From Pararhizobium qamdonense (lineage in GTDB: Bacteria; Pseudomonadota; Alphaproteobacteria; Rhizobiales; Rhizobiaceae): a DNA stretch of 64,000 bases. The stretch is taken from the NCBI RefSeq assembly GCF_029277445.1, contig NZ_CP119566.1, forward strand, positions 3,846,001 through 3,910,000, given 5' to 3'. Below are positions 1 through 64,000 of the stretch, piece by piece (the stretch's first letter is position 1; each line of letters starts with the position of its first letter). The translations under genes and the position numbers were made by a program. The notes beneath the pieces were generated by a model. It made no database searches. It was given only the letters and a program-made list of their open reading frames with translations, and was not told the origin of the DNA.

Positions 1-216
1 CGCGGCTACAAGGACCGGCAGATGGCTGCCTATTCGCAGCTGCAGGAGGCCGAATTCGCCGCCGAGGTCAACGGCTACACGGCCACCAAGCATCAGCGCG
101 AAGTCGGCACCGGCTATTTCGACGCCGTCTCGATGGCGATCACCGGCGGCAAGTCCTCGACGACAGCCATGCACGAATCGACCGAACACGAGCAATTCCG
201 GCCGGCGGCGGAGTAG
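1..216 (+). CDS. aceA: isocitrate lyase, C-terminal fragment (gene starts left of window)
   Basis: Open from base 1 in frame 1; 71 residues remain before the TAG stop. The tail contains the isocitrate lyase C-terminal signature GYTATKHQREVGTGYFD (about 17-33 of the fragment). Isocitrate lyase splits isocitrate into glyoxylate and succinate, the first step of the glyoxylate shunt needed for growth on acetate or fatty acids. The active site lies in the missing part, so only family identity can be judged. A LysR-family gene lies convergent about 0.5 kb downstream. Identity is fairly secure from the tail motif alone. Confidence 0.88.
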   Translation, partial: RGYKDRQMAAYSQLQEAEFAAEVNGYTATKHQREVGTGYFDAVSMAITGGKSSTTAMHESTEHEQFRPAAE

Positions 217-220
217 GCGA

Positions 221-381
221 ATTCTCCTCCCCAACTCTTTCTCACAAGGGGGGAGGGGCTAACTTGCGGCACTTTCTGTGCTCCATCAACCACTCCAGAC
301 GTGCGGAGTTGTCTCTGGGCAGAACGGTGCGGCATGCAAGTCCCTCCCCCTTGTGGGGAGGGGTTGGGGAGGGGCTCTCAA
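221..381. repeat. intergenic inverted repeat, about 47-bp arms (rhizobial mosaic-element-like)
   Basis: The arm at about 221-267 (CTCCTCCCC ... CACAAGGGGGGAGGGGCT ... CTTGC) reappears as its reverse complement at about 335-381 (GCAAG ... CCCTCCCCCTTGTGGGGAGG). The two imperfect copies flank a spacer of roughly 67 bp. Palindromic, C/G-run-rich intergenic units of this kind are dispersed in rhizobial genomes (RIME-like elements). Transcribed from aceA it would fold into a long hairpin, and it ends about 33 bp before the next start codon. Naming it a specific element family is inference. Confidence 0.6.
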
Positions 382-413
382 CCAATCACAACATCAACCA
401 AGGAGGAACCACC

Positions 414-653
414 ATGACAGTCCAGACACGCGTCAAGGAACGGGCGGAGGAACAGTCCTCGGCTATGACACCGGAACAGCAGGCCATGATCCGCATGGTC
501 GCCAACGACCTGCACAGGCTCAACCAGGCCGTCATGAAAGCCGTGGATGCTGGCGTTTCCGTCGAGCTTGTCCGCTCGGCCCGCCATCATGGCGGCGAAG
601 GCAATTGGGGTGATCTGCTGATCCCCGTTATCGTCACGCAGGGACGCGGCTGA
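414..653 (+). CDS. small conserved-looking protein of unknown function (79 aa)
   Basis: The start at 414 is chosen because a near-perfect ribosome binding site (AAGGAGG) sits 8 nt upstream. A longer reading from 264 would translate the inverted-repeat element and is rejected. The protein has no membrane segment or signal peptide. It begins with a polar region rich in Gln, Glu and Arg, followed by a helix-like stretch (MIRMVANDLHRLNQAVMKAV, about 24-43) and a C-terminal part ending near LLIPVIVTQGRG. It lies co-directional after aceA and before a hairpin terminator, so it may be an aceA-linked gene. I recognise no domain. Confidence 0.75.
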   Translation: MTVQTRVKERAEEQSSAMTPEQQAMIRMVANDLHRLNQAVMKAVDAGVSVELVRSARHHGGEGNWGDLLIPVIVTQGRG

Positions 654-673
654 GGCATGACACCGTGTCCACA

Positions 674-708
674 AACATCCCGGCGGGACAATATCCTGCC
701 GGGATGTT
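674..708 (+). terminator. hairpin terminator after the 79-aa gene
   Basis: AACATCCCGGCGGG (674-687) pairs with CCTGCCGGGATGTT (695-708) around a 7-nt loop with one G-U pair. It begins 20 nt after the stop codon. There is no clear T-run, so it may act bidirectionally between this gene and the convergent LysR gene. Confidence 0.7.
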
Positions 709-738
709 GCGTTCCGGCGAAACGCTAAAGACTAACGG

Positions 739-1617
739 CTAAAGACTGCGGCTTGGCCGCTTGCCGGCAAAAAGATCGGCATGGCTTTTGACCAGCCGGA
801 ACAGCCGCTCGGACACCGTGCGGATTTCGCGGCGGTGTCGGTCCTCGCTGTTGGTGACGATCCATTGGCCGTGGCGCAGCTGTTTCAGTTCCTCGCCTGC
901 CCGCTCCAGGCCCGGATCGAGATCGCCGACGAAACAGGGCAGCACCGCCTGCCCCGCCCCTGCCCGCGCCAGATCCAGCAGCGAGCGCGGGCGGCTGACG
1001 ATGACGGCGACCGGGGCAGCCGCCTGTTCATGCGGAAAGCGCAGATAGGGCGAGATCGCATCCTCCTCAGACACCGCGATCCAGGCTGAGGCCAATCCCG
1101 GCTGCGCATTGCGCTGGCGGTAGGCGGCATAGGCGACCTCGCCGGTATGGCGGCTTGTCAGATGCGGCTCGTCCGGCACGACCGCCCGCACGCCGACATC
1201 GCTTTGCCGGTGTGCCAGCGTCGCCCGCCGCTCGGAAACGGACATGTCGAGGCGGAAACCGTCACGCTCGCTCCAGATCGCCTGGATGTTTTCGCAGACC
1301 AGCCACGTCACCCAGGTTCCGGCCATCAGCCGCACCACAGAGCCCCCATGCGCCTCCTGCCGCCAGCCATCGACCTTGCGCACCACGGCGTCCATAGCCT
1401 GCAACTGTTCTAAAAGCGCCTGGCCATCGGCGGTCAAACGGTACCCGGTCTGGCTGCGGACAAACAGCTGCCGGCCGATCCTTTGTTCCAGATCCAGCAC
1501 ACGGCGGCCGACGGTGGCGGGGCTCAAACCGTTGACCTGCGCGGCACCGGTCAATCCGCCATGGCGCGCAACGGCCAGAAATATCTGATAGGCATCCCAG
1601 GATATGTCTTTCATCAT
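739..1617 (-). CDS. LysR-family transcriptional regulator
   Basis: 292 residues, the usual LysR length. Residues about 5-65 form the winged HTH: FLAVARHGGLTGAAQVNGLS, then ATVGRRVLDLEQRIGRQLFVR, the typical recognition and wing pattern. The remainder is the effector-binding domain. It is convergent with aceA and the small gene at 414. A regulator of glyoxylate-shunt genes has been described next to aceA in rhizobia, so a role in aceA control is possible, but nothing here proves it. The start could also be the second Met (MKDISWD), one codon later. Confidence 0.88.
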   Translation of the reverse strand: MMKDISWDAYQIFLAVARHGGLTGAAQVNGLSPATVGRRVLDLEQRIGRQLFVRSQTGYRLTADGQALLEQLQAMDAVVRKVDGWRQEAHGGSVVRLMAGTWVTWLVCENIQAIWSERDGFRLDMSVSERRATLAHRQSDVGVRAVVPDEPHLTSRHTGEVAYAAYRQRNAQPGLASAWIAVSEEDAISPYLRFPHEQAAAPVAVIVSRPRSLLDLARAGAGQAVLPCFVGDLDPGLERAGEELKQLRHGQWIVTNSEDRHRREIRTVSERLFRLVKSHADLFAGKRPSRSL

Positions 1618-1782
1618 TGAAAAACATACTCCGGTTTCTTGCGTTTATAAACCCATTTTTGAAGCATAGGTTCAAGGTGTGAACGGAGTGCGGCGGCAGT
1701 GCCGCCTCATCCCAAATTGAAGAAAGCGTCCTGCAGGGCCTTAGGTCCGGCAACGGCTTTCTGTTGCCGAAGGGAAGCTGTG

Positions 1783-1941
1783 ATGCCGGAGATGATGGGA
1801 ATGGTTTTATGGATGGAGATGCTGGCGAAGGACGCGCGCAGACCGCATGAATTCCAGGAGGTGATCGACCGGAACCGCCTGTCCAGCAGGATGTCCAGCG
1901 CGGTGCGGCGGCTTTGCCTGGGCTGGCTGCGACGAAAATAA
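1783..1941 (+). CDS. possible small protein (52 aa), unknown
   Basis: This lies in the 374-bp gap 1618-1991 between the LysR gene and the chemoreceptor, a stretch that otherwise shows only promoter-like A/T-rich sequence near 1618-1680. The frame reads MPEMMGMVLWMEML, then an acidic/basic stretch (KDARRPHEFQEVIDRNR) and a basic tail ending LRRK. A purine-rich GAAGGGAAG lies 5-13 nt before the ATG. The hydrophobic start followed by an amphipathic helix looks like a real short protein, but length and context alone cannot confirm it. The stop codon abuts the terminator hairpin at 1944-1969. Confidence 0.4.
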   Translation: MPEMMGMVLWMEMLAKDARRPHEFQEVIDRNRLSSRMSSAVRRLCLGWLRRK

Positions 1942-1970
1942 AAAGCCCGGCGTCCAAAGCCGCCGGGCTG
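1931..1970 (-). terminator. rho-independent terminator of the chemoreceptor gene
   Basis: Read on the minus strand, AGCCCGGCG (1969-1961) pairs with CGCCGGGCT (1952-1944) and is followed by TTTTTATTTT. It starts about 22 nt after the chemoreceptor stop. This is a classic strong intrinsic terminator. Confidence 0.9.
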
Positions 1971-1991
1971 TCCGCATTTATCTAGTATCTA

Positions 1992-4520
1992 TCAGGCGGC
2001 GCGGCCGACCTGGCGGCCGGTTGCAACAGGCTCCAGGCGGAACTGTTCGACCAGCATCATCAGCGTATCGGCCTGGTTGGCGAGTTCGCGGCTGGCGCTG
2101 GTTGCCTGATCGACCATGGTCGCATTCTGCTGCGTCATCTGGTCCATCTGGTTGACCGACCCGTTGACCTCGTGCAGCGCTGCGGCCTGGTCGCGGCTGG
2201 CAGTGGCAATCATTTCCACATGGCTGCTGACCGCAACGATCTGCTGGCTGATCGATGCCAGAACCGCGCCGGTTTCCTGGACCAGTTGCGAGCCGGAATT
2301 CACTTCGTTGGCGGATTTGTTGATCAGGCCCTTGATCTCGCGGGCCGCACCTGCCGAACGCTGGGCGAGTTCCCGGACTTCCTGCGCCACCACCGCAAAC
2401 CCCCTGCCGGCATCGCCGGCGCGGGCGGCCTCGATCCCGGCATTCAGCGCCAGGAGATTGGTCTGGAAGGCGATCTCGTCGATGACATCGATGATCTGCT
2501 CGATCTGGCGCGAGGCATCTTCGATGCGGCCCATGGCCGAGATCGCGTTGCTGACGACGACGGCGGAATTGTCGGCGCTCTTCTTGGTATGCGTGACGGC
2601 AACATTGGCCTCATGCGCCCGCTCGGCCGAGGACCGTACGGTGACGGTGATCTGGTCGACGGCGGCTGCGGTTTCTTCCAGCGACGCGGCCTGAGCCTCG
2701 GTACGCTTGGAGAGCTGATCTGCCGATGCATGCATATCGTTGCCGCTGCGCTGGATCGACAGCGCATTGTTGCGGATCTGCAGGAGCGTGTCCTGCAGGC
2801 GGATCAGCGAACCGTTGAAGTCCATCCGCAGCTGTTCGAGACGGCCGGTGAACGGCGTTTCGATCTGCTGCGAGAGATCGCCCTGCGCCAGGCGGCCGAG
2901 ACCGGCGGCGAGCTGGTTGACGGCAAAATCGATCTGGCTGTCGAGGGCGCGCTTTTCGGTATCGTTGCGGCTGCGCTCGGCATCGGCCTGGGCGCGCTGC
3001 TCCTCGCTTTCGGCTTCGATGCGGACCTTGGAAAGGGCATTTTCCTTGAAGATGCCCAGCGCCCGCGCCATGTCGCCGATCTCGTCGCGGCGGGCGCCGC
3101 CATCGATCGAGGTATCGAGCGCACCGTCAGCCAGACGGCGCATGGCGGCGGTGATCTGCCCGATCGGACCCTTCAGTGTCAGCACCAGCGCGCCACCGGC
3201 GAGAAGGGCGATCAGGATGCCCAGAACCGTCGCAAAGACAGAGACCTGATTTGCCTTGTCGCGCTCGACCGAGGCGGTGGTCTTCTGGCCCTCGGCAAAT
3301 GCGGTCAGCTGACCCCAGATGCTGTCGATTTCGGCAGCCGCAGCCGTGAATTCGGCCTGGCGTTTATGGCTGGTTGCGACCAGGGCGATGCTGTCCTGAT
3401 CCATCTTCTCGATGATCGGTTTCAAGGAGCCGACCAGATCGGTGAAGAATTTCAGGTCGCCGGCTGTTTGTGCCAGGCTTTGCACATCCTGGCCCATGAT
3501 GGAGAATTCGCGCGAAAGCCGGGCACGGCCCTCCTCGTCGGATTTTTCCAGGAAGCTCGCGGCGGCGATGCGGATGGAATAGACGGAATTGACCAGCTTG
3601 CGAGTATCGGTGAGCACGGTTGCGGCCTTGACCAGCGGCGCATCGAGCTTGCCGAAGGTGGCGGTCGCGTCGCGCATCTTGACGGTGGCGGCCGTCTGCA
3701 GCTGGATGCTGTTCTGGCGGAAGCGGGCAACCAGACGGCCGACTGCTGCGGCGTTTTCCTCGCTGAGATCGCCGGTATCGACCAGCGCCTTCATCTCGGC
3801 CACGGTCTTCTTGAAGGTTTCGGCGACGGCCTTCTGGTTTGCCGGCAGGCCGGAAGCGATCTTGCGCTGTACCTTGGTGAGTTCTCCATAGGAACTGCCC
3901 GCAAACTTGATCTTTTCTTCCGGCGTCGCCGCCTTGGCAAAGGCCGACATGAAGGCAACGAGCGTATCGCTGGACGAGGTCAGGCGATCTGCTTCACGCA
4001 GGATCGATTTGGCCGCTTCCTCATCCTTGCGGACTGCGCGTTCCATCTTGGTGGCTTCCTCAAGCACCTTCATCTGCTCGCCGAGCAGGCTGCCGAGGCT
4101 GTTGGAGATGGATTTGCGCAGCGCCACTTCTTCCTCGTAGAGCGTCCAGAGCTGGCCGACGCGCTCGCCGATCTTGGTGCTGCCTTCGACGGCCTCCTGC
4201 AATTGGCGGCGGCCTTCCTCGTCATTGACCTGCGCCAGCGTGCCCGACAGGACCGCTTGCTGGCCCTCAAGCTTTTCAACCACAGCCTGGCGGGTGTCCT
4301 CCGACGTGTTCTGCAGAAAGGCGTTCATGCCGGCATAGACATCCTTGAAACCGCTCAGCGACTGCAGGACGCTATTGGAAATCTCCATCCGCCCCTGCAG
4401 CAATCCCGACGCATAAAGCCCGGTAATGCCGACGGCGCAGATGCTGACGACGAAGGGCAGGATGAACAACAGCACCTTGGTCTGGATTTTGAAGCGGGCA
4501 AGAATCTTGTCGATGAACAT
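1992..4520 (-). CDS. methyl-accepting chemotaxis protein with long helical sensor (842 aa)
   Basis: Transmembrane chemoreceptor that signals to CheA/CheW. TM1 is at about 15-40 and TM2 at about 426-449, enclosing a roughly 385-residue periplasmic domain predicted to be all-helical (4HB/HBM-like by composition). HAMP segments follow at about 450-550, including the repeated pattern ending AQGDLSQQIE. The signalling domain has the invariant hairpin tip IDEIAFQTNLLALNAGIEAAR (about 680-700) and the flanking GRGFAVVAQEVRELAQRS. The C-terminus (ATGRQVGRAA) has no CheR-tethering pentapeptide. The sensor is longer than in a Tar/Tsr-type receptor. The gene is monocistronic with its own terminator. The ligand is unknown. 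Confidence 0.95.
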   Translation of the reverse strand: MFIDKILARFKIQTKVLLFILPFVVSICAVGITGLYASGLLQGRMEISNSVLQSLSGFKDVYAGMNAFLQNTSEDTRQAVVEKLEGQQAVLSGTLAQVNDEEGRRQLQEAVEGSTKIGERVGQLWTLYEEEVALRKSISNSLGSLLGEQMKVLEEATKMERAVRKDEEAAKSILREADRLTSSSDTLVAFMSAFAKAATPEEKIKFAGSSYGELTKVQRKIASGLPANQKAVAETFKKTVAEMKALVDTGDLSEENAAAVGRLVARFRQNSIQLQTAATVKMRDATATFGKLDAPLVKAATVLTDTRKLVNSVYSIRIAAASFLEKSDEEGRARLSREFSIMGQDVQSLAQTAGDLKFFTDLVGSLKPIIEKMDQDSIALVATSHKRQAEFTAAAAEIDSIWGQLTAFAEGQKTTASVERDKANQVSVFATVLGILIALLAGGALVLTLKGPIGQITAAMRRLADGALDTSIDGGARRDEIGDMARALGIFKENALSKVRIEAESEEQRAQADAERSRNDTEKRALDSQIDFAVNQLAAGLGRLAQGDLSQQIETPFTGRLEQLRMDFNGSLIRLQDTLLQIRNNALSIQRSGNDMHASADQLSKRTEAQAASLEETAAAVDQITVTVRSSAERAHEANVAVTHTKKSADNSAVVVSNAISAMGRIEDASRQIEQIIDVIDEIAFQTNLLALNAGIEAARAGDAGRGFAVVAQEVRELAQRSAGAAREIKGLINKSANEVNSGSQLVQETGAVLASISQQIVAVSSHVEMIATASRDQAAALHEVNGSVNQMDQMTQQNATMVDQATSASRELANQADTLMMLVEQFRLEPVATGRQVGRAA

Positions 4521-4875
4521 GAACGCACCTTGGCTCGCAGCCTGCGTCCGCCCTCCTCAAGCCGTACAGGCTTGCCCGGTGCGCCAGCACGCTGGTGATT
4601 TAACTGAAAAATCATGCGGCGCATCGCCGCCAGCCTGCCAGGCATTCATTGCATGATCCGCCGCCTCCCCGGGGCTGAGATCACGGCAGGCTCCGTTGAA
4701 ATCATTCTTCAACGGCAACGATTAATATTTGAATAAGTGGGATCTAAATCGTTTCAGATGGCTGTTGCAGCGCATCGATGGAAAATCCCGCCCTGCGGGA
4801 TTTCGCGAGACCATGCGGCAAGGCATGGGCAGATATAACCCGCCTCACACAGAAAGCGGGAAGCAATCGGACCGT
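4521..4875. other. intergenic region upstream of the chemoreceptor
   Basis: This 355-bp stretch has no convincing gene. A plus-strand frame at 4729-4938 overlaps the small membrane gene and lacks a ribosome binding site. The A/T-rich stretch at 4710-4740 is the likely chemoreceptor promoter zone. It contains a near-match to the CtrA box (TTAA-N7-ATAA at 4722-4736, 7 of 8 positions). Confidence 0.5.
4839..4860 (-). terminator. possible weak terminator of the 51-aa membrane protein gene
   Basis: On the minus strand CCCGC...GCGGG forms a short stem with a 12-nt loop, followed by TTATAT. It lies 16 nt beyond the stop codon of the small gene. The stem is short. Confidence 0.4.
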
Positions 4876-5031
4876 TTAGAACGACCAGAAGGACGGAAGG
4901 GCAACGAGCGCTGCAAGCGCGAACGCGGCGATCACTGAAACACGGATGAACAAAGCCTTGCGCGCGGCACTTTCGTCGGCTTTCGCAATTGCGATTGCGC
5001 GGGCGGTGGAACGATTGCGTGATTGATTCAT
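4876..5031 (-). CDS. small single-pass membrane protein (51 aa), unknown
   Basis: The start at 5031 (MNQSRNRSTAR) is chosen for the AAAGGAAATGATGCC-ATG ribosome-binding context. The longer in-frame extension to 5199 has no such site. Residues 1-27 are basic and polar, and about 28-46 form one hydrophobic segment (LFIRVSVIAAFALAALVAL), giving an N-in topology with a very short tail (PSFWSF). No family is recognised. It is monocistronic, between the chemoreceptor and the flavoprotein gene. The 222 bp upstream (5032-5253) show no other feature. Confidence 0.6.
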   Translation of the reverse strand: MNQSRNRSTARAIAIAKADESAARKALFIRVSVIAAFALAALVALPSFWSF

Positions 5032-5253
5032 GGCATCATTTCCTTTCGACATCAGCAACAATAGACCCGGATGCTCCGGACCGCCAGTCCATGCCGTGCT
5101 GCAACCGCTCACAAAAGCGTAAAAAATGTCACGTTTCTGAAACAATTCCTGAAAATGACTATCGTGCCGTGCTGCAAAACGTTTGGACCAGCGTTTCAAA
5201 CAGGTTCCGTCAGATGTCTTAACAAGTGCTGAAGCCGCCTGCGCTTTGCCGGC

Positions 5254-6447
5254 TCATGCCACTTGGCCGGCCGAAAAGCCCGATGCCCAGGCCCATTGGA
5301 AATTATAGCCGCCCAGCCATCCGGTGACATCGACGCACTCGCCGATGAAATAGAGGCCGGGAACGTCCCGCGCCTGCATGCTGCGCGAATCGAGCGCCTT
5401 CGTATCGACACCGCCCAGCGTCACCTCGGCGGTGCGATAGCCCTCCGATCCGGCGGGCTTGATCACCCAGTCCTTGAGGGTGAGGCAGAACGCATCGATC
5501 GCCTTGTCGGAGAGATCGGCGAGCGGCCGGTTGCTGAGCCCGGCGGCCTCGGCGAAGAATTGTGCCAGCCGTTTCGGCAAGGGTTCGCAGAGCGCCGTCT
5601 GCAGCGCCTGGCGGCCATTCTGCTTACGCGCCGCCTTCAGCACGCCGGCAATATCGGCATGCGGCAAAAGGTTGAGGCTGATATCGCCGCCCTCGCGCCA
5701 ATAGGACGATACCTGCAGGATGGCCGGACCGCTCAGGCCCCGGTGGGTGATCAGCACGGCTTCCTCAAAAACCGTCTTGCCGCAGCGCGCCTGCGCATCG
5801 ACGGCAACGCCGGCCAGCGCATTCAGGCTTTCCAGTTGCACCGGATCGAGCGTCAGCGGCACCAGTCCCGGCCGGGTCTCCACCAGCGGCAGGCCGAACT
5901 GCTCTGCGATCTTATAGGCAAGACCGGTTGCGCCCATTTTCGGGATCGACTTTCCGCCGCTCGCAACGATCAGCGAGGAACAATCGATGGCGCCATCGGC
6001 GGTCACGATCCGGAACCCGGACACGGTTTTTTCAACCGCCTGGATCTGCGCGCCCAGCCGCAGGACCGCGCGTGCCTCCTTCATCTCGGTCAGCAGCATG
6101 CGGATGATGTCCTTGGCGGTGTCGTCGCAAAACAACTGGCCAAGCGTCTTTTCATGCCAGGCGATCTTGTAGCGATCGACCAGGGCGATGAAATCATGCG
6201 GCGTGTAGCGCGCCAAAGCCGACTTGCAGAAATGCGGATTGACTGAGAGGAAGTTCTTCGGGCTCGCATGGATATTGGTGAAGTTGCAGCGTCCACCGCC
6301 GGAAATGCGGATTTTTTCGCCCGGCGCCTTGGCATGATCGAGCACAGCGACGCGGCGGCCGCGCTTGCCCGCCTCGATCGCCGCCATCATGCCGGCAGCC
6401 CCTGCCCCGATTATCACCACGTCGAATTGTTCGGCCAAGACATCCAT
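5254..6447 (-). CDS. FAD-dependent oxidoreductase, BaiN/YhiN (HI0933-like) family
   Basis: 397 residues, normal for the family. The N-terminal Rossmann FAD site is VVIIGAGAAGMMAAIEAGKRG (about 10-30). It is followed by the family motif GEKIRISGGGRCNFTN (about 43-58), and the C-terminus has the second FAD-contact region GYNFQWAWASGFSAG. The closing GECVDVTGWLGGYN stretch is diagnostic. Members are flavoproteins usually annotated as NAD(P)/FAD-dependent oxidoreductases or aminoacetone-oxidase-like. The physiological substrate is generally unknown, and no neighbour here helps. Confidence 0.9.
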   Translation of the reverse strand: MDVLAEQFDVVIIGAGAAGMMAAIEAGKRGRRVAVLDHAKAPGEKIRISGGGRCNFTNIHASPKNFLSVNPHFCKSALARYTPHDFIALVDRYKIAWHEKTLGQLFCDDTAKDIIRMLLTEMKEARAVLRLGAQIQAVEKTVSGFRIVTADGAIDCSSLIVASGGKSIPKMGATGLAYKIAEQFGLPLVETRPGLVPLTLDPVQLESLNALAGVAVDAQARCGKTVFEEAVLITHRGLSGPAILQVSSYWREGGDISLNLLPHADIAGVLKAARKQNGRQALQTALCEPLPKRLAQFFAEAAGLSNRPLADLSDKAIDAFCLTLKDWVIKPAGSEGYRTAEVTLGGVDTKALDSRSMQARDVPGLYFIGECVDVTGWLGGYNFQWAWASGFSAGQVA

Positions 6448-6610
6448 TCCCGTTTCGGTTTTCTTTCAAAGGCAAGGGCGGCAAAGTCAATTGCTGTTGT
6501 GACGATGAGGGCGAATACAGCCTGTACGGCGGCAAAAGTCCCGGTTTTCACCCTAGCCAATTGCCAAACTGTGGCTATGATGCCCCATCCGAACCCAAAA
6601 CCGGTGATTT

Positions 6611-8047
6611 ATGCCCGTCAGAAGAAATGCTGCCCAACCAACTGCAAGGACTGTCAAGAGCTCGAAAATACCCGCCGCACTGCAAGCCCCCCGCGGAGTG
6701 AAGACCTGGAAGGAAGCCGCCGACTGGCTGAAAATCCGTGGCATCGAGGATATCGAATGCATCACGCCTGATATTGCCGGCGTTCCGCGCGGCAAGATGA
6801 TGCCGTCCTCGAAATTCACCTCCAATACCTCGCTTGCACTGCCCTCGGCGATCTACCGCCACACGATTTCCGGCGAATATCCCGAAGAGACGGGCAATTT
6901 CCGCTATGACAGCCGCGACAGCGATATCAAGCTGGTGCCTGATCTTTCGACCCTTTCGGTGGTTCCCTGGGAAAGCGACCCGACGGCGCAGGTGATCTGC
7001 GACATTGCGGGCTCGCAGGGCGAAAAAGTTCCCTACACGCCGCGCAACGTCCTGAAGCACGTTCTCGACCTCTATGCCCAACGGGGCTGGAAGCCGGTCG
7101 TCGCGCCTGAAATCGAATTCTATCTGGTCGCCAAGAACGAAGACCCGGATTATCCGCTGCATCCGCCGAAAGGCCGTTCCGGACGGGCGATCCAGGGCGG
7201 ACAGGGCTATTCGATCGCCGGCGTCAACGAATTCGACGAACTGATCGACGATATCTACCATTTCTCGGAAAAGCAGGGTCTGGAGATCGACACGCTGATC
7301 CACGAGGAAGGCCCGGCACAGCTGGAAATCAACCTTCGCCATGGCGATCCGATCGAGCTTGCCGACCAGGTCTTCATGTTCAAGCGGACCATTCGCGAAG
7401 CGGCCCTGAAGCACGGCATCTACGCAACCTTCATGGCCAAGCCAATGCAGGCGCAGGCAGGCTCTGCCATGCATATCCATCAGTCGGTTGTCGAAGTGAA
7501 TACCGGCCGCAACCTGTTTTCCAATGCCGACGGCTCGCCCTCCAAGGAGTTCTTCTCCTTTATCGGCGGCATGCAGACATTCGTGCCCAAGGCGCTGTCG
7601 ATGATGGCCCCTTACGTCAACTCGTACCGGCGGCTGACGCCGGACATGTCGGCGCCGGTCAACAATGCCTGGGGCTACGACAACCGCACGACCGCGTTTC
7701 GCATTCCGGTTTCCGAACCTGCCGCACGGCGTGTGGAAAACCGCCTGCCAAGCTCGGACGCCAATCCCTATCTGGCGCTCGCAGCCTCGCTCGGCTGCGG
7801 TTATCTCGGCATCATCCAGGGACTGGAACCATCGGCACCGGCGGAAGCGTCGGCCGATAGCGGGACGATCGACCTGCCGAGGGGGCTGCTGGAAGCGGTG
7901 TCGCTCTTGGAAGCGGAACCGGCTTTTGCCGAGATCTTCAGCCCGGAATTCATCGCCATCTATGGCGGCGTGAAGCGGGGCGAGTTCGAAACCTTCATGC
8001 AGGTGATCAGCCCCTGGGAGCGCGAATACCTGCTTCTCAATGTCTGA
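6611..8047 (+). CDS. puuA: glutamine synthetase-family enzyme, gamma-glutamylpolyamine synthetase-like
   Basis: 478 residues with the class I-type GS catalytic fold. Metal and substrate motifs are APEIEFYL (165-172), EEGPAQLEINL (232-242) and GSAMHIHQS (284-292), with NRTTAFRIP near 360. It lacks the biosynthetic GlnA features around the adenylylation site. The sequence resembles PuuA-type enzymes that ligate glutamate to putrescine or other amines using ATP. The next gene overlaps it by 8 nt and encodes a PuuB-like flavoenzyme, which supports polyamine catabolism. Amine specificity cannot be read from sequence, so the symbol is by analogy. Confidence 0.8.
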   Translation: MPVRRNAAQPTARTVKSSKIPAALQAPRGVKTWKEAADWLKIRGIEDIECITPDIAGVPRGKMMPSSKFTSNTSLALPSAIYRHTISGEYPEETGNFRYDSRDSDIKLVPDLSTLSVVPWESDPTAQVICDIAGSQGEKVPYTPRNVLKHVLDLYAQRGWKPVVAPEIEFYLVAKNEDPDYPLHPPKGRSGRAIQGGQGYSIAGVNEFDELIDDIYHFSEKQGLEIDTLIHEEGPAQLEINLRHGDPIELADQVFMFKRTIREAALKHGIYATFMAKPMQAQAGSAMHIHQSVVEVNTGRNLFSNADGSPSKEFFSFIGGMQTFVPKALSMMAPYVNSYRRLTPDMSAPVNNAWGYDNRTTAFRIPVSEPAARRVENRLPSSDANPYLALAASLGCGYLGIIQGLEPSAPAEASADSGTIDLPRGLLEAVSLLEAEPAFAEIFSPEFIAIYGGVKRGEFETFMQVISPWEREYLLLNV

Positions 8048-9350
8048 TACGAAAGGCGCAGCCATGCCTTGGCAAAGCCCGATCTCGCCGGGGATTTCCT
8101 GGTATGAGTCCAGTGTCGCGGAGCGGCCGGAATATCCGGCCCTTTCGGGTTCGGTGGAGACCGATGTCGCGATCGTCGGCGGGGGCTTCACCGGGCTGCA
8201 GGCCGCCTACAATCTGGCGCGCAAGGGCGTGCGCGTCACGCTGATCGATGCCTGCCGCTTCGGCGACGGTGCGTCTGGCCGCAATGGCGGCCAGCTCGGC
8301 ACCGGCCAGCGCTGGTCTCCCGAGGAGATGGAGGGAACGCTCGGCTACGAGCGGTCCAAGGCATTGTTCGATCTGGCAGAGGATGCCAAGAAACATCTGC
8401 TCGACTTCGCATCCACACATGGCATCGATATCGAATATGTCGAGGGGCAGCTGAATGTCTGCCACAGGCCACGGCTCGAGAAAGATTATCGCGACAGCGT
8501 CGAGATCGCCGCATCGCGCTATGGCTATGCGCACCAGAGCTTCATGGACCGCGACGAGACGGTGGCGCGGCTGGGCTCGCAGCGATATCTTTTCGGCATC
8601 CGCGATACCGGCACCGGCCATATCCAGCCGATGAAGCTTCTGGTTGGCCTCGCCAGACAGGCGGCCCTGGCCGGCGCATCGCTGCACGAGCAGACCAAGG
8701 CGCTGAAGATCAACCAGGCCGGCGGCCGGGTGACGATCGAGACGGACAAGGGCACCATCCGCGCCGATCGCGCCCTGATTGCCTGCAACGGCTATATCGG
8801 CAATCTCGAACCGGTCACGGCACGGCATGTCATGCCGATCCGTTCGTTCATCGGCGCCACCAAGGTTCTCAGCGATTTTCCCGATGTGCTGCCCGGCGGC
8901 GAAGCGGTGGCGGATTCACGCTTCGTCGTGCGCTATTTCCGCAAATCCAAGGATGGGCGGCTGCTGTTTGGTGGCCGCGAGGCCTATACGGCGGACAATC
9001 CGCGGGAAATTTCCGAACATATCCGCCGGCAGATCACGGAGATCTACCCGTCGCTGGCGAATGTCGAGATGACCCATTCCTGGGGCGGCTCGGTTGGCAT
9101 CACGCTGCCGCGCCAGCCCTTCGTGCGCGAGGTCATGCCCGGCGTTACATCGATTGGCGGCTATTCCGGCCATGGCGTCATGCTGTCGAACTATTGCGGC
9201 AAGCTCTATTCCGATATGGTGACCGGCAACCGCTCGGACCTCGACCTGTTGCGGGAGCTGAATGTTCCGGCTTTTCCAGGCGGCACGCGGTTCCGCTCCG
9301 TGCTTTTGTTCGTCGCACTCAGCTGGTATGCCTTGCGCGACAAGTTTTAA
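8040..9350 (+). CDS. puuB: FAD-dependent gamma-glutamylputrescine oxidase-like protein
   Basis: 436 residues of the DAO (D-amino-acid oxidase-like) family. The FAD-binding dinucleotide fold is at DVAIVGGGFTGLQAAYNLAR (about 42-61), and the C-terminus has the family pattern around GGYSGHGVMLSNYCGK. Such enzymes oxidise gamma-glutamyl-polyamines to the aldehyde, releasing ammonia and H2O2. The start at 8040 overlaps the upstream gene. An alternative ATG at 8064 (MPWQSPISPG) has AAAGG before it and may be the real start. The 8-nt overlap implies translational coupling with the PuuA-like enzyme. PuuC and PuuD partners are not in the window. Confidence 0.8.
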   Translation: MSDTKGAAMPWQSPISPGISWYESSVAERPEYPALSGSVETDVAIVGGGFTGLQAAYNLARKGVRVTLIDACRFGDGASGRNGGQLGTGQRWSPEEMEGTLGYERSKALFDLAEDAKKHLLDFASTHGIDIEYVEGQLNVCHRPRLEKDYRDSVEIAASRYGYAHQSFMDRDETVARLGSQRYLFGIRDTGTGHIQPMKLLVGLARQAALAGASLHEQTKALKINQAGGRVTIETDKGTIRADRALIACNGYIGNLEPVTARHVMPIRSFIGATKVLSDFPDVLPGGEAVADSRFVVRYFRKSKDGRLLFGGREAYTADNPREISEHIRRQITEIYPSLANVEMTHSWGGSVGITLPRQPFVREVMPGVTSIGGYSGHGVMLSNYCGKLYSDMVTGNRSDLDLLRELNVPAFPGGTRFRSVLLFVALSWYALRDKF

Positions 9351-9362
9351 AAGCCGCACCTG

Positions 9363-9408
9363 AAAAGCGCAGGAAACGCATTTTGTTGCGCCGCACCCTA
9401 GCGCTTTT
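9363..9408. repeat. 8-bp perfect inverted repeat upstream of zwf
   Basis: AAAAGCGC (9363-9370) and GCGCTTTT (9401-9408) are separated by 30 bp, directly after the puuB-like gene and 52 bp before zwf. It could be a terminator stem or an operator in the zwf promoter region. The A/T-rich stretch at 9406-9427 downstream looks like a promoter core. Confidence 0.4.
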
Positions 9409-9459
9409 AAATCGATTAGATTATACACTCCTCAGACCAGAACGAGATCGAGATTTCTC

Positions 9460-10935
9460 ATGAGCAGCCAGATCATTCCTGTGGAACCCTTTGACTATGT
9501 GGTTTTCGGAGGCACCGGCGACCTTGCCGAACGCAAATTGCTTCCTGCCCTTTATCATCGCCAGCTGGATGGCCAACTCACCGATCCGACCCGCATTATC
9601 GGTGCGTCGCGCAGCGTGCTCAGCCATGACGAATACCGCAAATTTGCGACCGACGCCCTCAAGGAACATCTGAAGCCGAGCGAGTACGATGAAGCGCAGG
9701 TGAAGATCTTCACCGACCGTCTGTTCTACGTGCCTGTCGATGCCAAGTCGGACAATGGCTGGGATCAGCTGAAGGCGCTTCTGGACGAGGGCAAGGACCG
9801 CGTGCGGGCCTTTTACCTTGCCGTCGCACCCGCCATCTTCGGCGATATCTCCGAAAAAATCCGCGACCACAAGCTGATCACCAAGATGACGCGCATCGTC
9901 GTCGAAAAGCCGATCGGCCGTGACCTTGCCTCGGCGCTCGAGCTCAACGACACGATCGGCAAAGTGTTCAAGGAAGAGCAGATCTTCCGCATCGACCATT
10001 ATCTCGGCAAGGAAACCGTGCAGAACCTGATGGCGCTGCGCTTTGCCAACACGCTGTACGAACCGCTGTGGAACTCGTCCTATATCGATCATATCCAGAT
10101 CACCGTTGCCGAATCGGTCGGGCTGGAAAGCCGTGCCGGTTACTATGACAAGGCCGGTGCGCTACGCGACATGGTGCAGAACCATATCCTCCAGCTGCTC
10201 TGCCTGGTCGCCATGGAAGTGCCGCCGTCGATGAACGCGGAAGCGGTGCGCGACGAGAAGCTGAAGGTGCTGCGTGCGCTAAAACCGATCAATCCCGGCA
10301 ATGTCGAGAAGATGACCGTGCGCGGCCAGTACAAGGCCGGCGCTTCGGCCGGGGGTGCGGTCAAGGGTTATCTCGAAGAACTCGAAGGCGGCGTGTCCAA
10401 CACCGAGACCTTCGTTGCCATCAAGGCCGAAATCAACAACTGGCGCTGGGCCGGCGTTCCCTTCTACATCCGCACCGGCAAACGCATGGCCGGCCGTATG
10501 TCGGAAATCGTCATCACCTTCAAGCCGATCCCGCATTCGATCTTCGACGAGGCTGCGGGCCGCATCGAGGCCAACCAGCTGATCATCCGCCTGCAGCCGG
10601 ACGAAGGCGTCAAGCAGTCGCTGATGATCAAGGACCCGGGCCCGGGCGGCATGCGCCTGCGCAACGTCTCGCTCGACATGACCTTTGCCGAAGCCTTCAA
10701 CGCCCGCAGCGCCGATGCCTACGAGCGCCTGCTGCTCGACGTGGTGCGCAACAACCAGACCCTGTTCATGCGCCGCGACGAAGTCGAGGCCGCATGGCGC
10801 TGGGTCGATCCGATCCTGAAAGCCTGGGAAGCCGTCAACCAGCAGGTCCAGGCCTATACGGCCGGCACCTGGGGACCGAGCCAGGCCATCGCGCTCATCG
10901 AGCGGGACGGCCGCACCTGGCATGAAGTGATCTGA
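9460..10935 (+). CDS. zwf: glucose-6-phosphate 1-dehydrogenase
   Basis: 491 residues, normal for the family. It oxidises glucose-6-phosphate to 6-phosphogluconolactone with NADP+ (or NAD+). The cofactor site is FGGTGDLAERKLLPALY (16-32), followed by the EKPIGRDL motif (149-156). The catalytic signature RIDHYLGKE (177-185) contains the substrate Lys and His. It is the first gene of a co-directional set, with pgl 11 bp after its stop and edd next, so the three enzymes take glucose-6-phosphate to KDDG-type intermediates in the cytoplasm. Start from ATG at 9460; the preceding purine stretch GAACGAGATCGAG gives a moderate ribosome binding site. Confidence 0.97.
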   Translation: MSSQIIPVEPFDYVVFGGTGDLAERKLLPALYHRQLDGQLTDPTRIIGASRSVLSHDEYRKFATDALKEHLKPSEYDEAQVKIFTDRLFYVPVDAKSDNGWDQLKALLDEGKDRVRAFYLAVAPAIFGDISEKIRDHKLITKMTRIVVEKPIGRDLASALELNDTIGKVFKEEQIFRIDHYLGKETVQNLMALRFANTLYEPLWNSSYIDHIQITVAESVGLESRAGYYDKAGALRDMVQNHILQLLCLVAMEVPPSMNAEAVRDEKLKVLRALKPINPGNVEKMTVRGQYKAGASAGGAVKGYLEELEGGVSNTETFVAIKAEINNWRWAGVPFYIRTGKRMAGRMSEIVITFKPIPHSIFDEAAGRIEANQLIIRLQPDEGVKQSLMIKDPGPGGMRLRNVSLDMTFAEAFNARSADAYERLLLDVVRNNQTLFMRRDEVEAAWRWVDPILKAWEAVNQQVQAYTAGTWGPSQAIALIERDGRTWHEVI

Positions 10936-10946
10936 GGACGGGCGCC

Positions 10947-11645
10947 ATGACGGCTGCGATGCATGTATTCAACGATGGTGCGGCCCTGGCGGAAGGCCTT
11001 GCGCAAGCGGTCGCCACTGCGCTGTCGGCAGCCGTTGCGGCCCGCGGGCAAGCCTGCATCGCCGTGTCCGGCGGCTCGACGCCGAAGGCTTTCTTCAAGG
11101 CGCTGTCCGGCAAGGCGATCGACTGGACCAAGGTCACCGTGGCCCTGGTCGACGAACGCTTTGTCGCACCCGATACCGACCGCTCGAACGAAAAGCTCGT
11201 CAAGGACAACCTCCTGATCAACGCTGCGGCTCACGCGATCTTCGAGCCGCTCTATTATCCAACGGCGACCGCCGAAGAGGCCGCTGCCGCAGCCAGCAAG
11301 CAGACCGCCGCCATCGGCTGTCCCTTCGACGTGGTGATCCTCGGCATGGGCGGCGACGGGCATACGGCCTCGTTCTTTCCGGGCGGCTCGCGCCTTGCAG
11401 AAGCGCTCGACCCGGCCACGCCGCGCGGCGTGATGACGATGGAAGCCGAAGGTGCGGGCGAGCCGCGCCTGACATTCACTTTCTCCAGCCTTCAGGATGC
11501 CCGACTTCTGGTGCTCCATATCGAGGGAGCGGCCAAGAAGGACGTTCTTGCGAAGGCCGAAGCGCCCGGTGACGAGGCGGAGATGCCGATCCGCGCCATG
11601 TTGCGCCGGGCGGCCTCGCCGCTCCAGATCTACTGGGCACCCTGA
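10947..11645 (+). CDS. pgl: 6-phosphogluconolactonase
   Basis: 232 residues of the SugarP_isomerase/NagB-like fold. It hydrolyses 6-phosphogluconolactone to 6-phosphogluconate. Motifs include the phosphate-loop VSGGSTPKAFFKAL (about 34-47), VALVDERFVAPDTDRSN (about 61-77) and GMGGDGHTASFFPG (about 132-145, with the catalytic His). It sits between zwf and edd, 11 bp after zwf with the same orientation, so it is almost certainly co-transcribed with zwf. A strong hairpin begins at its stop codon. Confidence 0.95.
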   Translation: MTAAMHVFNDGAALAEGLAQAVATALSAAVAARGQACIAVSGGSTPKAFFKALSGKAIDWTKVTVALVDERFVAPDTDRSNEKLVKDNLLINAAAHAIFEPLYYPTATAEEAAAAASKQTAAIGCPFDVVILGMGGDGHTASFFPGGSRLAEALDPATPRGVMTMEAEGAGEPRLTFTFSSLQDARLLVLHIEGAAKKDVLAKAEAPGDEAEMPIRAMLRRAASPLQIYWAP

Positions 11646-11684
11646 AGCGGGCCGTGATCTCTCGAGATCGCTTCCCGCGCTTCA
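11643..11684 (+). terminator. hairpin between pgl and edd
   Basis: TGAAGCGGG (11643-11651, including the pgl stop) pairs with CCCGCGCTTCA (11674-11684), with an inner GATCTC-TC-GAGATC stem. No T-run follows, so it may be a partial terminator or mRNA-stability element that separates edd expression from zwf-pgl. The 146 bp from here to edd could hold an edd promoter. Confidence 0.6.
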
Positions 11685-11830
11685 GGTCTTAGATTTACGC
11701 ATGCCGTCATCGCCAACCGCTGCATACGTTTGCGCGGCATGCTGAAAGCCCGATGTCCGGGGACCCAAGACCCGGATAACCGCAACCATGCAGACCACAG
11801 GAGTGCCGAACACTCCGGAACAGGATTGCC

Positions 11831-13651
11831 ATGTCCGCCGACAGCCGTATTGCCGCGATCACCGCCCGCATCGTCGAACGCTCGAAACCTTACCGCGAGC
11901 CTTACCTCGCCCGCGTTCGCGCGGCGGCATCCAAACGCGTCACCCGTTCGGTCCTTGGCTGCGGCAATCTTGCCCATGGCTTCGCCGTCTGTTCCCCCTC
12001 CGAGAAAGTGGCGCTTTCCGGCGACGAAGTGCCCAATCTCGGGATCATCACCTCCTATAACGACATGCTCTCGGCGCATCAGCCCTTCGAGACCTATCCG
12101 GCGCTAATCCGCCAGGCCGCCCATGACGCCGGCGGCGTGGCGCAGGTGGCGGGCGGCGTTCCCGCCATGTGCGACGGCGTCACCCAGGGACAGCCGGGCA
12201 TGGAGCTTTCGCTGTTTTCGCGCGACCTGATCGCCATGGCTGCAGGCGTCGGCCTGTCGCACAACATGTTCGATTCCACCGTCTATCTCGGCGTCTGCGA
12301 CAAGATCGTTCCCGGCCTGATGATCGCCGCCATGACCTTCGGCCATTTGCCGGCAGTGTTCATTCCCGCCGGGCCGATGACCACGGGCCTGCCGAACGAC
12401 GAGAAGTCGCGGGTCCGCCAGCTGTTTGCCGAGGGCAAGGTCGGCCGCGACGAATTGCTGGAGGCGGAATCGAAATCCTATCACGGCCCCGGAACCTGTA
12501 CCTTCTACGGCACGGCCAATTCCAACCAGATGCTGATGGAGATCATGGGCTTCCATCTGCCCGGCGCCTCCTTCATCAATCCGGGCACGCCGCTGCGCGA
12601 TGCGCTGACCCGCGAGGCTACCCGGCGGGCACTGGCGATCACCGCGCTCGGCAACGAATTCACCCCTGCCGGCGAGATGATCGACGAACGCTCGATCGTC
12701 AACGGCGTGGTCGGCCTGCATGCGACCGGCGGCTCGACCAACCACACGATGCATCTCGTCGCCATGGCCCGCTCGGCCGGCATCGCGCTGACATGGCAGG
12801 ATATTTCCGAGCTTTCCGACATCATCCCGCTGCTCGCCCGCGTCTACCCGAACGGGCTTGCTGACGTGAACCACTTCCATGCCGCCGGCGGCATGGGTTA
12901 CCTCATCAGCCAGCTTTTGAAGCACGGCCTGCTGCATGACGACGTGCGCACCGTTTTCGGCCAGGGGCTCGATGCCTATGCGATCGACGTCAAGCTCGGC
13001 GAAAACGGCACGGTCGCGCGCGAACCGGCACCGGATGTCAGCCATGATCCCAAGGTGCTTTCGACCGTCGAACAGCCCTTCCAGCATTCCGGCGGGCTGA
13101 AGATGCTGACCGGCAATCTCGGCAAGGCCGTCATCAAGATTTCGGCGGTCAAGCCGGAGCGCCACGTCATCGAGGCACCGGCCAAGATCTTCCACGATCA
13201 GTCCGAACTGCAGACGGCGTTCAAGGATGGCAAGCTCGAGGGCGATTTCGTCGCGGTCGTGCGTTTCCAAGGCCCGAAGGCCAACGGCATGCCGGAACTG
13301 CACAAGCTCACCACCGTGCTCGGCATCCTGCAGGACCGTGGCCAGACGGTGGCGCTCGTAACCGACGGCCGCATGTCCGGCGCCTCCGGCAAGGTGCCTT
13401 CGGCGATCCACATGACGCCGGAAGCCAAGGATGGCGGACCGATCTCCAAAATCCGGGAAGGCGACATCATCCGGCTGGATGCCATCCATGGCACGATCCA
13501 GGTGCTGGTCGATGCTGCCGAACTTGCCAACCGGGCTCCGGCCGAGGCCGATCTGTCCGGCAACGAATTCGGCATGGGCCGCGAGCTGTTTGCCCCGTTC
13601 CGCGCGGCAACGGGCTCGGCCGATCATGGGGCGAGCGTGTTCTTTCACTGA
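11831..13651 (+). CDS. edd: phosphogluconate dehydratase (Entner-Doudoroff)
   Basis: 606 residues of the IlvD/Edd family. It dehydrates 6-phosphogluconate to 2-keto-3-deoxy-6-phosphogluconate and carries a [4Fe-4S] cluster. Family motifs visible are GCGNLAHGF (about 43-51), [19 protein letters not shown] (about 116-134), [18 protein letters not shown] (about 221-238) and the C-terminal [18 protein letters not shown] (about 512-529). These contain the cluster cysteines and the substrate region. The longer length and phosphate-binding neighbourhood favour Edd over dihydroxy-acid dehydratase, as does its position after zwf-pgl. The aldolase gene eda is not in the window. Confidence 0.96.
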
Positions 13652-13657
13652 AAGCGG

Positions 13658-13684
13658 AAGCTCCCGGCCAAGCGCCGCGAGCTT
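13658..13684. terminator. possible bidirectional terminator between edd and the GFA gene
   Basis: AAGCTC (13658-13663) and GAGCTT (13679-13684) flank a GC-rich core containing GGC/GCC. It lies 6 bp after the edd stop and 15 bp beyond the end of the convergent GFA-family gene. The stem is modest and there is no clear T-run. Confidence 0.4.
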
Positions 13685-13698
13685 TCACACACCGCTGC

Positions 13699-14064
13699 TT
13701 ATGGCAGCGGCCCGGGATGCATGTCGGTCCTGCCGTCATAACGCTCGATGGTGAGCTCGAAAATGTCGATGCCTTCGATGCAGCGGGCATTCACCGAGAC
13801 TTTTTCACCGGGATAACCGCTGCGCATCAGGGCCACACCGCATGTCGCGCAAAAGTGATGTCCTTCGGTGATGCTGCGCCAGACATAGGTGGAGATGCGG
13901 CGCTTTTCGCTGACCAGCGTGATGGTGCTGGCCGGAACTTTCCAGTGCAGAAAGCCCGAACGGCGGCAGGTCGAACAGTTGCATTCGACAACCTCGGAAA
14001 TCTCTTCATCGATTTCGAAGCAGATATCGCCGCAATGACAGGACAGGCGATAGGGTCGTTTCAT
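13699..14064 (-). CDS. GFA (CENP-V/GFA) family zinc-binding protein
   Basis: 121 residues, the usual single-domain GFA length. The zinc ligands are visible as three cysteine groups: Cys9/Cys11/Cys15 (SCHCGDIC), Cys28/Cys30/Cys33 (CNCSTC) and Cys72/Cys75 (FCATCG). Founding members are glutathione-dependent formaldehyde-activating enzymes, but most homologues have no proven reaction, and formaldehyde activity is not implied here. It is convergent with edd and 123 bp downstream of the PilZ-like gene in the same orientation. It has no operon partner. Confidence 0.88.
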   Translation of the reverse strand: MKRPYRLSCHCGDICFEIDEEISEVVECNCSTCRRSGFLHWKVPASTITLVSEKRRISTYVWRSITEGHHFCATCGVALMRSGYPGEKVSVNARCIEGIDIFELTIERYDGRTDMHPGPLP

Positions 14065-14187
14065 CGGTTATCGTCTCGGTTCACTTACCCAGTGCCCAAC
14101 AATCTGCCTCCTGACGGCGAAGTCAAGCGTGGGAAAGGTGGGACCGACCGCATTGCTGCCGGACAAAGCGCGCTGGTGGGACAGGGG

Positions 14188-14595
14188 TCAGCTATAGATA
14201 TCCAGCACCCGGTTGCGATGATTGGGGTGTGTGGAATAGACGAAGATGCGATTGAGGTCGCGCTCCGACATCAGGCGCAGGAAACGAGCCTCGATGATAT
14301 TGTTGGCATGCACGCGCTTGACGACGCAGCCGACCATGCCGATGCGGGCGCTGGGGACATCGAGATAGAAATTCTGAGGCAGCTTGAACTGCGTGGCGAT
14401 GCCGAGAACCGCGCTGCTTTTGGATATTTTCAACAGTTCGCAGCGGCGGGAGGTGAGGTTGAGCATACCGTTTTCGGTATATTCGATCCGGGCATCGTTG
14501 CGGGTATCCTCCATCGGGAAATTGGCTTCCCGGTCGTACATGAAGGATTCTTCCTTGCTGAGATATGTCGGTTTATCGGATGCCTGTCCCCGCAT
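14188..14595 (-). CDS. PilZ-like domain protein (135 aa), degenerate c-di-GMP motif
   Basis: Soluble 135-residue protein. R32-N-D-A-R36 fits the PilZ RxxxR element, followed by beta-rich sequence. Where the second PilZ motif (D/N-x-S-x-x-G) should be, it reads SKSSAVLG (about 58-65), so c-di-GMP binding is uncertain. C-terminal strands such as MVGCVVKRVHANNIIEARF fit the PilZ barrel. The start could instead be Met19 (MYDREANF). It is monocistronic, between the GFA gene and the agl operon. A role in motility or polysaccharide control would be typical but is inference. Confidence 0.6.
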   Translation of the reverse strand: MRGQASDKPTYLSKEESFMYDREANFPMEDTRNDARIEYTENGMLNLTSRRCELLKISKSSAVLGIATQFKLPQNFYLDVPSARIGMVGCVVKRVHANNIIEARFLRLMSERDLNRIFVYSTHPNHRNRVLDIYS

Positions 14596-14689
14596 CTGTC
14601 TGCTCCATGCGCCTCTGTTTTTTTTGAAACTTTAGCCGCTGAAATTTAACAGAGCGTGACCCGGCAACCAATTTGATCACATCTCGCAT

Positions 14690-14726
14690 AAAAAAACCCG
14701 CCGGGAAACACAGCCCCAGCGGGTCT
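14690..14726 (-). terminator. rho-independent terminator of the agl operon
   Basis: On the minus strand ACCCGCTGGGG...CCCGGCGGGT forms the stem, followed by TTTTTTTAT. It begins about 20 nt after the aglK stop. Confidence 0.9.
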
Positions 14727-14744
14727 TTCAGGGATGACCAGGTT

Positions 14745-15833
14745 CTACGTGCGGTAGCTTTTTCCCTCCGCATCGAAGAGATGCAGCTTTGCCTTATCCG
14801 CGGTGAAGCGCACCTTTTCGCCGCGCCTGATGTCGAGAATGCCAGGCACTTTGGCGATGATCGGTTCGTTGGCAACGAGGCCTTCGATATAGAGCAGCGT
14901 GACTTCACCCAAGGCTTCGATGATGGCGACCGTGCCTTCGAACAGGAAATTGTCTCCGGTCGAGACGCGCAGGTCTTCCGGCCGCACGCCAAAACTTGCC
15001 GCCTTGCCGTTTTCGGAGGCTGCGGTCGGAATATCGAGAACATCCGTCTTGCCGCCGGGCAATTCGACCGTGGTTTCGGCACCGGTGCCGACGATCTTGG
15101 CCGGGATGATGTTCATTGCCGGCGAGCCGATGAAGCGGGCGACGAAGAGGTTGGCCGGGCGCTCGTAGAGTTCCAGCGGCGGGCCGACCTGTTCGATGCG
15201 GCCGGCCGACAGCACGACGATACGGTCGGCGAGCGTCATCGCCTCCACCTGGTCGTGGGTGACATAGATCATCGTCGTATCCGGCATGGATTCGTTGAGC
15301 TTTGCGATCTCGATGCGGGTGGCGACGCGCAGCGCGGCATCGAGGTTCGACAGCGGCTCGTCGAACAGGAAGACTTTTGGATCGCGGCAGATGGCGCGGC
15401 CGATGGCGACGCGCTGGCGCTGGCCGCCGGACAACGCCTTGGGCAGGCGGTCGAGATACTGGGTTAGCTGCAGGATATCGGCGGCGGAGCGGACGCGTCG
15501 GTCGATCTCTTCCTTTGTCTCCTTGGCGATGCGCATGCCGAAAGCCATGTTGTCGTAAACCGTCATGTGCGGATACAGCGCGTAGGATTGGAACACCATG
15601 GCAATGCCACGCTGCGAGGGCGGCACCTCGTTGACCAGCCGTTCGGCAATATACATCTCGCCGCCGGAGATTTCCTCAAGGCCGGCGATCATCCGCAGCA
15701 GCGTCGACTTTCCGCAGCCGGACGGGCCGACGAAGACGACGAACTCGCCCTGCCTGATATCCAGATCGATGCCATGGATGACATCCACCGCGCCATAGGA
15801 CTTGCGGATATTCTTCAGTTGCAAACCTGCCAT
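14745..15833 (-). CDS. aglK: alpha-glucoside ABC transporter, ATP-binding protein
   Basis: 362 residues of the MalK/UgpC sugar-importer ATPase family. Walker A is GPSGCGKST (36-44), the signature is LSGGQ (134-138), Walker B is VFLFDEP (154-160) and the switch His is H193. A TOBE-type regulatory domain follows from about 240. The start at 15833 (MAGLQLKNIR) has an excellent GGGGAGGATGAC-ATG context; an upstream extension to 16310 runs antisense-like through aglA and is rejected. It is the last gene of the agl operon, 62 bp after aglA, and energises import through AglF/AglG. Confidence 0.93.
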   Translation of the reverse strand: MAGLQLKNIRKSYGAVDVIHGIDLDIRQGEFVVFVGPSGCGKSTLLRMIAGLEEISGGEMYIAERLVNEVPPSQRGIAMVFQSYALYPHMTVYDNMAFGMRIAKETKEEIDRRVRSAADILQLTQYLDRLPKALSGGQRQRVAIGRAICRDPKVFLFDEPLSNLDAALRVATRIEIAKLNESMPDTTMIYVTHDQVEAMTLADRIVVLSAGRIEQVGPPLELYERPANLFVARFIGSPAMNIIPAKIVGTGAETTVELPGGKTDVLDIPTAASENGKAASFGVRPEDLRVSTGDNFLFEGTVAIIEALGEVTLLYIEGLVANEPIIAKVPGILDIRRGEKVRFTADKAKLHLFDAEGKSYRT

Positions 15834-15895
15834 GTCATCCTCCCCTTCATTCTCTCGTCTTTGGCCGGCTCTTTGAGGAAACCGGTTTGATCTGG

Positions 15896-17560
15896 TTATT
15901 CCACCCGGGCGAAAAAGCCGCTCCAGGCCGGTAGCGCGATGGTGTCTCCGGTCAAGGCCGATCCGAAGCCGTGCCCGTCGAGAAGCTCGAGCTTCGCAGC
16001 CGGCTTTGCGGTCACGACTGTGTCGGCGCTCATGTTGAACAGGCACAGGATCGTCTCGTTGCCGAGTTTGCGCTCGAACCCAAGCAACGGTGCCCCATAG
16101 GCCAGAAACGCGATATCGCCCTTGGCAAAGGCCAGGTGCTCGCTGCGGAATGCCAGAAAACGCCTGTAGTGATTGAGGACCGAATTGGGGTCCGCCTGCT
16201 GCACCGAGACGGCGCTGCGGACATGTTCCGGTGACACGGGCAGCCAAGGCTTGGATGTCGAGAACCCGCCATTGACGGCGTCCTTGTCCCAGACCATCGG
16301 CGTGCGGCAACCATCGCGGCCCTTGAAATCCGGCCAGAACTGAATGCCATAGGGATCCTGCAGGTCCTCATAGGCGAGGTCGGCTTCTGACAAGCCCAGT
16401 TCCTCGCCCTGGTAGATGCAGACGGAGCCGCGCAAGGTCATCAACAGGCTCGCGAGGAATTTCGCATGCGCCGGATGATCAGTGATGCCCTCGCCCCAGC
16501 GGCTGACATGACGCACGACGTCATGATTTGAAAACGCCCAGCAGGCCCAGCCCTCGGGTGCGGCCTGTACAAAGTCATGCAGCACCTGCGCCACACCTGC
16601 CGGCGTCAGCGGATCGGGCGCCAGGAACTCGAAGGCGTAGCACATGTGCATCTTGTCGTTGCCGGACGTATATTGGCCGGCAATCTCAAGGCCAATCTGG
16701 CTGTCGCCGACTTCGCCGACGGCGGCGATCGCCGGGAATTCGTCCATGACGGCGCGGAAGCGCTTGAGGAATTCCAGGTTTTCCGGGCGGTTCTTGTCGT
16801 AGACATGCTCCTGGTAATTGTAGGGGTTGACGGCCGGCGCCGTGTTGGCATTGCGGCGCTCGGGCGCCAGCGCCGGGTTGTCGCGCAATTCCAGATCGTG
16901 AAAATAGAAGTTGATCGTATCCAGCCGGAAACCATCGACGCCGCGTTCCAGCCAGAACCGCTCGACGGCCAGAAGCGCGTCCTGGACCTCCGGATTGTGC
17001 AGATTGAGATCCGGCTGCGAGGTCAGGAAGTTGTGCATGTAATATTGCAGGCGCGTCGGATCCCATTGCCAGGCCGAGCCGCCGAAGATCGACATCCAGT
17101 TGTTGGGCGGCGTACCGTCCGGCTTGGAGTCTGACCAGACATACCATTCCGCCTTCGGATTGACGCGGCTGGACCGGCTCTCGACGAACCATGGATGCTG
17201 ATCCGAGGTATGCGACAGAACCAGATCGATCATCACGCGGATGCCGAGACGGTGGGCTTCCGCGATCAGCTCGTCGAAATCCACCAGCAGGCCGAAGATC
17301 GGATCGACGCCGGTATAGTTCGAGACGTCATAGCCGAAATCCTTCATCGGCGACGTGAAGAACGGCGAGATCCAGATGGCATCGACGCCGAGCGAGGCGA
17401 CATGCGGCAGGCGGGCGGTGATGCCCTTCAGGTCGCCGATACCGTCGCCGTTGCTGTCCTGATAGGAGCGCGGGTAGATCTGATAGATCACCGCGCCACG
17501 CCACCAGTCCCGGTCGGCCTGCAAAAGGGAACCCTTCTGCTCGGTCATGTTCATATTCAT
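15896..17560 (-). CDS. aglA: alpha-glucosidase, GH13 family
   Basis: 554 residues, a typical cytoplasmic alpha-glucosidase length, with no signal peptide. It hydrolyses the terminal alpha-glucosyl residue of imported sugars such as sucrose, maltose or trehalose. GH13 motifs are DLVLSHTS (112-119, His117), GFRLD (210-214, nucleophile Asp214), AVGEVGD (280-286, acid/base Glu283) and FSNHDVV (343-349, Asp347). The N-terminal VIYQIYPRSYQDSNGDGIGD is the family hallmark. It lies inside the transporter operon, 31 bp after aglG. The start MNMNMTEQ has alternative Met codons at 3 and 5. Confidence 0.95.
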   Translation of the reverse strand: MNMNMTEQKGSLLQADRDWWRGAVIYQIYPRSYQDSNGDGIGDLKGITARLPHVASLGVDAIWISPFFTSPMKDFGYDVSNYTGVDPIFGLLVDFDELIAEAHRLGIRVMIDLVLSHTSDQHPWFVESRSSRVNPKAEWYVWSDSKPDGTPPNNWMSIFGGSAWQWDPTRLQYYMHNFLTSQPDLNLHNPEVQDALLAVERFWLERGVDGFRLDTINFYFHDLELRDNPALAPERRNANTAPAVNPYNYQEHVYDKNRPENLEFLKRFRAVMDEFPAIAAVGEVGDSQIGLEIAGQYTSGNDKMHMCYAFEFLAPDPLTPAGVAQVLHDFVQAAPEGWACWAFSNHDVVRHVSRWGEGITDHPAHAKFLASLLMTLRGSVCIYQGEELGLSEADLAYEDLQDPYGIQFWPDFKGRDGCRTPMVWDKDAVNGGFSTSKPWLPVSPEHVRSAVSVQQADPNSVLNHYRRFLAFRSEHLAFAKGDIAFLAYGAPLLGFERKLGNETILCLFNMSADTVVTAKPAAKLELLDGHGFGSALTGDTIALPAWSGFFARVE

Positions 17561-17591
17561 TCAGTCGAGGTCCTTGTCCAATAGAAAAGTC

Positions 17592-18737
17592 TCAGCCGCC
17601 CTTGACCGATCCCGCCAGCAGGCCGCGCACGAGGTAGCGCTGCAGCGTGAAAAAGACGATCAGGGGAACGATGATGGTGATGAAGGCCGAGGCCGTCAGG
17701 ATTTCCCAATTGCCGCCGCGCGAGCCCAAGAGGTTGACCAGGCGGCCGGTCAGAACCAGCTCATTATTGCCGGTTCCAAGGAAGACCATGGCGACGAGCA
17801 GATCGTTCCACGTCCACAGGAACTGGAAGATCGAGAAGGAGGCGAGCGCCGGGAAGGACAGAGGCAGGATGATCTTGATGAAGATGTCGAAATCGCTGGC
17901 GCCATCGACGCGGGCCGATTCCATGATTTCACGCGGCAGGCCGGCCATATAGTTGCGCAGAAGATAGATCGCCAGCGGCAGGCCGAAACCCATATGCGCC
18001 AGCCAGATGCCGACATAGGTCTTGGCGGGAACGCCAAGGAACGCGCCGACGCCGTTGTAGAGTTTTAACAGCGGGATCAGCGACATCTGCAGGGGAACGA
18101 CCAGCAGGCCGACGACGACGGCGATCAGGATTGCCCGGCCGGGAAACTTCATCCAGGCCAGGGCATAGGCGGCAAAGGCTGCAACCAGGATCGGGATGAT
18201 CGTTGCCGGAATGGCGACGGTCAGCGAATTGATGAAGGATGCGCCGATACCGGCTGCACGCATCACCTCGCGGTAATTGTCGAAGGTGAAGCGTGGCGGT
18301 ATGGCGGCGGTATAGAAGATGCGCTGGCCGCGCGACCCTTCCATCGCCGTATCCGAGACGATCTGGAAAGCACCGTCGGCCTGAACCGTCAACTTTTCGC
18401 CGTCATTCAGTTCGGCGGTCTCGCCGGGCTTGAAGGCGGTCGGCGCCCTGCTGTTGAAGCCGAAGGCCGAAACCTGTGCGCCCTGGCCTTCCAGAACAGT
18501 GCCGGCAATGACGAATTTGCCGTCTTTTTCCACCTGCATATCGGCACCCGGAGCGCGGAAGACGAGGTTCTGGCTGGAGGTGGACAATGCCGTCCACCAG
18601 CCGGAGACGGCGAGCTGATCCTTGTCGCGCAGCGACGAGATCAACAGGCCGGCGGTCGGCAGCGTCCACAGAACGACGAGCAGGATGACGGAAATATGGA
18701 CGACCCAGATGAGGGGCGAGCGGGAAGAAGCGATCAT
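17592..18737 (-). CDS. aglG: alpha-glucoside ABC transporter, permease (MalG-like)
   Basis: 381 residues. TM1 is at about 11-34, followed by an unusual soluble stretch of about 110 residues (about 40-148) before the remaining five or so helices, so this permease carries an extra periplasmic domain. The EAA loop that docks on the ATPase is EIMESARVDGASDFDIFIKI (270-289) with LPLSFPA after it. It starts one base after the aglF stop, indicating translational coupling. With AglF it forms the membrane channel. The domain insertion is characteristic of AglG-type permeases as I know them. Confidence 0.92.
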   Translation of the reverse strand: MIASSRSPLIWVVHISVILLVVLWTLPTAGLLISSLRDKDQLAVSGWWTALSTSSQNLVFRAPGADMQVEKDGKFVIAGTVLEGQGAQVSAFGFNSRAPTAFKPGETAELNDGEKLTVQADGAFQIVSDTAMEGSRGQRIFYTAAIPPRFTFDNYREVMRAAGIGASFINSLTVAIPATIIPILVAAFAAYALAWMKFPGRAILIAVVVGLLVVPLQMSLIPLLKLYNGVGAFLGVPAKTYVGIWLAHMGFGLPLAIYLLRNYMAGLPREIMESARVDGASDFDIFIKIILPLSFPALASFSIFQFLWTWNDLLVAMVFLGTGNNELVLTGRLVNLLGSRGGNWEILTASAFITIIVPLIVFFTLQRYLVRGLLAGSVKGG

Positions 18738-18738
18738 C

Positions 18739-19749
18739 TCAGTGGCCCTCCATTTCCTTGGTTGCGTTGCGGATGTTCCAGATCATGATCGGGATCACCA
18801 AAAGCATGATGATGACGGCGATGGCGGCACCCCGGCCGAAATCACCGCCGCCGCGGAACATCCAGTCGAACATCAGATTGGCGAGAACCTGGCTTTGCCA
18901 CTGCCCGTTGGTCATGGCGAGAACGATGTCGAAGACCTTGAGCACCAGGATGGTGATAGTGGTCCAGACGACGGCGATCGTGCCCCACATCTGCGGGATC
19001 ATGATCTTGAAGAAGATCTGCAACCCGTTGGCACCGTCGATGACGGCAGCCTCGATCGTTTCTTCCGGAATGCCGCGCAGCGCGGCCGACAGGATCACCA
19101 TGGCAAAGCCGGTCTGGATCCAGATCAGGATCACCATCAGGAAGAAATTGTTCCAGAAGGGCAGCGTCACCCAAGCCTCCGGCGTGCCACCGAAATAGAC
19201 CACCACGGCATTCAAAAGACCGATCTGCACAGTGCCCTCGGCGCGGTAATCGTAGATGAATTTCCAGATGACGGACGCGCCGACGAAGGAGATCGCCATC
19301 GGCATGAAGATCAGCGTCTTGGCGATATTGCCCCACCATATCCGGTCGGTGAGCGCCGCGATGATCAGCCCGAAGAATGTAGCGGCGGCGGGCACCACCA
19401 GCAGCCAGAGGAAATTGTTGTAGATCGACTGGCGGAACTCGCCGTCATTGAACATCCAGATGAAATTGTTCAGCCCGACGAAATTCTCACCCGACCTGTC
19501 ATGCAGGCTGAGCCACACCGAGGCGATCACCGGGTAGATCAGGTAGATGGTCAGCGAGAACAGGGCCGGGCCAAGGAAGAGCCAGGGCCGGATGGCATTG
19601 GTGATGCGCAGGTTGCGCGAGGCAACGGGGCCTGTCAGCCCTTTCGATGGAAAGAGCCGGTCAAGGATCCAGTTCGTGCCGAAGAAATAGGCGGCGCAGG
19701 CCAAAACCCCCGCAGCCATCGTGGCAATGGCGAAAATCAACTGCTGCAT
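18739..19749 (-). CDS. aglF: alpha-glucoside ABC transporter, permease (MalF-like)
   Basis: 336 residues. The start at 19749 (MQQLIFAIATMAAG) is preceded by GGGGAGGGGAAACGTC; an upstream extension to 19875 lacks a site and is rejected. The first helix at about 3-24 precedes a short linker and the binding-protein-dependent transport domain with five to six further helices. The EAA loop GIPEETIEAAVIDGANGLQI is visible, followed by FFKIMIPQM. It lies 213 bp downstream of aglE with two hairpins in between, and 1 bp upstream of aglG. Confidence 0.92.
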   Translation of the reverse strand: MQQLIFAIATMAAGVLACAAYFFGTNWILDRLFPSKGLTGPVASRNLRITNAIRPWLFLGPALFSLTIYLIYPVIASVWLSLHDRSGENFVGLNNFIWMFNDGEFRQSIYNNFLWLLVVPAAATFFGLIIAALTDRIWWGNIAKTLIFMPMAISFVGASVIWKFIYDYRAEGTVQIGLLNAVVVYFGGTPEAWVTLPFWNNFFLMVILIWIQTGFAMVILSAALRGIPEETIEAAVIDGANGLQIFFKIMIPQMWGTIAVVWTTITILVLKVFDIVLAMTNGQWQSQVLANLMFDWMFRGGGDFGRGAAIAVIIMLLVIPIMIWNIRNATKEMEGH

Positions 19750-19891
19750 GACGTTTCCCCTCCCCGAGATAACCACCGGAGGAAAATTTCCCGCTCCGGC
19801 GTTCGTGACATCTTCCCGCAAAGGGAAGATCAGGCTGCTGACAAACCTCGAAAAACTCAGTTCAAGGACATGCAAAACCCGTCTGCCTCAT

Positions 19892-19939
19892 CCCCGCCGG
19901 CCTAGGCGGGGACTTCAGTGACCCGGCGGCGGCCGGGTC
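19892..19939 (-). repeat. tandem hairpins between aglE and aglF
   Basis: Two GC stems lie directly after aglE: CCCCGCC/GGCGGGG (19892-19898 with 19905-19911) and GACCCGG/CCGGGTC (19920-19926 with 19933-19939). Neither has a T-run. Position after the binding-protein gene and before the permeases suggests they stabilise the aglE mRNA or attenuate readthrough, so the binding protein is made in excess. Confidence 0.6.
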
Positions 19940-19962
19940 AGGCGCAGCGCGGTTTGGAGATC

Positions 19963-21321
19963 CTACTTGATCGAGTCCCAGGCTTTCTGGATGCCGTCGG
20001 AGACATCCTTGGCCGACTTGCCGCCGACATAATCGATCATGCCGGTCCAAAAAGCGCCGGCGCCGATCTTGCCTGGCATCAGGTCGGAGCCGTCGAAGCG
20101 GAAGGTGGTGGCGTTCAACAGGATTTCGCCCTGCTTCTTCATCGGGCCGTTGGCATAGGCATCCTTGTTGGCGCTTTTCAGCGGCGTGAGGAAGCTCGAC
20201 TGCGCCATCCAGACTTCATGTGCGATCGGCGTTTCCAGGAACTCGATAAAGGCGCGCGATGCCGGCGTATCCTTGGTGATCATGGCCAGCGTGCCGGCGC
20301 CCAGAACCGGATTGCCGAGGTCCGGCTTGCTGGCATAGGGCGGCATGTAGAAGAAATCGGCATCTTCACCCACCTTCGTGCCTTCGGGGAAAAAGGACGG
20401 AATGAACGAGGCCTGATGGTGCAGGTAGCATTTCGGCGGCGAGGCAAACAGGCCCTTCGGGCTGTCGCGGAAGTCGGCGGAGGCGACGGCTGCAGCGCCA
20501 CCATCGACATTCTTGTCGTTCTTGGCAAACCAGCCGAACTCGTCGATGGCGCCGATGACGGCGGGATCGTTGAACGGGATCGCGTTGGTGACCCACTTGT
20601 CATAGACGTCCGCCGGCTGCGTGCGCAGCATCATGTCCTCGACCCAGTCGGTGGCCGGCCAGCCGGTCGCACCGCCGGAGCCGAGACCAATGCACCAGGG
20701 GGTGCCGCCATCGGCGACGATCTTTTCCGTCAGCGCCTTCAGTTCTTCCATGGTCTTCGGGACCTCATAGCCCGAATCCTCGAAATTTTCCGGCACGTAC
20801 CAGACGAGCGACTTCACGTCGATCTTGTAGGGGAAGGCGTAGAGTTCCTTCTTGCCGTCCTTGCCGGCATAGGTCGACAGATCGACCCAGGACTGGCCGG
20901 CGGCGTAATTGTCGAGCAGCCATTTCTGGGTGTCTTCGCCCAGCGGCGTCAGGTAACCCTTCGAGGCCAGGTCGGCAATCAACCCCGGCTGCGGCAGGAT
21001 GGCGACATCCGGCGGGCTGCCGGCCTGCGTGTCGATGACGATCTGCTGCTCGTAGTTTTCAGACGACGAGTATTTCACATCGACGCCGGTCGCATCGCGG
21101 AAATAGTCGAGCATGGATTGGGCCAGCGCTTCGTCCTCACCGCGCCAGGGGCCGAAAATAGTCAGCGTCTGACCCTTGAGGTCATGGCTTTTCTTGAACT
21201 CTTCGAAGCTTGCCCAATTGAATTTGGAATCTTCACCCGGCTTGAATTTCAGCTCGGCTGCATGCGTTGCACCCGCGACAAGCGCAAGGGCGGCCACGCC
21301 CAACAGGAATGTTCTTTTCAC
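19963..21321 (-). CDS. aglE: alpha-glucoside ABC transporter, periplasmic binding protein
   Basis: 452 residues if started at the GTG at 21321, which has GGGAGGAAATGGC-GTG upstream; the ATG extension to 21393 has no good site and would disrupt the signal peptide. Residues 1-22 (VKRTFLLGVAALALVAGATHA) form a Sec signal peptide cut after AxA. The mature part is a type-1 extracellular solute-binding protein (cluster B sugar type). It captures alpha-glucosides in the periplasm and delivers them to AglFG. It is the first gene of the operon, with an operator palindrome 70-81 bp upstream. Confidence 0.9.
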   Translation of the reverse strand: MKRTFLLGVAALALVAGATHAAELKFKPGEDSKFNWASFEEFKKSHDLKGQTLTIFGPWRGEDEALAQSMLDYFRDATGVDVKYSSSENYEQQIVIDTQAGSPPDVAILPQPGLIADLASKGYLTPLGEDTQKWLLDNYAAGQSWVDLSTYAGKDGKKELYAFPYKIDVKSLVWYVPENFEDSGYEVPKTMEELKALTEKIVADGGTPWCIGLGSGGATGWPATDWVEDMMLRTQPADVYDKWVTNAIPFNDPAVIGAIDEFGWFAKNDKNVDGGAAAVASADFRDSPKGLFASPPKCYLHHQASFIPSFFPEGTKVGEDADFFYMPPYASKPDLGNPVLGAGTLAMITKDTPASRAFIEFLETPIAHEVWMAQSSFLTPLKSANKDAYANGPMKKQGEILLNATTFRFDGSDLMPGKIGAGAFWTGMIDYVGGKSAKDVSDGIQKAWDSIK

Positions 21322-21390
21322 GCCATTTCCTCCCAAGAAAGGCCCGGCCCCTTGAACGCCGGGCAAATACCGCAGCGCCGCCAAAAAATT

Positions 21391-21402
21391 CAAAGCGCTT
21401 TG
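21391..21402. promoter_or_regulatory. LacI-family operator, aglE side
   Basis: Perfect 12-bp palindrome CAAAGCGCTTTG with the central CG typical of LacI/GalR-family operators. It is 70 bp upstream of the aglE GTG, a position suited to promoter repression by AglR. Confidence 0.85.
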
Positions 21403-21593
21403 AGTTTGCTAACAAACCATTGCGACGGGCTTCAAGTCAAGACCTTTCCCGCATGGGTCGAGTTAAGCCCCATTTTCTTGCGGCGCAGCGAAGTTTTGCA
21501 GCGCAATGAGGCCGATTTTTCTAGATGATGATCAAACCCGATGGTACAAAAACTGCCATGCGTGGAGATTAGAAGCAAAAACTGAAGAAAAAT

Positions 21594-21605
21594 CAAAGCG
21601 CTTTG
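21594..21605. promoter_or_regulatory. LacI-family operator, aglR side
   Basis: Second copy of the identical palindrome CAAAGCGCTTTG, 17 bp before the aglR start, suggesting autoregulation. The two copies are about 203 bp apart, which would permit looping by a tetramer or independent control. Confidence 0.85.
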
Positions 21606-21621
21606 GGAGTGCGCGCCTGTC

Positions 21622-22653
21622 ATGAACGTGAATTTGAAGCAGCTGGCGGAGATGTTGGGCCTGTCGCAAACGACAGTCAGCCGGGCGCTTAACGGCTATC
21701 CGGAAGTCAACGCCGAGACGCGTCAAAGGGTGCTCAGCGCCGTACGCGAGACCGGTTACCGGCCAAACCGTGCGGCCCAGAGGCTTGCGACCGGCCGTGC
21801 CGGGTCGATCGGGCTGGTGATGCCGATCGCCCGGGGCATTGATTCCGACGTGCATTTCGGCGAATTCCTGGCCGGGCTCGGGGAGGAATCGGTCCGGCAT
21901 GATTTTCATTTCGTCATTAATCCGAGCGCCCCGGACGACGAGGAAGCGACGTTCAAGCGGCTGGCCGCCAGCGGCAATGTCGATGCGCTGTTCGTTGCCT
22001 ATGTGCGGGAACATGATCCGCGCATCGCCATGCTGAAAACCCTGTCGATCCCCTTCGTCGTGCATGGCCGTGCGGTCGGACAGCCTGCCGATTATCCCTT
22101 TCTGGATATCGACAATACCGGCGCCTTCTACGATGCGACGCGGCTGCTGATCCAGCTGGGCCACCGTCGGATCGCGCTGATCAACGGGCCGGGGAACCTT
22201 GCCTATTCCATCCGCCGGATGAAGGGGATGCGGCGCGCGCTGGAGGAAAACGGGCTGCGGTTTGACGAGGGCCTGGTGCGCAACTCCCTGATGACCGACG
22301 AATATGGCCACCGCGCCATGCAGCAGTTTCTCGAGCAGGATGAGCCGCCGACGGCCGTCCTCTGCTCCAGCACCGTGATTGCGCTCGGCGCCGTCCGGGC
22401 GATCAACAGGGCCGGCCTGCAGATGGGCACGGATATTTCACTGATTGCCCATGACGACGTGTTGCCTATGCTGAAGCCGGAAAATTTCAGCGTGCCGCTG
22501 ACGACGACGCGCTCATCGCTGCGGGCCGCCGGTGCCCGGATCGCCACACGGCTTATTTCGCGCATTTTGAAAACCGGCGACTATCCGGAACAGGAACTGT
22601 GGCGCACCGAACTGATCGTCAGGGCCTCGACAGGCCCTGCCCCGAAATCGTAG
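21622..22653 (+). CDS. aglR: LacI-family transcriptional regulator of the agl operon
   Basis: 343 residues, normal LacI length. The N-terminal HTH is NLKQLAEMLGLSQTTVSRAL (4-23), with the hinge region ending near RPNRAAQRLATGRA (about 49-62). The rest is a periplasmic-binding-like sugar-sensing domain. It is divergent from aglE, and two identical operators lie between the genes. As in other agl loci it likely represses aglEFGAK in the absence of alpha-glucosides and controls itself. The symbol is by locus analogy. Confidence 0.9.
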   Translation: MNVNLKQLAEMLGLSQTTVSRALNGYPEVNAETRQRVLSAVRETGYRPNRAAQRLATGRAGSIGLVMPIARGIDSDVHFGEFLAGLGEESVRHDFHFVINPSAPDDEEATFKRLAASGNVDALFVAYVREHDPRIAMLKTLSIPFVVHGRAVGQPADYPFLDIDNTGAFYDATRLLIQLGHRRIALINGPGNLAYSIRRMKGMRRALEENGLRFDEGLVRNSLMTDEYGHRAMQQFLEQDEPPTAVLCSSTVIALGAVRAINRAGLQMGTDISLIAHDDVLPMLKPENFSVPLTTTRSSLRAAGARIATRLISRILKTGDYPEQELWRTELIVRASTGPAPKS

Positions 22654-22673
22654 GTGCTTTCCCGCTCATTCCA

Positions 22674-23573
22674 TCAGAACTTTGGCGCCGTCTTTCCGGC
22701 CTTGCGGTAGGCAGCGATCACCGTGTTGGCCATCAGCATGGCGATGGTCATCGGCCCGACGCCACCCGGCACCGGCGTGATGACGGCTGCCACCTCGGCG
22801 CATTCGTTGAAGGCGACATCGCCGACAAGGCGCGACTTGCCCTCGCCCTTTTCGGGTGCTGCAACACGGTTGATCCCGACATCGATGACGGTGGCGCCGG
22901 GCTTCACCCAATCGGCCTTCACCATTTCCGGACGGCCGACGGCGGCCACCAGGATATCGGCATTGCGGCAGACAGCGGGCAAATCCTTGGTGCGTGAATG
23001 GGCGATCGTCACCGTTGCATTGGCGGCGAGCAGCAATTGCGCCATCGGCTTGCCGAACAGATTGGAACGGCCGATGACGACGGCGTTGAGGCCGGAGAGA
23101 TCCTCGCCGTGGGTTCGCTTGACGAAGACCATGGCGCCAGCCGGGGTGCAGGAAACCAGGCCGCCATCGAGATCGCCGGTCGCCAGCTTGCCGGCATTGA
23201 CGACGTGCAGGCCATCGACATCCTTTTCCGGCAGGATCGACTGGATGATCGCCTCGGAATTGAAATGCTTGGGCAGCGGCAGCTGGACGAGAATGCCGTG
23301 CAGGCTCTCATCCTTGTTCAAAGTCTGAACCAGCGCTGCGAGTTCTTCCTGCGTCGTCTCCTCCGGCAGCGTATGCTGAACCGAGGTGAAGCCGCATTCC
23401 TTTGCCATCTTGCTCTTGGACGACACATAGGCGTGGCTTGCCGGGTCGTTTCCGACGATGACGACAGCGAGACCGGTCTTGACGCCGGTCTGTTCGGTCA
23501 ATGCCTGCGATGCGGTTTTCACGGCATCGATCACCGATGCTGCAACGTCTCTGCCATCAATCACGGTCGTCAC
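22674..23573 (-). CDS. folD: bifunctional methylenetetrahydrofolate dehydrogenase/cyclohydrolase
   Basis: 299 residues. FolD interconverts methylene-, methenyl- and formyl-tetrahydrofolate in cytoplasmic one-carbon metabolism, using NADP+. Visible motifs are YVSSKSKMA (49-57, catalytic Lys53), [17 protein letters not shown] and the cofactor site [14 protein letters not shown], with the C-terminal [11 protein letters not shown]. It is monocistronic and convergent with aglR, 20 bp away. The 219 bp between this gene and the polysaccharide locus (23574-23792) show no recognisable feature. Confidence 0.97.
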
Positions 23574-23792
23574 GGCGTTCTCCCAGATTCTCTTTTGTTC
23601 TGCTTACTGTAGTTTCAGCAAAAAATAGCGGTGGCCTCAATGCGTCCTATGCTGTTCAGATCGAATAAATTCAAGGCCGCAGGCCAAATGCCGTAGCGGC
23701 AGCACCGGCATACCAGCATTTTCCATCATTGATGAGAGATGAAGCTGCGCCTGCCCCGGCCTCGGGGCGTGGCCATCTGGGGAACGTGGGGC

Positions 23793-25895
23793 CTAATACC
23801 GCCGGCCGCCGGTGCGCAGCTTCGTATAGTGTTCGACGCGCGACCGCAGAGCCCGGAGATTCTCCTGCACTTCGGCAATATCCCCTTGATCAGCATCGTC
23901 GTCCTGCATCTCGCGGAGATAGTCGCGCAGATCGGGCGGCGTGCTGTCGCCACGATGCGGAAAGGCCGAGAGCGCTGCGGCTGATGCTGCCGCATGATGG
24001 ACTGAGGGCATCCGGGACCGGTACTCGACGGGTGCCGGCAACGGGTCCTCCACATGCCGTGGTGTTCCCGGACCATCGGGATCGTTACGGCCGGGTGGAT
24101 CACGTTGTGGGACCATCTCAACGGGCCTGCCCGACCGCGTCAGCAGGTCCTTCATGCTCCGGTAGATGCCCAGCGCGATGCCCAGTCCGACGCCTGCCAT
24201 GAAGCCGGCAATCAGGCCGCCGATCGCGATCAGCTTGCGCGACGGTCCGGTCGGCTGAAGCGGCGGCTGCGCCGAGGCGATCACCCGGATGTTCTTCGAC
24301 GTCAGCTTTTCTTCCTGGCCGGTTTCGCTGGCCCGCTTCAGGAAGGATTCGTAGATCGTGCGCGTCGCATTGGCCTTGCGCTCCAATTCACGCAGCTCGA
24401 TGAAGCCGGTGGAGGAGTTCATCTGCTGCGCCTTCTGCACCGCCAGCTGCTGGAGGAGATCCTTTTCCGTGCGTATCGCCCGGTCCAGTTCGGTCTGCGC
24501 CGTCGCCTCGATGCGGCGGATTTCATGGCCGATTTCCGAGCGTGCGACCTCCAGAGACTGGACGGCAGCCAGCCGTTGCGGGTGGCGCGGCCCAAGGCTT
24601 GCATCGAGCGCGCCCAGCTGCGCACGGGCCTCGGAATATTGCTTGCGCAGTTCCTGCAGCGTTACAGAGCTTACCTCTTCGGGAAACGCACCGCTCAGCA
24701 CGTCGTTCAGCCGGATCTTCGTTGCAATATCGACCTTGGCACGGGCATCGGCGATGCGATTGCGCACGGCGCCGACCTGATCGTTGAGCGCCAGCAACTG
24801 CTTATCGAAAATCAGTTCGCCGGCGGCGCCGACGATATCGTGCTCGGCCTTGTATTTCTCCACCGCGTTTTCAGCCGAATCCAGCTCGGTGCGAAGATCG
24901 GCCAGGCGGCTGTCGAGCGCCAGCGTCGTGCGCTGGAAAAAGCCGGATTGGGCGGCCTGCTCTTCATTGAGAAACGTTGCGACCAGCCGGTTGGTGATCA
25001 GCGCCGACTTGGCCGGATCCCGACTCTTGACCTCGATGGTGACGATAAAGGTTTTCGGATCGCGCGATACGGTGACGGCGTCGCTCAGCTTTTCCAAGGT
25101 GCGCGGATTGACCCCGGAGGCCGGAGCCGGTTCCGCCTTGCCGGGGGAAACGAGATCGCGGATGACGCCGATGCCATCGGCGATACCGCCCTTGCCGGTG
25201 GAGACGCCGCCAAATTCGGGATCACGATCGAGACCGAGATCAACGGCGACCTTTTCCAGGACGGTGCGCGACCGCAGCACTTCGAGCTGGCTATCGACCA
25301 GCGCCAGGATCGCCTCGGTTGCCAGGCTTTCCTTGGACAGATCGGAATCCGTCAGCCTGACTTCGCGCGGATCGACATAGAGCTTGCTCTGGGACACGTA
25401 GACGCTGGGGGTCGACATGGCCAAAAGCACACCGCCGATGGCACCCACAGCCGTCAGGACCAAGATCACCTTGCGAAGCTGCCAGACGGACGTCATGATC
25501 GTGGCGATATCGATCAGCGGCCGATCCTGCGGCTCTCCATAATAGGTGTCCGCCGCTGCGGCAGGTGCCGAAACGGTTGCTTCGGCCAGAAGTGGTGTGG
25601 CAAGCGGGGGTGTGGCAAGCGCTGATTTTCCGCGCTTGAACCAGCCGGAAATCCGGCCAGGACCCTTTTCCGGCGCCGCACTGGCTGGCTGCTGCTCGTA
25701 TGCTTCTGTTTTCGGCACTTCTGTCCTGGGCTTGATGGCGGCGCCATTGAGGCGGTCCAGCAATTCGCTGGCGGTGCGTGCCACCGGGGCTGCGCCACGC
25801 GCAGCCGGTCTCGAACGCGACGGCGTGCCCGAAGGCCCTTGGCCGATGGGGGAGCGGTGCGCCGCAGTCCTTTTGTTATCTTCCGGATCGAACAT
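23793..25895 (-). CDS. Wzz/GumC-type polysaccharide co-polymerase (700 aa)
   Basis: The start at 25895 (MFDPEDNKR) is chosen because the upstream 35 residues look non-native. Residues 1-135 are a low-complexity, Pro/Ala/Arg-rich cytoplasmic region. TM1 is at about 141-160, followed by a long helical coiled periplasmic domain (Wzz, then a GNVR-type region near ELRELERKANATR), and TM2 is at about 553-579. The cytoplasmic tail of about 120 residues is Pro-rich and ends in a helix. It has no Walker motifs, so unlike ExoP it lacks a tyrosine-kinase domain. It presumably sets polysaccharide chain length and links synthesis to export. It is divergent from a Wzx-like flippase. Confidence 0.85.
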   Translation of the reverse strand: MFDPEDNKRTAAHRSPIGQGPSGTPSRSRPAARGAAPVARTASELLDRLNGAAIKPRTEVPKTEAYEQQPASAAPEKGPGRISGWFKRGKSALATPPLATPLLAEATVSAPAAAADTYYGEPQDRPLIDIATIMTSVWQLRKVILVLTAVGAIGGVLLAMSTPSVYVSQSKLYVDPREVRLTDSDLSKESLATEAILALVDSQLEVLRSRTVLEKVAVDLGLDRDPEFGGVSTGKGGIADGIGVIRDLVSPGKAEPAPASGVNPRTLEKLSDAVTVSRDPKTFIVTIEVKSRDPAKSALITNRLVATFLNEEQAAQSGFFQRTTLALDSRLADLRTELDSAENAVEKYKAEHDIVGAAGELIFDKQLLALNDQVGAVRNRIADARAKVDIATKIRLNDVLSGAFPEEVSSVTLQELRKQYSEARAQLGALDASLGPRHPQRLAAVQSLEVARSEIGHEIRRIEATAQTELDRAIRTEKDLLQQLAVQKAQQMNSSTGFIELRELERKANATRTIYESFLKRASETGQEEKLTSKNIRVIASAQPPLQPTGPSRKLIAIGGLIAGFMAGVGLGIALGIYRSMKDLLTRSGRPVEMVPQRDPPGRNDPDGPGTPRHVEDPLPAPVEYRSRMPSVHHAAASAAALSAFPHRGDSTPPDLRDYLREMQDDDADQGDIAEVQENLRALRSRVEHYTKLRTGGRRY

Positions 25896-26078
25896 CAATG
25901 CCTGCAAACGCCCGCACCGGGGCAAAGTGACGAATTGTGAACGAAGCTTAAGTTTTTGTGGAAAACAAATCGTTAATATACGACGGGTTAAAGGCCGCAA
26001 ATACCGGAAATCGGCGGGATCGAACTGCTCATTAAGCTTTAGCGGCTAGAAACGGAGCAGCACATCCGGACGCCGCTC

Positions 26079-27344
26079 GTGATCGATTTCGCCAAGACCC
26101 TCTATGCACGCCACGCCAGCGTCATTCACGCCTATATCTCGATGACGAGCGGGTCGGCGGGCCGGCTTGTGCTGTCGCTCGTCTATTTCATCTGCATTGC
26201 CAACGGACTGTCCATTGCCGAGTTCGGCCTGTTTGCCACCGCGTCTGCCGCCGGCATCATGATCTCGCGGGTGCTGGCCTTCGGCTTCATGTCGCCGCTC
26301 TACCGGGTTGCGACCGTCAAGCCACTATTGGTCGGAACCTATAGCGCAGGCTTTGCGGCAGGCGCGCTCCTGTCGCTGCCGCTGATCGTTCTGCTCTGCC
26401 TTGCGGTCTATTACGCGGTGTTCGCCGGCGATATGAAGCTTGTGGTTTTCCTCGCCTTCATGGCTGCCGAAATCCTGTGCTGGCGCGGCCTTGAGGTCGT
26501 CGTCATCGTGCTCAACGGTCTCGGCCGCTTTGGCCGCGCCGCTCTTCTCGTGGTCATCGGCACAGGTATCCGCACCGCTGCCGCACTGGCCTTCTCCCTG
26601 TCGCAATCGGCATCGCTCGGTACCTGGTCGCAATTCTATCTTGGCGCCAACCTGATCTCTTTCATGATCGCGCTCATCTGGTTCTTTCCGAAAGTGCGGC
26701 TGCGCTTTCGCCCGGCGCTCTACATCCGCCGTTGGGCGGATTCGGTGACCGTCGCCGGGGCCGAAGTGCTGTTCTATATCCAGTCGGAATTCGACAAGAT
26801 CGCGGTTCTGGCGATCGGCGGGCCGGAGGTTTCCGGCATTTATGCCATCATCATGCGGCTTGCCGACCTGACAGCCCTCCCGGTGCGCTCGTTCAATACG
26901 CTCCTGGTGCAAAAGATCATGCGCACGCCGGCAACGATCTCGTCCTGGCGGACCCGGCTGACGATCGAGACATTGGTTGCGGCCGTCTCCTTCCTGGCGA
27001 TAGCCGCCATGGCCGCCTATCTCTTCATCTTTCCGCGCGGGCTGGGAAACAATGTCGCGCAGGCGGCGCCTTATCTCATGGCGGTGCTTCTGGTGCCATC
27101 CTTCCGCAACCTGGTCGAATATCACTCGGAATTGCTCTATGCGACCGGCCGCACGGTGCGCCGGATGGTCAATCTGGTGATTGCGGGGATCATCAAGGTC
27201 AGCTTGCTTGCCATGCTCTTCAAGACCAGCACGGATGTCGCCTATTGGGCGCCGCTGCTGAACGGCGTTTATCTCGCTCTTTACGCTGCATCCTTCACGC
27301 TGACCTATTCCGCCCTGCGCCGCGAGACCGGCCGGGTGATCTGA
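26079..27344 (+). CDS. Wzx-like oligosaccharide flippase
   Basis: 421 residues, polytopic with about 11-12 hydrophobic helices, and no signal peptide. The pattern (N-terminal helices with AGRLVLSLVYFICIANGLS, then AEFGLFATASAAGI) fits MATE/MVF-superfamily polysaccharide flippases that move lipid-linked repeat units across the inner membrane. It starts with GTG at 26079; the ribosome binding site is weak, and the ATG near 26142 (MTSGSAGR) is an alternative. It is divergent from the Wzz-like gene across 183 bp, so the two probably share a regulatory region. Confidence 0.75.
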   Translation: MIDFAKTLYARHASVIHAYISMTSGSAGRLVLSLVYFICIANGLSIAEFGLFATASAAGIMISRVLAFGFMSPLYRVATVKPLLVGTYSAGFAAGALLSLPLIVLLCLAVYYAVFAGDMKLVVFLAFMAAEILCWRGLEVVVIVLNGLGRFGRAALLVVIGTGIRTAAALAFSLSQSASLGTWSQFYLGANLISFMIALIWFFPKVRLRFRPALYIRRWADSVTVAGAEVLFYIQSEFDKIAVLAIGGPEVSGIYAIIMRLADLTALPVRSFNTLLVQKIMRTPATISSWRTRLTIETLVAAVSFLAIAAMAAYLFIFPRGLGNNVAQAAPYLMAVLLVPSFRNLVEYHSELLYATGRTVRRMVNLVIAGIIKVSLLAMLFKTSTDVAYWAPLLNGVYLALYAASFTLTYSALRRETGRVI

Positions 27345-27349
27345 CGCGA

Positions 27350-28228
27350 TCAGGCGGCGCGTTCGAGAACTACGTTGCGGATATCGGCGAGGTCGTGGCC
27401 AACGAAGGACTGGACGCCGATGCCGATCTGATGGGGTCCCATCTCGCGCATGAAATGCCGCAGCCCGCTGATATCGCGCGCGTAGCTGTCGTCGAACCAC
27501 AGCACGTGGCAGAGCCCTTCGGCGGACGCCACATGCCCGCTGCCCATCTGCACCTCATCGACGAAGCGGCCATAGATCAGGCATTCGGAAAACTGGCGCG
27601 AGCGAATGACGGCGCGGATCCAGTTGCGGCCATGCAGAGCCTCGATATGATCGAGCAGCGCCCGGCAGGTATCGGTGCGCCAGGCAATCAGCGTGTTGAT
27701 ATAGTCGTTGGCAGGCAGGCTGAAGGGACCGATCCCTAAAAGCCTATCGGAATGGGCGAGCCATTCGAGATGATTGGAGCGCATGCGCTCACCGATCGCG
27801 CCATCCTTGCGGTAGAGCGTCAGGCGGCCGTCCTGCCAGAGATCCTTGGGATCGAAATCGCGCAGCAGCACCACGTCGGAATCGACGGCGAACATCGTCT
27901 CTTCGCCGATATGCCGCGACAACGCCAGGCGGCGCAGCTGCTGCGCATGCCAGCCGCGCAAGGGCAGGCTGTAAGGGCTGATCCAGAGCTTGCGGCGGCC
28001 TGCCGAGAGCGGGTCCGGAATGGCGCGCAGCCACCAGGGAAGCAGGTCGTTTTCGCTGACGACCTGGCGCCGCGAGCCTTCGAGCTGCCGGAAAAGGGCG
28101 ACATCGTAGGGTGCCACCAGCAGATAATGGGTCCAATCGCCTTTCAGCCGCAGGTCCATGCTTTCGCACAGCAGCCGGCAGCGCTCAAAATCATTGGCAT
28201 AAGAAGCTGTGACGACAGCTGTGCGCAT
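27350..28228 (-). CDS. DUF6492-like protein, possible glycosyltransferase
   Basis: 292 residues, soluble. The N-terminus MRTAVVTASYANDFERCRLL resembles the start of GT-A transferases, and an FAVDSDVVLL stretch (113-122, DSD at 116-118) looks like a DxD metal/nucleotide-sugar motif. A central acceptor-like region ends near HVLWFDDSYARDISG. Assignment to DUF6492 is from memory and unverified. It is convergent with the flippase 5 bp away, and the next upstream minus-strand gene is the WecG-like one, so it belongs to the same polysaccharide locus. The reaction is unknown. Confidence 0.65.
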   Translation of the reverse strand: MRTAVVTASYANDFERCRLLCESMDLRLKGDWTHYLLVAPYDVALFRQLEGSRRQVVSENDLLPWWLRAIPDPLSAGRRKLWISPYSLPLRGWHAQQLRRLALSRHIGEETMFAVDSDVVLLRDFDPKDLWQDGRLTLYRKDGAIGERMRSNHLEWLAHSDRLLGIGPFSLPANDYINTLIAWRTDTCRALLDHIEALHGRNWIRAVIRSRQFSECLIYGRFVDEVQMGSGHVASAEGLCHVLWFDDSYARDISGLRHFMREMGPHQIGIGVQSFVGHDLADIRNVVLERAA

Positions 28229-28239
28229 GATGGTTTCCG

Positions 28240-29055
28240 TCAGAACGATCGCGATCCCGCGCGCTGCCCGCCGGTCTGCGGAGGGATATCGCGCCCGCCC
28301 AGTTTATGGCGGAGAATATAATATATGAACAACGGGTTTCCGAGCAGATAACGGCGCCACAGCCGGCGGGGTTCATGGACCAGCCGGTGCAGCCATTCCA
28401 GGCGCAGGCGCCGCACGGTGGAAGACGCGCGCGGCACTTCCTCGGCCATGAAATCGAAGAGTGCGCCGACGCTGATCACCAGCCTGGCATGGCCGGGACC
28501 GACATGGCGGTCGATCCATTTTTCCTGCTTCGGACTGCCCATGGCGATCAACAGGATATCCGGCTTCACGGCGCGAACCTTGGCCATGACCTCGTCAGAC
28601 TGGGCCGGATCGAAGAAACCGTCGGAAACGGCAATGAACTCGTGCCATGGCGCATGTTTCTGAAAATTCTCGGCAGCACGCTTGAGCACGTCCGCGCGGG
28701 CGCCGACCATGGCGATGCGCTTGGGTACCGTCATGTAGGTCATCAATGCCGGCACGAAATCGGTGCCGTTCAGGTTGGCCGGAAAGGTCTTGCCGTGAAA
28801 AAGCCAGGAGGCGAGATCGATGCCATGGCCGTCGGGCAGGACGATGTGACGGCTGAGTACGGCCCGGTATTCCGGATCATGCATCATCAGGTTGGCATTA
28901 TGGGCGTTGAGGAACGATATCACCGTCTGCCCGATCGGCAGCGAGGCGACTTCGTCGGCGAAAGCGAAGGCATCGGCCCAGCCGAAATCGCAGATCGGCA
29001 TGTCAAGAATCATGCGCTGCGAGGCAACGATCGATGTGCCCGGGAAAACGTTCAT
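28240..29055 (-). CDS. WecG/TagA/CpsF-family glycosyltransferase
   Basis: 271 residues from the ATG at 29055 (MNVFPGTS), which overlaps the upstream stop as ATGA and has a G-rich ribosome binding site. GT26 motifs are SFLNAHNANL (47-56), LPDGHGI (73-79), NLNGTDF (94-100) and AMGSPKQEKWI (171-181). These enzymes transfer ManNAc-type (or related) sugars from UDP-sugar to lipid-linked acceptors on the cytoplasmic face of the membrane. The short basic C-terminus (HEPRRLWRRYLLGNPLFIYY) is typical and membrane-associated. It is translationally coupled to the GT4 gene. Confidence 0.88.
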   Translation of the reverse strand: MNVFPGTSIVASQRMILDMPICDFGWADAFAFADEVASLPIGQTVISFLNAHNANLMMHDPEYRAVLSRHIVLPDGHGIDLASWLFHGKTFPANLNGTDFVPALMTYMTVPKRIAMVGARADVLKRAAENFQKHAPWHEFIAVSDGFFDPAQSDEVMAKVRAVKPDILLIAMGSPKQEKWIDRHVGPGHARLVISVGALFDFMAEEVPRASSTVRRLRLEWLHRLVHEPRRLWRRYLLGNPLFIYYILRHKLGGRDIPPQTGGQRAGSRSF

Positions 29056-30329
29056 CGGGATTGTCCCCCCTCGTGCGCGGCAAGGCCGTAGGATGTGCTG
29101 AGCCCATTGCTTGTTCGCGCCCAAGCGTCGTCCCTTGGAAACGCGAAGTCGAAGGCGGTCATCGGATTTCCGAAACGGGAGAGGCCTTCCTGAAGCGTCT
29201 CCAGCAGCTTGGTTTTCTGTGCCTGGTGAAAGACCGATCCCGACAGACGCTGACGGTCTCCCGCCCGCACCTGCGCGACCTTTTCGATCAACAGCTTTGC
29301 AAATTCGGCGGGGTCGTCACTCACGGCGCAATTGCCGGGAAGCGTGCCGATGCCGCGCAGCGATGCGCGTGTCGCAACACAGGGCATGCCGAGTTCAAAG
29401 GTCTCGATGGTCTTCAACTGCACACCAGTGCCGCCACGGCTGATCAGCGGCAGAACGGCGCCGGACTGGACGAAGGCGCGGGCATCAGCGACGCGGCCAA
29501 GCAGGCGCACGCCGGGATGGACGATCTCAGGCGCGTCTGGCAACTGGCCGGCGATGGCGATCGACATATTGGAGGGCAAAAGCGGCACGACCTTTGACAG
29601 AAACCAGTCAAGGCCGGTCCGGTTGGACTTCCAGCTCCAGGTTCCGATCAGGGAGAGATCGTATTGCGGCGGATTTTCCGGGCTACGCTCCTCAAGGTCC
29701 CACCGGGTGACGAGCGGCAGGACGGTGGCGCGGCTGGACACCGCATGGCCAAAGCCGAGGCGATCGGCCTCTGCAAAGGTCCAGACCGCCGAGGCGCCCC
29801 GCGTCAATGTCCGTTCCAGCCGTGCGAGATGATCCGCTTCGCGGGTAAATAGCCAACGCTCCAACAGGCCGGATGCGGTGGCGGCGTTTTCACGCGCCGA
29901 ACCGGCTTCGACATTGTGCGCGATATAGATCGTCTCATATTTCTGGAAGGCGGCGGCAAAGGCACCGGGCAGTTGCACGGAGTTGAGAATGATGCCGTCG
30001 AACGGCTGTAGGCGCTGCAAAAGCGCCTCCACATGCTGCCGGCTGACCTCCAGCATTTTTGCCGATGACAGCGTGGTGCGGTGCAGACAGGCTTTTGCCA
30101 GCCAGCGCAGCTTGGCGGCGGTGCCGACCTTCGCATTGGTGACTTCGAGTTCACCGAGAAGATGGACGTCGCTGCCGCAGGCGGGTGTTTGTCCCGGCTG
30201 CAGGTAGCCGATCACGCTGACCGTGTGGCCAAGGGCGCGAAGGCCGTCGAAGACGGCGCGATTGGCGATGTCAAAACCCGATGAAGGATTTTCGACCGGC
30301 ACCAGCGATGAAACGAAAACCAGATGCAT
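29052..30329 (-). CDS. glycosyltransferase family 4-type
   Basis: 425 residues with a GT-B layout. The N-terminal Rossmann half begins MHLVFVSSLVPVENPSSGFDIANR, with the acceptor-side loop IYIAHNVEAGSAREN (about 134-148). The C-terminal nucleotide-sugar half includes GTWSWKSNRTGLDWFL and the family EX7E-like region GTGVQLKTIETFELGMPCVAT, then basic and acidic C-terminal sequence. It overlaps the WecG-like start by 4 nt. It is the first gene of the minus-strand segment 30329-27350. Donor and acceptor are unknown. Confidence 0.8.
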   Translation of the reverse strand: MHLVFVSSLVPVENPSSGFDIANRAVFDGLRALGHTVSVIGYLQPGQTPACGSDVHLLGELEVTNAKVGTAAKLRWLAKACLHRTTLSSAKMLEVSRQHVEALLQRLQPFDGIILNSVQLPGAFAAAFQKYETIYIAHNVEAGSARENAATASGLLERWLFTREADHLARLERTLTRGASAVWTFAEADRLGFGHAVSSRATVLPLVTRWDLEERSPENPPQYDLSLIGTWSWKSNRTGLDWFLSKVVPLLPSNMSIAIAGQLPDAPEIVHPGVRLLGRVADARAFVQSGAVLPLISRGGTGVQLKTIETFELGMPCVATRASLRGIGTLPGNCAVSDDPAEFAKLLIEKVAQVRAGDRQRLSGSVFHQAQKTKLLETLQEGLSRFGNPMTAFDFAFPRDDAWARTSNGLSTSYGLAAHEGGQSR

Positions 30330-30488
30330 GCCGCCACGCGAGACTTGAGAACAACTGCGCGGACTGTAGCAACACGGCGTGAAATCAGCTTTAAACCATT
30401 CATTCGAAAGCGAATTCGGAAATTCAGCATCTGTTTAGGAAGATTTGCTTTAGTGCGTTGAGATTCCCGCCTTCAACACGGTACCGCC

Positions 30489-31478
30489 ATGACCCCGCCT
30501 GCCCAGGATGTGACTGTGTTTTACCGGACGGCGGTCGACAGCAATGACACTATCGAGCTGGTGGTGACACTGCCGACGTTCCGGCGTCCCGAACATCTGC
30601 TGAAAACCCTCAAAACCGTTATTTCCCAGGCCCCCGGCTGTCCCTTTGCCATCGTGGTGATGGAGAATGACGCGGACGGACTGGAGGGGGCGAAGGCTGC
30701 AAAAATGTTCTTTGCCGACCACCGGGTCAACGCCCTGGTGGTGATCGCGCATCAGCGCGGCAATTGCCATGCCTACAATGCCGGCTGGTCGATGGCGCTT
30801 TCTGCCTATCCCGGTCTGCAGGCCATCGCTGTCATCGACGATGACGAGCTGGCAGCCCCGGATTGGCTCGACAATCTCGTTTCGGTACACCGGCAGACGC
30901 GGGCGGACCTGATCGGGGGGCCGCAGCTGCCCGATTTCGAGGACAAGGCCCGCAATGACCGCAAGCGGCACCCGGTCTTCATGCCCCATTATGATGCGAC
31001 GGGTCCGGTCCCCATTCTCTACTCGTCCGGCAATGTGCTGATCACGCGCCATGTGCTCGATGCGATGCCGAGGCCGTTCCTCGATCCGCTGTTCAACTTC
31101 ATCGGCGGGGGCGACAGCGACTTTTATCGCCGCTGCAAGGAAAACGGGTTTTCCTTTGCCTGGGCAGCGCAGGCCTGGGTGGCCGAAACCATTCCGGCGC
31201 GGCGCACGCAATTGTCCTGGATCCGGTCGCGCAGCCTGCGCAACGGGGCGATTTCCGCCCTGCTCGAGCACCGCGCCGCGCCAGGCTTTTCTGGGCGGGT
31301 GAAGACGATCGCCAAATCGCTCGCTCTGCTGGCGGCCTCGCCGTTTCGCGGCATTTCGCTGTGGAGATCGTCCGGCCTGCCAGCAGCCGGCCTCTATCAT
31401 TTCTATGTGGCGTGCGGGCGGCTGATGATGGAATTCGGCTTCGTCAACGAGCAGTATCGCAACCCCGAGAAAAACTGA
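30489..31478 (+). CDS. glycosyltransferase family 2
   Basis: 329 residues, GT-A fold. The start region ELVVTLPTFRRPEHLLKTLK (23-42) is the nucleotide-binding motif of family 2, and VIDDDELAAPDWL (115-127) carries the DxD at 117-119. The C-terminus has GGGDSDFYRRCKENGFSFAW, the ED-like catalytic-base region. No strong membrane segment is seen, so it is probably cytoplasmic or peripheral. It is divergent from the GT4 gene across a 159-bp gap and next to the flagellar cluster, belonging by function with the polysaccharide locus. Confidence 0.85.
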   Translation: MTPPAQDVTVFYRTAVDSNDTIELVVTLPTFRRPEHLLKTLKTVISQAPGCPFAIVVMENDADGLEGAKAAKMFFADHRVNALVVIAHQRGNCHAYNAGWSMALSAYPGLQAIAVIDDDELAAPDWLDNLVSVHRQTRADLIGGPQLPDFEDKARNDRKRHPVFMPHYDATGPVPILYSSGNVLITRHVLDAMPRPFLDPLFNFIGGGDSDFYRRCKENGFSFAWAAQAWVAETIPARRTQLSWIRSRSLRNGAISALLEHRAAPGFSGRVKTIAKSLALLAASPFRGISLWRSSGLPAAGLYHFYVACGRLMMEFGFVNEQYRNPEKN

Positions 31479-31513
31479 GCCGCGCACCTCATGCCAGGGA
31501 ACGATCCCCGGTA

Positions 31514-32083
31514 TCAATGGCCGGCGGCTGCGGCCCGCTTTTCGCTTTCGGGCATCTGGTCGCTTGCGGTATCGCCATTCTTGTCCACGATCGGCACGGG
31601 CTTGCGCTGTTTCTCATTGGCCGAATTGGCGATCCGCGCCACGTCGGTCTTTGAGAGATATTCGAGCTGCTCGACCAGGACCTGGAAAATCACCTCGTCG
31701 CGCAGCTGCTTGTTGAGCTGATCCTTGACGATCGTTTTGAAGCTGGCGAGATCGAAATTGCTGGTATCGGCAACATTGATCAGTTTCTGGCCGACCAGGA
31801 TGTCGAACAGGGCGTTCGTCACCGATTCCTTGAACGGCACGTCCATGGCCTTGGCTTTCGCCTTATCGACCGAGAAGGACAATTTGGTGAGGAAATAACC
31901 CTGCACCGCACCATCGGTGATCACCGGCACGGTGATCAGCTCGCCGGGTATATATTCCTGCAATGCGCGGCGTTCAGCCTCCGCATCCGTTTCCACCGGG
32001 GCCGACGCATGCTGGATCGAAAAATAGACGGACCCGAGCGATACGGCGCAAATCCACACACCGGTGAAAACAAGCTTCAGCAT
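31514..32083 (-). CDS. membrane-anchored protein of the flagellar cluster, unknown (189 aa)
   Basis: N-terminal single TM or signal anchor at about 5-25 (VFTGVWICAVSLGSVYFSIQ), then a soluble domain of about 150 residues with no recognised family, and a Glu/Lys/Ala-rich tail. One segment (LTKLSFSVDKAKAKAMDVPFK) is followed by helices (DLASFKTIVKDQLNKQLRDEVI), a pattern also seen in FliL-type periplasmic domains, but similarity is weak. Its start overlaps the FlgN-like stop by one base (TGATG), so the two are co-translated. It ends the operon that begins at ftcR. Likely an accessory of the basal body or stator. Confidence 0.65.
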   Translation of the reverse strand: MLKLVFTGVWICAVSLGSVYFSIQHASAPVETDAEAERRALQEYIPGELITVPVITDGAVQGYFLTKLSFSVDKAKAKAMDVPFKESVTNALFDILVGQKLINVADTSNFDLASFKTIVKDQLNKQLRDEVIFQVLVEQLEYLSKTDVARIANSANEKQRKPVPIVDKNGDTASDQMPESEKRAAAAGH

Positions 32084-32451
32084 CAGAAATCGCCGTAGCG
32101 GAACTGCTGTTCGGTGTAGATGCCATCCGCATCGGATTCCTGCACGGCCGCCTTCAACAGATCGACCACCGACCGGCAGGCTTCCATATGGGCGTTGACC
32201 TTCTGCGAATTGGTCATCAGCTTGGTCTTGATATGGCGGGTCTGCGATACGAAAGCCGGCGAAATCTCATCCGGCGACGCGTCGCGATGGATCATCGTCA
32301 GCTCATAGAGGCAACGGCTCTTACGGGCGTTCGAGGTCTTCAGGTCGAAACTCGGATCGACGCCGATCCGGGTATTCTCGTTGTCGAGGATCATTTCGAG
32401 ACGTCCCAGCACGTTCTGGATACGCACGTCGCTCGATGCTGCAACTTCCAT
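32083..32451 (-). CDS. FlgN-like flagellar export chaperone
   Basis: 122 residues, all helical, no membrane segment. The stretch RLEMILDNENTRIG (17-30) followed by DLKTSNARKSRCLYELT (36-52) matches the pattern of alphaproteobacterial FlgN-type chaperones (helix with LERxLDxEN, then NARKSRxLxELT). FlgN binds the hook-junction proteins FlgK and FlgL and delivers them to the export gate; both are encoded in the same operon. The C-terminus ends in an acidic/aromatic tail (IYTEQQFRYGDF). Assignment rests on motif shape only. Confidence 0.65.
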   Translation of the reverse strand: MEVAASSDVRIQNVLGRLEMILDNENTRIGVDPSFDLKTSNARKSRCLYELTMIHRDASPDEISPAFVSQTRHIKTKLMTNSQKVNAHMEACRSVVDLLKAAVQESDADGIYTEQQFRYGDF

Positions 32452-32550
32452 GATTCGGCTCCCATTGACGCCTTCACCACGCGGGGTCCAAGCCCTTGGC
32501 GTGATCTGTGCGCGAAATTTCTATCTGAGACCGGTCCAGCCGGCCTATCG

Positions 32551-33114
32551 TCAGGCTTGATCGTTACCGTCTGGCGTTGCCGCGAACTTGGCGACGGCCT
32601 TGCGCTCGTATTCCTGCACCATGCTCAGCGCGACATTGCTGCTATTGCCGTCGAGCGATGCGCTGACGCGGTTGGGACCTTCCCCGACGATGCGGTCGGT
32701 GACCATGCGCTCGGCAATGCCGACGCCGTCGCCCTGCGCCATGACGTTGCCGATCTGCTCGGCCATCATGCTCTTCCACATGTCGCCGGCCGTGCCCTTG
32801 CCGTAGACCTCTTCGCTTTCCGACGGCAGCATCGACTTGACGAAATTCTGCAGCACCATGGCTTCGAACTTGCGGTAGCTTTCCGGGATCTTCTTGGCCT
32901 CGGCCCTGTTGGTGATATCGCCAAGGCTGTTGGTCGGGCTGTCCTGGTTGAGAACCGCGACCGTATTGGCAAAACCGTTTCCGTTTTCCGCAAGGCTCGT
33001 TGCCTGGAATGCGGCACGGTTGGCTTTCAGCCGCGACTGCGCTTCCTGCACCTGCGCCGGATCGGCGGCGCGCACGACATCCAGCACCAGGTCGCTTGGG
33101 GGAGAAATGGCCAT
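32551..33114 (-). CDS. flgJ: rod-binding protein (FlgJ N-terminal domain type)
   Basis: 187 residues with no muramidase domain. The rod-binding motif is at KFEAMVLQNFVKSMLP (about 81-96), followed by YGKGTAGDMWKSMMAEQIGNVMAQGDGVGIAERM (continuous with the motif). This is the FlgJ N-terminal signature (FEALFxxxMLKSM-like then WxxMxxQxxAxxxA). It scaffolds rod assembly in the periplasm. The peptidoglycan-cutting partner is encoded separately at 43024-43590. It follows the fliR/fliJ-like genes and precedes the flgN-like gene with a roughly 100-bp gap. The symbol is used for the rod-cap function only. Confidence 0.75.
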   Translation of the reverse strand: MAISPPSDLVLDVVRAADPAQVQEAQSRLKANRAAFQATSLAENGNGFANTVAVLNQDSPTNSLGDITNRAEAKKIPESYRKFEAMVLQNFVKSMLPSESEEVYGKGTAGDMWKSMMAEQIGNVMAQGDGVGIAERMVTDRIVGEGPNRVSASLDGNSSNVALSMVQEYERKAVAKFAATPDGNDQA

Positions 33115-33233
33115 GCGGTGTCCTTCCGGTCACGAAGTCACTGCGGCGCTTCTGCCAGCACCAGCGATAACTCCATTAAATCAGCATTTTAGCGAGCGGC
33201 TCAGTCGCAACAGACGACCGTTCCTGACCGGTA

Positions 33234-33647
33234 CTATGACCGGCCAACCTTACCGGAAGCTGGTGATCCGCTCATCACATGCTGATCGACGAGATCATAG
33301 ATGGCATCGTCGGCTTCCGTGCGGTCTTCGAGAACACGGGCGTCCTTCATGTTTTCCGCCAGCCGGTCGCCTTTTGCCCGTTCCTTCAAAACACGGGCCT
33401 CGTGCCCCAGCTGGATATCCAGGAGCATCTGGTCCTTCATGGCAAGGCGGCCAAGCTGCGAGGCGTAATGCCCGGAAAACATCGCATGCAGAGGGCTCGC
33501 CGACCCCATCGCGTCCACCACCACATCGATGGTTTCGGCGAGATCGCGGCGCTGCCTGGAGGTTTCGGCCAGCTCGTTTTCCGCCATCTGTTCCAGATGC
33601 CGCTGAACGGCCACGAGGCGCTTGAGCTTTTCCGACCGGCTTTTCAT
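33234..33647 (-). CDS. FliJ-like protein of the flagellar operon
   Basis: 137 residues, predicted as a continuous helical coiled coil rich in Glu, Arg, Lys and Leu. It begins MKSRSEKLKRLVAVQRHLEQMAENEL, resembling FliJ, the export-ATPase-associated coiled coil. It contains heptad-like leucines to about 60 and again at about 75-115. It sits 4 bp after fliR in the same orientation, where rhizobial loci have a short uncharacterised gene. Low sequence complexity makes assignment moderate. Confidence 0.55.
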   Translation of the reverse strand: MKSRSEKLKRLVAVQRHLEQMAENELAETSRQRRDLAETIDVVVDAMGSASPLHAMFSGHYASQLGRLAMKDQMLLDIQLGHEARVLKERAKGDRLAENMKDARVLEDRTEADDAIYDLVDQHVMSGSPASGKVGRS

Positions 33648-33651
33648 CGGC

Positions 33652-34404
33652 CTAGATCCCTTGCATCATCGGGCCGAAACCATCGGCAAACAGTTTCAGC
33701 ATGGCGGCGATGCCGAGATAGAGCAGGAACATGCCGCCCATGATCAGGTAGGGCAACGAGATGAAGTAGAGCGGCATTTGCGGCGCCAGCTTGTTGACCA
33801 TGCCGATCGCGACGTTGAACAGCAGCCCATAGATGATGAAGGGGCTCGCCAGCCGCAGCATGATGTAGAACGTGGTCTCCAGCGCATTGGTCAGCGTGAT
33901 CAGCACGCCCTGCGGATCAAAGCCGACGCCGAGCGGCATCACCTTGTAGGAATCGACAAGGCTCGACAGGATGACGTGGTGGAAATCCAGCATGAACAGG
34001 ATCATCAGGCCGGCAAAGCTGATCAGGTTGGTCAGCTGGTTTTCGGCGGTGTCTTCCAGAACGTCATTGGCGGGCGGGGCGTTGAAGCCGATCATCATGG
34101 TGATCACGGTGCCGGTGAACTGCAGCCCGAGCACGTAATAGCGCGCGATCAGGCCGATAACGCCGCCGATGACGGTCTCGGTCGCGACGATGTAGATATA
34201 GGTATGGCCCTTGCCGGAAATCTGCGGGTAGATCTCGTTCCACATGATCGGCAGGATCGCCATCGAGATTGCCACGGCAACGAAGAGGCGGATCTGGACC
34301 GAGACGCGGGCCGTGGAAAATCCGGGCATGACCATGATGCAGGCGCCGATCCGGCAGAATGCGGCAAAGAGCGCCAGCACTGTGCCTTCCGGATCGGTGA
34401 TCAT
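33652..34404 (-). CDS. fliR: flagellar export gate protein FliR
   Basis: 250 residues with about six membrane helices, including [21 protein letters not shown] near the start, the family signature for FliR/YscT/SpaR. FliR pairs with FliP and FliQ in the export-gate pore. Its start overlaps the flhA stop by 4 nt (ATGA), so it is translationally coupled. It is part of the ftcR-led operon. Confidence 0.95.
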
Positions 34405-36488
34405 GAAATCGAGCCGATAATCTTTATCTCGAGGCCCTTGGCGAGCTCGACATGCGAGAGAACCGGCAATGTTGCAAAAAGACGCTCGATGATCATGCGC
34501 ACATAAGAGCGGGATTCGGGCGAACTTACCAGTACGAACGGCATGCCGCGATCGAGATGTTCACGGATAACCTTGGTCGCCTGCTCGCTGAACTCCTCCA
34601 GATGGCGCGGATCGATGTCGAATTCGACGATATCGCCCTTCGCATCACGCTTCAGCGCCTGATGGAAGACCATGTCCCATTTGCTGCCGAGGCGCAGAAC
34701 GCGCAATGTCCCGTTATCGGCGAGATCGCCGCAGAGCTGCTGCGACATGCGCACGCGCACATGCTCGACGATCTGCTCGGTCTTCCTGACATGCGGCGCG
34801 AGTTCGGCGACCGCTTCGAGGATCAGATGCAGGTTGCGGATCGAGACGCGTTCCGCAAGCAGCAGCTTCAGCACGGCCTGCAGGCCCGAATAGGACATAT
34901 GCGAGGTGCAGATTTCGTCGGCCAGCTTGCGGTATTCCGGGTCGAGACGTTCGATCAGGATCTTCACGTCCTTGTAGGACAAAAGCTGCGGCAGGTTGTT
35001 GCGGATCACTTCCGACAGATGCGTCAGCACCACCGAAACATTGTCGATGGGATGGAACCCCTCGCGCTTCAGATCCTCGGTGAAGGTCTCCAGGATCGAC
35101 ACAGCAGGCATGCCGAAGGCGGGTTCGCGGATATCGTCGCCGGGAACGCTCGGCTTGCGGCCGCCGCCGGTGACGACGATGACTTCGCCGACGCGCACCG
35201 TGTTTGAGGCGATCGTCGTGCCATGGATGCGGACATGATAGGCCTTGTCGGGAATGCTGATATCGTCGGAAACCTTGATTTCCGGAACGATGAGCCCGTA
35301 TTGTCCGGCGAACTTGCGGCGCATCTTGCCGACGCGGAAGGCCAGTTCCTGGTGTGCCCCAAGCAGGCGGGTGGAGACCTGCTTGCCGAGCAGCAATTCG
35401 ATCTCGGCCGTCTTCAGGACCGACTTGACCGAGTCCTTTTCGCTGTCGGTCTTCAGCTGAGCCGTCTGCTGGTCCTGGTCGCGCTTCAGCTTGTTGGCGG
35501 CTGCGATCTGACGCGGGATCAGCCAGCTGAGGAAGGCCATGCCGCCGCCCAGCACCGCAAACGGCAGGAAAGGTAGGCCCGGCATCAGGGCCAGCATGAT
35601 GATGAGGCCGGAGGCGACCATCAGAGCGCGCGGGTAACCGCCGAGCTGGTTGATGACGGCCTGGTCGGTGGAACCGGACGTGCCGCCGCGCGAGACGAGC
35701 AGGCCTGCGGCGAGAGAGACGATCAGGGCCGGGATCTGGGATACCAGGCCGTCGCCGACCGACAGCTTGACGAAGACGTCGGCGGCTTCGCCGATCGACA
35801 TGTCGTGGCGAACGTAACCGATGATGATGCCGCCGAAGACGTTGATAGCGGTGATCAGGAGGCCGGCGATGGCATCGCCGCGCACGAACTTCGACGCACC
35901 GTCCATCGAGCCGTAGAACGAGCTTTCCTCTTCCAGCTCGCGGCGGCGGCGCTGCGCCTCCTTCTCGTCGATCAGGCCAGCCGAAAGGTCGGCGTCGATC
36001 GACATCTGCTTGCCGGGAATGGCATCGAGGGTGAAGCGCGCGCCGACTTCGGCGATACGCGTCGCACCCTTGGTGATGACGATGAAGTTCACGGTGATCA
36101 GGATCAAAAAGACGATCAGACCGATGACGAAGTCGCCGCCCATAACCAGATCGGCAAAGCCTGCGATGACGCCACCGGCCGCATCATGGCCTTGATGACC
36201 GTGCGAAAGAATGACGCGGGTTGTCGCAATGTTCAGCGCCAGCCGGGTCATAGTGGAAATCAGAAGGATGACCGGAAAGGACGAGAAATCCAGCGGTTTC
36301 TGGATCCACAGCGACACCATCAGGATCAGCACGGAAAAGGCGATGGAGAACGCCAGCCCGATGTCGATCAGAAAGGGCGGGATCGGCAGAAACAGGATCG
36401 ACAGGATCGCGACGATGCCGAGCGCGAAGCCGATATCCCGGCCTTTGGGCGCGACTTTCGGGATGATCAGAGCAGGAGGTTGTGCCAT
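34401..36488 (-). CDS. flhA: flagellar export gate protein FlhA
   Basis: 695 residues from the ATG at 36488 ([11 protein letters not shown]). A start at 36524 (MLSASHEE) is in frame with AGCAGG before it and remains possible. The N-terminal half (to about 330) is polytopic with eight helices and the FHIPEP-family signature [17 protein letters not shown] (about 89-105). The C-terminal half is the cytoplasmic docking domain for export substrates and chaperones. It forms the nonameric platform of the export gate in the inner membrane. It overlaps fliR by 4 nt and lies after fliQ with a 161-bp gap that shows no gene. Confidence 0.95.
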
Positions 36489-36649
36489 CGGAAATTCCGT
36501 CTCTTCATGAGAGGCGGACAGCATTCATACCTGCTGCCCTTACTAGGCAGCAGACCTAAAGCACCAAACTTGCGCGAGGGTGGCATCAATGCGGGAAAGA
36601 CAAGCAAATGCGCTTTGCAAAGCGGCCGCCTGATGTGCGCCTGCCCGGC

Positions 36650-36916
36650 TTAAAAGCCGGTTTGAATGCGGGAAAAGACGAGATCGGTAAAGATCGAAAT
36701 CTGCGCGCCGACAAAGGAGGCTGACAGGGCAACGGTCACCAGAACGGCGAGAATTTTCGGCACGAAGGTCAGGGTCATTTCCTGAACCTGGGTCAACGCC
36801 TGGATGAAGGCGATGACGACGCCGACGACCATGGCGGCGACGACGGCGGGGCCGGAAGCGACGACCACTGTCCAGATCGCCGCCTGCACGATATCGAGGG
36901 CATCCGCCTCATTCAT
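36650..36916 (-). CDS. fliQ: flagellar export gate protein FliQ
   Basis: 88 residues with two membrane helices (about 14-38 and 50-75) and the FliQ family stretch TQVQEMTLTFVPKI between them. It begins MNEADALDIVQAAIW, typical for the family. It packs around FliP5-FliR in the export gate. It lies 6 bp after flgD in the same operon. Confidence 0.95.
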   Translation of the reverse strand: MNEADALDIVQAAIWTVVVASGPAVVAAMVVGVVIAFIQALTQVQEMTLTFVPKILAVLVTVALSASFVGAQISIFTDLVFSRIQTGF

Positions 36917-36922
36917 TGGCTA

Positions 36923-38120
<1,198 letters not shown>

Positions 38121-38157
38121 TCAGACATCCTTCATGTTTGTCCTGGTCCTCACCGCA

Positions 38158-39231
38158 TCAGAGGAAATTAATCAAACTCAACTGCTGGAGCCGCGAGGTC
38201 AGCGTGTAGGAGGTCTCAAGCTGCGTCTGCAGGGTCTTCAGCATGGTGGACGCCGCGAAGGTATCGATACCTTCGAGATCCAGCTGGTGGGCCTTGACGA
38301 TCTTGGTCTGCGCCTCGATCGAGGTATTGGCCTTCTTGACGCGTTCCTGCGACAGGCCGAGATTGCTCTGCATGCTGATGAGGCCGGTCACGGCTTCGCC
38401 CATGTAGCTCACGGCCTTGTCGGTCACCACGCCACGCACCTCGTCGCTCAGGCCAACGCTCAGGAGTTCGGTGGAGATCATGCTGGCGAGCGCGAATTTG
38501 CGCGCGCCTTCGGCATTGAGATTTGCCGAGCTTTGAATGACTTCGTTGGCGCTGATGCGGCTCGTCATGTTCTGGCTTGATGCATCCGACCAATCCGCCC
38601 ATTTCGATCCCGCAACCGAGGGGTCCGCGTACATCGGTGCCAGCTTGTTGTCGATGAAATCGGTCATCTGCGCCTTGGTGAACTGGCTGACGGATGTCAG
38701 CGGCGGCACCTGGGCAGGCTGGGATGAAATGAACGACGACAGGGCGGCATTGTAGGAGGCCTTGGCGTCGGATGTTTCCGAGTATTCGGTGAAGGGCTGC
38801 ACATCGGTGTTGATGCCGGAGAACAGATATTCGCCATTCAGCGACGTGTTGGCCGCCGACGTGAATGTTGTCATCGCTGCCGTATTCTGGTCCTGCGCGA
38901 TCTTCAAGAGATCCGCGGTGCTGTTGTCGCGGAAGGCCATCAGAGAGGTCAGCGACTTCTGCGCCGCATCCTGCATGGTCTTCAAGGCTTCCTGCGAACC
39001 GGCAAGCCTTTGCGTGACGATGGAATTGGTGCTTTTCAACGTCGACAGCCGGTCGAGCTGCGAGGTGATATTGACGGACTTGGACGTCGATGCCCCGAGC
39101 GCCAGGCCATAATCCGCATGAACGCCGGTCGAGACCTCATCGTTCAGCTTCATCATTTCGACCTGACCCTTTTGAATGGTCAGGCGCATGGCGTTTTGCA
39201 CGGCCAGATTGGAAACGAAAGACGTTTTCAT
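38158..39231 (-). CDS. flgL: hook-associated protein FlgL (HAP3)
   Basis: 357 residues with flagellin-like ends: MKTSFVSNLAVQNAMRLTIQKGQVEMMKL at the N-terminus and a coiled helical C-terminus (LKTLQTQLETSYTLTSRLQQLSLINFL). It joins the hook to the filament. It is exported and probably chaperoned by the FlgN-like protein. It starts 4 bp after the flgK stop in the ftcR-led operon. Confidence 0.94.
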   Translation of the reverse strand: MKTSFVSNLAVQNAMRLTIQKGQVEMMKLNDEVSTGVHADYGLALGASTSKSVNITSQLDRLSTLKSTNSIVTQRLAGSQEALKTMQDAAQKSLTSLMAFRDNSTADLLKIAQDQNTAAMTTFTSAANTSLNGEYLFSGINTDVQPFTEYSETSDAKASYNAALSSFISSQPAQVPPLTSVSQFTKAQMTDFIDNKLAPMYADPSVAGSKWADWSDASSQNMTSRISANEVIQSSANLNAEGARKFALASMISTELLSVGLSDEVRGVVTDKAVSYMGEAVTGLISMQSNLGLSQERVKKANTSIEAQTKIVKAHQLDLEGIDTFAASTMLKTLQTQLETSYTLTSRLQQLSLINFL

Positions 39232-39235
39232 GGAT

Positions 39236-40678
39236 TTACCTTACAGCTTGTAGAAGGGCCGTCATCATGGCGTCCACCGTGCTGACCAATTTTGCCGAAG
39301 CCTTGTAGGACTGCTCGAGATCGAGCAGCTGCGACAATTCCTCATCGAGGCTAACGCCCGTGACATTGCTCAATGCATCCTGCGTCCGCGACAGCATGGC
39401 CATCTTGTTGTCATTGGCGGTCGATGCGCCGCTTCTGAGTTCTTCCAGCCAGCCGATCGAGGAGGCCGAAAAATCGAGGATGCTGCTGGAGCGATCGAGA
39501 CCCGTGGACGGGTCGAACGACATGCTTGTGCCGAGCGAGGTGACGAAACCATCGATCAGAGCCGTATAGCCGGAACTGCCTGTGGTATTCGACTTGTAGC
39601 CCGGGCCATTGAACCCACCGTCGCGGATCAGCGTCGGATCGGTTGCGGCCAGCGGATTGATCGTCAGCGATGCTGCCATGCCGGGGACTGTGGTTCCAGC
39701 CGCCGGAACCGTGCTGCCTGCCCAGGTGAAGAGACCCGGTTTTGCCGTTGTGGCCGGGGTGGTGTTTTCCTGAAACAGCGTCACCAGACCACGGGCGATT
39801 TCGTCAAGCTGCGACTGAAATTTTGGCGCTGTCTCGTCGCGCAACTGGAGCAGGCTGGCAAGCTTGCCCTCGCCCGACGTATCGGCGCCCTTGCCGGCCT
39901 TCAAGGCCACGCCATCGACATAGATCGCGTTACCGGCCGTGGTCGCGCCAAAACCGGGCGTTGCCTGAAACGTGACGGAACGCGCAGTATTTTCAAACAG
40001 GACCGTGCCATCGGATGTGTAGATGACGGTATCGTTGTTGGCGCGGGTCACCGTCGAGATGCCGACGACTTCGGAAATCTGGCGAAGCAGCTTGTCGCGC
40101 TGGTCGAGCGCGTCGCTGGCATCGGCGCCGCTGGCCGTTGCGCCTTGGACCGCCCCATTGGCCTTTTCGAATTCGGCCAGCAATCCGTTCAGCTTCTTGA
40201 CGGAGGCGTCGATTTCCTTGTCGGCATCGTAGCGCACTTCCTGGACGGCAGCCGATGTCTTGTTCAGCGACTTGGCAAGGTCTGCAGCACTCGACACGGT
40301 TGTCGCTGCGATCGATGTGTTGCCGGGGGTCGCCGCATAGGTCTGCAGGCTGTCGCGGAAGGATTTTAGATAATTCGACGGCGAGGTTTCATAACCATTG
40401 CCGCCGAGTGCCGACTTCACAGCTTCCAGACCGGTCAAGAGAGCGTCCTGGGCGGAAGCCTGCGAAATGCTCAGCGAGTGCTGTTTCATCAGCGCGTCGT
40501 TCTGGGCGCGCTGAATGGAGACGATCTGCGCACCGTTGCCGCTCGTGCCGAGCATGGCCATGCGGCGCGAATAATCCGCATTGCTCACATTCTGGATATT
40601 CTTCGAAACGAGAGCCGTCTGGGCTGCCGTGTTGTTGAATATCGTCTGTGCGGTGTTGATGGCTGATGACAGCGACAT
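39236..40678 (-). CDS. flgK: hook-associated protein FlgK (HAP1)
   Basis: 480 residues. The N-terminal rod/hook motif (SSAINTAQTIFNNTAAQTALVSKNIQNVSNADYSRRMA) and a C-terminal flagellin-like helix (LEQSYKASAKLVSTVDAMM) bracket a variable central domain. It forms the first hook-filament junction ring. It follows flgE by 22 bp and precedes flgL by 4 bp, all one operon. Confidence 0.94.
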   Translation of the reverse strand: MSLSSAINTAQTIFNNTAAQTALVSKNIQNVSNADYSRRMAMLGTSGNGAQIVSIQRAQNDALMKQHSLSISQASAQDALLTGLEAVKSALGGNGYETSPSNYLKSFRDSLQTYAATPGNTSIAATTVSSAADLAKSLNKTSAAVQEVRYDADKEIDASVKKLNGLLAEFEKANGAVQGATASGADASDALDQRDKLLRQISEVVGISTVTRANNDTVIYTSDGTVLFENTARSVTFQATPGFGATTAGNAIYVDGVALKAGKGADTSGEGKLASLLQLRDETAPKFQSQLDEIARGLVTLFQENTTPATTAKPGLFTWAGSTVPAAGTTVPGMAASLTINPLAATDPTLIRDGGFNGPGYKSNTTGSSGYTALIDGFVTSLGTSMSFDPSTGLDRSSSILDFSASSIGWLEELRSGASTANDNKMAMLSRTQDALSNVTGVSLDEELSQLLDLEQSYKASAKLVSTVDAMMTALLQAVR

Positions 40679-40700
40679 GACGCAGACCGTACCTTTTCAA

Positions 40701-41957
40701 TTAACGCTTGAGGTTCACAAGAACGTCCAGCAGATCCGCACCCGTCTGGAAAACCTTCGAGTTTGCCGTGTAGCTGCGCTGGGACTCGATCATCGCCGTC
40801 AACTCGTTGGCGATATCGACATTGGAGCCTTCGAGGGCACCGGACTGAATGCTGCCGAAATCGCCGGAGCCGGCAAAGCCGGTAACGATGACGCCGGAAT
40901 CCACGCCCTGCGAATAGACGTTGCCCGACTGGGGAACGAGATTGTCCGGGCTCTGAACATTGGCAAGCGCGACGCGGTAGCGCGGGTCGAGATCGCCGTT
41001 TTCGTATTTGACGTAGACGATACCGGCCTTGTCGATCTGATAGCCCGCCACCTTGCTCGGTGCGTTACCATCAATGGACCCGCCGTCAGGATTGAACTTG
41101 TAGCCCAGCTGCGTGGTCTTGCCGAGATCGATGGTCAAATCCGCGAGCGTGGCACCTGTGCCAGCCAGTGGGTTGATACTGTTCGCATTCAAGGAAATAG
41201 TTGTGGGCGTGGTTGTCATTTTCCCGGCAGCATCGAAATTGAGCGTTTTGTTGCCCAGAATGCCGGTTGCCGCCACAGGCGGTACCGCTGCCGGATCCCC
41301 AGCGTTGTAAGTCTTGCGATCTCGAACTTGTACCGTCCACGTATTGTCAGCTGTCTTCTCATAAACGAAATCCAGAAGGCGGGAATTGCCCTGGCTGTCG
41401 AAGACGCTCAGTGATGTCGAGGATTCGGTACCGACTGCATCACCCGAGTTCAAATTGGCACCCATGGCGCCCTTGGTCGAACCCTTGGCGACCAGGCCAT
41501 CGGATGCAAGATTGATCTTGGAAAGGCCGTCAAAACCATTGACGACAACCGTCGGATCGACACCCTCCTGGTATTCATAGCCCATCAGGCTGTAACCGGC
41601 GGAATTGACCAGGTTACCATCACCATTCGGTGTGAAAGCGCCGGCACGGGTCAGGAAATTGTTGCCGTCGGCGCCGGAGACGATGAAGAAACCGCCGCCG
41701 CTGATGGCCATGTCGGTGCCGGATGTCGTGTAGCTGGTCGGGCCCTGTTCCGAAATGCTGTAACGCACCTTGGTTTCAACACCGCCGGAATTATAGGAAC
41801 CGTTGCTTGTCGGCAGGATCAGCGAGGAGAACTCCGTCGATGCCCGCTTGTAGCCGGTGGTGTTGGCGTTGGCGATATTTTCCGCGACTGTTCCCAGGCG
41901 GTTTGCCTGCGCATTCATGCCGGAACCACCGGTTCGCATCATTCCGTAAAGACTCAT
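40701..41957 (-). CDS. flgE: flagellar hook protein FlgE
   Basis: 418 residues. It starts [38 protein letters not shown] (the flg_bb_rod motif) and ends with LTAMIESQRSYTANSKVFQTGADLLDVLVNLKR, the C-terminal D0 helix. It polymerises to the flexible hook. It is the first structural gene after ftcR and lies 114 bp downstream of it. Its own promoter may occur within that gap, but none is obvious. Confidence 0.94.
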   Translation of the reverse strand: MSLYGMMRTGGSGMNAQANRLGTVAENIANANTTGYKRASTEFSSLILPTSNGSYNSGGVETKVRYSISEQGPTSYTTSGTDMAISGGGFFIVSGADGNNFLTRAGAFTPNGDGNLVNSAGYSLMGYEYQEGVDPTVVVNGFDGLSKINLASDGLVAKGSTKGAMGANLNSGDAVGTESSTSLSVFDSQGNSRLLDFVYEKTADNTWTVQVRDRKTYNAGDPAAVPPVAATGILGNKTLNFDAAGKMTTTPTTISLNANSINPLAGTGATLADLTIDLGKTTQLGYKFNPDGGSIDGNAPSKVAGYQIDKAGIVYVKYENGDLDPRYRVALANVQSPDNLVPQSGNVYSQGVDSGVIVTGFAGSGDFGSIQSGALEGSNVDIANELTAMIESQRSYTANSKVFQTGADLLDVLVNLKR

Positions 41958-42071
41958 GTCCGATCCTCGTTTTCGTCGTTATGGAAAGACTATGGGGCGG
42001 GCCTTGCGTGAACCTGTCTTGGGCTCCGGTTTGGGGCGCCGGATGCCGCACATCCGGACCCCCGTTGCAGA

Positions 42072-42743
42072 TCAGCTCCAGTCGATGCAATAGCCAAGGA
42101 AACGCTTGGAATCGATGGGATCAAAACCCAGCCGCTTGCGCAGCTTCTTGCGCAGCTTGCTGATATGGCTTTCGACGACGTTCTCTTCGACGTCCTCATC
42201 GAAAATGCCGTAAATCGCGTTGAAAATCTGGGACTTGGATACACGGCGTCCGCGATTGGAGACCAGATATTCCAGAATGCGGCGCTCGCGGCGCGGCAAG
42301 GCGAAAACTTCACCCTGGACTTCCGGATCGCGGCCATCGGAAAACACCCGGATCGGGCCGATATCGGTGAAATTCACCAGGGCCTTCAGGCGGCGGCGGA
42401 TCGCTGCGGCCCGTGCCAGGATTTCGCGGGGATGAACCGGCTTGCGCACGACATCATCGACCCCACAGTCGAAGAACGCCAGCGTCGTTTCCAGAGACGG
42501 GCTGTCGCTGATTGCGATCACCGGTGCCGTCGAACGGTCCCGGATGGCGCGCGGAAGGCTCATGGCCTTTTCGCCCTGGCCGATCAGGAACGCCTCGACC
42601 GCGTCGATATCGCTATCGGCCGCCTTCGAAACCCAATCGCCGAATTCGCTGGGATCGAACCCTTGAGAGGGCACGCCCTCGCGTCCGAACAGTGAAGTAT
42701 ATCCGTCTTTTACAAGCTCACGCTCATCAACCACTACGATCAT
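42072..42743 (-). CDS. ftcR: OmpR-family flagellar master-type regulator
   Basis: 223 residues: receiver-like domain (1-115) and winged-helix trans_reg_C DNA-binding domain (about 130-222, with [29 protein letters not shown]). The phospho-accepting Asp expected near residue 50-53 is absent (sequence around [11 protein letters not shown]), while the conserved Lys101-Pro102 remains, so it is probably not controlled by phosphorylation. Rem/FtcR orthologues activate the late flagellar genes in Sinorhizobium and Brucella. Its promoter region carries two CtrA-type boxes and three GANTC sites. It heads the ftcR-flgE-...-fliR unit. Confidence 0.93.
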
Positions 42744-42755
42744 TCGTCCGCCTCC

Positions 42756-42803
42756 GAATCAGTATCGCGTCTCTATGGTTAAGAGGTACGAATCGGGGGA
42801 TTC
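42756..42803. promoter_or_regulatory. three GANTC (CcrM) sites in the ftcR leader
   Basis: GAATC at 42756-42760, GAATC at 42790-42794 and GATTC at 42799-42803 lie 13-60 bp upstream of the ftcR start codon. GANTC is the CcrM methylation site of alphaproteobacteria; clusters in promoters can couple expression to the cell cycle. Chance expectation in equiprobable sequence is about one per 256 bp. Confidence 0.55.
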
Positions 42804-42834
42804 ATGAACAACTATGGAATGTGAGTGACTGAAA

Positions 42835-42849
42835 TTAATAGTAGATTAA
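42835..42849. promoter_or_regulatory. CtrA-type box 1 upstream of ftcR
   Basis: TTAA-TAGTAGA-TTAA matches the full CtrA consensus TTAA-N7-TTAA in both halves. It lies 92-106 bp upstream of the ftcR ATG. Confidence 0.65.
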
Positions 42850-42920
42850 GATTTGTGTGCCGATTTGAACTAGATGTAGTGGCATTGTCCAAATCTGGCA
42901 CTAAATTTCATGTGGAAACG

Positions 42921-42935
42921 TTAACACCGGATTAA
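42921..42935. promoter_or_regulatory. CtrA-type box 2 upstream of ftcR
   Basis: TTAA-CACCGGA-TTAA, a second full match, 178-192 bp upstream of ftcR. A near-match (TTAA-TTCACCT-ATAA, 7 of 8) lies at 43003-43017 close to the end of the next gene. Confidence 0.65.
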
Positions 42936-43023
42936 GAAACAGCTTGTGGTCATTTTTCTATCTCAATGTTGCCGCAATCCGTTGAAGCAGTAAAAGCGAT
43001 TGTTAATTCACCTATAAGTTGAG

Positions 43024-43590
43024 TTATTGGCAAAAATTCGTCGCGTTCGTTGTCCATTTTCCATAGCCGGTTGCGACCAGATTGGCGATGACCCGGCAGA
43101 CATATTTCTTTTGCGCGGGATCATTGTTCGGTCCGGCGTGATAGCGGGCGACGGCCATGGTCCAGGTTTCATGCCGGGCATGAAGATTGGAGAGGAATTT
43201 TGCCGCGTATTCGACATTCTTCCGCGGGTTCAGCATCTCGTCCGGCGAGGTAAAATTCTCGCCATGGAAGTAATAATTGATCTGCATGCAACCAAGATCG
43301 ATCAGCTTGGCGCCTTGCGCCCTGGCAGAGGCAAAGCGCTGAAGAACGTCTCCGGCACTGTTTTCGAAATATGCCTTGCCCTCGATGTTCATGGCGAACG
43401 GCTGCAGCGATCCCTTTCTGCCGGTCTCCGTCAACCCGACGGAATAGAGGATGCCCTCGGGGATCTGATACTTCGCCGCCGCTGCCGTGATCTCGCTTTC
43501 GCAAACGCCCACATTTGCCTGCGCGCTACATATAGACATCACCAGTGCGGTTAAGCTCAGCCCCAGAAGACGCATCGCCCGTACCGTCAT
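43024..43590 (-). CDS. lytic transglycosylase (SLT domain), flagellar
   Basis: 188 residues from the ATG at 43590, chosen for the AAAGGTGGACAGGCA-ATG context; a start at 43740 would run far into fliK. Residues 1-25 are a signal peptide (MRLLGLSLTALVMSICSAQA). The SLT domain shows the catalytic Glu55 in GLTETG and the family stretch DLGCMQINYYFHG (98-110), then AVARYHAGP. It cuts peptidoglycan in the periplasm, probably to let the rod through. The gene overlaps the fliK 3' end by 65 nt. Together with the rod-binding protein it replaces a two-domain FlgJ. Confidence 0.88.
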   Translation of the reverse strand: MTVRAMRLLGLSLTALVMSICSAQANVGVCESEITAAAAKYQIPEGILYSVGLTETGRKGSLQPFAMNIEGKAYFENSAGDVLQRFASARAQGAKLIDLGCMQINYYFHGENFTSPDEMLNPRKNVEYAAKFLSNLHARHETWTMAVARYHAGPNNDPAQKKYVCRVIANLVATGYGKWTTNATNFCQ

Positions 43591-45076
43591 TGCCTGTCCA
43601 CCTTTCGCGGCCCTGTTGCTGGCCGCCATTGTCATTGCGCTGACCGCGCGTGCCATCGCCGGCCGTTTCGCGGCCCTGCTGTCCAGCCTGGGACTGGGCC
43701 TGCTGCTGCGCGGTGTTGCTGTCGGATGCATCGGAAGCATTGAAGACGATATTGACCTGATCGACGGCGAAGCCCTGCGCGCGCAAGGCCTTGACCATGG
43801 CGCTCTGATCGTCGCTCAACTGCCGGAAAGCATCGCCGGTCTCCACCTTGATCTCGACATGCAATTCGTCGTCCTTGAGCCGCAGCGTCGCCGTGACCAT
43901 GCCAAGGTCGATCGGGTGCATCTGGATCTTCAAGGTGTTGAGAACCTTGCCGGTCGCGGCCTGCGTCAAGGGTGTTTCCGCAGCGGCGCTTGGCTGAAGC
44001 GCACGGGCCCATTCCGGATTGCCGGCGATCTGGCTGGTGACAGCAGCTGCGTTGCTGGCGGGCGCCAGCCCGAGGTAGCGGCGCGCCTCCACGACGGTGA
44101 CAGTCTCAGCCTTGGCTCCGGCAGCGGACGCTTCGTTCTTCGCCACGGTCTTGTCGCCGTCCGAAGCCACGCTCATCGACACCGCCTGCCCTTTGCCATC
44201 GGCCCGCGCGAAGCGGAACAACTGATCGGAACCAGCCTGGGTCGCATTCTTCACGGCGTTTTCATCACCGGCAGCATGAGCATCGGCTTTTGCCGCATCC
44301 TTAACGGCAGGCTTGGCCTCGCCCGCGCGCTCTGCGAGCGCCTGGAATTCCGACATGGCCGGTGTCGTGTCCGCTGTGGCGGGCACATTTGTGGCGGCCG
44401 ATTTCAAGCTTGCATCGAGAAGGCTGAGCAACTGGCTAACATCGCCGGTTGCTACAGCAGCCGCATCGTCCGGCGGGACCGTTACAAGAGCATCATCGGG
44501 CGTGCCGCCGCTGTGTTTGCCAGGGTTGGCTTGGATATTTTTGATGATGCCGGCGATCTTTTCACCGGCAGGCGCGTCGAGGGTCTTGCCCGCATCCTCG
44601 CCAATTCCAGAAAGGTCCGCCTGAGCCAAGGTGAATCTTTGCGCGTGATCGCCCTTTGCAGCCGGTGCTGCACCCTGCGCCGGGACGGTCTTGCCGGTGG
44701 CATGGAGGCCGGCCGCGTTGGGAGAGCCAAGGGAGGGTTTCATGAAGCGATTGTTGTCCGGTGCATCATCCTGCGGGGGCACGAGGCCGTTCATTTCGTC
44801 GCCGGGAGCAGATGTGTCGATGCCGCTTTCCCTGGACGATGCGGCAAGCGCTTCCGCCGCCGACTTGAGCGACGGAGCGGGATTGCCATCGGCACCTGAT
44901 TTGCCGCTGATCGAGATCACCGGCTGCTTCTTCTTGCCGGCGTCGGCAAAGGCATTCTCGAAGGCCGACTTCTGATTGGCGGCGTCCAGATCCAGCGACT
45001 TGCCCGCGCCTTTGGCGCCAGCTTTGCCAGACCTTGCGGGACTTGCGCCCAGAAGGGTGTCGTCTACGAATGTCAT
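43526..45076 (-). CDS. fliK: hook-length control protein FliK (MotD)
   Basis: 516 residues. The long N-terminal region (1-385) is low-complexity, Ala/Gly/Asp/Lys-rich, suited to a molecular ruler. The C-terminal Flg_hook domain is visible at about 395-455 (KIQMHPIDLGMVTATLRLKDDELHVEIKVE, then DDQSAMVKALRAQGF), followed by a Gln/Gly-rich tail. It measures hook length and switches export specificity. In Sinorhizobium this gene was first named motD. It overlaps the motC stop by 4 nt and the transglycosylase gene by 65 nt. Part of the fliH-like-motB-motC-fliK unit. Confidence 0.88.
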   Translation of the reverse strand: MTFVDDTLLGASPARSGKAGAKGAGKSLDLDAANQKSAFENAFADAGKKKQPVISISGKSGADGNPAPSLKSAAEALAASSRESGIDTSAPGDEMNGLVPPQDDAPDNNRFMKPSLGSPNAAGLHATGKTVPAQGAAPAAKGDHAQRFTLAQADLSGIGEDAGKTLDAPAGEKIAGIIKNIQANPGKHSGGTPDDALVTVPPDDAAAVATGDVSQLLSLLDASLKSAATNVPATADTTPAMSEFQALAERAGEAKPAVKDAAKADAHAAGDENAVKNATQAGSDQLFRFARADGKGQAVSMSVASDGDKTVAKNEASAAGAKAETVTVVEARRYLGLAPASNAAAVTSQIAGNPEWARALQPSAAAETPLTQAATGKVLNTLKIQMHPIDLGMVTATLRLKDDELHVEIKVETGDAFRQLSDDQSAMVKALRAQGFAVDQVNIVFNASDASDSNTAQQQAQSQAGQQGRETAGDGTRGQRNDNGGQQQGRERWTGNDGTGDASSGAELNRTGDVYM

Positions 45077-46380
45077 TGTTGGTCTTCCCCCTTCAGGAGA
45101 GAATCAATCTCGTCGAGCTTCGAGCGGCCTGTGCTCAAAAACGCGTCGAGAACCGGATCAGCAGGCTCCTTTTCGGACAAGGCCGCTTGCGGCACCGCAT
45201 CCGGTTGAGCCGCCTTCAAGGCCGCTTCCGATGCCGGTGTTGCAAATGGACTGTCGCCGCTGCCGGTAACTCCCCCGCCCTCCTCCATGGTCGTGTCGGA
45301 TTTGACATTAGGAACAGTTTCTTGCGTCAGGCTTTCTAATTCAGGCACGCGCAGCACTTCCTGCGCAACCACGTTTGCCGCCTGGCGCAAGGCGCGGTCC
45401 CTGGGCGACAACTCCGCTTCGGGAATGGCGCTGATATCCTTGACCGCTTCGAGAATGCCCTTGGAGGGAATGCCGACCAGACCGGAATAGAGGCTGGCCA
45501 GAGCCTTCGGGCCTGCGTCCGCGACATCGGAAAGGTCTTGCGCCCGCGTCGAGGCGAGCGTTGCCAGTTCCTGCATACCGCCGATCGCCGCGCGGCGGGC
45601 AATGCGCAGATAGACCTCGCGCTGGCGGGGTTTGTCCATGAAGCCCAGAATTTCCTGGATCTTTGCTTCCGTCTCTTCGTTGTAATTGGCGACTGCCAGC
45701 TCGACAAAAACATCGGCAAACTGGCTGGCATAAGGGGACGTCAAAAACCGCCGGGCATAGGAAAGCGAATAGGCAAAGCCCTTCTGCGGCATGCCGCCAC
45801 GGGTCGCCAGCGCAATCGAACGCCGCAAGGCAGCTTCCTCGATGTTGGTGCCGGGAGACGTCAGACGCGCCCAATCGTAATATTCGATCGACTTGACCGG
45901 ATTCTGCTGCGCTGTGGCATTGCCCAGCACCAGACAGAGATAGGGTCCGACCCGCGAATTGCGGTATTCCGGAACGGCCTTGGCCAGGTTTTCCACCATC
46001 AGCCCGCCCTTGCCGGCCAGATAATGGCTGAGCGCATCGACGACGCGGGTATCGAAATTGCCTTCGATATCGTGGTTGGCGAGATAGGACAGGGTTTCCG
46101 GATTGCCGCCGCTCATCGCATAGATGAAGGCTGCATCGACATTGCGCGGATCATTGAACACCGCTGTGTCGGCCTCGCGCAGCCGCTTGTCGACCGCCGC
46201 CAGCATGAAGCGCTGCATGTCGGCTGCGGAATGATCGCCAAGAACAATGGCGTCCTGGATGGCCTGCAGCGAACGCAGCATCTTGTACGGCGGCAGGTCT
46301 TCCGGCCCCTGCGCTTGCGCTGCCAATGCCGGGCCGGCGGCACAAGCGCAGAGAAGGAGGGTGCGGATCGCCTTCAACAT
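45073..46380 (-). CDS. motC: periplasmic motor protein MotC
   Basis: 435 residues from the ATG at 46380 (MLKAIRTLLLCACAAGPALAAQA), giving a Sec signal peptide at 1-23; an upstream extension to 46566 would read through motB and is rejected. The mature protein is helical with TPR-like repeats (KSIEYYDWARLTSP, LRRSIALATRGGMP). MotC is found only in alphaproteobacteria of the rhizobial type, where it binds the periplasmic part of MotB and modulates motor speed. It lies 5 bp after motB and overlaps fliK by 4 nt. Confidence 0.88.
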   Translation of the reverse strand: MLKAIRTLLLCACAAGPALAAQAQGPEDLPPYKMLRSLQAIQDAIVLGDHSAADMQRFMLAAVDKRLREADTAVFNDPRNVDAAFIYAMSGGNPETLSYLANHDIEGNFDTRVVDALSHYLAGKGGLMVENLAKAVPEYRNSRVGPYLCLVLGNATAQQNPVKSIEYYDWARLTSPGTNIEEAALRRSIALATRGGMPQKGFAYSLSYARRFLTSPYASQFADVFVELAVANYNEETEAKIQEILGFMDKPRQREVYLRIARRAAIGGMQELATLASTRAQDLSDVADAGPKALASLYSGLVGIPSKGILEAVKDISAIPEAELSPRDRALRQAANVVAQEVLRVPELESLTQETVPNVKSDTTMEEGGGVTGSGDSPFATPASEAALKAAQPDAVPQAALSEKEPADPVLDAFLSTGRSKLDEIDSLLKGEDQQ

Positions 46381-46385
46381 GACAA

Positions 46386-47594
46386 TCAGCCCTGGTTCGT
46401 CTGCAGCAGGATTTCGATACGGCGATTGACCGGCGCCATCGGATCTTTGGTATCCTGCAGGCGCTTGTCGGCAAAGCCGCTGATCTGGCTGACGCGGTTC
46501 TCGGCAAGGCCGCCACGGACGAGCATGTAATAGGCGCTCTGGGCGCGGTCGGACGAGAGCCGCCAATTGTCATAGGCGCCCCGCTTGAACGGCCGTGCGT
46601 CGGTATGGCCGCGAATGGCGATGGCGCCGCTGCGGCCAGACAGGAGCTTGCCGATCTTTTCCATGGCAATGACCATGTCTCTTTCCGGAACGGCAGAACC
46701 GAGCCCGAACATCGGCGTGTTCGCCTGTTCGCTGATCGTCACCAGAAGCCCGCCTTCGGTCGGCGTGACCAGCAGCCCCTCGGCAAGCTTGCCGGCTGCG
46801 CCGCCGATTTCCTTCTCGATATCGGCCTTCAGGGATTTGGCGGCGTCCAGAGACTTGGCTGCATCCTCGCCAGCTTTTGTGGGTGTGGCTGCATCTGCCG
46901 GCTGCGCGATTGCCGCGTCAGCCTGGTCCTTGCTTGCCTCGGGCTTCGTCTTCGTTTCGTCTGCCGGACCGTTTCCGGCCTTTGCCTCCAGGCTGTCGCC
47001 GCCCTTTTCGGCGTTCTGCAGCTCGACCTGCTTGGTCCAGAAATCCGGGTCGAACGGGTCACGATAGGCTTCGCCGCCATCGGCGCCGGTCGCAGGCCCA
47101 GATGTCGATGCGCCGCCGTCGCCCTTGGCGCTGATATTGGCGTTGCGCCCGGTCTCATTAACGATCTCGGACATCACCGAATAGGGATTTTCGAAGAAGT
47201 CCGCGTCGGAATATTGGGTTTCCTCGCCGGAGGTCGCCGTCATGTCGTCGCCGTTTTTCGCCGATCCGCCCGTCTTCGTCTCGGTGCCATCGACCTTCGA
47301 CTTCATCTGGTCTTCTTCGCCCTTGGCATCCTTCGCCGGCTGCTTGACGCCCTTTTCCGAAGGCTTGGCATCGGTCAGCTGCACCGGGTTGAAATAGGAT
47401 GCGAGCGCCGCCTTGGTCTGCGGATTGGCGGCGTTGATCAGCCACATGACGAGAAAGAACGCCATCATCGCCGTCATGAAGTCGGCATAGGCAATCTTCC
47501 AGGCGCCGCCATGGTGGCCATCATGCCCGCCGCTATGGCGCTTGATGATGATGATTTCGTTCTTGCCGTGGTGATGGCCTTCGTTCTCGCTCAT
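46386..47594 (-). CDS. motB: flagellar stator protein MotB
   Basis: 402 residues from the ATG at 47594 (MSENEGHHHG). The N-terminus is His/Gly-rich (eight His within residues 7-28). The single TM at about 32-54 contains the proton-channel Asp38 in AYADFMTAMMAFF. A long linker of about 200 residues (rich in Lys, Glu, Asp) leads to the OmpA-like peptidoglycan-binding domain (AIAIRGHTDARPFKRGAYDNWRLSSDRAQ). It pairs with MotA, encoded 15 kb away. The start overlaps the upstream fliH-like gene by 4 nt. Confidence 0.92.
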   Translation of the reverse strand: MSENEGHHHGKNEIIIIKRHSGGHDGHHGGAWKIAYADFMTAMMAFFLVMWLINAANPQTKAALASYFNPVQLTDAKPSEKGVKQPAKDAKGEEDQMKSKVDGTETKTGGSAKNGDDMTATSGEETQYSDADFFENPYSVMSEIVNETGRNANISAKGDGGASTSGPATGADGGEAYRDPFDPDFWTKQVELQNAEKGGDSLEAKAGNGPADETKTKPEASKDQADAAIAQPADAATPTKAGEDAAKSLDAAKSLKADIEKEIGGAAGKLAEGLLVTPTEGGLLVTISEQANTPMFGLGSAVPERDMVIAMEKIGKLLSGRSGAIAIRGHTDARPFKRGAYDNWRLSSDRAQSAYYMLVRGGLAENRVSQISGFADKRLQDTKDPMAPVNRRIEILLQTNQG

Positions 47595-48247
47595 GCCAGC
47601 ACCTTGCCAACCGTATCGGCCCAAGCGGCCATGCGCGTCACCAGAATGGAATCACCGAACTCGACCGAAAGATCGATATCGTCGGCTTCCTGATGGCGGA
47701 AAACCAGGGTTTCGTCGTCGAGATGCCGCTTCAGCGCCTCGAACTGGGTGACCGGGCCCTTCACCAGGATCTTTGCGCCGTCGCCGGCACCCACGGACTG
47801 CGTGATCACCCGGGCGAGATCGGCAATGGATTTCTGCAGCAGCACGTCATTCATGACCGGGGCCAGCACCCGCGCCGTCTGGTCCGACATCATGGTCACC
47901 AGCTGCGATCCCATATCGGAAAAACGGTCATAGATCATGGCGGCAATTTCGTTTTCACACCGCACGCGCATGGCGTCCAGCTCGGCAGCGTGGCGCGCGG
48001 ACAAGGCGGCAATTTCGGCCTCCCGAAGTGCCTGCTGCTCGCCTTCGGCTTCGCGGCGCCCCTGCGCAAACGCTTCGTGGCGCTCAGCATCAATGTCGAT
48101 CTGCGGCTGCACCGGCGGCTTCATGGCGAACGTACCGTTGGCCGGAAAGTCGTCGTCCAGCTCCGGAAAATACCGGGGTGGAAGCAGGGACAGTTCGACT
48201 TTCGGGGCGCTGAAATCCTTGAGATAACGCGAAATGGACGCGGTCAT
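47591..48247 (-). CDS. FliH-like export-apparatus protein
   Basis: 218 residues from the ATG at 48247 (MTASISRYLKDF), where GGGAGG supplies the ribosome binding site 6 nt upstream. The middle is a Glu/Ala/Arg-rich coiled coil (AERHEAFAQGRREAEGEQQALREAEIAALSARHAAELDAM, about 63-102). The C-terminal domain resembles FliH/YscL (VEFGDSILVTRMAAWADTV). FliH binds FliI and recruits it to the export gate. It is the first gene of the motBCD unit and is translationally coupled to motB. Similarity is by architecture only. Confidence 0.6.
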   Translation of the reverse strand: MTASISRYLKDFSAPKVELSLLPPRYFPELDDDFPANGTFAMKPPVQPQIDIDAERHEAFAQGRREAEGEQQALREAEIAALSARHAAELDAMRVRCENEIAAMIYDRFSDMGSQLVTMMSDQTARVLAPVMNDVLLQKSIADLARVITQSVGAGDGAKILVKGPVTQFEALKRHLDDETLVFRHQEADDIDLSVEFGDSILVTRMAAWADTVGKVLA

Positions 48248-48782
48248 CGGCGGCCTCCCGTAACCGGGGCCACGGCCAGGCCGGCTGCCCGTTTTTGTGC
48301 GGACGGCAGGGGCCTGAAAAGCCTGAGAACATAAGACTGTGACACTTCCGGAATGTCTCCCCAAGGACCCTGTGGGAGCGGGAGTGCCGCAGGGCCCGAA
48401 CATTTTCAATCCGTACCAGCCCGGCGCCGGACGAACCGGCAGCGCAGGCGGTATACAACGGCAACACAACAATCATGTCGGCTGGCAACCCGGATGAGGA
48501 TGGTTGCGATCGAAGACTATCCGGTCAAACTTGTGCGAAAATGTAGGTCACGGGATATATCCGGGTCTGGCGGGACAGTCCGCCGTGATATCGGCCTTAA
48601 GGACAAGACCGGTCAACCGGAAATAAGGTGTTGGACCGCGCCTGGGCAATGAGCGCGGTCCAACCGTTTCCACCTGCCGATGACCGCGGCTTGGCGGAAA
48701 AGTCTTCGCGGCCCCGAAAAATGGGGCAGCGATGGGACATGCGCGAACCGGTTTCGTGCCCGCCGGTCCGGCGCATCTGCGC
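48248..48782. other. 535-bp intergenic region upstream of the fliH-like-motB operon
   Basis: No frame here has a plausible protein; plus-strand frames at 48353-48652 and 48628-48867 lack ribosome binding sites and family character. The region holds the flaC terminator hairpin (48631-48663) and, within 48300-48520, presumably the promoter of the motB operon. It is GC-rich and unusually long for this compact cluster. Confidence 0.5.
48631..48663 (-). terminator. terminator after the third flagellin gene
   Basis: TTGGACCGCG (48631-48640) pairs perfectly with CGCGGTCCAA (48654-48663) around a 13-nt loop; on the minus strand it is followed by CACCTTATTT. It lies about 120 bp downstream of the flaC stop. 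Confidence 0.65.
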
Positions 48783-49763
48783 TTACTGCTGGAACAGGCG
48801 CAGGATGTTTTCAGAGTTGGTATTGGCGATCGACAGCGCCTGGACGCCGAGCTGCTGCTGCGTCTGAAGCGCCTTGAGGCGGGTCGATTCCTCGTTCATG
48901 TCCGCATCCACCAGACGGCCGACGCCCTTGTCGATCACGTCCATCAGATTGGCAACGAAGTTTTCCTGCATGTCGATGCGGCTGGTGATGGCGCCGAGCG
49001 TTGAGGCGGCATCGGTCAGGCTGCTCAGCATGGCGTCGACGGCGCTGATCATGCCGTCAATGTCATTGTCGCTCGTGGCTGTCGTCAGCGTCACCAGCTT
49101 CGAGTTCGTTGGCGCGGTGCCGCCTTCAGCGAGGAGGAGATGGTAGGTCGCGTTTGCAGTGCCGGTGGCGGCAGTGGTGCCAACCGGCTGAGACACCTTG
49201 ACGGCTTTGGTCAACTGGCCGAGCGAGGCGTTCTTGGTATCGATCAGGATTGATGCAGCCGTGTTGTAGTCCAGGGTCGAAACGGACACGTTGCCGCTGG
49301 TCGAGCGATTAAAGGAGGCCACGACCGATTTGGTGCCGGCTGGCGTGGTGCTGTCATTGTAGAGCCAGTTCTCGCCCGAGAAGGACGCGGATTCTGCAGC
49401 GGAGGCCAGCTGGTTCTTCAGCTCGCTCAGTTCCTTGTTGATCTTGGTCTTGTCGACACCCGGCTCGCGCGCAGCGACCAGCTTGGCCTTGATCTCGGAG
49501 ACGACATCGATGGCCGAGCTCATACCGGCATAGGACGTATCGATCTTTGCCGCACCCAGTCCGAGTGCATCCTGCACGGTCGAAAGCGCCGCATTGTCGG
49601 AACGCATAGTGGTCGCGATCGACCAGTAGGCGGCGTTGTCCGCTGCCGTTTCGACGCGGTAGCCGGAGGAAATGCGGTTTTGCACTTCTTCCATGTTTGT
49701 ATTGATGGAACGCAAGGTCTGAAGGGCGGCCATAGCCGCCGAATTGGTCAATATGCTGGTCAT
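48783..49763 (-). CDS. flaC: flagellin (third copy, divergent)
   Basis: 326 residues from the ATG at 49763 (MTSILTNSAAMAAL). The conserved D0/D1 N-terminus (LQTLRSINTNMEEVQNRISSG) and the C-terminal D0 (LKALQTQQQLGVQALSIANTNSENILRLFQQ) flank a variable central domain of about 140 residues. It differs from the two other copies throughout the centre and in the C-terminal stretch (ITSRIDMQENFVANLMDVID, where the others read NKRISMQDDF). Monocistronic, with two CtrA-type boxes 115-155 bp upstream and the conserved leader block 30 bp upstream. Copy numbering follows the Agrobacterium order flaA-flaB-flaC and is inferred. Confidence 0.9.
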   Translation of the reverse strand: MTSILTNSAAMAALQTLRSINTNMEEVQNRISSGYRVETAADNAAYWSIATTMRSDNAALSTVQDALGLGAAKIDTSYAGMSSAIDVVSEIKAKLVAAREPGVDKTKINKELSELKNQLASAAESASFSGENWLYNDSTTPAGTKSVVASFNRSTSGNVSVSTLDYNTAASILIDTKNASLGQLTKAVKVSQPVGTTAATGTANATYHLLLAEGGTAPTNSKLVTLTTATSDNDIDGMISAVDAMLSSLTDAASTLGAITSRIDMQENFVANLMDVIDKGVGRLVDADMNEESTRLKALQTQQQLGVQALSIANTNSENILRLFQQ

Positions 49764-49792
49764 TTGGTCATTGCCCCAGTTCAATTGTAAAC

Positions 49793-49839
49793 GGAACATT
49801 CCGGGTGATGACCGGCAGCGACGGGACCAGCGTCATGCA
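49793..49839 (-). promoter_or_regulatory. conserved flagellin leader block, flaC copy
   Basis: On the minus strand GCATGACGCTGG ... CCGGTCATCACCCGGAATGTTCC, ending 30 nt before the flaC ATG. Two identical-looking blocks precede the other flagellin genes at 30-35 nt. Shared core: GCATGA-N-GC at the 5' end and CCGGWATGTYCC at the 3' end. Confidence 0.65.
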
Positions 49840-49877
49840 AACTGCCCTATGTTTAGCCCAAGGACAGCCTATCGCTC

Positions 49878-49892
49878 TTAACGAACACTTAA
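49878..49892. promoter_or_regulatory. CtrA-type box upstream of flaC (proximal)
   Basis: TTAA-CGAACAC-TTAA, full match to the TTAA-N7-TTAA CtrA consensus, 115-129 bp before the flaC start. Confidence 0.65.
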
Positions 49893-49903
49893 CAACGGCA
49901 TGG

Positions 49904-49918
49904 TTAACAAATCCTTAA
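49904..49918. promoter_or_regulatory. CtrA-type box upstream of flaC (distal)
   Basis: TTAA-CAAATCC-TTAA, a second full match 26 bp from the first (centre to centre), about two and a half helical turns. Confidence 0.65.
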
Positions 49919-50006
49919 GTGCGTTAGCAAGTGCGTAATAAAAATGAACGAAAATAAATCTTCGTTGCGCGATCGTTAATGGTGGCTGGACCAGACCTGC
50001 GCGCAC

Positions 50007-50036
50007 GAAAAAACCGCGCCCTTTGCGGGGCGCGGT
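50007..50036 (-). terminator. rho-independent terminator of flaB
   Basis: ACCGCGCCC/GGGCGCGGT stem (50013-50021 with 50028-50036) followed on the minus strand by TTTTTT. It lies about 65 bp after the flaB stop. Confidence 0.9.
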
Positions 50037-50100
50037 CCTTGGAATAATTGGCTGACTGATGATGAACCGGCCAGCCGCGTTATCGCCCTGCCTGTTCCGA

Positions 50101-51069
50101 TTAACGGAAGAGCGAGAGGATGGTTTCCGAGTTGGAGTTGGCGATCGAGAGCGCCTGGATGCCGAGCTGCTGCTGTGTCTGCAGAGCCTTGAGGCGGGTC
50201 GATTCTTCGTTCATGTCGGCATCAACGAGGCGGCCGACACCCTTGTCGATCACGTCCATCAGGTCGGCCATGAAGTCGTCCTGCATCGAGATGCGCTTGT
50301 TGGTCGCACCGAGTGTTGCTGCAGCGTCCGTGGCATCGCCCAGGATCTTGTCAACAACGCTGATCATGGCTTCGACGTCAGCGTCGCTGGTATCTGCGGC
50401 CAGCTTGATTTCCGAGCCAACATTGCTGACCGTCGAATCGGCATCGATCAGGTAGAAGTTCTGAGCAGCGGACGACGGAGGCGACTTCTGCAGCAGGGTC
50501 GCATCGAAAGTTTTGGTCAAAAGGCCGTTTGCTGCGGTTTTGGTGTCGATCAGAACCGATGTCGCAGCATCGAACTTCAGAACGCCGACTGCAACGTTGC
50601 CAGAAGAGTCACGCGTGAACGAGCCGACCATTTCCTTGGTGCCAATAGCAGTCGCTGAGTCGTTATAGAGCCAGTTTTCACCGGAGAAGGAAGCCGACTG
50701 AGCTGTCGAGGACAGCTGGTTCTTCAGTTCCGTCAGTTCCTTGTTGATCTTCAGCTTGTCAACGCCCGGCTCGCGCGAAGCAACCAGCTTGGCCTTGATT
50801 TCCGAGATGACTTCGATCGCTGAATTCAAACCGGTGTAAGCCGTGTCCGTCTTGGCAGCGCCGAGACCGAGGGCGTCCTGAACCGTGGAGAGAGCCTTGT
50901 TGTCCGACTTCATGGTCGTTGCGATCGACCAGTAGGCGGCGTTGTCGGCAGCGGTTTCGACGCGCAAGCCGGAAGAGACGCGGCCCTGGGTCATTTCCAT
51001 GCCCGAATTGATCGAACGCAGGGTCGAGAGTGCTGCCATTGCAGCCGAATTGGTGAGAATGCTCGTCAT
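50101..51069 (-). CDS. flaB: flagellin (second copy)
   Basis: 322 residues from the ATG at 51069 (MTSILTNSAAMAALSTLRSINS). N- and C-terminal D0/D1 domains are near-identical to the flaA copy (e.g. ETAADNAAYWSIATTMKSDNKALSTVQDALGLGAAK and the C-terminal LKALQTQQQLGIQALSIANS). The variable region around residues 165-235 differs. It is a building block of the filament, exported unfolded through the basal body. It has its own terminator and its own leader block, so it is a separate transcription unit. Confidence 0.92.
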   Translation of the reverse strand: MTSILTNSAAMAALSTLRSINSGMEMTQGRVSSGLRVETAADNAAYWSIATTMKSDNKALSTVQDALGLGAAKTDTAYTGLNSAIEVISEIKAKLVASREPGVDKLKINKELTELKNQLSSTAQSASFSGENWLYNDSATAIGTKEMVGSFTRDSSGNVAVGVLKFDAATSVLIDTKTAANGLLTKTFDATLLQKSPPSSAAQNFYLIDADSTVSNVGSEIKLAADTSDADVEAMISVVDKILGDATDAAATLGATNKRISMQDDFMADLMDVIDKGVGRLVDADMNEESTRLKALQTQQQLGIQALSIANSNSETILSLFR

Positions 51070-51103
51070 AGGAATACTGCCCCTTTTGAACAGATGAAAT
51101 GGA

Positions 51104-51150
51104 AGGGACATTCCGGTCGGTACCGGGAAACAGCGGCCAGCTTCATGCCT
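51104..51150 (-). promoter_or_regulatory. conserved flagellin leader block, flaB copy
   Basis: On the minus strand GGCATGAAGCTGG ... CCCGGTACCGACCGGAATGTCCCT, ending 35 nt before the flaB ATG. The 5' GCATGA-A-GCTGGCC and the 3' CCGGAATGTCCC parts match those of flaA and flaC. An AT-rich stretch with direct GGTTAAC repeats lies just upstream (51151-51180). Confidence 0.65.
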
Positions 51151-51250
51151 GTTAACCTGTTAATTTTCTTGGTTAACCCGCTGTTTCGATGGGCATAGAA
51201 AACACCAACATAGTTAAGGAAAAACTAAAGGCCGGAAAGTTTTTCAAACA

Positions 51251-51283
51251 TAAAAAAAACCGCACCTCTTTCGAGATGCGGTT
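51251..51283 (-). terminator. rho-independent terminator of flaA
   Basis: AACCGCATCTC/GAGGTGCGGTT stem on the minus strand (51283-51273 with 51268-51258, one G-U pair) followed by TTTTTTA. It lies about 60 bp after the flaA stop. Confidence 0.9.
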
Positions 51284-51341
51284 TCGATAGGTCGCGGTAC
51301 CCGCCGTTTGGGGGGGATGGCGGGCCCGCGCCGTTTTTCGA

Positions 51342-52304
51342 TTAACGGAACAGCGACAGGATGTTCTGTGAGTCCGAGTTGGCGATCGAGAGAGCTTGGA
51401 TGCCGAGCTGCTGCTGTGTCTGCAGAGCCTTGAGGCGGGTCGACTCTTCGTTCATGTCGGCATCGACGAGGCGGCCGACACCCTTGTCGATCACGTCCAT
51501 CAGGTCGGCCATGAAGTCGTCCTGCATCGAGATGCGCTTGTTGGTCGCGCCCAGCGTTGCAGCCGAGTCTGTCAGGTTCGTCAACATCTTGTCGACGGCA
51601 CTGATCATGCCTTCGATGTTGTCATCGGAGGTGGATGCCGTCAATTCGATGACCGAACCCGTAGCACCCGATGCGCCAGCAGTGCTGACCAGGCGGTAAG
51701 TCGCGGAGGCAGTCGATGCACCGCTCGGCTGGGTGACGGTGATGTCCTTCGTCAGCTGACCCTTTGAAGCGTCCTTGGTGTCAATCAGAACCGATGTCGA
51801 AGCATCGAACTTCAGGACGCCGACGGCAACGTTGCCAGCTGCGTCACGGGTGAACGAACCGACCATTTCCTTGGTGCCAACGGCAGTCGCGGTGTCGTTG
51901 TAGAGCCAGTTTTCACCGGAGAAGGATGCAGACGTCGCCGTCGAAACCAGCTGGTTCTTGAGTTCTGTCAGTTCCTTGTTGATCTTCAGCTTGTCAACGC
52001 CCGGCTCGCGGGCAGCAACCAGCTTGGACTTGATTTCAGAAACGACGTCGATCGCTGCGTTCAAACCGGTGTAAGCCGTGTCCGTCTTGGCAGCGCCGAG
52101 ACCGAGAGCGTCCTGAACCGTGGAAAGAGCCTTGTTGTCGGACTTCATGGTCGTTGCGATCGACCAGTAAGCAGCATTGTCAGAGGCGTCGCCAACCTTT
52201 AGGCCGGACGAAATGCGGCCCTGGGTCGTTTCCATGTCCGAGCTGATGGAGCGCAGCGTGGAGAGTGCTGCCATTGCAGAAGAGTTTGTCAGGATGCTTG
52301 TCAT
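51342..52304 (-). CDS. flaA: flagellin (first copy)
   Basis: 320 residues from the ATG at 52304 (MTSILTNSSAMAALSTLRSISS); the upstream extension to 52346 lacks a ribosome binding site. The D0/D1 N-terminus (TQGRISSGLKVGDASDNAAYWSIATTM) and C-terminus (NKRISMQDDFMADLMDVIDKGVGRLVDADMNEESTRL) closely match flaB, and a central variable region about 170-235 differs. It is the copy next to fliP and probably the major filament protein, by analogy with Agrobacterium flaA. Monocistronic with its own terminator and leader. Confidence 0.92.
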   Translation of the reverse strand: MTSILTNSSAMAALSTLRSISSDMETTQGRISSGLKVGDASDNAAYWSIATTMKSDNKALSTVQDALGLGAAKTDTAYTGLNAAIDVVSEIKSKLVAAREPGVDKLKINKELTELKNQLVSTATSASFSGENWLYNDTATAVGTKEMVGSFTRDAAGNVAVGVLKFDASTSVLIDTKDASKGQLTKDITVTQPSGASTASATYRLVSTAGASGATGSVIELTASTSDDNIEGMISAVDKMLTNLTDSAATLGATNKRISMQDDFMADLMDVIDKGVGRLVDADMNEESTRLKALQTQQQLGIQALSIANSDSQNILSLFR

Positions 52305-52338
52305 TGGGGTTGTCCCTCTAGATACAAAATACAAGATT

Positions 52339-52390
52339 GGGGACATACCGGACTAAAATACTTACCGGTGATAACGGCTCGGCATCATGC
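52339..52390 (-). promoter_or_regulatory. conserved flagellin leader block, flaA copy
   Basis: On the minus strand GCATGATGCC ... CACCGGTAAG...AGTCCGGTATGTCCCC, ending 35 nt before the flaA ATG. It matches the flaB and flaC blocks in the GCATGA-N-GC and CCGGWATGTYCC ends, with differing middle sequence. Confidence 0.65.
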
Positions 52391-52624
52391 CACTCGGCTC
52401 CTGTTGGTCAGGAAGTCCAAATCCGTTATGTGAGGGTAATGTCGCAGGCAAACATTGCGATATGTTTAAATGGCCCGCAGACAGACGGCAAGCGCGCCGT
52501 GCCGGCACTGACGGCACTGATCGACACAGATTTTAAATTTAATTTACAATTCAATGACTTATGAATTTTTCGGCAGATGCATTCCGCTCGAAAAAGAGAC
52601 GGAACGTTAACCATGCCAACCGGT
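52391..52624. other. intergenic region upstream of flaA
   Basis: No gene; a plus-strand 75-aa frame (52337-52564) and a minus frame (52426-52671) have no ribosome binding site or family features. The AT-rich stretch 52529-52560 (TTTTAAATTTAATTTACAA) is a plausible distal promoter/enhancer zone and contains a near CtrA half (TTAA-N7-TTAC). Confidence 0.5.
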
Positions 52625-53362
52625 TCAGTTGAACGATCGTACCAGGCTGCCGACCAGGAGGTTCCAGCCATCGATCAGGACAAAGAACAGAATCTTGAAC
52701 GGCAGCGAGATCGAGGTGGGCGGCAGCATCATCATGCCCATCGCCATGGTGATGGTGGCGACGATCAGGTCGATCACCAGGAACGGCAGCATGATCAAAA
52801 AGCCGATCTCGAACCCGCGCCTGATCTCCGAAATCATGAAGGCCGGCACGACGGCGCGCAGATCGACCCTGTCGCCAACGACGACCGTTTGTCCCTTTTC
52901 CTGGGCGATATCGATGAACAGCTGCAGGTCCTTGTCGCGCGTGTTGGCGAGCATGAATTCGCGGAACGGCTCGGCGATACGCGTCATCGCTTCGGTTTCG
53001 TTGATCTGGTTCTGCAGGAGAGGATTGACGCCATTCTGCCAGGCCCGGTCGAAGGTCGGAGCCATGACGTAAAAGGTCATGAACAGCGCAAGGCTGACCA
53101 TGATCATGTTGGAGGGTGTCGTCGCCAGCCCCATGCCGGTGCGCAGGATCGCAAACGCGATGACGAAGCGTGGAAAGCTCGTCACCATGATGAGAATGCC
53201 GGGAGCGACCGACAGGACAGTCAGAAGCCCGAAGGTACGGATGATCCAGGATGCTACCGAGCCGTCGATAGGCGTGTTGAGGATATCGGCGGGAAAGCCT
53301 TGCGCTCCCGCGATACCCGACATCGCCAGCATGGCGGCTATGAATGCGATAGTCCGGATCAT
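52625..53362 (-). CDS. fliP: flagellar export gate protein FliP
   Basis: 245 residues from the ATG at 53362 (MIRTIAFIAAMLAM), matching the usual FliP length; a start at 53401 (MSSSGHL) would overlap fliL by 32 nt and cannot be excluded. A cleavable or signal-like N-terminus (1-20) precedes the four helices. The family signature FRFVIAFAILR-type (SFPRFVIAFAILRTG) and the C-terminal MLPFLVIDLIVATITMAMGMMMLPP are visible. FliP forms the pentameric core of the export gate. It is the last gene of the flgF-led operon. Confidence 0.94.
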   Translation of the reverse strand: MIRTIAFIAAMLAMSGIAGAQGFPADILNTPIDGSVASWIIRTFGLLTVLSVAPGILIMVTSFPRFVIAFAILRTGMGLATTPSNMIMVSLALFMTFYVMAPTFDRAWQNGVNPLLQNQINETEAMTRIAEPFREFMLANTRDKDLQLFIDIAQEKGQTVVVGDRVDLRAVVPAFMISEIRRGFEIGFLIMLPFLVIDLIVATITMAMGMMMLPPTSISLPFKILFFVLIDGWNLLVGSLVRSFN

Positions 53363-53369
53363 GAGCGAA

Positions 53370-53921
53370 TCATTGAATAACAAATGTCCTGAAGATGACA
53401 TTGGTTACGCGCCCTTCCGAGCGAAGGTCAACCCGTTCTTCGATGTCATCCTTGAGATACTGGAATCCGCGTGGCCCCTGGATCTGCTGCAGCGACACCG
53501 TTTTGAGATAGGCGGCAATGTCCTGATGGATCTGCTCGGCCATCGCAACATCGGGCGCGCCCTTGAAAAGCAGAGCAACTTCAAGCCGGATCCAGTTTTC
53601 GGTGGGATAGGCAAGATTGGTGGTGATCGCATCCAGCTGGACGACGCCATTGGCTTCGGTTGCGATTTTGGGCAGCCCTTCGTCCTTCTTGCTGGCTTCG
53701 CCCTCCGGTTTCTCCCCGGCTTTCTTCAAGGCGATCGCGGCCTTGGCGTCGTCAACGAGCTTGGCTTCCTCGGTACTGAGCGGCTTGGGCGCCAGCATGC
53801 CGCCGATCAGCCAACCGCCGCCGCCGGCGATCAATGTCAGGACCGCGAGCGCCGCGATCAGGATGACCGGCGATGACTTCTTCGGGCCGGCATGGGCGAG
53901 ATCAGCATCTTCCATCGTCAA
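53370..53921 (-). CDS. fliL: flagellar basal body-associated protein FliL
   Basis: 183 residues. It has an N-terminal cytoplasmic tail, one TM at about 18-40 (SPVILIAALAVLTLIAGGGGWLIGG), a charged linker (about 50-82, KKAGEKPEGEASKKDEG) and the periplasmic FliL domain (YPTENWIRLEVALLFKG onward). FliL associates with the stator and modulates motor output. The start could be at the second Met (MEDADL). It lies 99 bp after flgH and 8 bp before the fliP start. Confidence 0.9.
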   Translation of the reverse strand: MTMEDADLAHAGPKKSSPVILIAALAVLTLIAGGGGWLIGGMLAPKPLSTEEAKLVDDAKAAIALKKAGEKPEGEASKKDEGLPKIATEANGVVQLDAITTNLAYPTENWIRLEVALLFKGAPDVAMAEQIHQDIAAYLKTVSLQQIQGPRGFQYLKDDIEERVDLRSEGRVTNVIFRTFVIQ

Positions 53922-54020
53922 AATCCATTAAGAGTGGGCAGCAAGCCGCGCCGCGCGTCCTGCATGACGCGCTGTGGCCGCCGGGATAATTTACATTTGC
54001 CGCACGGCGTTGCCGGGCCG

Positions 54021-54731
54021 TCAGATCGGCGAAACGATGTCCATGACCTGCTGACCCCATGGCGGCTGCTGGACTTCGGTCAACCGGCCGCGTCCGCCGT
54101 AGGAAATACGAGCTTCGGCGATCTTCTCGTAGGAGATCATGTTCTTCGCATCGACGTCGTAGGGCCGGACGATGCCGGCGACGTTGAGAATGCGGATTTC
54201 GTGGTTGACCCGCACTTCCTGGGACCCGCTGATCAGCAAGTTGCCGTTTTCGAGCACGCCGGTGACGACGGCCGCGACAAGCAGGACAAGCTTTTCGGAA
54301 CGCTCCGTCGTGCCCTCACCCTTGGATTTGGTGTTGGAACCATAGTCGAGCCCGCCATTCCAGCCGAAGTCGCTCGTCTGGGATTTACCATTGGCACCGA
54401 TTTTGAAACCACTGTCATTGGTGCGGCTTCGATCCGTCTTGTTGTCGAAGGATGCCTTGTCGTCGATCCGGATATCGACCGTCAGGATATCGCCGACCTT
54501 CAATGCGCGCGCGTCCTTGAACAGGGCAGACTGGTTGTCGCTCCAGAGCGAATAGCCGTTCATGACCTGGCGCGGCTCTTTCGGATACATCGCCATCTGC
54601 GGCGTCTGGGCATATTGCAGACCGCTGCCGATCGGGCTCATGGCCGGAGCGCGGCCAATTTCGCTGATGGCCTGGTTCTGGCATCCCGACAGCAGGCTTA
54701 CGGCGAGAAGAACCGGAATTGGATATCTCAT
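54021..54731 (-). CDS. flgH: flagellar L-ring lipoprotein FlgH
   Basis: 236 residues. The lipobox LLSGC places the acylated Cys at 17 (MRYPIPVLLAVSLLSGC). The C-terminal part carries the L-ring domain (LLVAAVVTGVLENGNLLISGSQEVRVNHEIRIL). It forms the outer-membrane bushing of the rod. Its ATG overlaps the motE stop by 4 nt. Confidence 0.95.
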   Translation of the reverse strand: MRYPIPVLLAVSLLSGCQNQAISEIGRAPAMSPIGSGLQYAQTPQMAMYPKEPRQVMNGYSLWSDNQSALFKDARALKVGDILTVDIRIDDKASFDNKTDRSRTNDSGFKIGANGKSQTSDFGWNGGLDYGSNTKSKGEGTTERSEKLVLLVAAVVTGVLENGNLLISGSQEVRVNHEIRILNVAGIVRPYDVDAKNMISYEKIAEARISYGGRGRLTEVQQPPWGQQVMDIVSPI

Positions 54732-55273
54732 GACGGTTCCTTCGATGTGTCCGGGTCTGTGGCGCTGGAAATGACGTTGGTGACGACCGCCGCCTTCTCA
54801 TTGCTCATTTCGCTGAGGATGAGGCTCGACTGGCGTGGCGGAAGCTGCATGAGGATGGCGGCTGCGACGCCGGGATTGACAAGCTCGAGCTTGCTCGCCG
54901 CCGCATCCGCCTTCATGGTTTTGTAGATGCCCACAAGCCCGATCTGGGCCTGCTTGAGAAAATCGTTGCGGCGTTTCAGCCAGTCTTCGTATTCGGAGCG
55001 GCGCTTCTCAAGCGTCGCGATGCGTTCGTCGATATCGAACTGCAGCTTCTCGAGGTCTTTCTTCTGCAACAGATAGCGCTGGTCGCGCGCGGCATCGGCA
55101 ATATTGGTGCAGAACTGCTGGATCTCGTCGCCATTGGCCGGGATGCCAACGGCCGGGGCGGCAACTTCCTGCGCAAAAGCGCTGGGAATGGCCAGCATCG
55201 TGCAGCCGGCGGCGATCAGCATCAGACGGCGGCGAAGGCCACTCGAAGGGGAGGAAAGACGATATGTCATCAT
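54728..55273 (-). CDS. motE: MotE, chaperone of periplasmic MotC
   Basis: 181 residues. A signal peptide (about 1-35, ending AIPSAFAQE) precedes a mature protein with a helical coiled coil (about 65-110, QKKDLEKLQFDIDERIATLEKRRSEYEDWLKRR). The C-terminus (GVAAAILMQLPPRQSSLILSEMSNEKAA) resembles the MgtE-N-like region. MotE in Sinorhizobium is a periplasmic chaperone required for MotC stability. It is found inside the flgI-flgH gene pair only in the rhizobial lineage. It overlaps flgI and flgH by 4 nt each. Confidence 0.88.
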   Translation of the reverse strand: MMTYRLSSPSSGLRRRLMLIAAGCTMLAIPSAFAQEVAAPAVGIPANGDEIQQFCTNIADAARDQRYLLQKKDLEKLQFDIDERIATLEKRRSEYEDWLKRRNDFLKQAQIGLVGIYKTMKADAAASKLELVNPGVAAAILMQLPPRQSSLILSEMSNEKAAVVTNVISSATDPDTSKEPS

Positions 55274-56385
55274 TGCAGGACAAGCTCCGCCTGAAGGGCA
55301 CCGGCTGTCTTGATGCCCTGGAGAATGGAAATGATGCCGTCCGGTTTTACCCCAATACTGTTGAGGCCAGCCACGAGCGAGCGCAGATTGGAGCCGTTGA
55401 GGATCGCGACAGTGCCGCCATCCTCTGAGGCCTGGATGGTCGTATTCGGTTCGATCTCGGTGCGGCCGCGCGAGAACGGCTCCGGCTGCACCACGGTCGG
55501 CGTTTCCGTCACCTGGACCGTCAACGTCCCGTAACTGACGGCGACCTGATTGATCCGCACGTCCTGACCGATAACGATCGTGCCGGTTCGCTCGTTGATG
55601 ACGACGCGCGCCGGCACATCGGTCTCGACGACGAGGTTTTCGATATCGGCCATCAGCCGGGAAAGATCGGCCATCTTCGGCTTGTCGATCACAACCGCCT
55701 GGGAATCGCGGGCCTCGGCGATATTGCCGCCGAACTGGGTCTTGCCATAGCGGTTGATGGCCGCAGCCATGCCGACCGCTGTCGAAAAGTCCGGATTCCG
55801 CAGCTGCAGAACCAGATTGAACCCGTCCTTGAACTTGGCCGGCAGTTCGCGCTCGATGATCGCGCCATTGGGAACGCGGCCGGATGTGGTGATCCCTTGC
55901 GTGACGGAGGCGGCGTCGCCCTGCGCGCTGAAACCGGTGACGACGACCGACCCCTGCGCGACCGCATAGATCTGCCCGTCGGCTCCTGAAAGCGACGTCA
56001 TGACCAGCGTGCCACCGCGCAGCGAGGTGGAATCGCCGAGCGAGCCGACGGTGACGTCGATGCGGCTGCCGGGGCTGGCAAACGGCGGCAGGTTGGCCGT
56101 CACGAGGACAGCCGCGATATTCTTCGAGCGGGATTCGTTATCCTGCGTCGAGATGCCGAGATTCTGCAGCATGGCGCGCAGCGACTGCGCGGTAAACGGC
56201 GCGGAGCGCAGGCTATCGCCGGTACCCTGCAGGCCGACCACCAGACCGTAGCCGATCAGCTGGTTTTCGCGGCCCGACTGCAGCGAGGCGATGTCCTTGA
56301 TGCGCGAGGCGGCCTGCGCCGGCGCGATCGTCATCGAAAGAACGGCTGCAACTGCCAGGCACCATTTGCCGAAACGAAAGATCAT
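55270..56385 (-). CDS. flgI: flagellar P-ring protein FlgI
   Basis: 371 residues with a signal peptide (1-25, ending APAQAASR) and the strongly conserved P-ring start SRIKDIASLQSGRENQLIGYGLVVGLQGTGD. The C-terminus (DGIISILQGIKTAGALQAELVLQ) is diagnostic. It polymerises around the rod in the peptidoglycan layer. It overlaps flgA and motE starts/stops by 4 nt. Confidence 0.96.
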   Translation of the reverse strand: MIFRFGKWCLAVAAVLSMTIAPAQAASRIKDIASLQSGRENQLIGYGLVVGLQGTGDSLRSAPFTAQSLRAMLQNLGISTQDNESRSKNIAAVLVTANLPPFASPGSRIDVTVGSLGDSTSLRGGTLVMTSLSGADGQIYAVAQGSVVVTGFSAQGDAASVTQGITTSGRVPNGAIIERELPAKFKDGFNLVLQLRNPDFSTAVGMAAAINRYGKTQFGGNIAEARDSQAVVIDKPKMADLSRLMADIENLVVETDVPARVVINERTGTIVIGQDVRINQVAVSYGTLTVQVTETPTVVQPEPFSRGRTEIEPNTTIQASEDGGTVAILNGSNLRSLVAGLNSIGVKPDGIISILQGIKTAGALQAELVLQ

Positions 56386-56912
56386 TTTGCCACCACGTGA
56401 ATTGTACCGTCGTCCATCACCGTTCCGGAGACGATGATGCCGGAATCGGTGTTGCGCACCCGGATCAAGTCGCCGACTGCGGCATTCTCCAGCGGGGCGC
56501 CGCCGGCAGTGATCGTCAGGGGGCCGTTGGAAAAGACAATCCTAACGGCCTTGCCGCGTTCCACCGCATAGGGTTCGCGCAGGGCCGAGACCAGAATGAC
56601 GCGCCCCTGAAGCAGGGTCCGGCTCGTGACCTTGCCGGTCACCTGGTCGGTCGAGACGGCATAATCGCCGGTCAGAGCGGGATTGGTCACCTCGACCTCT
56701 TCCAGCCTGTGGGCATCGATGATTTCGCCCGGATAGATCGTCTGGGTCGGAATGACGGCCATACGTTTTTCGGCCAGAGCAGGATGCGAAGACAGCAGCC
56801 CGGCAGAGATTACCCCGGTCACGGCCAGCGCCCGCAGCAGGCAGTCTGCGCGGGTCGTGGCGGCTTTGAGAAGCGGCACATTGGCAGTCCGGCGAAACGT
56901 CATGTTTGCCAT
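56382..56912 (-). CDS. flgA: P-ring assembly chaperone FlgA
   Basis: 176 residues with a hydrophobic signal-like stretch (ALAVTGVISAGLLSSHPALAE) and a C-terminal SAF domain (IYPGEIIDAHRLEEVEVTNPAL onward, with TLLQGRVILVSALREPY). FlgA aids P-ring formation in the periplasm. The start MANMTFRR could begin at Met4. It overlaps the flgI start by 4 nt and follows flgG by 8 bp. Confidence 0.9.
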   Translation of the reverse strand: MANMTFRRTANVPLLKAATTRADCLLRALAVTGVISAGLLSSHPALAEKRMAVIPTQTIYPGEIIDAHRLEEVEVTNPALTGDYAVSTDQVTGKVTSRTLLQGRVILVSALREPYAVERGKAVRIVFSNGPLTITAGGAPLENAAVGDLIRVRNTDSGIIVSGTVMDDGTIHVVAK

Positions 56913-56920
56913 TCCCTCTT

Positions 56921-57709
56921 TTATCTCAGGTTCTTGCTGACCGTCGCAGCCATTTCGTCGGCGGCCTGGATGATCTTGGAGTTCATTTCATAGGCGCGCT
57001 GGGCCGAGATCAGATCGGTGATTTCCTTGACCGGATCGACATTCGACGCTTCGAGATATTTCTGCTTGATCTGGGCGTAGCCCGGATCGGCCGGCGTCCC
57101 GATGACAGGCTCGCCGGATGCCGGCGTCTGCTTGAAGAGATTGTCGCCCTGCGGCTCAAGGCCCGCCTCGTTGACGAAGTTGGCGATCGTCAGCTGGCCA
57201 AGCACGGTCGGAATGGTGTCATTGCCGACGCGAACCGAGACCTCGCCGGATGCGCTGACAGTGATTTCGCTGGCATTCGGCGGTACGGTAATCTCAGGCA
57301 CGACCGTATATCCGTCGATGGTCACGATCTGGCCGTCGGCATTGGTGTTGAAGGCACCGGCGCGGGTATAGGCCGTTTCGCCATCCGGGGTCTCGATCTG
57401 GAACCAGCCGCGTCCGACCAGCGCCATGTCCAGATTGTTGCCGGTGCTGATCAGGCTGCCTTGCAGATGCAGATTGCGCACGGCGGAGGTCTGAACGCCG
57501 AGGCCGATAATGGCGCCTTCGGGAACGATCGCCTGGTTGGCGCGATTTGGTACGCCCTGGGCGCGCTCCGTCTGGTAGAGAAGGTCGGAGAATTCCGCCC
57601 GCGCGCGCTTGTAGCCGGTGGTATTGATGTTCGCGATATTGTTCGCGATCACTTCCAGGTTCAACTGCTGGGCGTTCATGCCTGTCGCGGCGATCGAAAG
57701 AGCCTTCAT
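56921..57709 (-). CDS. flgG: flagellar distal rod protein FlgG
   Basis: 262 residues, canonical FlgG length. The N-terminus [38 protein letters not shown] and C-terminus [30 protein letters not shown] are diagnostic for the distal rod protein. Polymerises on the proximal rod; exported. It lies 12 bp after fliE. Confidence 0.96.
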
Positions 57710-57721
57710 TGTATTTTTCCT

Positions 57722-58057
57722 TTAGATCGGCATGCGTGCGATTTCGAGATAGGCGCTGACGACCTTGTCCCGGATGGCGATGGCGGTTTGCAGCGACTGT
57801 TCGGCATTCATGACGGAATCGATGACTTCGCGGGTATTGGCCTCGCCGCGGATGCCCTGAATCGAATTGACTTCGGACTGTCTCAGGCCGTTGGTCATCT
57901 CGGTCGCCATATTGCCCATGACTTCGGCAAAGCTCTGCGTCTTGCCGGCCGTGGCAGCGCCGCCGAGAATGCTCTGCGCCGACGAGGCGCCGGATGTCGA
58001 GGTCACGTCCTTGACGGTCGAGATGGCTGCGCTGATGGTTTTGATTGCGTCGATCAT
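57722..58057 (-). CDS. fliE: flagellar rod-MS ring adaptor FliE
   Basis: 111 residues, helical, with the C-terminal FliE signature ([25 protein letters not shown]). It links the MS ring (FliF) to the proximal rod. Its start overlaps the flgC stop by one base (TAATG). The central half is Ser/Thr-rich and less conserved. Confidence 0.94.
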
Positions 58058-58476
58058 TATTGCGATGCCCTGAGAAGGTCGATTGTTGCGGAGATCAGGT
58101 CGCGTGCCTGCTTCGTGGTCTGGAGATTGGCCTCGTAGGAACGGTTTGCTTCCCGCATGTCGGCCATTTCGATCAGCACGTTGACGTTCGGCATCTTGAC
58201 CATGCCCTTGTCATCGGCGGCCGGATTGCCCGGATCGAATTCGACGGAGAAGTCGGAATCGTCGGTTCCCAGACGCTGAACCTCGACGGTGGAAGCACCG
58301 CTGGCACGGTCGATTTCCGCAGCGAAACTGACCGTCTTGCGGCGGTATGGGTCGAGGCCTGGCGCATCGCCCGAAGAACGGGCATTGGCGATGTTTTCCG
58401 AAACGATACGCAGGCGCGTCGATTCCGCTTCGAGGCCGGAGGCCGAGACTTTGAGAGCTGAGACCAGAGGATCCAT
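58057..58476 (-). CDS. flgC: flagellar proximal rod protein FlgC
   Basis: 139 residues, the usual length. N-terminus [34 protein letters not shown] (flg_bb_rod motif) and the C-terminal helix [31 protein letters not shown] component of the proximal rod with FlgB and FlgF. It lies 5 bp after flgB. Confidence 0.96.
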
Positions 58477-58481
58477 CGAGA

Positions 58482-58865
58482 TTATTTCCGTACCGTCATG
58501 AGCATCATCCGGTGAAACGCCTTGACGAGCCCCGTATTGAGCTCGTAGTCGCGCTTGACTTCACCGGTCTTCATCAATTCCTTTTCAAGCCGGACGCTGT
58601 TGCCCGATTGCTGGACCTCGACATCATCCAGCATGCTGGTTTCCGTCACCTGCGCGGCACTGCTGCCATCGGTAAAATGCGCCGGGTTGGTGGAGGCCAT
58701 CTGGAAGCCGGTTTGCTGCAGCACGCTTTCGAACGGCTTGACGTCCTTGGCGGCATAATGCGGCGTGTTGGCGTTGGCGATGTTGCCGGCGACGACGTTC
58801 TGGCGGACTGCCAGCCATTGCGCCTGCCGGGACGCGAGATCGAAAAGCTGTATAGGTTGCATCAT
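58482..58865 (-). CDS. flgB: flagellar proximal rod protein FlgB
   Basis: 127 residues. N-terminus [33 protein letters not shown] (rod motif) and a C-terminal rod helix ([17 protein letters not shown]). First subunit of the rod. The start is at either of two adjacent ATG codons after GGAGTCGC. The 199 bp to the next upstream gene (58866-59064) hold no recognisable gene. Confidence 0.95.
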
Positions 58866-59064
58866 GCGACTCCATGCTTGTTGCTGGAGAACCTATGGAC
58901 GCAATCTTGCGTGGGACTGAATTGGATGGCGTATCGGAAGCGCTGGAAATGCAGGCCTTGCGCGGTGATGCTTTTTGGCACCGCCATTGGCGGGAGGCCG
59001 CAAATGGCGGCAAGTGCCGTCATCTGCGCGGGATCGTGCCCGCGACGGATCAAAGGCCGCCCGA

Positions 59065-59604
59065 TCAGTCAGCCTGATAGATGTCGCCCTTGGAGGTGAT
59101 CATCACCCAGCGCCCGTCGCGCTGTTCCAATGTCGCAAGGCGGCTGTTGTCCGGCAAGGTCGAGCCGATGCGGACAATATACATGCCGCTGCTGTCTTCG
59201 ATCAGCGCGCGGCCATTGGCGACATGCATCAGCCTGAAAGCACTGGAAGAGGGAAAAGGCTGCTCCAGATCGTCCTGGACGCCAGGCTTCTTGGCGGCAT
59301 CGGCATTGGGGACCGTGGCGGTGGTCAACTGATCGACGGCCGATTGCGTCGCTTCGTCACGTTCCATCATCGCCGTCGGCGATGCTGAACCGCCGGGGCC
59401 TTCACGGCCGGGAATGTCGCGGGTATTGCCCTGCCAGAGCGTCGGCATCGAGAATTTGTCCTGGTGCAGGAAGGCATACCAGGGGAAAAATGTTGCGATC
59501 GCGGCAAGGGCCACGCCGGTTGCACCCAGCGCCTTGTCGATCAGGGGCGTGCGCTCGCCGCGCTTGCGCTGCGGGACGATTTCATCGGCGTCATAGTCGG
59601 TCAT
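59065..59604 (-). CDS. membrane protein of the flagellar operon, unknown (179 aa)
   Basis: One TM at about 27-46 (ALGATGVALAAIATFFPWYAFL) after a basic cytoplasmic head (RKRGERTPLID), then a periplasmic part with a Pro/Ala/Asp linker (about 55-110). The C-terminal beta-rich stretch (MHVANGRALIEDSSGMYIVRIGSTLPDNSRLATLEQRDGRWVMIT) looks like a small SH3/barrel-type domain. A gene of this kind sits between fliI and flgB in rhizobial clusters, so it likely acts in flagellar assembly or the stator. It starts 3 bp after the fliI stop. No characterised family recognised. Confidence 0.7.
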   Translation of the reverse strand: MTDYDADEIVPQRKRGERTPLIDKALGATGVALAAIATFFPWYAFLHQDKFSMPTLWQGNTRDIPGREGPGGSASPTAMMERDEATQSAVDQLTTATVPNADAAKKPGVQDDLEQPFPSSSAFRLMHVANGRALIEDSSGMYIVRIGSTLPDNSRLATLEQRDGRWVMITSKGDIYQAD

Positions 59605-59607
59605 GGC

Positions 59608-61002
59608 TCATCCCCTCCGCATGCTTGCGGCCTGACCGGCGTTGGCTGCCGCCTTCAGCGCATTGGCAAGGTCGGTGAACGCATCGAAGGCCGGGCGTTC
59701 GCCGGGTGTCTGTTTCAAGATGTCGTAGATGACGGGAACCTGCTTGATCGCCATGTCGAGATCCGGATCGCTGCCGGGCCTGTAACCGCCGATCAGCCGG
59801 AGATCGCGGGTTTCCTCAAAGCGGTGGATCAGCGATTTCAGACGCCCGACCAGCTTTTCCTGATCCGGCGTCCAGGCTTTTCGCGCCAGACGCGATACGG
59901 AGGCCAAGGGATTGACCGGCGGATAGCGGCCTTCCTCGGCAAGGCTGCGGTCCATGACGATATGGCCATCGAGAATACCGCGCGTGGAGTCGGCGATCGG
60001 ATCGTTGTGATTGTCGCCATCGACGAGAATGGAAATGATCGCGGTGATCGTTCCTGCCCCTTCGGCGCCAGGACCTGCGCGTTCCAACAGTCGTGGAAGC
60101 TCTGTAAAGACCGAAGCGGGATAGCCGCGCGCGATCGGCGGCTCGCCCGAGGCGGTTGCGACCTCACGGATGGCATGGGCAAACCGGGTGACGCTGTCGA
60201 CGATCAAAAGCACGTTGTCGCCCTGGTCGCGGTAATGTTCTGCAATGGTGACGGCGGTCAGCGGCGCCATCTTGCGCAGCATCGGGCTTTCATCGCTGGT
60301 GGCGACCACGGCAACTGACTTGGACAGGTTTTCCCCCAGCGTGTCTTCGATGAATTCGCGCACTTCACGGCCACGTTCGCCGACCAGCGCGATGACAACC
60401 TTGTCGAAGGCATCGGCGCGCGCAAGCATCGACAGCAAGGTGGATTTGCCAACGCCGGAGCCGGCGAAGACGCCGAGACGCTGGCCAAGGCAGAGCGGCG
60501 AAAAAATGTCGATGGCCCGCACCCCGGTGCGAAAGCCGTGCTCGACGCGCTTGCGGGTCATCGAGGGCGGTGCGGTATTGGAGATCGGCCGGCGGATATC
60601 GCCCTGCAGCAGCGGACCGCGTCCGTCGATTGGCTCGCCCAGCGAATTGATGGTGCGGCCGCACCAGCTTTCCGTCGGCGCGATGCGGAAAGCGCCTTTG
60701 CGGATGACCGTGTCGTGAATGCCGATCGGGTCGCCCGGTTCGATCGGGCAGACGACAACGATGTCCTGCTCGACCTTGACGACTTCTCCGAGATGAACGC
60801 CGGTCGAGCTCTTATGCGCCACGAACTCGCCCAGGCGGACATGCCGGGAAAGGCCGGTGACCGTGTAATACCCTGCCGAAATCGACTGGACATGGCCGCC
60901 GGGTGCGATCGAGAATTCCGGATTGGAGTATCGCCCGACGAGGCCGCCAAGAGCGGCCAGCGACGTCGAGGAATTGCTGATCTGGAGTTTATCGTTCTGC
61001 AT
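59608..61002 (-). CDS. fliI: flagellar export ATPase FliI
   Basis: 464 residues of the F1-beta-like FliI/YscN family. Walker A is GVFAGSGVGKST (177-188), and Walker B is NVLLIVDSVTRFAHAIREV near 263. The N-terminal region (1-95) is the FliI beta-barrel. It powers initial substrate release at the export gate with FliH. It lies after flgF in the same operon, with a 78-bp gap. Confidence 0.96.
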   Translation of the reverse strand: MQNDKLQISNSSTSLAALGGLVGRYSNPEFSIAPGGHVQSISAGYYTVTGLSRHVRLGEFVAHKSSTGVHLGEVVKVEQDIVVVCPIEPGDPIGIHDTVIRKGAFRIAPTESWCGRTINSLGEPIDGRGPLLQGDIRRPISNTAPPSMTRKRVEHGFRTGVRAIDIFSPLCLGQRLGVFAGSGVGKSTLLSMLARADAFDKVVIALVGERGREVREFIEDTLGENLSKSVAVVATSDESPMLRKMAPLTAVTIAEHYRDQGDNVLLIVDSVTRFAHAIREVATASGEPPIARGYPASVFTELPRLLERAGPGAEGAGTITAIISILVDGDNHNDPIADSTRGILDGHIVMDRSLAEEGRYPPVNPLASVSRLARKAWTPDQEKLVGRLKSLIHRFEETRDLRLIGGYRPGSDPDLDMAIKQVPVIYDILKQTPGERPAFDAFTDLANALKAAANAGQAASMRRG

Positions 61003-61080
61003 GCCGGTTCCTGCCGTCTGCCCGCGAAACCGGTAAAATGCGCCGGGGCGTGGCCTTGGTCCTGTCGAATATCAAGTGGG

Positions 61081-61806
61081 TTATTTGCTGCCGCCGAGCG
61101 TCTTGATCGCTTCGCTCATCGACGTTTCGCTATCGCGCATCAGGGCCGAGATATTCTCGAAGGCGCGCGACACCATGATCAGCTGCGACATTTCCTGAAC
61201 CGGGTTGACGTTGGATTCCTCGACATAGCCCTGCATCACGCCGACATCGAAGCGATCGACGACTGGTTCCGGTTCTCGGCTGGGAATGACGGCGCTGTTG
61301 TCGTAGCGCGAAAAGCCATTGCTGAAATTGGCCTCATAGAGGCCGAGTACGGCAACCTGGGTTCCGTCCTGCTGGATGGCACCATCGGCGCCGACCTTGA
61401 TCTCGGAGGCTTGCGAATTGAGCTGGATCGGAGCACCGCCCGCATCCAGCACCGGATATCCACGCAGCGTAACGAGATCGCCGGTTTCCGTCAGGGTGAA
61501 GCGCCCGTCACGGGTGAGCGCCTGGCCGCCGGGTGTCTCGATCTGGAACCAGGCGTCGCCCTTGATGGCGAAATCCAGCTGGTTGCCGGTCTGGCTGAGG
61601 CCGCCATTGTTGGTATTGAGAAATTCCTTGCCCTCCGACACGAACGAAACCTTGGTCGGCCGCGTATCGCCCAGCACCTGGTTGAACTTCACTTCCGTCG
61701 AGCGGAAACCGACGGTGCTGGAATTGGCGACATTGTCGGCCAGCGTGTTCATGCGTTTTTCAAGCGCCATCTGCGACGAGACGGCCACGTACATACCGGT
61801 CTGCAT
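61081..61806 (-). CDS. flgF: flagellar proximal rod protein FlgF
   Basis: 241 residues. N-terminus MQTGMYVAVSSQMALEKRMNTLADNVANSSTVGFRSTEVKF (rod/hook motif) and C-terminal VNPVQEMSQLIMVSRAFENISALMRDSETSM. A proximal rod component. Its start overlaps none; it begins 2 bp after the DUF1217 stop. It is the second gene of the leftward operon that includes the rod and rings. Confidence 0.94.
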   Translation of the reverse strand: MQTGMYVAVSSQMALEKRMNTLADNVANSSTVGFRSTEVKFNQVLGDTRPTKVSFVSEGKEFLNTNNGGLSQTGNQLDFAIKGDAWFQIETPGGQALTRDGRFTLTETGDLVTLRGYPVLDAGGAPIQLNSQASEIKVGADGAIQQDGTQVAVLGLYEANFSNGFSRYDNSAVIPSREPEPVVDRFDVGVMQGYVEESNVNPVQEMSQLIMVSRAFENISALMRDSETSMSEAIKTLGGSK

Positions 61807-61807
61807 T

Positions 61808-62587
61808 TCAGCGTCCCCCGAGTTTCAGTGTGTTGATGGACAGGAGGAGATCGGAGGAAATGCCGTAGCCGCTGGATGAGCCGAAGACGGCCAGAGGGTC
61901 GTAAGGGTCTGACGAATTGTTGAGCTCCCAAAGCGCGGTAAAGCGCTCGAGAAGCTTCGACAGCTTGGCCGGATCCTTGAAATCCTTGATGTCGATTGCC
62001 TTTTCGATCGCCGCTGCCTGCTTGTCGATATCGGCTGCGGCGAATTCGTCCGGCATCTGCAAAAGCGTGCGGGTGACCTGCGCCAGCGCATCGTCGGCCA
62101 GCAAGCCGAAGGCGCTGGTGATCGAGGGCGCCGTGCGCTCGAAATAGAGCGCCAGGCGTACGCCCGCATTGTCCTCGCCGGCGGTCTGCTCCAGCGTCTG
62201 GCGGGCATACTTGTCGGCGACGCCCTTCTGGGCCTTGTCGAAAGATGTGGCGGCCGTGCCGTTGCGGGCAAAATTCAGCGATTCCACCAGGTCCGAATAG
62301 CGGCTGTCGGTCAGCTGCTTGGCAAAGGAATCGTCCTTGTCGATGCCTTCGGTCAGGACCTTGCGCATGAAGGCCTTGGCATAGCCCATGTCTTCGAGGC
62401 CATGTGCCTTGATCGCGTAGTTATAAAGCCGCGTATCGGAAAAGAAGTCGTCGACCGTTTTGACGTTGCCGATATTGGCAAGATAATATTCGGTTTCGCG
62501 CGCCACATCCGGCTGCTCCGACACCCGCTCCAGCGACTTTGTCAGGTTGCCTGCGATCATCTGGTAGCTGGTGTAAGTCGTCGTCAC
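61808..62587 (-). CDS. DUF1217-family protein at the head of the flagellar operon
   Basis: 259 residues from the GTG at 62587 (VTTTYTSYQMIAGN), preceded by CGGGGAAAC; the longer reading to 62701 adds a non-native N-terminus. It is helical throughout. Two repeated-looking halves contain VDDFFSDTRLYNYAIKAHGLEDMGYAKAFMRKVLTEG and similar. DUF1217 proteins are widespread in flagellar loci of rhizobia and relatives; function unknown. It is divergent from motA across 184 bp, so both may share a promoter region. Confidence 0.75.
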   Translation of the reverse strand: MTTTYTSYQMIAGNLTKSLERVSEQPDVARETEYYLANIGNVKTVDDFFSDTRLYNYAIKAHGLEDMGYAKAFMRKVLTEGIDKDDSFAKQLTDSRYSDLVESLNFARNGTAATSFDKAQKGVADKYARQTLEQTAGEDNAGVRLALYFERTAPSITSAFGLLADDALAQVTRTLLQMPDEFAAADIDKQAAAIEKAIDIKDFKDPAKLSKLLERFTALWELNNSSDPYDPLAVFGSSSGYGISSDLLLSINTLKLGGR

Positions 62588-62771
62588 GACGTTTCCCCGT
62601 TCATCCAATGGAAATGACGCATTGCGCGCCGATTGAACGGAAACCTGACGGTTGTTGCTTGCGCGAACCTGTTTGCCCGCAAGACCGGCGGATGTGGCCA
62701 ACAGCCAGCCTCACGCAAGGCTGGCGGCCTAACGATACCCTCGAAAATCCACCATTGCGGCAGGTATCGAA
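62588..62771. promoter_or_regulatory. divergent promoter region motA / flagellar operon
   Basis: 184 bp between the DUF1217 gene and motA. No frame is credible. No clear CtrA box or GANTC cluster is visible here, unlike at ftcR and flaC. Confidence 0.5.
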
Positions 62772-63650
62772 ATGAACATCATCATCGGGCTCCTCTTGAC
62801 ATTGGGCTGTATCCTTGGCGGCTTCATTGCCATGGGCGGCCACATGGAGGTTCTGAATCAGCCCTTCGAGCTTGTCATCATCGGCGGCGCGGGGATCGGC
62901 GGCTACATCATGGCCAATTCGATGAAGGTTCTGAAGGATACCGGCAAGGCGCTCGGCGAGGCCTTCACCCATAAGATTCCGAAGGAACGCAATTATCTCG
63001 ACACGCTGGGCGTTCTCTACAGCCTGATGCGCGACCTGCGCACCAAGTCGCGCAACGAGATCGAAAGCCATATCGACAATCCCGATGAATCCTCGATCTT
63101 CCAGTCGGCCCCGACCGTCCTGAAGAACAAGGAACTGACAGCCTTCATCTGCGATTACGTCCGCCTCATCATCATCGGCAATGCCCGCTCCCACGAGATC
63201 GAGGCGCTGATGGACGAGGAGATCAACACGATCACCCACGACAAGATGAAGCCCTATCACGCGCTGACGACCATGAGCGACGCCTTCCCGGCCATCGGCA
63301 TCGTCGCCGCCGTTCTCGGCGTCATCAAGGCCATGGGCGCCATCTCGGAATCGCCGGAAGTTCTCGGCGGCAAGATCGCCGCTGCCCTCGTCGGCACCAT
63401 GCTCGGCATCTTCCTCTCCTACTGTATCGCCAGCCCGGTGATCGCCAATATCAAGGCCGTTCGCGACAAGCAGAACCGCCTCTACATCATCGTCAAGCAG
63501 ACGCTGCTTGCCTATATGAACGGCTCGGTTCCCCAGGTTGCGCTCGAATACGGCCGCAAGACCATCTCGGCCTATGAGCGTCCGTCGATCGACGCGGTCG
63601 AGCAGGAAATGATGAACCCCGGTGGTGGCGGCGAAAGCAAGGCGGCCTGA
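62772..63650 (+). CDS. motA: flagellar stator protein MotA
   Basis: 292 residues with four membrane helices (about 1-20, 31-50, 160-185, 195-220). Cytoplasmic loop charged residues are visible in [28 protein letters not shown] (Arg and Glu pairs that contact FliG). It pairs with MotB to conduct protons. It starts after AGGTATCGAA and is followed by fliM after 4 bp. This is the rhizobial motA-fliM order. Confidence 0.95.
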
Positions 63651-63654
63651 TCCG

Positions 63655-64000
63655 ATGACCTCACCGACCAACAACAACGTCTACACGTTCGACCGCAAGC
63701 TTCTTGCTCGCATGACCGGAGCGCTTGGCGACAACAAGACGATCGGCAAGCTGTGCAGCGATCTCGGCCATGTGTTTGCCGAATTCTTGCCCGACATCTT
63801 CCAGAACGAGACCGGGCTGGATATCGACATCGGCTATGCCGGCTTCGATACCGGCCTGAAGAGCGAACTGATCGCCAATCTCGGCAATGGTGTTGCGCTG
63901 TGCGATACGTCGCTGCGCAACTGGTGCCCCGATTTCGTCATCAGCTGCGACAGCCCTGTCATCATCACGCTGATGGAAATCCTTTTGGGTGCGCCGTCCA
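63655..64000 (+). CDS. fliM: flagellar switch protein FliM, N-terminal fragment (gene continues right of window)
   Basis: 115 complete codons from the ATG at 63655 and still open at the window end. It reads MTSPTNNNVYTFDRKLLARMTGALGDN at the N-terminus, then QNETGLDIDIGYAGFDTGLKSELIANLGN and ALCDTSLRNWCPDFVISCDSPVIITLMEILLG, which fits the alphaproteobacterial FliM middle domain. It is the C-ring component that binds CheY-P. It lies 4 bp after motA, so the two are an operon. The CheY-binding N-terminal motif is not obvious in the canonical form. Confidence 0.85.
   Translation, partial: MTSPTNNNVYTFDRKLLARMTGALGDNKTIGKLCSDLGHVFAEFLPDIFQNETGLDIDIGYAGFDTGLKSELIANLGNGVALCDTSLRNWCPDFVISCDSPVIITLMEILLGAPS

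What the first reader, a model, noticed from the sequence alone, without database searches (positions are those of the whole stretch)
42756..42935. Two full CtrA-type boxes and three GANTC sites in the ftcR promoter region
TTAA-N7-TTAA occurs at 42835-42849 and 42921-42935, and GANTC occurs three times at 42756-42803, all within 192 bp upstream of ftcR. In equiprobable DNA a full CtrA box is expected once per about 65 kb and GANTC once per 256 bp. This suggests that the OmpR-type flagellar activator is controlled by the cell-cycle regulators CtrA and CcrM. The FtcR receiver lacks its phospho-acceptor Asp, so transcriptional control may be its main input.
Basis: partly seen in the sequence, partly recalled or inferred. 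Interest (0 to 1): 0.8.

Follow-up and report, generated by a model that had tools for sequence, protein, structure and literature searches.

The report
Methylation-timed switch for flagellar master gene
The start region of the gene that turns on flagella in these soil bacteria carries a deeply conserved DNA-methylation site, laid out as at the cell-cycle gene gcrA, which suggests that flagellum building may be timed by DNA replication.

Summary
In 130 ftcR/rem loci a GANTC stands 54-66 bp before the start codon in 92 genomes (shuffles: mean 6.4, max 13), first of 256 gapped motifs, its middle base free; near-clade parsimony changes per base are 5, 1, 15, 5, 4. That is what a CcrM site should look like. 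It lies between a conserved TTG and TA. The layout TTG-N5-GANTC-N10/11-TA also stood upstream of gcrA in 41 of 41 genomes examined; over 13 genomes the only recurring owners found were gcrA (13) and ftcR (9). The Agrobacterium gcrA promoter is reported less active when methylated. The other two GANTC sites show no CcrM-specific signature. The distal CtrA box behaves like a CtrA site; the proximal one is conserved along its whole length. In S. meliloti CtrA is reported neither to bind nor to affect rem; Brucella ftcR is listed as a possible CtrA target. Best reading: ftcR is methylation-timed, perhaps read by GcrA, with CtrA a lineage-specific extra. Promoter use, methylation and binding are inferred.

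The parts
42072..42743 (-). ftcR/rem, OmpR-type flagellar activator with a receiver that lacks the phospho-acceptor Asp
42756..42760 (-). GANTC site 3 (coding strand TGATTCGGAGG, -17 from ATG, beside the ribosome-binding site); fits YGAKTCG; centre always T
   Evidence: (110 of 130)
42783..42788 (-). inferred -10 element TACCTC (TA at -45/-44 conserved; not a consensus match)
   Evidence: one search found no consensus promoter
42790..42794 (-). GANTC site 2 (-51, coding CGATTCG, fits YGAKTCG); mostly near clade, held as part of TTCGTA rather than as GANTC
   Evidence: (41 of 130)
42799..42803 (-). GANTC site 1 (-60), inside the inferred -35/-10 spacer, 5 bases after TTG; middle base free, flanks constrained: the CcrM-type site
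42809..42811 (-). inferred -35 core TTG
42835..42849 (.). CtrA-type box 1 (proximal, -106), conserved over all 15 bp including the spacer in the near clade
42870..42879 (.). palindrome CTANATNTAG, each fixed base kept in 52 to 63 of 63 near loci; unassigned regulator site (VisNR is a guess)
42911..42918 (-). TTTCCACA next to box 2, mostly conserved in the near clade (last base weakly); resembles a DnaA box (untested)
42921..42935 (.). CtrA-type box 2 (distal, -192), fits TTAA-N6-GTTAAC; second half conserved, spacer free

Best explanation
ftcR is transcribed from a weak sigma-70-type promoter (TTG, 17-18 bp spacer, TA) whose spacer holds a CcrM methylation site, five bases behind the TTG. The methylation state of this site, which changes when the replication fork passes and again when CcrM acts late in the cycle, sets promoter activity. 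This happens either directly, as reported for the gcrA promoter in Agrobacterium (less active when methylated), or through the sigma-70 partner GcrA, with TGATTCG downstream and CGATTCG in the spacer as possible GcrA contacts. CtrA acting at the distal box, and VisNR and MucR, are further lineage-dependent inputs. Shown here: the conserved layout, the GANTC-specific constraint, the sharing with gcrA, and the presence of gcrA, ctrA and a CcrM-type methylase gene. Inferred: that this promoter is used, that the site is methylated, that the polymerase or GcrA reads it, and the sign of the effect.
For: GANTC at -66..-54 in 92 of 130 genomes, shuffle mean 6.4, max 13, rank 1 of 256 gapped motifs (second 43), centre A24 T59 G5 C6 over 94 sites; 57 of 87 and 41 of 66 after dereplication at 60% and 50% identity (the interval was set after seeing the positions, and the shuffles used the same interval). 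Parsimony changes 5,1,15,5,4 in the near clade (two columns either side: 11-21) and 18,11,37,22,23 over all 130 (either side: 36-49). TTG to site 1 offset is 8 in 66 pairs, 9 in 4, 10 in 1. Same layout upstream of gcrA in 41 of 41; in 13 genomes 61 places, the only recurring owners found being gcrA 13 and ftcR 9. GcrA found in 198 of 199 genomes, the RAMA domain (recalled as the CcrM C-terminal domain) in 197 of 199. Literature: GANTC at -28/-29 of Caulobacter ctrA P1, and GANTC between -10 and -35 linked to activation at 40-60 min (PMC4287350, passages); the Agrobacterium gcrA promoter is less active when methylated (PMC11514494) and CcrM depletion cuts swarming by about 35%; the sigma-70 -10 is poorly conserved in S. 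meliloti (PMC3616915, passages).
Against: 38 of 130 genomes lack a GANTC in that interval, 9 near and 29 far, and 16 loci keep TTG-N20/21-TA without any GANTC inside, while nearly all genomes have GcrA and a CcrM-type gene; so the site is dispensable in some lineages and no presence/absence test was possible. The consensus scan finds no promoter; the start site was not mapped here. The Agrobacterium main text does not name rem, and its authors say the swarming loss may reflect slower growth. Site 1 rarely has the GcrA extension YGAKTCG (9 of 53 near, 12 of 77 far), though site 2 has it in 37 of 53 near loci. The layout is not enriched genome-wide (own genome 5 places, reversed control 9). In Caulobacter only 31% of cell-cycle starts enriched for GcrA have a GANTC within 50 bp.
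Confidence: 0.62

Rival explanations
1. CtrA is the main cell-cycle input: it binds both boxes and directly activates ftcR.
For: N7-specific recurrence of TTAA-N7-TTAA: 23 of 53 near (distal interval) and 13 of 77 far loci, other spacings at most 6 and 2; far shuffle mean 0.49, max 3. Box 2 fits TTAA-N6-GTTAAC with a free spacer. A ctrA orthologue is present. A review table lists Brucella ftcR with CtrA (PMC12548446).
Against: S. meliloti ChIP-seq and depletion were negative for rem (PMC4433202). Box 1 is conserved through its spacer, which plain CtrA binding does not require. Full boxes are absent from 64 of 77 far loci within 300 bp. Relative to the inferred start neither box is at -39.
Confidence: 0.25
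2. The TTAA-rich stretch is mainly a target of the H-NS-like silencer MucR and of VisNR; the CtrA-like look of box 1 is incidental, and VisNR uses CTANATNTAG and box 1.
For: MucR binds AT-rich rem promoter pieces with T-A steps in S. meliloti (PMC10572780); VisNR activates both rem promoters (review PMC8429497). The palindrome is strongly conserved and box 1 conserved over 15 bp in the near clade.
Against: Nothing here links VisNR to either element. The N7 spacing preference fits CtrA.
Confidence: 0.35
3. The GANTC sites are incidental parts of core-promoter and ribosome-binding sequences and have nothing to do with methylation.
For: Fits sites 2 and 3: their centres are always T and their conservation belongs to longer stretches.
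Against: Site 1 keeps GA and TC while its middle base changes at the rate of its neighbours, in a window depleted of GANTC, and gcrA shares the layout.
Confidence: 0.13

Closest known systems
gcrA promoter of Agrobacterium and relatives
   Same: TTG-N5-GANTC-N10/11-TA, found upstream of gcrA in 41 of 41 genomes examined; same one-base clade difference behind the GANTC; reported less active when methylated in Agrobacterium (PMC11514494, passages)
   Different: gcrA has more GANTC sites (6 in 250 bp in Agrobacterium) and a fixed centre at this site (GAGTC); ftcR has CtrA-type boxes upstream
ctrA P1 promoter of Caulobacter
   Same: GANTC at -28/-29 from the start, responsive to GcrA and hemi-methylation (PMC4287350, passages); at ftcR the site would lie at about -27 if the start is near -33 from ATG
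   Different: the ftcR start is inferred, not mapped; the gene product is a flagellar activator
rem promoter of Sinorhizobium meliloti
   Same: orthologous gene; CtrA motif already proposed in 2006 (Rotter, as cited in PMC4433202); two promoters, VisNR-activated, MucR-bound
   Different: in the sister species S. medicae box 2 is reduced to its second half, whereas the window has two full boxes; CtrA reported not to bind in S. meliloti
Brucella ftcR
   Same: orthologous gene, listed as MucR-silenced with VjbR and CtrA as possible counter-silencers (PMC12548446 table)
   Different: GcrA ChIP-seq exists for Brucella abortus (PMC6813329) but its main text does not mention ftcR

Membership tests
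CcrM-methylation-controlled promoter | GANTC selected as such (outer bases kept, middle base free) | tested here: met
   site 1 only:
CcrM-methylation-controlled promoter | same signature at sites 2 and 3 | tested here: not met
   centre always T at both; conserved as part of longer stretches
CcrM-methylation-controlled promoter | GANTC within the core promoter | tested here: inconclusive
   75 of 130 have TTG-N20/21-TA with a GANTC (site 1 or 2) inside, 16 have the pair without, 39 have no such pair; start site not mapped; one search finds no consensus promoter
CcrM-methylation-controlled promoter | CcrM-type methylase gene in the genome | tested here: met
   RAMA domain at G000:C1:3563230-3563520; the catalytic part was not searched
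CcrM-methylation-controlled promoter | site methylated and activity methylation-dependent | not testable with these tools
   needs SMRT data and reporters
GcrA-dependent promoter | GcrA gene present | tested here: met
   G000:C1:4100227-4100757, E 2.7e-60
GcrA-dependent promoter | YGAKTCG near the start site | tested here: inconclusive
   site 3: 52 of 53 near, 58 of 77 far; site 2: 37 of 53 and 2 of 77; site 1: 9 of 53 and 12 of 77; start inferred
GcrA-dependent promoter | GcrA occupancy and dependence | not testable with these tools
   no binding data here
CtrA-controlled promoter | TTAA-N7-TTAA with N7 spacing preference across orthologues | tested here: met
CtrA-controlled promoter | half-sites kept, spacer free | tested here: inconclusive
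   box 2 yes (second half); box 1 spacer as conserved as its half-sites
CtrA-controlled promoter | CtrA occupancy | not testable with these tools
   published: negative in S. meliloti, listed as possible in Brucella
FtcR/Rem regulators | OmpR-type DNA-binding domain, receiver without the acceptor Asp, flagellar neighbourhood | tested here: met

The most novel reading that the evidence does not exclude
gcrA and ftcR/rem form a two-gene promoter class in the Rhizobiaceae: both fire from newly replicated, hemi-methylated DNA through a CcrM site at a fixed place in the sigma-70 spacer, so that commitment to build flagella is clocked by passage of the replication fork. This would bypass CtrA, and would let rem be a cell-cycle node in S. 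meliloti although CtrA does not bind it.
Probability: 0.35. Interest if true: 0.78.

Novelty: new member of a known kind. Interest (0 to 1): 0.62.

Why it matters
In Caulobacter CtrA directly regulates flagellar genes. In rhizobia the step from cell cycle to flagella is open: Pini 2015 reports the majority of motility genes to be indirect CtrA targets and argues against rem as the relay. A conserved CcrM-type site in the inferred core promoter of the flagellar activator, shared in layout with gcrA, offers a concrete and testable link. It would also offer one reason why CcrM-depleted Agrobacterium swarms less. The free-middle-base test is a simple way to tell likely CcrM sites from chance GANTC in other promoters.

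Tried and rejected
The idea that all three GANTC sites are CcrM sites was tested and rejected for site 2; site 3 stays undecided. The idea that the layout marks many promoters found no support: 61 places in 13 genomes, no enrichment over the reversed control, and no recurring owner found beyond gcrA and ftcR. Caveats: only N10 was searched in the own and six near genomes and only N11 in six far ones; eight of the twelve were already known to have the layout at gcrA; I took the longest ORF within 450 bp, which mis-framed four gcrA loci and one ftcR locus (L273), so other recurrences could have been missed. A test on genomes that lack GcrA or CcrM was not possible, since 198 and 197 of 199 have the genes. 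The viral scan found no relative of FtcR. The own ctrA upstream region has four GANTC sites and no TTAA-N7-TTAA in 500 bp and was not used further. A strict GTTG..GANTC..TACC pattern found three places in the genome, ftcR among them. Structure prediction was not run: the question is about DNA. AT content as such (for MucR) was not measured.

Numbers left out: 130 of the 165 genomes with an ftcR match were analysed (30 supplied as loci, 100 chosen by me from the listed rest); the tool kept 80 of 530 named relatives, itself a capped list; 40 of 198 gcrA genomes were fetched, plus the own one. 'Near' means the first 53 loci by protein identity (79% or more), 'far' the other 77 (71% or less).

Full report
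What is in the window. The region is a flagellar cluster on the minus strand: flaF, a flagellin-domain gene (probably flgL), flgK, flgE, ftcR, a lytic transglycosylase, fliK, a motB-type gene and flagellins (gene names inferred from Pfam matches). ftcR (42072-42743) follows a 280-bp intergenic region. The nearest named FtcR proteins are from Rhizobium, Pararhizobium and unnamed Rhizobiales, two of the 80 kept being 100% identical. The two full CtrA-type boxes and three GANTC sites are present at the stated places. In the numbering below, -k before ATG is window position 42743+k.

Chance. The window has 4 TTAA-N7-TTAA places against 0.04 expected, but the genome has 55 against 47 for the reversed pattern. 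GANTC is depleted about fourfold (86 against 346 expected), a known trait of these bacteria whose cause may not be CcrM alone (PMC3973325, passages). A triple within 48 bp would arise by random placement in about 12% of windows. The case therefore rests on conservation.

Orthologues. FtcR is found in 165 of 199 genomes of the family at E 1e-40 or better. I used 130 of them and 80 named loci. In one search, 133 near loci were reduced to 63 sharing less than 80% identity, and the upstream region was profiled column by column. It shows: the distal box with a conserved GTTAAC half and a free spacer; TTTCCAC; a palindrome CTANATNTAG whose fixed bases are kept in 52 to 63 of 63; the proximal box conserved over all 15 bp; TTG at -68; GANTC at -60; TTCGTA at -49; and TGATTCGGAGGCGG at the ribosome-binding site.

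The GANTC test. At -66..-54 a GANTC is found in 92 of 130 genomes (shuffle mean 6.4, max 13); it ranks first of all 256 XYnZW motifs, the next having 43. The centre is A24, T59, G5, C6 over 94 sites. Dereplicated sets give 57 of 87 and 41 of 66. The interval was chosen after seeing the positions; shuffles and rival motifs were scored in the same interval. On an ftcR gene tree (FastTree, parsimony counts) the five columns changed 5, 1, 15, 5, 4 times in the near clade and 18, 11, 37, 22, 23 times over all 130; the two columns on either side changed 11-21 and 36-49 times. The middle base thus drifts like its neighbours while the outer bases are held. Site 2 (-51) occurs in 41 of 130, always with T, and is held as TTCGTA. 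Site 3 (-17) occurs in 110 of 130, always with T, inside a nearly invariant stretch; it fits YGAKTCG but is not diagnostic. A further GANTC with a variable centre stands at -112..-98 in 36 of 130 genomes, mostly far ones.

Promoter layout. TTG and TA are spaced as a sigma-70 core with a 17- or 18-bp spacer. Site 1 starts 8 bases after the first T of TTG in 66 pairs, 9 in 4 and 10 in 1; site 2 starts 17 after it in 42. In all, 75 of 130 loci have TTG-N20/21-TA with a GANTC inside, 16 have the pair without GANTC, and 39 have no such pair, many of these keeping a GANTC but with TTT, TTA or another triplet in place of TTG. A consensus scan finds no promoter there, and the -10 (TACCTC) is poor, so the start site (about -33) is inferred. 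The original mapping paper (Rotter 2006) is not held.

gcrA shares it. In the own genome TTG-N5-GANTC-N10-TA occurs at five places, one before ftcR and one before gcrA. In 40 further genomes and the own one, 41 of 41 gcrA upstream regions have the layout. Over 13 genomes there are 61 places (N10 searched in the own and six near genomes, N11 in six far ones). The only recurring owners I found are gcrA (13 of 13 genomes; eight of the twelve added genomes were known to have it) and ftcR (9 of 13; eight by ORF clustering plus G138 by coordinates); the other 39 did not recur. The layout is not enriched over the reversed control (own 5 against 9; near six 28 against 68; far six 28 against 30). Both genes have N10 in the near clade (gcrA 21 of 21; ftcR 42 of 44 sites with a TA at 9-12 bases) and mostly N11 in the far clade (gcrA 20 of 20; ftcR 35 of 46, with 9 at N9) (one search took the first TA and did not require TTG).

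CtrA. Spacing 7 stands out: distal near interval 23 of 53 (other spacings at most 6), far loci 13 of 77 (others at most 2; shuffle mean 0.49). So CtrA-type boxes have been kept or re-gained in ftcR promoters. But the proximal box looks like more than a CtrA box, and S. meliloti data are negative: PMC4433202 (passages read) says that rem was neither bound nor changed and cites Rotter 2006 for the motif. S. medicae has the proximal box and only half of the distal one. The main text of the S. meliloti start-site map (PMC3616915, passages) names flagellin genes but not rem among CtrA motifs; its tables were not seen. PMC12548446 (passages read) lists CtrA and VjbR as possible counter-silencers of MucR at Brucella ftcR. 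MucR binds S. meliloti rem promoter pieces (PMC10572780, passages read); VisNR activates both rem promoters (PMC8429497, passages read).

Mechanism. The best reading is a methylation-timed core promoter. PMC4287350 (passages read) places GANTC at -28/-29 of Caulobacter ctrA P1 and links GANTC between -10 and -35 with activation at 40-60 min; it also says that only 31% of GcrA-enriched cell-cycle starts have a GANTC within 50 bp. PMC11514494 (abstract, passages, sections 20 and 21 read) reports that the Agrobacterium gcrA promoter region carries six GANTC and is less active when methylated, even in E. coli, and that CcrM depletion lowers swarming by about 35%; it does not name rem in the main text. 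PMC3667746 (passages read) shows S. meliloti and B. abortus GcrA binding methylated GANTC better. PMC7987155 (passages read) cites YGAKTCG as the activating motif, says that sites upstream and downstream of promoters can activate, and warns of fast rewiring and some disagreement with that model. PMC5172544 (passages read) shows MucR shielding GANTC from CcrM in S. meliloti at two pSymA loci; rem is not mentioned in its main text. Whether methylation lowers the ftcR promoter, as at gcrA, or GcrA raises it, cannot be told from sequence.

Literature on the point. In the listings no title or abstract start connects ftcR or rem with CcrM or GcrA. One listed paper (PMC10787603) holds all three words ftcR, GcrA and CcrM once each; its single ftcR passage is about MucR. 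I read listings and the passages named above, not every paper, and most subscription papers are not in the library.

Verdict. CtrA control is an old proposal with conflicting evidence. The conserved CcrM-type site, shared in layout with gcrA, is the part worth following.

Noticed in passing
42870-42879: Palindrome CTANATNTAG strongly conserved upstream of near-clade ftcR genes (fixed bases in 52 to 63 of 63) with free N positions; a dimer site for an unassigned regulator, VisNR being one guess.
   Followed up: partly
42911-42918: TTTCCACA beside the distal CtrA box, mostly conserved in the near clade and similar to DnaA motifs listed for Caulobacter.
   Followed up: no
L220-L259, L001-L130: The gcrA and ftcR promoters show the same one-base difference (N10 near, mostly N11 far) between GANTC and the -10; unexplained.
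   Followed up: partly
49878-49918: A second pair of TTAA-N7-TTAA boxes, one continuing as TTTGTTAACCAT on the minus strand, upstream of flagellin 48783-49799; flagellin genes are reported direct CtrA targets in S. meliloti.
   Followed up: no
36983-38075: Densest GANTC stretch of the window, 8 sites in 900 bp, at the flaF end of the cluster.
   Followed up: no
42775-42782: CtrA half-site TTAACCAT on the minus strand over the inferred start of ftcR, seen in some close relatives only.
   Followed up: no
42750-42761: TGATTCGGAGGC at the ribosome-binding site of ftcR is nearly invariant in the near clade and well kept in the far one, which may reflect translational control.
   Followed up: partly
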